Assembly: GCA_014804085.1 (NCBI GenBank)
Contig: JAAVAM010000015.1
Span: 1 to 11,199, forward strand
DNA length: 11,199 nucleotides
Direction: 5' to 3'
Source: Treponema sp.
GTDB taxonomy: Bacteria > Spirochaetota > Spirochaetia > Treponematales > Treponemataceae
Part shown: positions 1 through 11,199 of the stretch, piece after piece
How the letters are laid out: each line of letters begins with the position of its first letter
Position numbering within the stretch: the stretch's first letter is position 1
Notes under the pieces: generated by a model
What the model was told of the DNA's origin: nothing
The model's input: only the letters and a program-made list of their open reading frames with translations
The model's database searches: none
Program-made: the position numbers and the translations under genes

Positions 1-2929
1 CGGAAAGCCCGCGCTTGTTTGAATCGGAAAGGAACGCTCCCGAATTGCACGTGTCAAGCATGACGAGCGTCTTGCCCGCTTTGATTTTGGAAAGGTTCGC
101 CAGCAGGTCGTTCTTGGAGATGCCGCCGTTCGGAATGCTGTCTTTGGACGTGTAGCGGAAATCGGACGGAAGATAATAATAGTCGCCGTCGTCATACGTC
201 GTGCCGTGGCCGGAGACAAAGAACACGAACACGTCGTCCGCGCGGATATGCTGTGAAAGGCGCGAGAATTCCGCCGCAAGTTTTTCTTTCGTCACTTCGC
301 TGTCGTTGAGTTGCGAGACATGGACATTCCTGTACAGCCCAGATTTCTGCTTTTGGAATCCTTCTGCCACTGATTGGGCATCGGGCACGGCATAGTTGAG
401 CCACAGCGACTTGTCACGGTAGCGGTTGATGGCGGCGGTCAGCACATACAAGTCGGGCTTTGCCGTCGCACCGCGCCATACAACTTGCGCCGAAGAGCGC
501 ACGCTTTCCACAAGCCCTGCTCCGTTGAGTGCGAACGCTTCAAGCGTGTTGCTTCCGTTCTGAAGCGTGACAGTATGGCGGAACGAAACTATCTCCCCGT
601 CCGCAGAAGCAATACCGTCAGAAAGGCGGATTGCCTTGCCGTTCAAAAGCAGGTTCACCGCGCCGATGCCGCCGCCCGTGTTCTGCACGGAAATATCGAA
701 CGTCATGTCGCGCCCTGATGATTCTGCGGGAATGTCTAAAAGCGACACCGCCGGGGCGCGTCCGCTGCGCACGAGCGACGCAAGCCGCACCGATGACGCA
801 TACGCGGAGATGTCCTCGCCGCGCATTTTTGCCGCCACCAAGTCGGGGCGGTAGTAGGTGTCGTACACTTGATCAATGCCGATAACGTCCATGCCGTCCA
901 CGATGTAGACTAGATTCTGCGTAGCCCACTCGCTGCCGCAGAAGAAGCCTTCGGGGGTGTATGTGAGCCATTCGTAGTATTCGCCGTTTATTGTGGTGGA
1001 AAGCAGTGTGCCGTTCTGCGCATCCCAAATTTTGATAGTGCAGTCCTTGTTTCCACTTGCAATATATTTTCCGTCGGGCGACCATGCAATGGAGTATACT
1101 TGATAGGAATGCCCTGACATGGTGAGCAGTTCCTTGCCGTTCGCGGCATTCCAGATCTTCACGAAGCCATCATAACTCCCGATGGCAATGTACTTTCCAT
1201 CGGGCGACCATGCCACGGAGTTTACCCGATAGGAATGTCCTGACAGAGTACGCAGTTCCTTGCCGCTTGCGGCATCCCAGACTTTTACGGACTTGTCATC
1301 ACTCCCACTTGCAATGTACTTTCCATCGGGCGACCATGCCACGGAGTTTACATCGTCGGAATGCCCTGACAGAGTGCGCAGTTTTTTGCCGCTCGCGACA
1401 TTCCAGATCTTCACGAAGCCATCACAACTCCCGCTTGCAATGTACTTTCCGTCGGGCGACCATGCCACGGAGTTTACCAGATAGGAATGTCCTGATAGAG
1501 TGCGCAATTCCTTTCCACTTGTGGCATCCCAGACTTTCACGGACTTGTCATAACTCCCGCTGGCAATGTACTTGCCATCGGGCGACCATGCCACGGAGTC
1601 CACAGGGTCGGAATGCCCTGACAAAGTGTGCAGCTTTTTGCCGCTCGTGGCATTCCAGATCTTCACGAAGCCATCATCACCCCCGCTGGCAATGTACTTG
1701 CCATCGGGCGACCATGCAATGGAGTATACCCGATAGGAATGCCCTGACAGGATGCGTAGTTCCTTGCCGCCTGAGGCATCCCAGACTTTCACTGAGTCGT
1801 CATAACTCCCGCAGGCGATGTGCTTGCCGTCGGGCGACCATGCAATGGAGTATGCCAGATAGGAATGCCCTGACAGGGTGAGCAGTTCCTTACCGCTCGA
1901 GGTATCCCAGATTTTTACGGACTTGTCACCACTTGCGCTGGCGATATGCTTCCCGTCGGGCGACCATGCAATGGAGTATACCCGATAGGAATGCCCTGAC
2001 AGAGTATACAGCTTTTTGCCGCTTGCGGCATCCCAGACTTTCACGGAGGCATCAATAGTTCCGCAGGCGATGTGCTTGCCGTCGGGTGACCATGCTACGG
2101 AGTACATAGTACTGGAATGTCCTGACAGAGTGAGCAGTTCCTTGCCGCTTGCGGCATCCCAGACTTTTACGGACTTGTCATAACTTCCGCTTGCAATGTA
2201 TTTTCCATCGGGTGACCATGTCACGGAGTTCACAGAGTCGGAATGCCCTGACAGGGTGAACAGTTCCTTGCTGCTTGCGGTATCCCAGATTTTTACGGAC
2301 TTGTCACTACTTCCGCTGGCGATATGTTTTCCATCGGGCGACCATGCCACGGAGTTCACATCGTTGGAATGCTTGAGCGTGTACAACTCTTTTCCGCTTG
2401 CGGCATCCCAGATTTTCACGGAGTTGTCCCAGCTCCCGCTTGCAATGTACTTTCTATTGGGCGACCACGCCACAGATTCCACAAAGCTGGAATGCCCTGA
2501 CAGGGTGAGCAGTTCTTTTCCGCTTGCGGCATCCCAGACTTTTACGGACTTGTCATAACTCCCGCTGGCAATGTATTTTCCATCGGGTGACCATGTCACG
2601 GAGTTCACATAGTGGGAATGCCCTGATAGGGTGAACAGCTCCTTGCCGCTTGCGGCATCCCAGATTTTTACGGACTTGTCATAACTCCCGCTGGCAATGT
2701 ATTTTCCATCGGGCGACCATGCCACGGAGTTCACTTTGTCTGAGTGTCCATGTTGAAATCGCAATTCCGGCTCTGGACGTTCCGTGCCGTTTTTCGCAGT
2801 GCCAATCTTCTCCGCGACAATGCCGCGGGCTGTTTCTTGCGCAGGACAAAGCGCAGTTGCGCAAAATATCGCACAGGCAAGTACAGCGCGGATAGTGGGT
2901 ATTTTTGCAATGGTGGCGGAAATGTTCAT
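1..2929 (-). CDS. Secreted WD40-repeat caspase-family protein (partial, C-terminus off the left edge)
   Basis: The frame is open from the ATG at 2929-2927 to the window edge (976 codons, no stop). An AGGAGA Shine-Dalgarno at 2936-2941 supports this start. Residues 1-31 look like a Sec signal peptide (basic K9/R14, hydrophobic 15-28, cleavage near 28-31); VLAC at 16-19 is a weaker lipobox alternative. Residues about 60-637 hold 14 WD repeats with WSPDGK and KxWD motifs, the number needed for two seven-bladed propellers. Then come a degenerate blade-like stretch (WLTYTPEG), an Ig-like beta region (about 700-815) and a caspase domain from about 824. The catalytic dyad is intact: His908 in SGHG and Cys961 in DTCNSG, 53 residues apart. 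The family is peptidase C14/orthocaspase, whose known members mostly cleave after basic residues; the substrate here is unknown. The gene lies downstream of the DUF89 fusion gene and the hairpin array. The caspase C-terminal end is not visible. Confidence 0.92.
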   Translation of the reverse strand, partial: MNISATIAKIPTIRAVLACAIFCATALCPAQETARGIVAEKIGTAKNGTERPEPELRFQHGHSDKVNSVAWSPDGKYIASGSYDKSVKIWDAASGKELFTLSGHSHYVNSVTWSPDGKYIASGSYDKSVKVWDAASGKELLTLSGHSSFVESVAWSPNRKYIASGSWDNSVKIWDAASGKELYTLKHSNDVNSVAWSPDGKHIASGSSDKSVKIWDTASSKELFTLSGHSDSVNSVTWSPDGKYIASGSYDKSVKVWDAASGKELLTLSGHSSTMYSVAWSPDGKHIACGTIDASVKVWDAASGKKLYTLSGHSYRVYSIAWSPDGKHIASASGDKSVKIWDTSSGKELLTLSGHSYLAYSIAWSPDGKHIACGSYDDSVKVWDASGGKELRILSGHSYRVYSIAWSPDGKYIASGGDDGFVKIWNATSGKKLHTLSGHSDPVDSVAWSPDGKYIASGSYDKSVKVWDATSGKELRTLSGHSYLVNSVAWSPDGKYIASGSCDGFVKIWNVASGKKLRTLSGHSDDVNSVAWSPDGKYIASGSDDKSVKVWDAASGKELRTLSGHSYRVNSVAWSPDGKYIAIGSYDGFVKIWNAANGKELLTMSGHSYQVYSIAWSPDGKYIASGNKDCTIKIWDAQNGTLLSTTINGEYYEWLTYTPEGFFCGSEWATQNLVYIVDGMDVIGIDQVYDTYYRPDLVAAKMRGEDISAYASSVRLASLVRSGRAPAVSLLDIPAESSGRDMTFDISVQNTGGGIGAVNLLLNGKAIRLSDGIASADGEIVSFRHTVTLQNGSNTLEAFALNGAGLVESVRSSAQVVWRGATAKPDLYVLTAAINRYRDKSLWLNYAVPDAQSVAEGFQKQKSGLYRNVHVSQLNDSEVTKEKLAAEFSRLSQHIRADDVFVFFVSGHGTTYDDGDYYYLPSDFRYTSKDSIPNGGISKNDLLANLSKIKAGKTLVMLDTCNSGAFLSDSNKRGLS
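1019..2752 (-). repeat. 14 tandem WD40 units (about 126 bp each)
   Basis: The codons for SPDGK recur near 1074, 1200, 1326, 1452, 1578, 1704, 1830, 1956, 2082, 2208, 2334, 2457, 2583 and 2709. The period is 126 bp, apart from one 123-bp step where the usual SGH is shortened to KH around 2370. The units are similar in DNA as well as protein: 2521-2587 and 2647-2713 differ at one base in 67. This points to recent duplication or gene conversion. The unit at 2457 reads WSPNRK instead of WSPDGK. Confidence 0.95.
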
Positions 2930-2943
2930 AATTGTTCTCCTAT

Positions 2944-2985
2944 AAAAAGCCAAGAGCGATTTTGGAAAATCGCTTTTGGCTTTTT
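2944..2985. terminator. Bidirectional hairpin with T-tracts, abutting the caspase gene's ribosome binding site
   Basis: Two 20-nt arms (2944-2963 and 2966-2985) pair with one mismatch around a GG loop. Either strand ends in TTTTT after a GC-containing stem, which is the form of a Rho-independent terminator. On the minus strand it ends 2 nt before the AGGAGA Shine-Dalgarno of the WD40-caspase gene (2936-2941), so no promoter fits between them. It could end transcripts from the upstream DUF89 gene or act as an attenuator for the caspase gene. Confidence 0.7.
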
Positions 2986-2987
2986 GC

Positions 2988-3015
2988 GCACATTCGCAAC
3001 ACAGTGAGAATGTGC
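2988..3015. repeat. Inverted repeat, 8-bp perfect stem
   Basis: GCACATTC at 2988-2995 pairs perfectly with GAATGTGC at 3008-3015 across a 12-nt loop. It is the second of four adjacent hairpins in the spacer between the DUF89 fusion gene and the caspase gene. Confidence 0.75.
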
Positions 3016-3025
3016 ATTAAATATG

Positions 3026-3046
3026 CAAGTTTCCAACGGAAACTTG
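3026..3046. repeat. Inverted repeat, 9-bp perfect stem with 3-nt loop
   Basis: CAAGTTTCC at 3026-3034 pairs perfectly with GGAAACTTG at 3038-3046 around the loop AAC. It is the third hairpin of the spacer and lies 2 nt from the next one. Confidence 0.8.
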
Positions 3047-3047
3047 T

Positions 3048-3090
3048 CATGATAAAAAGTTGGCGACACTTCAGACAACTTTTTATCATG
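3048..3090. repeat. Inverted repeat, 15-bp perfect stem with 13-nt loop
   Basis: CATGATAAAAAGTTG at 3048-3062 is the exact reverse complement of 3076-3090. It is the first hairpin met by transcripts leaving the DUF89 fusion gene, whose stop is at 3122-3124. Both arms carry a five-base A or T run. It may be the 3' end structure of that transcript, part of a dispersed palindromic element, or both. Confidence 0.8.
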
Positions 3091-3121
3091 TCTCCTTGAA
3101 ATTGGCTTATTTGCGGCGGTG

Positions 3122-5800
3122 TCATCCCTTGGAATGCGATGACTCTTCATCTACGAAAAAATACATTAAAATGGGACGGTTTTCCGTATCATAATAGTTT
3201 TTTATGTCGTAATAATCATAGGGAGCATTCTTTCGGTCACCGGCAATTTGCTGCAATGTCTGTTTCAGCATTTGCTGGAATTTCTGTTTGACTTCTTGAT
3301 TGACCTCTCTTTTTTCTCCGTAATTTGAAATTTTGAGCAGTTCCTGCATCATAGTTTCTGAATCGTATGTGCTTCCGTGCAGGTTGGAATTTGCTTTGGT
3401 TTTGGAATAGTTCCACAGAATGACGGCGCACAGTTCCCGCGCAAAAACTCCGGCGCACATTGCTATGTGTTGCAGGATGCCTATCTCTATTTCACCGATT
3501 TCATTGCTTTTGTCAAAACGCACTGCATACTCAAAGTCGGAAATATCCTTGACCGCCCGGAGCGCAGGGCGCAAGTTTTCTTCTTTCGCCTTTGTCGCCT
3601 CTTCTTCCAAAATATGCTGTGCAGAAGCCAATGGGAACATTTCGCGGTGGTAAGATTCATACGGATGTTCGGATTGGAATTTTTCCGCCACTTCGTCGTG
3701 AAACTTTTTTATAGAGGAAGCGATGACACCTTCCTCAAGGAAACGGATGAAGTCGCGGTATTCGATAAAGCCGGTTTTCTTGCTGTCAAGATTTTTGTAC
3801 CGTTTGAGCGAGCGGTATGCCCAGCCGATGCTCCATACAGGATAATTTTCATGCAATTGGAATGCGACCATCCGGGAAAGATGTGCGTCCGTGCGGTGCA
3901 GTTCGTTCTGCGTATCTTTTATACGCTCCTGAAAACGCTCATCTACCATTTGTTTCACGTTTTCCTTGGCGTATTCCTCGAGACCTTTCTCAACTTCTCT
4001 CTTTAGAAGCACTTTCGGAATAATGAGCGTTCCCGTGAGAAAAATGGCGTACCCCGTCAGCAGGAGCGTAAAATCAATCCGCCCGGCAACGTCTCCGTAT
4101 TTCAGTTCTGCGGTTTTCGCAGGCTGTTTTGGTTCTGACTGTTCCGACGGGGTGGGACTGACGATAATTATGCCTCTCTGATTTCGCTGTGTCTCTTGAA
4201 AGTGTTCAGTTTTTTGCGTTTTTGGCAAGTCGGAATTTTCGTGCGCTATGACGACCGTCTGCGCTATCACGGGAATGGTGCTGACTGCAAGCATGGCAAG
4301 AATCAGCACGATTGCCATAGTATAACATATATTTATGGTGATATAAAACCCGTTCTTTTTTCCATTGTCGGGATTTTTTGTATTTTGTTGTTCTCTGGCG
4401 TTTGTGGCGGGCGGCTTTGACTCCGCATTCTTGCTGTCGTCCGCACCGCTATGCTTCGATCGTGAGGCTTTCTCTTTCTCTTTTTGCGCTTCTTTTTTAT
4501 AGTGATCGTATCTATTGCACCTGAAATGCACAACTGCCCATTTTCCGCTGCCTTTGAAACGCTGGTCGGCAGGTGCGCCGTGGCTATCGCTGCTTTTTGC
4601 CGTGTGGTAGGCGGCTTCCGATACGCCGACAAGCACGTCCGACTTGATGACGCGCGGCGCAAAAATCGGCACGTCCCCGAACACGCCTTTCGTGCGTTCA
4701 AGAAAGGAATCCGTATACGGCCAGTCCCTGTCCTCCACGAGCCGCCGATAGTTCAAGTCGCCTTTGACGATAATCAAATCGCTGTTGCACAACTGCTCGC
4801 GCAATTTGCTTTCTTCCGGCATTTTCTTGAAGCAGTATGGCGCAGCCCAGAACATATCGTCTTCGATTTCGATTTTTCCTTCATGGATATAGTTGTTGCA
4901 CTGCGCAGCGCACTCTGTTCCATCATGCCGCATAATGGCGTTCATCATAAAGCCGAAATCTTCTTTCGTCGCGTCCGAGACAAAGAACGGGTACGGCTTG
5001 AGATGAAACACAACTTTTTCAACGATGTTGTTGGACAAAAAATAGCAGGCGAGGTATAGGTCGGAAAACAGTTCCTTGCCCGCGTTGTCGCAAATGATGT
5101 CGAAGCGTTTGAATTTTTTGTTGGCATTAAGATATTGAAACAGAATTTCCGTGTCATCGTGCAGAAGATTGACGTCTTCCATTCCGTAATCAAAGCGTTC
5201 TTTTGCGTTCAGCTGGCTCAAATCGCTCGTGTTTGCGGACAGACAGTATTGGATGCATGTGCGGAAGGTCTTGAGGGTGAAGCCGTCTTGCGTTCCTGGT
5301 GAAGGAAGTTCGCCCAGTTTTTTGATGAATGCATCCCGACTATTTTCCAAGCTGTCTTTCTTCTCCGTCGCGAAAAAGTCATATTGGTTTGAAAAGTATT
5401 TTTTCTGAGCGAGCAGTGCATGATAGAACAGGACTTCCGATTCAAAAAATGGGGCGCACTTGAAGAACTGTCTGAGCGTGCTCTCCCTTGTTAGTTTTTC
5501 TTTAGGATATTCGGGAGGCGAATGACGTTGTATTTTTTCATTTACGGTGTTCAGGAAATGTTTGACACCGTAGTCGTCAAGCAACGAGTATGAATTCGGA
5601 TTGTCTGATTCTTTCGGCTTAAGAGCCTCATTGACCGTCTTTTCCAAAAAGTCCTTCTCATAATCTCCCGAACAATAATCTTTAAAAATTTTGCGGAAGC
5701 GCGTTCTTGCCGTAAAGTGCGCGAACGATTCTTTTCCAAGATCTTGGACTTCATCTTTTCCGATGAAAAAATAGTCTGCCTGCTTCTTGTCTGTTTCCAT
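3122..5800 (-). CDS. DUF89/ARMT1-like phosphatase domain fused to a two-pass membrane anchor and an unknown cytoplasmic domain
   Basis: 892 residues; the ATG at 5800-5798 follows GGAG at 5808-5811. Residues about 20-430 match the DUF89/ARMT1 metal-dependent phosphatase pattern: a helical start (SFAHFTARTRFRKI), CDNAGKELFSDL with D238/N239, FHLKPYPFFVSD with D276, VKGDLNYRRL at 345-354 with K346, and a closing GKWAVVHF near 419-426. Family members act on phosphorylated metabolites (damage-control phosphatases); the metal-binding and catalytic residues appear present. A charged linker (430-484) leads to TM1 (about 486-514), a proline-rich loop (515-575), TM2 (about 576-598) and a charged, partly coiled C-terminal domain (600-892) that I do not recognise. 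There is no signal peptide, and lysines flank both helices on the same side, so both soluble domains should be cytoplasmic and the loop periplasmic. The gene starts 35 nt after the DUF4384 gene, probably in one operon. DUF89 proteins are usually soluble single-domain enzymes, so this fusion is unusual. Confidence 0.85.
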   Translation of the reverse strand: METDKKQADYFFIGKDEVQDLGKESFAHFTARTRFRKIFKDYCSGDYEKDFLEKTVNEALKPKESDNPNSYSLLDDYGVKHFLNTVNEKIQRHSPPEYPKEKLTRESTLRQFFKCAPFFESEVLFYHALLAQKKYFSNQYDFFATEKKDSLENSRDAFIKKLGELPSPGTQDGFTLKTFRTCIQYCLSANTSDLSQLNAKERFDYGMEDVNLLHDDTEILFQYLNANKKFKRFDIICDNAGKELFSDLYLACYFLSNNIVEKVVFHLKPYPFFVSDATKEDFGFMMNAIMRHDGTECAAQCNNYIHEGKIEIEDDMFWAAPYCFKKMPEESKLREQLCNSDLIIVKGDLNYRRLVEDRDWPYTDSFLERTKGVFGDVPIFAPRVIKSDVLVGVSEAAYHTAKSSDSHGAPADQRFKGSGKWAVVHFRCNRYDHYKKEAQKEKEKASRSKHSGADDSKNAESKPPATNAREQQNTKNPDNGKKNGFYITINICYTMAIVLILAMLAVSTIPVIAQTVVIAHENSDLPKTQKTEHFQETQRNQRGIIIVSPTPSEQSEPKQPAKTAELKYGDVAGRIDFTLLLTGYAIFLTGTLIIPKVLLKREVEKGLEEYAKENVKQMVDERFQERIKDTQNELHRTDAHLSRMVAFQLHENYPVWSIGWAYRSLKRYKNLDSKKTGFIEYRDFIRFLEEGVIASSIKKFHDEVAEKFQSEHPYESYHREMFPLASAQHILEEEATKAKEENLRPALRAVKDISDFEYAVRFDKSNEIGEIEIGILQHIAMCAGVFARELCAVILWNYSKTKANSNLHGSTYDSETMMQELLKISNYGEKREVNQEVKQKFQQMLKQTLQQIAGDRKNAPYDYYDIKNYYDTENRPILMYFFVDEESSHSKG

Positions 5801-5835
5801 GGTGTTTCTCCTTAAAGATGATTTTTCACGCCACG

Positions 5836-6807
5836 CTAATTCATCACCGTATACGTAATCTTATAGACATTCGTCTCATACTCTTCCGCAGACTGTTGCT
5901 TGACCGCCATAATGCCGCGCGAAGTCTGCTGAATGTCGCCACGATTGTATGTACCGCCAGAATCCTGCGCGGGAAGCCCTGCCGGAGACGTGGAGGCATA
6001 GACAAGAATCTGCTCCGCGCCGTACACGCCGTCAACGACTTTGTACACCTGCCCGGCGATGTCGGGGAAGACTTTCACTTCGTCTGCGCGCATAAAATTG
6101 TCCCGCACGGGAAGCCAGTTTTTGTCGCCGTTCGCGTCGATGCACAAAAGCGCGATGTACGAATCCTTTTGCGTGGAAATCATAAAGCGCACGATGTCAT
6201 TCGGGTGGAGGATGTCAACTTGTTTGTTATGTTCGTCGAGCATACTGGCTTTAATACGGAAAGAATCGCTAGACATATCGTTTTCTGTTTCCATAAAATC
6301 CGCCGCGATTTCTTTTGCCAGTTCGTAGTTGTCAGGTTCGTATTTCATATTGCGCAGACTGCTCGCGGAAAATATTACGGACGACTTTTTTGTATTTCCC
6401 GCAAATTGCTTGTAAGAAAAAAATATCTGTACCTTGTCGCTCTGTCGCATAAATGTTGACGCAAGCACCCCAGCGGGAAATTTTCGCTGCACCCACTTCT
6501 CGGCATCAATTTCGTACACGCCGCTGTCTTTCAGTTCCGAGAGGAACAGTTCGGACTGGCGATCCGCGTCCAAATTGAAAAGTTCTTTTTCGGCATCGGA
6601 CAAAGCAATTTCTATCACCTCTTTCAGATACACCGAAAATTGCGATGCCGTGTCCGTCTCTGAATAGGTGGGCGTTTCAACTTGAATCACAATATCCTTT
6701 GCGGGAATGATTTTGTTGACGGCTTTTGCCACTTCCTCGGAAAAGTCAAACGCGAAGCATGACATTCCAATCCGCAGAATGCAAATTGATGACAATAGTT
6801 TTTTCAT
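5836..6807 (-). CDS. Exported DUF4384-domain protein
   Basis: 323 residues. The ATG at 6807-6805 overlaps the upstream stop as ATGA, and a GGAGG lies just before it inside the end of the upstream gene, so translation is probably coupled. Residues 1-19 form a signal peptide (KK, then a hydrophobic stretch, cleavage near CFA/FDF); C17 lacks a good lipobox. Residues about 25-175 are a predicted alpha/beta region (VLASTFM, VQIFFSYKQF) that faintly resembles FlgO/CsgG-type periplasmic domains; this is a weak inference. Residues about 183-275 fit DUF4384: DIVRFMISTQKDSYIALL, then CIDANGDKNWL, then VYGAEQILVYAST. DUF4384 is often fused to, or found near, bacterial caspases, which fits the caspase gene in this cluster. 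Its biochemical role is unknown; a periplasmic ligand- or partner-binding role is plausible. Confidence 0.75.
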   Translation of the reverse strand: MKKLLSSICILRIGMSCFAFDFSEEVAKAVNKIIPAKDIVIQVETPTYSETDTASQFSVYLKEVIEIALSDAEKELFNLDADRQSELFLSELKDSGVYEIDAEKWVQRKFPAGVLASTFMRQSDKVQIFFSYKQFAGNTKKSSVIFSASSLRNMKYEPDNYELAKEIAADFMETENDMSSDSFRIKASMLDEHNKQVDILHPNDIVRFMISTQKDSYIALLCIDANGDKNWLPVRDNFMRADEVKVFPDIAGQVYKVVDGVYGAEQILVYASTSPAGLPAQDSGGTYNRGDIQQTSRGIMAVKQQSAEEYETNVYKITYTVMN

Positions 6808-8267
6808 TTGGTTTCCTCCATTTTGCTTTTCAATTCGCTATAAAAAATAGAATCTTTGTCCAGCTGTTTGTAGCACGATTCCGCCGCGTCAAGCATAGAA
6901 GCGTCTTTCATTTTGCTCAGTCCTATTCCCGAAAAATCCGCGCTTTTTACTTGCGTCACGCCGTTTTTCTGAATCTGAATGTTTCCCGAAATTTTGCTTT
7001 TTGAGACTGATTCATGGCTTGCAAGCGACGCTCCGTCCAAATGTATGATAAATTTCCATCGGCTTTCTTTTTTGGAGCCGTCGATGAATATCGGGATTTC
7101 ATTTTTGCGGATTGCGCCTTGCATCGCGTCGGTGAATTTCTGTTCGATGTGCGCGTTCTTTTCTGCCATGCCCGAATAGACGAATTCGATTCCGGCGTAA
7201 ACCGGGACGACTTCAAACATCATCACCGCAGAACCGGTACAAACAATGTCCGCATCGAATCCTTTCACGTCGCTCAACAATTGCACTTCGACCGTATATG
7301 TTCCGTAATCGAGCGAAACGGTGTGAATGATGATGTCCACGGAATTGTCGGCATTCAGTCCGTAGAACGCAGTGCCCGAAACTTTTCCCTTGGAGACAAG
7401 CGACACTTTTGCTTTTATGCCCGAAACCTTCTCATAATCGGGCGACTTGATTTTTACCGTTCCCAAAAACGGCTCGCCTTTTTCTATGGTGACTTCGTAT
7501 TTTGTTTCCGCGACCGCGCAGTTTTGCATGATTCGCTTTGCCTGACTTATCGCATATTCGTCCAAGGCGGTCTTCCCTGATTCTGCATTGAAATACGCGA
7601 CCGATTGATACATTGGATTTTCGCGGACTGCTTTGCACACGGACAGATAGGCTTCCGCCGCCGCTCCCGTTGAAACATATTTGCCCGGCTGTTTTTCGGG
7701 CAGAAGCGCGGCATATCGTTCCGAAATATCTGCGGCAAACGATTCTATTTCTTTCTGAACTTTTTCTTTTGGAACGCTGCATTTTACATAGCACAGCCAT
7801 TGTTCTTTGTCGCTTTCGACCGAATATTGTTCAACATAATAATTTTCTGCGGCAACTTGGGAGACATACCGTTGCGCGAATGACTGAATCAATTCTTCGC
7901 GTTCAAGATAAGGGTCGATAACATCAGAAGACAGAGCCTTCACTGATTTTGTTTCGTTTGACTGGCTTTTTATGACCGTGCCGTAAAATTTGACAATCTG
8001 ATTCATTGCATTGGTGCGGGCATCTCCGCGCGCTTCTGTTTCCGTCGAAAAATAATTGGAAACGCCGATAAAATAAAGGTTCGCGTCTGACGCAGGAATG
8101 GAATCGCACCAGTCCGGCCTCTGTTCGGGGAACGATGCGACAAGCAGTTTCTTTTCGGAAGCCTCCTGCAAAATCGAATCGAACTGTTTTTTTGACGACA
8201 GGCATCCCGTTACGGCGAATATGAAACAGACAAGGCAAACAAATCGGATGCTAAAAAAGTGCCGCAT
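6804..8267 (-). CDS. LPP20-family lipoprotein
   Basis: 487 residues from the ATG at 8267-8265, chosen because AGGGGG lies just upstream (8272-8277) and a lipoprotein signal peptide follows directly. An in-frame ATG at 8333 has no ribosome site and lies inside the previous gene's terminator. The signal is MRHFF, a hydrophobic core, then VTGC with Cys22 as the lipidated residue. Residues about 50-180 form an LPP20-like domain (RPDWCDSIP, YFIGVSN, EARGDARTNAMNQIVKFYG) closely matching the small gene at 8355-9014. Residues about 255-360 look like a beta-sandwich, and the rest (380-487) is an unrecognised mixed domain ending in a helix. Probably outer- or inner-membrane anchored on the periplasmic side. 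It shares a 4-nt overlap with the DUF4384 gene. No clear promoter was found in the short gap upstream. Confidence 0.8.
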   Translation of the reverse strand: MRHFFSIRFVCLVCFIFAVTGCLSSKKQFDSILQEASEKKLLVASFPEQRPDWCDSIPASDANLYFIGVSNYFSTETEARGDARTNAMNQIVKFYGTVIKSQSNETKSVKALSSDVIDPYLEREELIQSFAQRYVSQVAAENYYVEQYSVESDKEQWLCYVKCSVPKEKVQKEIESFAADISERYAALLPEKQPGKYVSTGAAAEAYLSVCKAVRENPMYQSVAYFNAESGKTALDEYAISQAKRIMQNCAVAETKYEVTIEKGEPFLGTVKIKSPDYEKVSGIKAKVSLVSKGKVSGTAFYGLNADNSVDIIIHTVSLDYGTYTVEVQLLSDVKGFDADIVCTGSAVMMFEVVPVYAGIEFVYSGMAEKNAHIEQKFTDAMQGAIRKNEIPIFIDGSKKESRWKFIIHLDGASLASHESVSKSKISGNIQIQKNGVTQVKSADFSGIGLSKMKDASMLDAAESCYKQLDKDSIFYSELKSKMEETK

Positions 8268-8277
8268 ACATCCCCCT
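8265..8277 (-). promoter_or_regulatory. Start-deciding ribosome binding site of the LPP20 lipoprotein gene
   Basis: On the minus strand AGGGGG (8277-8272) is followed, after a short 4-nt gap, by ATG (8267-8265). The longer reading frame from 8333 has no such site, so this fixes the start 22 codons inside the longest frame. Confidence 0.7.
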
Positions 8278-8309
8278 ATAAAATTTTTTTCATACCTAAT
8301 AAAATCTGC

Positions 8310-8342
8310 AAAAACAAGCCCTGCACGGTTCATGCAAGGCTT
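8310..8342 (-). terminator. Rho-independent terminator of the small LPP20-family gene
   Basis: Arms 8316-8325 and 8333-8342 (AAGCC-TGCA type, one mismatch in 10 bp) enclose a 7-nt loop. On the minus strand the stem is followed by GTTTTTG. It lies 13 nt after the stop of the gene at 8355-9014 and separates that gene from the four-gene cluster downstream. Confidence 0.75.
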
Positions 8343-8354
8343 ACCCGAATAAAT

Positions 8355-9014
8355 CTAGAACAAGGACGGCTGCAACATGCCACCGAACAGTTCCGAAGTC
8401 TTTTCAAGCTGACGGCGTTTTTCCGCGTCTTTTTCTGCTTCTGCTTTTGACTGGTATTCAGCCGCTTTTTGATTGCAATATTCCTGCATCGCTTTGTCCG
8501 CCTGTTCCTTGTCAATCTGCATGAGCGCATACACTTTGAATGCGTTTTTTGAAGCCTGCGTGAAATACACTTCCGTGTAGAATTCTTTTGCGGGAAGTCC
8601 TTTCGCAAGACCTTCCGCAACGAATTCCTCAAGCTCCTGGGAGGCGACCTGCGGGTCAAACACATCGCTTGTGATGCCATAGGTTGCCGTCGCCTTTCTT
8701 CCCTTGTCCGAAATCAGCGTGCCGTAGTATTTTACGAGCTGATCGCGTCCGTTACCCTGCGCCGCGTCTCTGGCCTCGGCATCCGTTGCATACTGATTGC
8801 TACAGCCGACAAAAGCAAGCGTCTTGCCCGTAATCGGCACGGAATCAACCCATGACGGTCGCTTTTCGGGAATCGTCTGAATGGGCTTTAATGTCGCAAT
8901 GGCGGCTTCCCTTTGCCGAGCCGCTTCTTTCGCCTGCTTTTTCGCGGATTTTGCAAATCCCGAAAAATTCACCGCCATGACTGCCATCGCAATCAAAACT
9001 AGTTTTCGTTTCAT
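8355..9014 (-). CDS. Small exported LPP20-family protein
   Basis: 219 residues from the ATG at 9014-9012. This start follows AAGGAG (9021-9026) at good spacing and begins a clear signal peptide (MKRK, hydrophobic core, SGFA/K with cleavage after A21). A longer frame from 9101 adds 29 residues without a ribosome site and would bury the signal. After a basic linker (22-35) the LPP20-like domain carries RPSWVDSVP, FVGCSNQY, EARDAAQGNGRDQLVKYYG and then SDVFDP. The same blocks, including SDVxDP, occur in the same order in the lipoprotein at 6804-8267, so the two are paralogues. There is no lipobox, so it is probably soluble periplasmic. The C-terminus is a charged helix (residues about 175-205). 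It has its own terminator, so it is likely transcribed separately. Confidence 0.8.
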   Translation of the reverse strand: MKRKLVLIAMAVMAVNFSGFAKSAKKQAKEAARQREAAIATLKPIQTIPEKRPSWVDSVPITGKTLAFVGCSNQYATDAEARDAAQGNGRDQLVKYYGTLISDKGRKATATYGITSDVFDPQVASQELEEFVAEGLAKGLPAKEFYTEVYFTQASKNAFKVYALMQIDKEQADKAMQEYCNQKAAEYQSKAEAEKDAEKRRQLEKTSELFGGMLQPSLF

Positions 9015-9155
9015 AAAAAACTCCTTGAAAAAATATTTTGCGGACTTCAATAAATTGTGCTTTTTTGCCGAGTAAGCAACAATATATTGAAGTTTAAGCA
9101 TTAGTTTACAACAATATTTTAATTTTCACAAGGGGGTCGGAATCATTATTTTGAT
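9015..9155. promoter_or_regulatory. AT-rich divergent intergenic region with a direct repeat
   Basis: This gap separates the divergent small LPP20-family gene and the XRE regulator, so it should hold both promoters. CAACAATAT occurs at 9077-9085 and again at 9109-9117, 32 bp apart (about three helical turns), which would suit binding by one regulator. On the minus strand TTGTTG and CACAAT, 17 bp apart, are a weak -35/-10 candidate for the LPP20-family gene. AGGGGG at 9131-9136 is too far from ATG 9156 to be a normal ribosome site. Confidence 0.4.
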
Positions 9156-9482
9156 ATGCTGAATCAGATGGCGTTCAAGGACAGGCTGAGAGAGGAAATC
9201 GAATTCAAGGGGATGCTCGTAAAGGAAGTCGCGGCTGCGGCGGGAATCAGCAACAGCACGTTCCTGTCGTACATCGACGCGCGGGGGGTACTGCCGAACG
9301 TGGAGACGGCGGTCAAAATTGCGGAGACGCTCGGCGTGTCGGTCGAATACCTTGTGACGGGTAAGGATGCCTCCCGCCCTTCGCGGCTGCACGAGATTCA
9401 GAACATCGTGGACGACCTGCTCGCGCTCGACAAAGAAAAAATCGCCGTGCTGCGCAAGATGATTCACGCGCTGGTGGGATAG
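9156..9482 (+). CDS. XRE-family helix-turn-helix transcriptional regulator
   Basis: 108 residues. Residues about 8-67 match an HTH_3 (Cro/C1-type) domain: helix-turn-helix around 22-41 (VKEVAAAAGISNSTFLSYI), then NVETAVKIAETLGVSVEYLVTG, which is the standard end of such domains. A C-terminal helical tail (75-108) with leucines may mediate dimerisation. The start could be ATG 9156 or the in-frame ATG 9168 (MAFKDRL); neither has a well-placed ribosome site. DNA targets are unknown; the CAACAATAT pair upstream and the GGATAA palindromes downstream are candidates. It is divergent from the LPP20-family gene, a common arrangement for a local regulator, but it is GC-rich like asnA. Confidence 0.85.
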   Translation: MLNQMAFKDRLREEIEFKGMLVKEVAAAAGISNSTFLSYIDARGVLPNVETAVKIAETLGVSVEYLVTGKDASRPSRLHEIQNIVDDLLALDKEKIAVLRKMIHALVG

Positions 9483-9486
9483 CAGG

Positions 9487-9505
9487 ATTTATCCTTTGGA
9501 TAAAT
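9487..9505. repeat. GGATAA palindrome 1
   Basis: ATTTATCC (9487-9494) and GGATAAAT (9498-9505) form a perfect 8-bp inverted repeat around TTT. It begins 5 nt after the stop codon of the XRE gene. No T-tract follows, so it is a poor terminator. Confidence 0.8.
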
Positions 9506-9509
9506 AAAA

Positions 9510-9545
9510 TTATCCTTACCATAAATCAATTTATAGTAAGGATAA
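9510..9545. repeat. GGATAA palindrome 2
   Basis: TTATCCTTAC (9510-9519) pairs with GTAAGGATAA (9536-9545), and ATAAAT (9521-9526) pairs with ATTTAT (9529-9534). The whole is a 17-position stem with one mismatch and a CA loop. Confidence 0.85.
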
Positions 9546-9553
9546 CCATAGGT

Positions 9554-9587
9554 TACAGTAAGGATAAATCAATTTATCCTTACTGTA
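9554..9587. repeat. GGATAA palindrome 3, perfect 16-bp arms
   Basis: TACAGTAAGGATAAAT (9554-9569) is the exact reverse complement of 9572-9587 around a CA loop. It shares the 14-bp centre ATAAATCAATTTAT with palindrome 2, but the GTAAGG flanks point the opposite way. As a terminator for the XRE gene it would be weak, since only TTT follows. Confidence 0.88.
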
Positions 9588-9591
9588 TTTG

Positions 9592-9612
9592 GATTTATGT
9601 AAAGGATAAATC
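9592..9612. repeat. GGATAA palindrome 4
   Basis: GATTTAT (9592-9598) and ATAAATC (9606-9612) form a 7-bp inverted repeat enclosing another AAGGATAA box. It closes a 126-bp cluster with seven copies of the GGATAA/TTATCC core. Confidence 0.65.
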
Positions 9613-9650
9613 AAAGGGGGAGGGGCGTTTGCGGTATCAGTTTCTTGTGA

Positions 9651-9834
9651 CGTTACAGGGTGGTGATACCGGGCGTTACAGGGTGGTGACAGCGGGCGTT
9701 ACAGGGTGCTGATACCGGGCGTTACAGGGTAGTGATAGCGGGCGTTACAAGGTGGTGATACCGGGCGTTACAGGGTAGTAATACCGAACGTTACAAGGTG
9801 CTGATAGCGGGCGTTATAAGGTGCTGATGGCGGA
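9651..9834 (+). repeat. Eight tandem copies of a 23-bp repeat
   Basis: Units start at 9651, 9674, 9697, 9720, 9743, 9766, 9789 and 9812, with no change in spacing. The consensus is CGTTACAGGGTGGTGATACCGGG, with variation at positions such as G/A in CAGGG and CC/GC in ATACC. The last unit is the most diverged. A partial inverted copy (CGGTATCAG, 9632-9640) lies just upstream. A period of 23 is not a multiple of three and no supported gene covers it, so it is non-coding: a minisatellite or an iteron-like array of protein sites. Confidence 0.95.
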
Positions 9835-9909
9835 CGGCGTGCGAAATTGCTGGCGACCGGCATGAAAATGCCCGTCGGCATTCGCGCGTGGCTTTTTCCC
9901 GCGCAAACC

Positions 9910-9938
9910 TAGACGAAACGGGCGCGTGGTGGTAAGAT
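9910..9938 (+). promoter_or_regulatory. Possible sigma-70 promoter of asnA
   Basis: TAGACG (9910-9915) and TAAGAT (9933-9938) are separated by 17 bp, each matching four of six consensus bases, about 40 bp before the asnA start. Between the repeat array and this site (9835-9909) I see only a short hairpin with a GAAA loop at 9859-9872. A perfect palindrome, CGGCGCGCCG, lies at 9951-9960 in the leader. Confidence 0.35.
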
Positions 9939-9976
9939 AGGGTGTCGCGGCGGCGCGCCGTCCGCACGGGGATATT

Positions 9977-11014
9977 ATGGCTAGACTGTTTGTGCCGGAA
10001 GACTACCGGCCGGTGCTGAACACCAAAGAGACCGAGCACGCTATCGTGATGATCAAGGATTTTTTCCAGACGGCGTTGGCAACGGAACTGAACCTGCGCC
10101 GGGTGACGGCGCCGCTTTTTTTGCCCGCGGGTACGGGACTGAACGACGACCTGAACGGTGTGGAAGTGCCGGTGCATTTTTTCGTCAAGGATTTGGGCGG
10201 CGCGACGCTGGAAATCGTGCAGTCCCTGGCAAAATGGAAGCGCGTCAAGGTGACGGAGCTGGGCTTGATGCCCGATTTCGGCATTTACACGGACATGAAC
10301 GCGATCCGTCCCGACGAGGAGCTTGACAACACGCATTCGCTGTACGTCGATCAGTGGGACTGGGAAATGTGCATCGACGAGAGCGACCGCACGGTCATGC
10401 ACCTGAAAGAAATCGTGGAGAAAATCTACCGCTGCCTGAAGCGCACGGAATTCTATATTTTTGACCGCTACGAGCACATCAAGCCGTACCTGCCGCAAAA
10501 AATCACCTTTGTGTTTGCGGACGACTTGCAGCGGCAGTATCCCGGTCTGTCTCCCAAGGAGCGCGAGAGCGAAGCCTGCCGTCAGTACGGCGCGGTGTTC
10601 GTCATCGGCATTGGCGGCAAGCTGCCGGACGGGTCGATTCATGACGGCCGTGCGCCCGACTATGACGACTGGATCAGCGAGACGGGCGACGGGCATCGCG
10701 GGCTGAACGGCGACCTGCTCGTGTGGAATCCCGTGCTGCAAAGCGCGTTCGAGATTTCCTCAATGGGAATCCGCGTGACCCCGGAATCGTTGCAGGCGCA
10801 GCTGGAAGAGCGCGGCTGTCCTGAGCGCGCGGAACTGCATTTCCACCGGCTGTTGCGCGACGGAAAACTGAGCCTGACGATGGGCGGCGGCATTGGGCAG
10901 AGTCGGCTGTGCATGTTCCTCCTGCGCAAGGCGCATATCGGCGAGACGCAGGTCAGCTCCTGGCCGGACGACATGAAAAAACAGTGCGCCGCCGCCGGAA
11001 TCACACTGCTGTAG
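9977..11014 (+). CDS. asnA: Aspartate--ammonia ligase (asparagine synthetase A)
   Basis: 345 residues, close to the roughly 330 of E. coli AsnA. The enzyme makes asparagine from aspartate, ammonia and ATP in the cytoplasm, through an aspartyl-adenylate, on a class II aminoacyl-tRNA-synthetase fold. Recognisable blocks are an N-terminal ETEHAIVMIKDFF, AIRPDEE followed by THSLYVDQWDWE (109-130), GIGGKLPDGSIHDGRAPDYDDW (211-232), WNPVLQSAFEISSMGIRV (250-267) and the class II motif-3-like GGGIGQSRLCMFLL (303-316). All look intact. GGGG at 9968-9971 serves the ATG at 9977. It is GC-rich, and its stop overlaps the next gene's GTG by one base, suggesting an operon. This ammonia-dependent form is found in Treponema and in various other bacteria. 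Confidence 0.97.
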   Translation: MARLFVPEDYRPVLNTKETEHAIVMIKDFFQTALATELNLRRVTAPLFLPAGTGLNDDLNGVEVPVHFFVKDLGGATLEIVQSLAKWKRVKVTELGLMPDFGIYTDMNAIRPDEELDNTHSLYVDQWDWEMCIDESDRTVMHLKEIVEKIYRCLKRTEFYIFDRYEHIKPYLPQKITFVFADDLQRQYPGLSPKERESEACRQYGAVFVIGIGGKLPDGSIHDGRAPDYDDWISETGDGHRGLNGDLLVWNPVLQSAFEISSMGIRVTPESLQAQLEERGCPERAELHFHRLLRDGKLSLTMGGGIGQSRLCMFLLRKAHIGETQVSSWPDDMKKQCAAAGITLL

Positions 11015-11199
11015 TGGAACGCAGTCTGCATTTTTCTGCCGACGAGCTGGAAAACCTTGCCGCCTGTGCGGCGGACGGCATGACCGAGCTGGTGCTGCAC
11101 GACGCGGAAATCCTGTCGCATAAGGGAAAACTGCTGCATTTTTTGCAGGCAGCCGCCGCAACCGCGCCGGACGTGTTCCTCACGCTGCCGGTCGATGCT
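11014..11199 (+). CDS. Unrecognised gene, 5' part only, overlapping the asnA stop
   Basis: The GTG at 11014-11016 shares one base with the TAG stop of asnA, and its frame stays open for 62 codons to the window edge. The peptide begins MERSLHFSADELENLAACAA and continues with ELVLHDAEILSHKGKLLHFL and APDVFLTLPVDA. It looks like a soluble alpha/beta start with no signal peptide. The pattern of a beta strand, HD, and then a lysine-rich helix recalls the N-terminal part of some radical-SAM proteins, but no cysteine cluster is in view, so I do not assign a function. Codon use matches asnA. GTG is inferred because no in-frame ATG occurs until codon 23. Confidence 0.6.
   Translation, partial: MERSLHFSADELENLAACAADGMTELVLHDAEILSHKGKLLHFLQAAAATAPDVFLTLPVDA

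What the first reader, a model, noticed from the sequence alone, without database searches (positions are those of the whole stretch)
1..8267. Candidate envelope system: LPP20 lipoprotein, DUF4384 protein, membrane-tethered DUF89 phosphatase and WD40-caspase
Four consecutive same-strand genes, with a 4-nt overlap, a 35-nt gap and then a hairpin spacer, combine three predicted exported proteins with a membrane-anchored cytoplasmic enzyme. DUF4384 and caspase domains are known to co-occur, but I know of no described system that adds an ARMT1-like phosphatase and an LPP20 lipoprotein. One possible model: periplasmic WD40/LPP20/DUF4384 proteins sense or assemble at the envelope, and the DUF89 fusion relays this to the cytoplasm. 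The seen parts are gene order, overlaps, signal peptides and motifs; the joint function is inference.
Basis: partly seen in the sequence, partly recalled or inferred. Interest (0 to 1): 0.78.

Follow-up and report, generated by a model that had tools for sequence, protein, structure and literature searches.

The report
Mosaic envelope sensor cassette of Treponema
In a few Treponema-type bacteria, a mobile gene cassette joins fast-varying exported binding proteins to a two-pass membrane protein that carries an intact-looking enzyme; it looks like an undescribed recognition-and-response system, but its function has not been tested.

Summary
The gene order is real and longer than reported: divergent HTH gene, two related exported proteins, DUF4384, DUF89-membrane protein, WD40-caspase (cut by the contig end). 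In 6 of 7 readable loci the DUF89-membrane fusion lies between a DUF4384 gene and a caspase-type gene. Its membrane module occurs in 10 of 200 genus genomes, the full fusion in 5 of 196. The cassette is mosaic: four of its proteins are 94-96% identical to those of G137, a species whose two tested housekeeping proteins are 67-68% identical, yet the membrane half of the DUF89 gene and the WD40 half of the caspase gene are replaced, with breaks near domain borders. The WD40 repeats vary at positions that vary in fungal non-self receptors (pN/pS 1.57 against 0.23). The membrane module is an undescribed helical family; in other loci it sits near CsgG/FlgO/LpoB-like proteins with lectin-type ends, diversified in three loci (two independent) by a retroelement, once beside the same DUF89 fusion. 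DUF89 active-site residues are conserved. Best reading: a mobile trans-envelope recognition system with hypervariable sensors, two-pass relay and cytoplasmic phosphatase. Ligand, topology, signalling and outcome are inference.

The parts
2..2929 (-). Signal-peptide-like N-terminus + 14 WD40 repeats + caspase-like (C14) protein, 3' end cut off by the contig end
   Evidence: ORF; WD40; Peptidase_C14 1.7e-9; His (SGHG) and Cys (DTCNSG) motifs at residues 906 and 959 counted from 2929
1010..2770 (-). Fourteen WD40 repeats; most variable columns 12, 30, 32, 4, 11, 14
   Evidence: mean pairwise identity 70.5%; pN/pS 1.57 at 7 a-priori columns v 0.23 at the other 35, 13 of 14 repeats used; columns 30, 12, 14, 11, 32 the top five in 34 homologues
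26..433 (-). Caspase (Peptidase_C14) domain, incomplete
   Evidence: window 1-973 is 93.6% identical to G137 at DNA level
2930..3121 (-). Spacer with two hairpins (2944-2985, 3048-3090); spacing not conserved
   Evidence: gap 9 nt in G117 and overlap 16 nt in L071, by first possible start codons
3122..5800 (-). DUF89/ARMT1-like phosphatase domain - two membrane segments - helical C-terminal module (892 aa)
   Evidence: PF01937 1.1e-50; best PDB match 7t7n 9.5e-34; active-site residues in 70-71 of 71 aligned rows; helical module without PDB fold match at E<=0.001
4619..5437 (-). ARMT1-like domain (residues 122-394)
4016..4318 (-). Two membrane segments (residues 495-513, 577-595) and the loop between them
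   Evidence: hydropathy
3125..3973 (-). Helical relay module (conserved DAHLSRM / GW / R..KD..D), a family of its own
   Evidence: alignments A1, A2; model; no Pfam match at E<=0.1 for L056 or E<=0.01 for L063
5836..6807 (-). Exported DUF4384 protein: LpoB-like N-terminal domain + DUF4384 beta-sandwich
6804..8267 (-). Large lipoprotein (lipobox VTGC, by eye), LPP20-like below cut-off
8355..9014 (-). Small exported relative of the large lipoprotein, first gene of the cassette
9015..9155 (.). Divergent intergenic region, alignable in five loci (candidate operator)
   Evidence: alignment A6
9156..9482 (+). CI-type HTH regulator, co-inherited with the cassette
   Evidence: PF07022 7.4e-7; 96% identical in G137 and G061, 90% in G162

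Best explanation
The cassette encodes a mobile, module-swapping trans-envelope recognition-and-response system. Exported proteins (WD40-caspase with a hypervariable binding face, LpoB-like DUF4384 protein, two lipoprotein-type proteins) bind a variable ligand, for example a phage part, a competitor's surface or toxin, or a kin marker. Binding is passed, directly or through caspase cleavage, to a two-pass membrane protein whose helical cytoplasmic module controls an ARMT1-like metal-dependent phosphatase on the same chain. The released phosphatase activity changes sugar-phosphate or nucleotide pools and stops growth or protects the population. The HTH protein represses the operon when it is not needed. 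Shown: gene order, domains, conserved active-site residues, module swapping, transfer between species, hypervariable repeats, retroelement-diversified neighbours of the same membrane module. Inferred: export and membrane topology (hydropathy), ligand, direction of signalling, protease substrate, phosphatase substrate, outcome, role of the HTH protein.
For: Order kept in 6 of 7 fusion loci. HTH, both lipoprotein-type and DUF4384 proteins 94-96% identical in G137 although asnA and a second housekeeping protein are 67% and 68% identical and the outer flank differs: horizontal transfer. DNA mosaic with breaks near 5637, 4483 and 973; the membrane part 3122-4480 has no blastn match at E<=1e-3 to G061 or G137, although G061 shares the site beside asnA and is 97-99% identical in the same two housekeeping proteins. 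All four combinations of two membrane-module types with WD40 and non-WD40 caspases occur, one of them inferred from equal contig length only. WD40 diversity at fungal non-self-receptor positions. The same membrane module beside DGR-diversified lectin-type proteins in L064, L065 (one near-identical element) and, with DUF89 fused, in L094. Neighbouring FRG (L069) and DUF4062 (L066) genes. Active-site residues in 70-71 of 71 aligned rows.
Against: No experiment. PADLOC has no match to the DUF89, DUF4384 or lipoprotein-type proteins; its only matches are generic, to the WD40-caspase (caspase 1.3e-8, a HEAT model) and the HTH protein. No phage or plasmid copies. Near-identical WD40 repeats also arise by recent amplification (PMC9218822, passages). 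L095 has the module without a recognisable receptor. The helical module has no PDB match to suggest signalling. LpoB-like folds are also known from cell-wall regulators (recalled). In L071 the contrast between the a-priori columns and the rest is weaker (1.11 v 0.65).
Confidence: 0.5

Rival explanations
1. Envelope maintenance system: LpoB/FlgO/LPP20-like proteins regulate cell-wall synthesis or an outer-membrane assembly, the caspase processes envelope proteins, and the DUF89 enzyme recycles a phosphorylated precursor or damaged metabolite.
For: The DUF4384 protein has an LpoB-like N-terminal fold; neighbours of the module in other loci match CsgG, FlgO and LpoB; DUF89 relatives with structures are damage-control phosphatases.
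Against: Membrane module in only 10 of 200 genomes of the genus; transferred between distant species; modules replaced between close relatives; hypervariable binding surfaces and DGR-diversified neighbours.
Confidence: 0.22
2. Adhesion or host-interaction system: the variable proteins are surface adhesins for gut polymers or host cells, and the membrane protein adjusts metabolism on contact.
For: Several named relatives come from goat and sheep gut samples; lectin-type Lcl_C ends. [quoted passage not shown]
Against: A caspase domain and neighbouring FRG/DUF4062 genes are unusual for adhesion (judgement from general knowledge); no surface-display protein was recognised among the cassette genes.
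Confidence: 0.18
3. Unlinked functions in a convenient operon: DUF89 is a metabolic enzyme that was fused by chance to a membrane anchor, and the caspase and lipoproteins act elsewhere.
For: G145 keeps the cassette without DUF89; L094 has DUF89 without caspase.
Against: Adjacency in 6 of 7 loci and conserved fusion to the same membrane module in two contexts; transfer as one unit.
Confidence: 0.1

Closest known systems
Fungal HNWD NOD-like receptors (HET-D, HET-E)
   Same: Very similar WD40 repeats with high dN/dS at repeat positions 10, 11, 12, 14, 30, 32, 39 (PMC12222747, passages); combinatorial domain exchange (PMC4986451, passages)
   Different: No NACHT/STAND NTPase found here; caspase domain instead of HET-type effectors; signal-peptide-like N-terminus rather than cytoplasmic
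DGR-diversified putative conflict systems (PMC10907252, passages)
   Same: Retroelement-diversified C-type-lectin-type sensor beside a signalling partner; caspase and trypsin effectors in the wider set
   Different: Those described there use STAND or MoxR NTPases; here a two-pass helical module, in one locus fused to DUF89, with CsgG/LpoB-like scaffolds. No DGR was found at the window locus
NTP-dependent ternary conflict systems (PMC7159879, passages)
   Same: Hypervariable parts, peptidases, modular effectors
   Different: No NTPase found in the cassette; envelope-spanning layout (inferred). DUF4384 does not occur in that main text
Bacterial orthocaspases with WD40 or DUF4384 (PMC7475262, passages)
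   Same: Caspase with WD40; DUF4384 as an accessory domain
   Different: There DUF4384 is a domain of the caspase protein; here it is a separate exported protein with an LpoB-like domain, in an operon with a DUF89 membrane protein
DUF89 damage-control phosphatases (S. pombe SPCC1393.13, 7t7n)
   Same: Sequence match 9.5e-34 over residues 138-426; active-site residues kept
   Different: Matched chains are of about 440 residues, without the membrane module fused here

Membership tests
DUF89/ARMT1-like phosphatases | PF01937 above gathering score | tested here: met
   173 bits v 25
DUF89/ARMT1-like phosphatases | Conserved active-site residues (DNxGxE, SD, KGDLN, R..K motifs; roles recalled) | tested here: met
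   D238, N239, E243, D276, K346, D348, N350, R383, K386 in 70-71 of 71 aligned rows, the window's and G117's proteins counted twice, one row truncated
DUF89/ARMT1-like phosphatases | Metal-dependent phosphatase activity | not testable with these tools
   needs an enzyme assay
LPP20 lipoproteins | PF02169 above gathering score | tested here: not met
   13.9 bits v 25.9
DUF4384 proteins | PF14326 above gathering score | tested here: met
   38.4 bits v 27
Caspase-like C14 peptidases | PF00656 above gathering score with His-Cys motifs | tested here: met
   38.2 bits v 21.4 on the cut domain; motifs
Hypervariable WD40 receptors | Repeats alike overall, with diversifying change at binding-surface positions | tested here: met
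   pN/pS 1.57 v 0.23; 7 of 50000 random column sets reach the same pN; register inferred from the SPDG and WD motifs; surface position taken from the fungal papers
Hypervariable WD40 receptors | Concerted evolution in a population | not tested
   no strain collection was examined
DGR-diversified systems | Template and variable repeats differing at A only, with reverse transcriptase | tested here: not met
   On the window's contig only WD40 repeat-to-repeat pairs with at most 7 A-only mismatches, no separate template; no match to the L064 RT in the own genome (no positive control, genome 90% complete). Met in relatives L064, L065, L094
STAND/NTPase conflict systems | STAND, NACHT or MoxR NTPase in the operon | tested here: not met
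   no such match in the cassette proteins in Pfam (for the WD40-caspase only 25 of 79 families were shown, and its end is missing) or NCBIfam

The most novel reading that the evidence does not exclude
A two-pass helical membrane module, undescribed as a family, is the common relay of an envelope-spanning recognition system in spirochaetes. It connects interchangeable, diversified extracytoplasmic receptors (WD40-caspases with hypervariable faces in some loci, retroelement-diversified CsgG/LpoB-lectin proteins in others) to interchangeable cytoplasmic effectors, of which a membrane-tethered ARMT1-like phosphatase is the main one: an immune- or kin-recognition receptor that needs no NTPase.
Probability: 0.35. 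Interest if true: 0.88.

Novelty: new variant of a known kind. Interest (0 to 1): 0.72.

Why it matters
The bacterial systems with hypervariable sensors in the papers seen here are built on NTPases (PMC10907252, PMC7159879; passages). This cassette would show that bacteria also diversify receptors outside the cytoplasmic membrane and couple them to an enzyme inside, by two routes (WD40 repeat variation and retroelement mutation) that meet at one relay module. It would give DUF89 phosphatases a signalling context and DUF4384 proteins a structural reading (LpoB-like adaptor plus sandwich domain). The claims are directly testable with purified proteins and with strain or metagenome data.

Tried and rejected
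Rejected: a chance cluster (6 of 7 loci keep the order); a fixed four-family system (DUF89 and WD40 are optional modules); phage or plasmid origin (no match); LPP20 membership (below cut-off). A DGR acting on the window locus: not found. A stricter scan gave three pairs with 5 or more A-only mismatches in 60 nt in L050 and none in L051; in the WD40 gene four pairs with 4 or more mismatches were A-only and none C-, G- or T-only. These are pairs of WD40 repeats; I read the A bias as codon-ending differences among repeats but did not test that. No RT match in the own genome (no positive control). Inconclusive: profile comparison of the DUF4384 protein with the DGR-linked lectin proteins (20% probability, E 0.0011) and of the lipoproteins with them (nothing); PDB fold search of the helical module (no E<=0.001; best rows include designed bundles and 14-3-3 proteins with TM-scores near 0.2, taken as noise). 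The hairpin spacer is not conserved in spacing. In the held library no paper had LPP20 with DUF4384, DUF89 with retroelement or CsgG with diversity-generating retroelement; one had DUF89 with Treponema, on another subject by its listing; a search for the fission-yeast enzyme found none, and the listing for ARMT1 with damage-control phosphatase showed no bacterial signalling paper. Papers PMC4986451, PMC12222747, PMC10907252, PMC7159879, PMC7475262 and PMC9218822 were seen as passages only, others as listings. Limits: pN/pS used 13 of the 14 window repeats, 11 in L071 and 4 in L052, picked by a motif; the caspase homologue counts use 120 listed of 367 hits; shared contig lengths were compared by eye.
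Full report
What is in the window. Records whose contig lengths equal those of related handles are titled Treponema sp., uncultured Treponema, Spirochaetaceae or Spirochaetales, several from goat or sheep gut samples. On the minus strand, in order: small exported protein 8355-9014, large lipoprotein 6804-8267, DUF4384 protein 5836-6807, DUF89-membrane protein 3122-5800, and WD40-caspase from 2929 off the contig end. A CI-type HTH gene lies divergently at 9156-9482. The small first gene and the HTH gene were not in the finding but belong to the cassette: both are 96% identical in G137; in G061 they are 99% and 96% identical, and the intergenic region between them aligns in five loci.

Distribution and order. 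The DUF89 protein gave matches in 10 of 196 genus genomes, five of them over most of its length (G000, G117, G137, G061, G084) and five over the C-terminal part only. A profile of the C-terminal module found 10 of 200 genus genomes, 6 of 392 drawn from the phylum, 7 of 390 drawn from the order and 1 of 4 of the family of G245; these sets overlap. Seven loci with the full fusion could be read: the window, L052, L053, L054, L055, L071 and L094. In six of seven the gene upstream is DUF4384 and the gene downstream is caspase-type. In L055 the next gene is a 662-residue C14 caspase followed by the start of a WD40-caspase-like gene; in L054 the contig ends inside the WD40 part; in L071 the caspase part rests on the BLAST match to the window protein. 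In L094 neither neighbour is present. Sequence homologues of the lipoprotein-type genes are upstream in the window, L053 and L054; L055 and L071 have two unrelated or distant exported-looking genes in those places; L052 ends at the contig edge. Homologues of the HTH gene are present in the window, L053, L054 and L071; L055 has a different small gene there. As a further hint, 11 of 66 DUF89-fusion proteins share the exact longest-contig length with a listed caspase protein (by eye; only 120 of 367 caspase hits were listed).

Mosaic structure and transfer. HTH, lipoprotein-type and DUF4384 proteins are 94-96% identical between the window and G137, while asnA and a second housekeeping protein are 67% and 68% identical and G137 has the cassette beside other genes, with asnA on another contig. 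That is recent horizontal transfer. G061 is a close relative (99% and 97% for the same proteins) with the cassette beside asnA, as in the window. DNA alignment: window 5638-9600 matches G061 at 94.1% and 5636-9487 matches G137 at 92.7%; 4485-5482 (DUF89 domain) at 84.4% and 78.7%; 1-973 (caspase end) matches G137 at 93.6%; the WD40 region has no match of 100 nt or more in G137 except 2756-2913. The membrane and C-terminal part, 3122-4480, has no blastn match at E<=1e-3 to either, but matches G117 at 84% over 953 nt. Protein identity tells the same: DUF89 residues 110-430 80-84% identical to G137 and G061, residues 570-892 31-32%. P0064 switches near residue 560 instead. Among the 13 caspase homologues with 95% or more identity in the C-terminal part (P0067-P0079), nine have 3-14 detected WD40 repeats and four have none; of those four, two were scanned and show only weak propeller matches.

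WD40 surface. The window protein has 14 repeats with 70.5% mean pairwise identity. Entropy is highest in columns 12, 30, 32, 4, 11 and 14. In 34 homologues with at least seven well-aligned repeats the five most variable columns are 30, 12, 14, 11 and 32. In fungal HNWD receptors the high dN/dS positions are 10, 11, 12, 14, 30, 32 and 39 (PMC12222747, passages). Taking these as an a-priori set, with the register inferred from the SPDG and WD motifs, pN/pS among 13 window repeats is 1.57 against 0.23 at the other 35 columns, and 7 of 50,000 random column sets reach the same pN; L071 gives 1.11 against 0.65 (12 of 50,000) and L052 1.16 against 0.29 with only four repeats (106 of 50,000). Highly repetitive propellers also arise by recent amplification, and authors connect some to innate immunity (PMC9218822, passages).

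The membrane module. Residues 470-892 form a family of their own: 17 invariant columns in 10 diverse members, 18 in 48, no Pfam match in stand-alone members L056 and L063, no PDB sequence match below E 0.4. The model (mean pLDDT 77) is nearly all helical, with one long helix from residue 108 to 180 of the piece, which includes the second membrane segment; Foldseek finds no PDB match at E<=0.001. Hydropathy gives two membrane segments, 495-513 and 577-595, so the DUF89 domain and the helical module would lie on the same side, presumably the cytoplasm; this is inference. G145 carries the module without DUF89 in an otherwise similar cassette.

The enzyme. The DUF89 domain matches fission-yeast damage-control phosphatases (7t7n, 9.5e-34, residues 138-426). 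Residues of the conserved motifs (D238, N239, E243, D276, K346, D348, N350, R383, K386; roles recalled) are present in 70-71 of 71 aligned rows, two proteins counted twice and one row truncated, so it is probably maintained as an enzyme. Substrate is unknown.

Reading and limits. The simplest account of patchy distribution, transfer as a unit, module exchange near domain borders, hypervariable binding faces by two mechanisms and a conserved enzyme is a recognition-and-response system across the envelope, related in logic to fungal NLRs and to DGR-diversified bacterial conflict systems (PMC4986451, PMC10907252, PMC7159879; passages), but without an NTPase that I could find. Whether it recognises phage, rivals, kin or environmental polymers cannot be told from sequence. 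PADLOC has no match to the DUF89, DUF4384 or lipoprotein-type proteins and only generic ones to the caspase and HTH proteins, and no copies were found in phage or plasmid records.

Noticed in passing
window 9651-9834: About eight tandem copies of a 23-nt unit between the HTH gene and asnA.
   Followed up: no
window 9498-9609: Cluster of palindromes built from a GGATAAAT/ATTTATCC motif downstream of the HTH gene.
   Followed up: no
window 1010-2770: Among WD40 repeat pairs, single-base-only mismatch runs occur at A (four pairs with 4-7) but not at C, G or T; no template or reverse transcriptase was found for it.
   Followed up: partly
L060 9473-18785: DUF4384 gene, transglutaminase-DUF4384 gene, one further gene, then a 1807-residue TPR-CHAT-Sel1 protein: a caspase-clan variant of the same cassette idea.
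   Followed up: partly
L062 4080-14877: DUF4384 locus with an HTH homologue, trypsin-like, Sel1-caspase and transglutaminase-like proteins.
   Followed up: partly
L058 12235-15270: The caspase match is split over two open frames in G021.
   Followed up: no
L069 1381-3049: Helical module gene overlaps an FRG-domain gene, with a CsgG-Lcl_C gene next to it.
   Followed up: partly
L095 9557-10465: Distant copy of the helical module in another family, beside a CoiA_N protein and near what looks like restriction-modification genes (by eye), without a recognisable receptor.
   Followed up: partly
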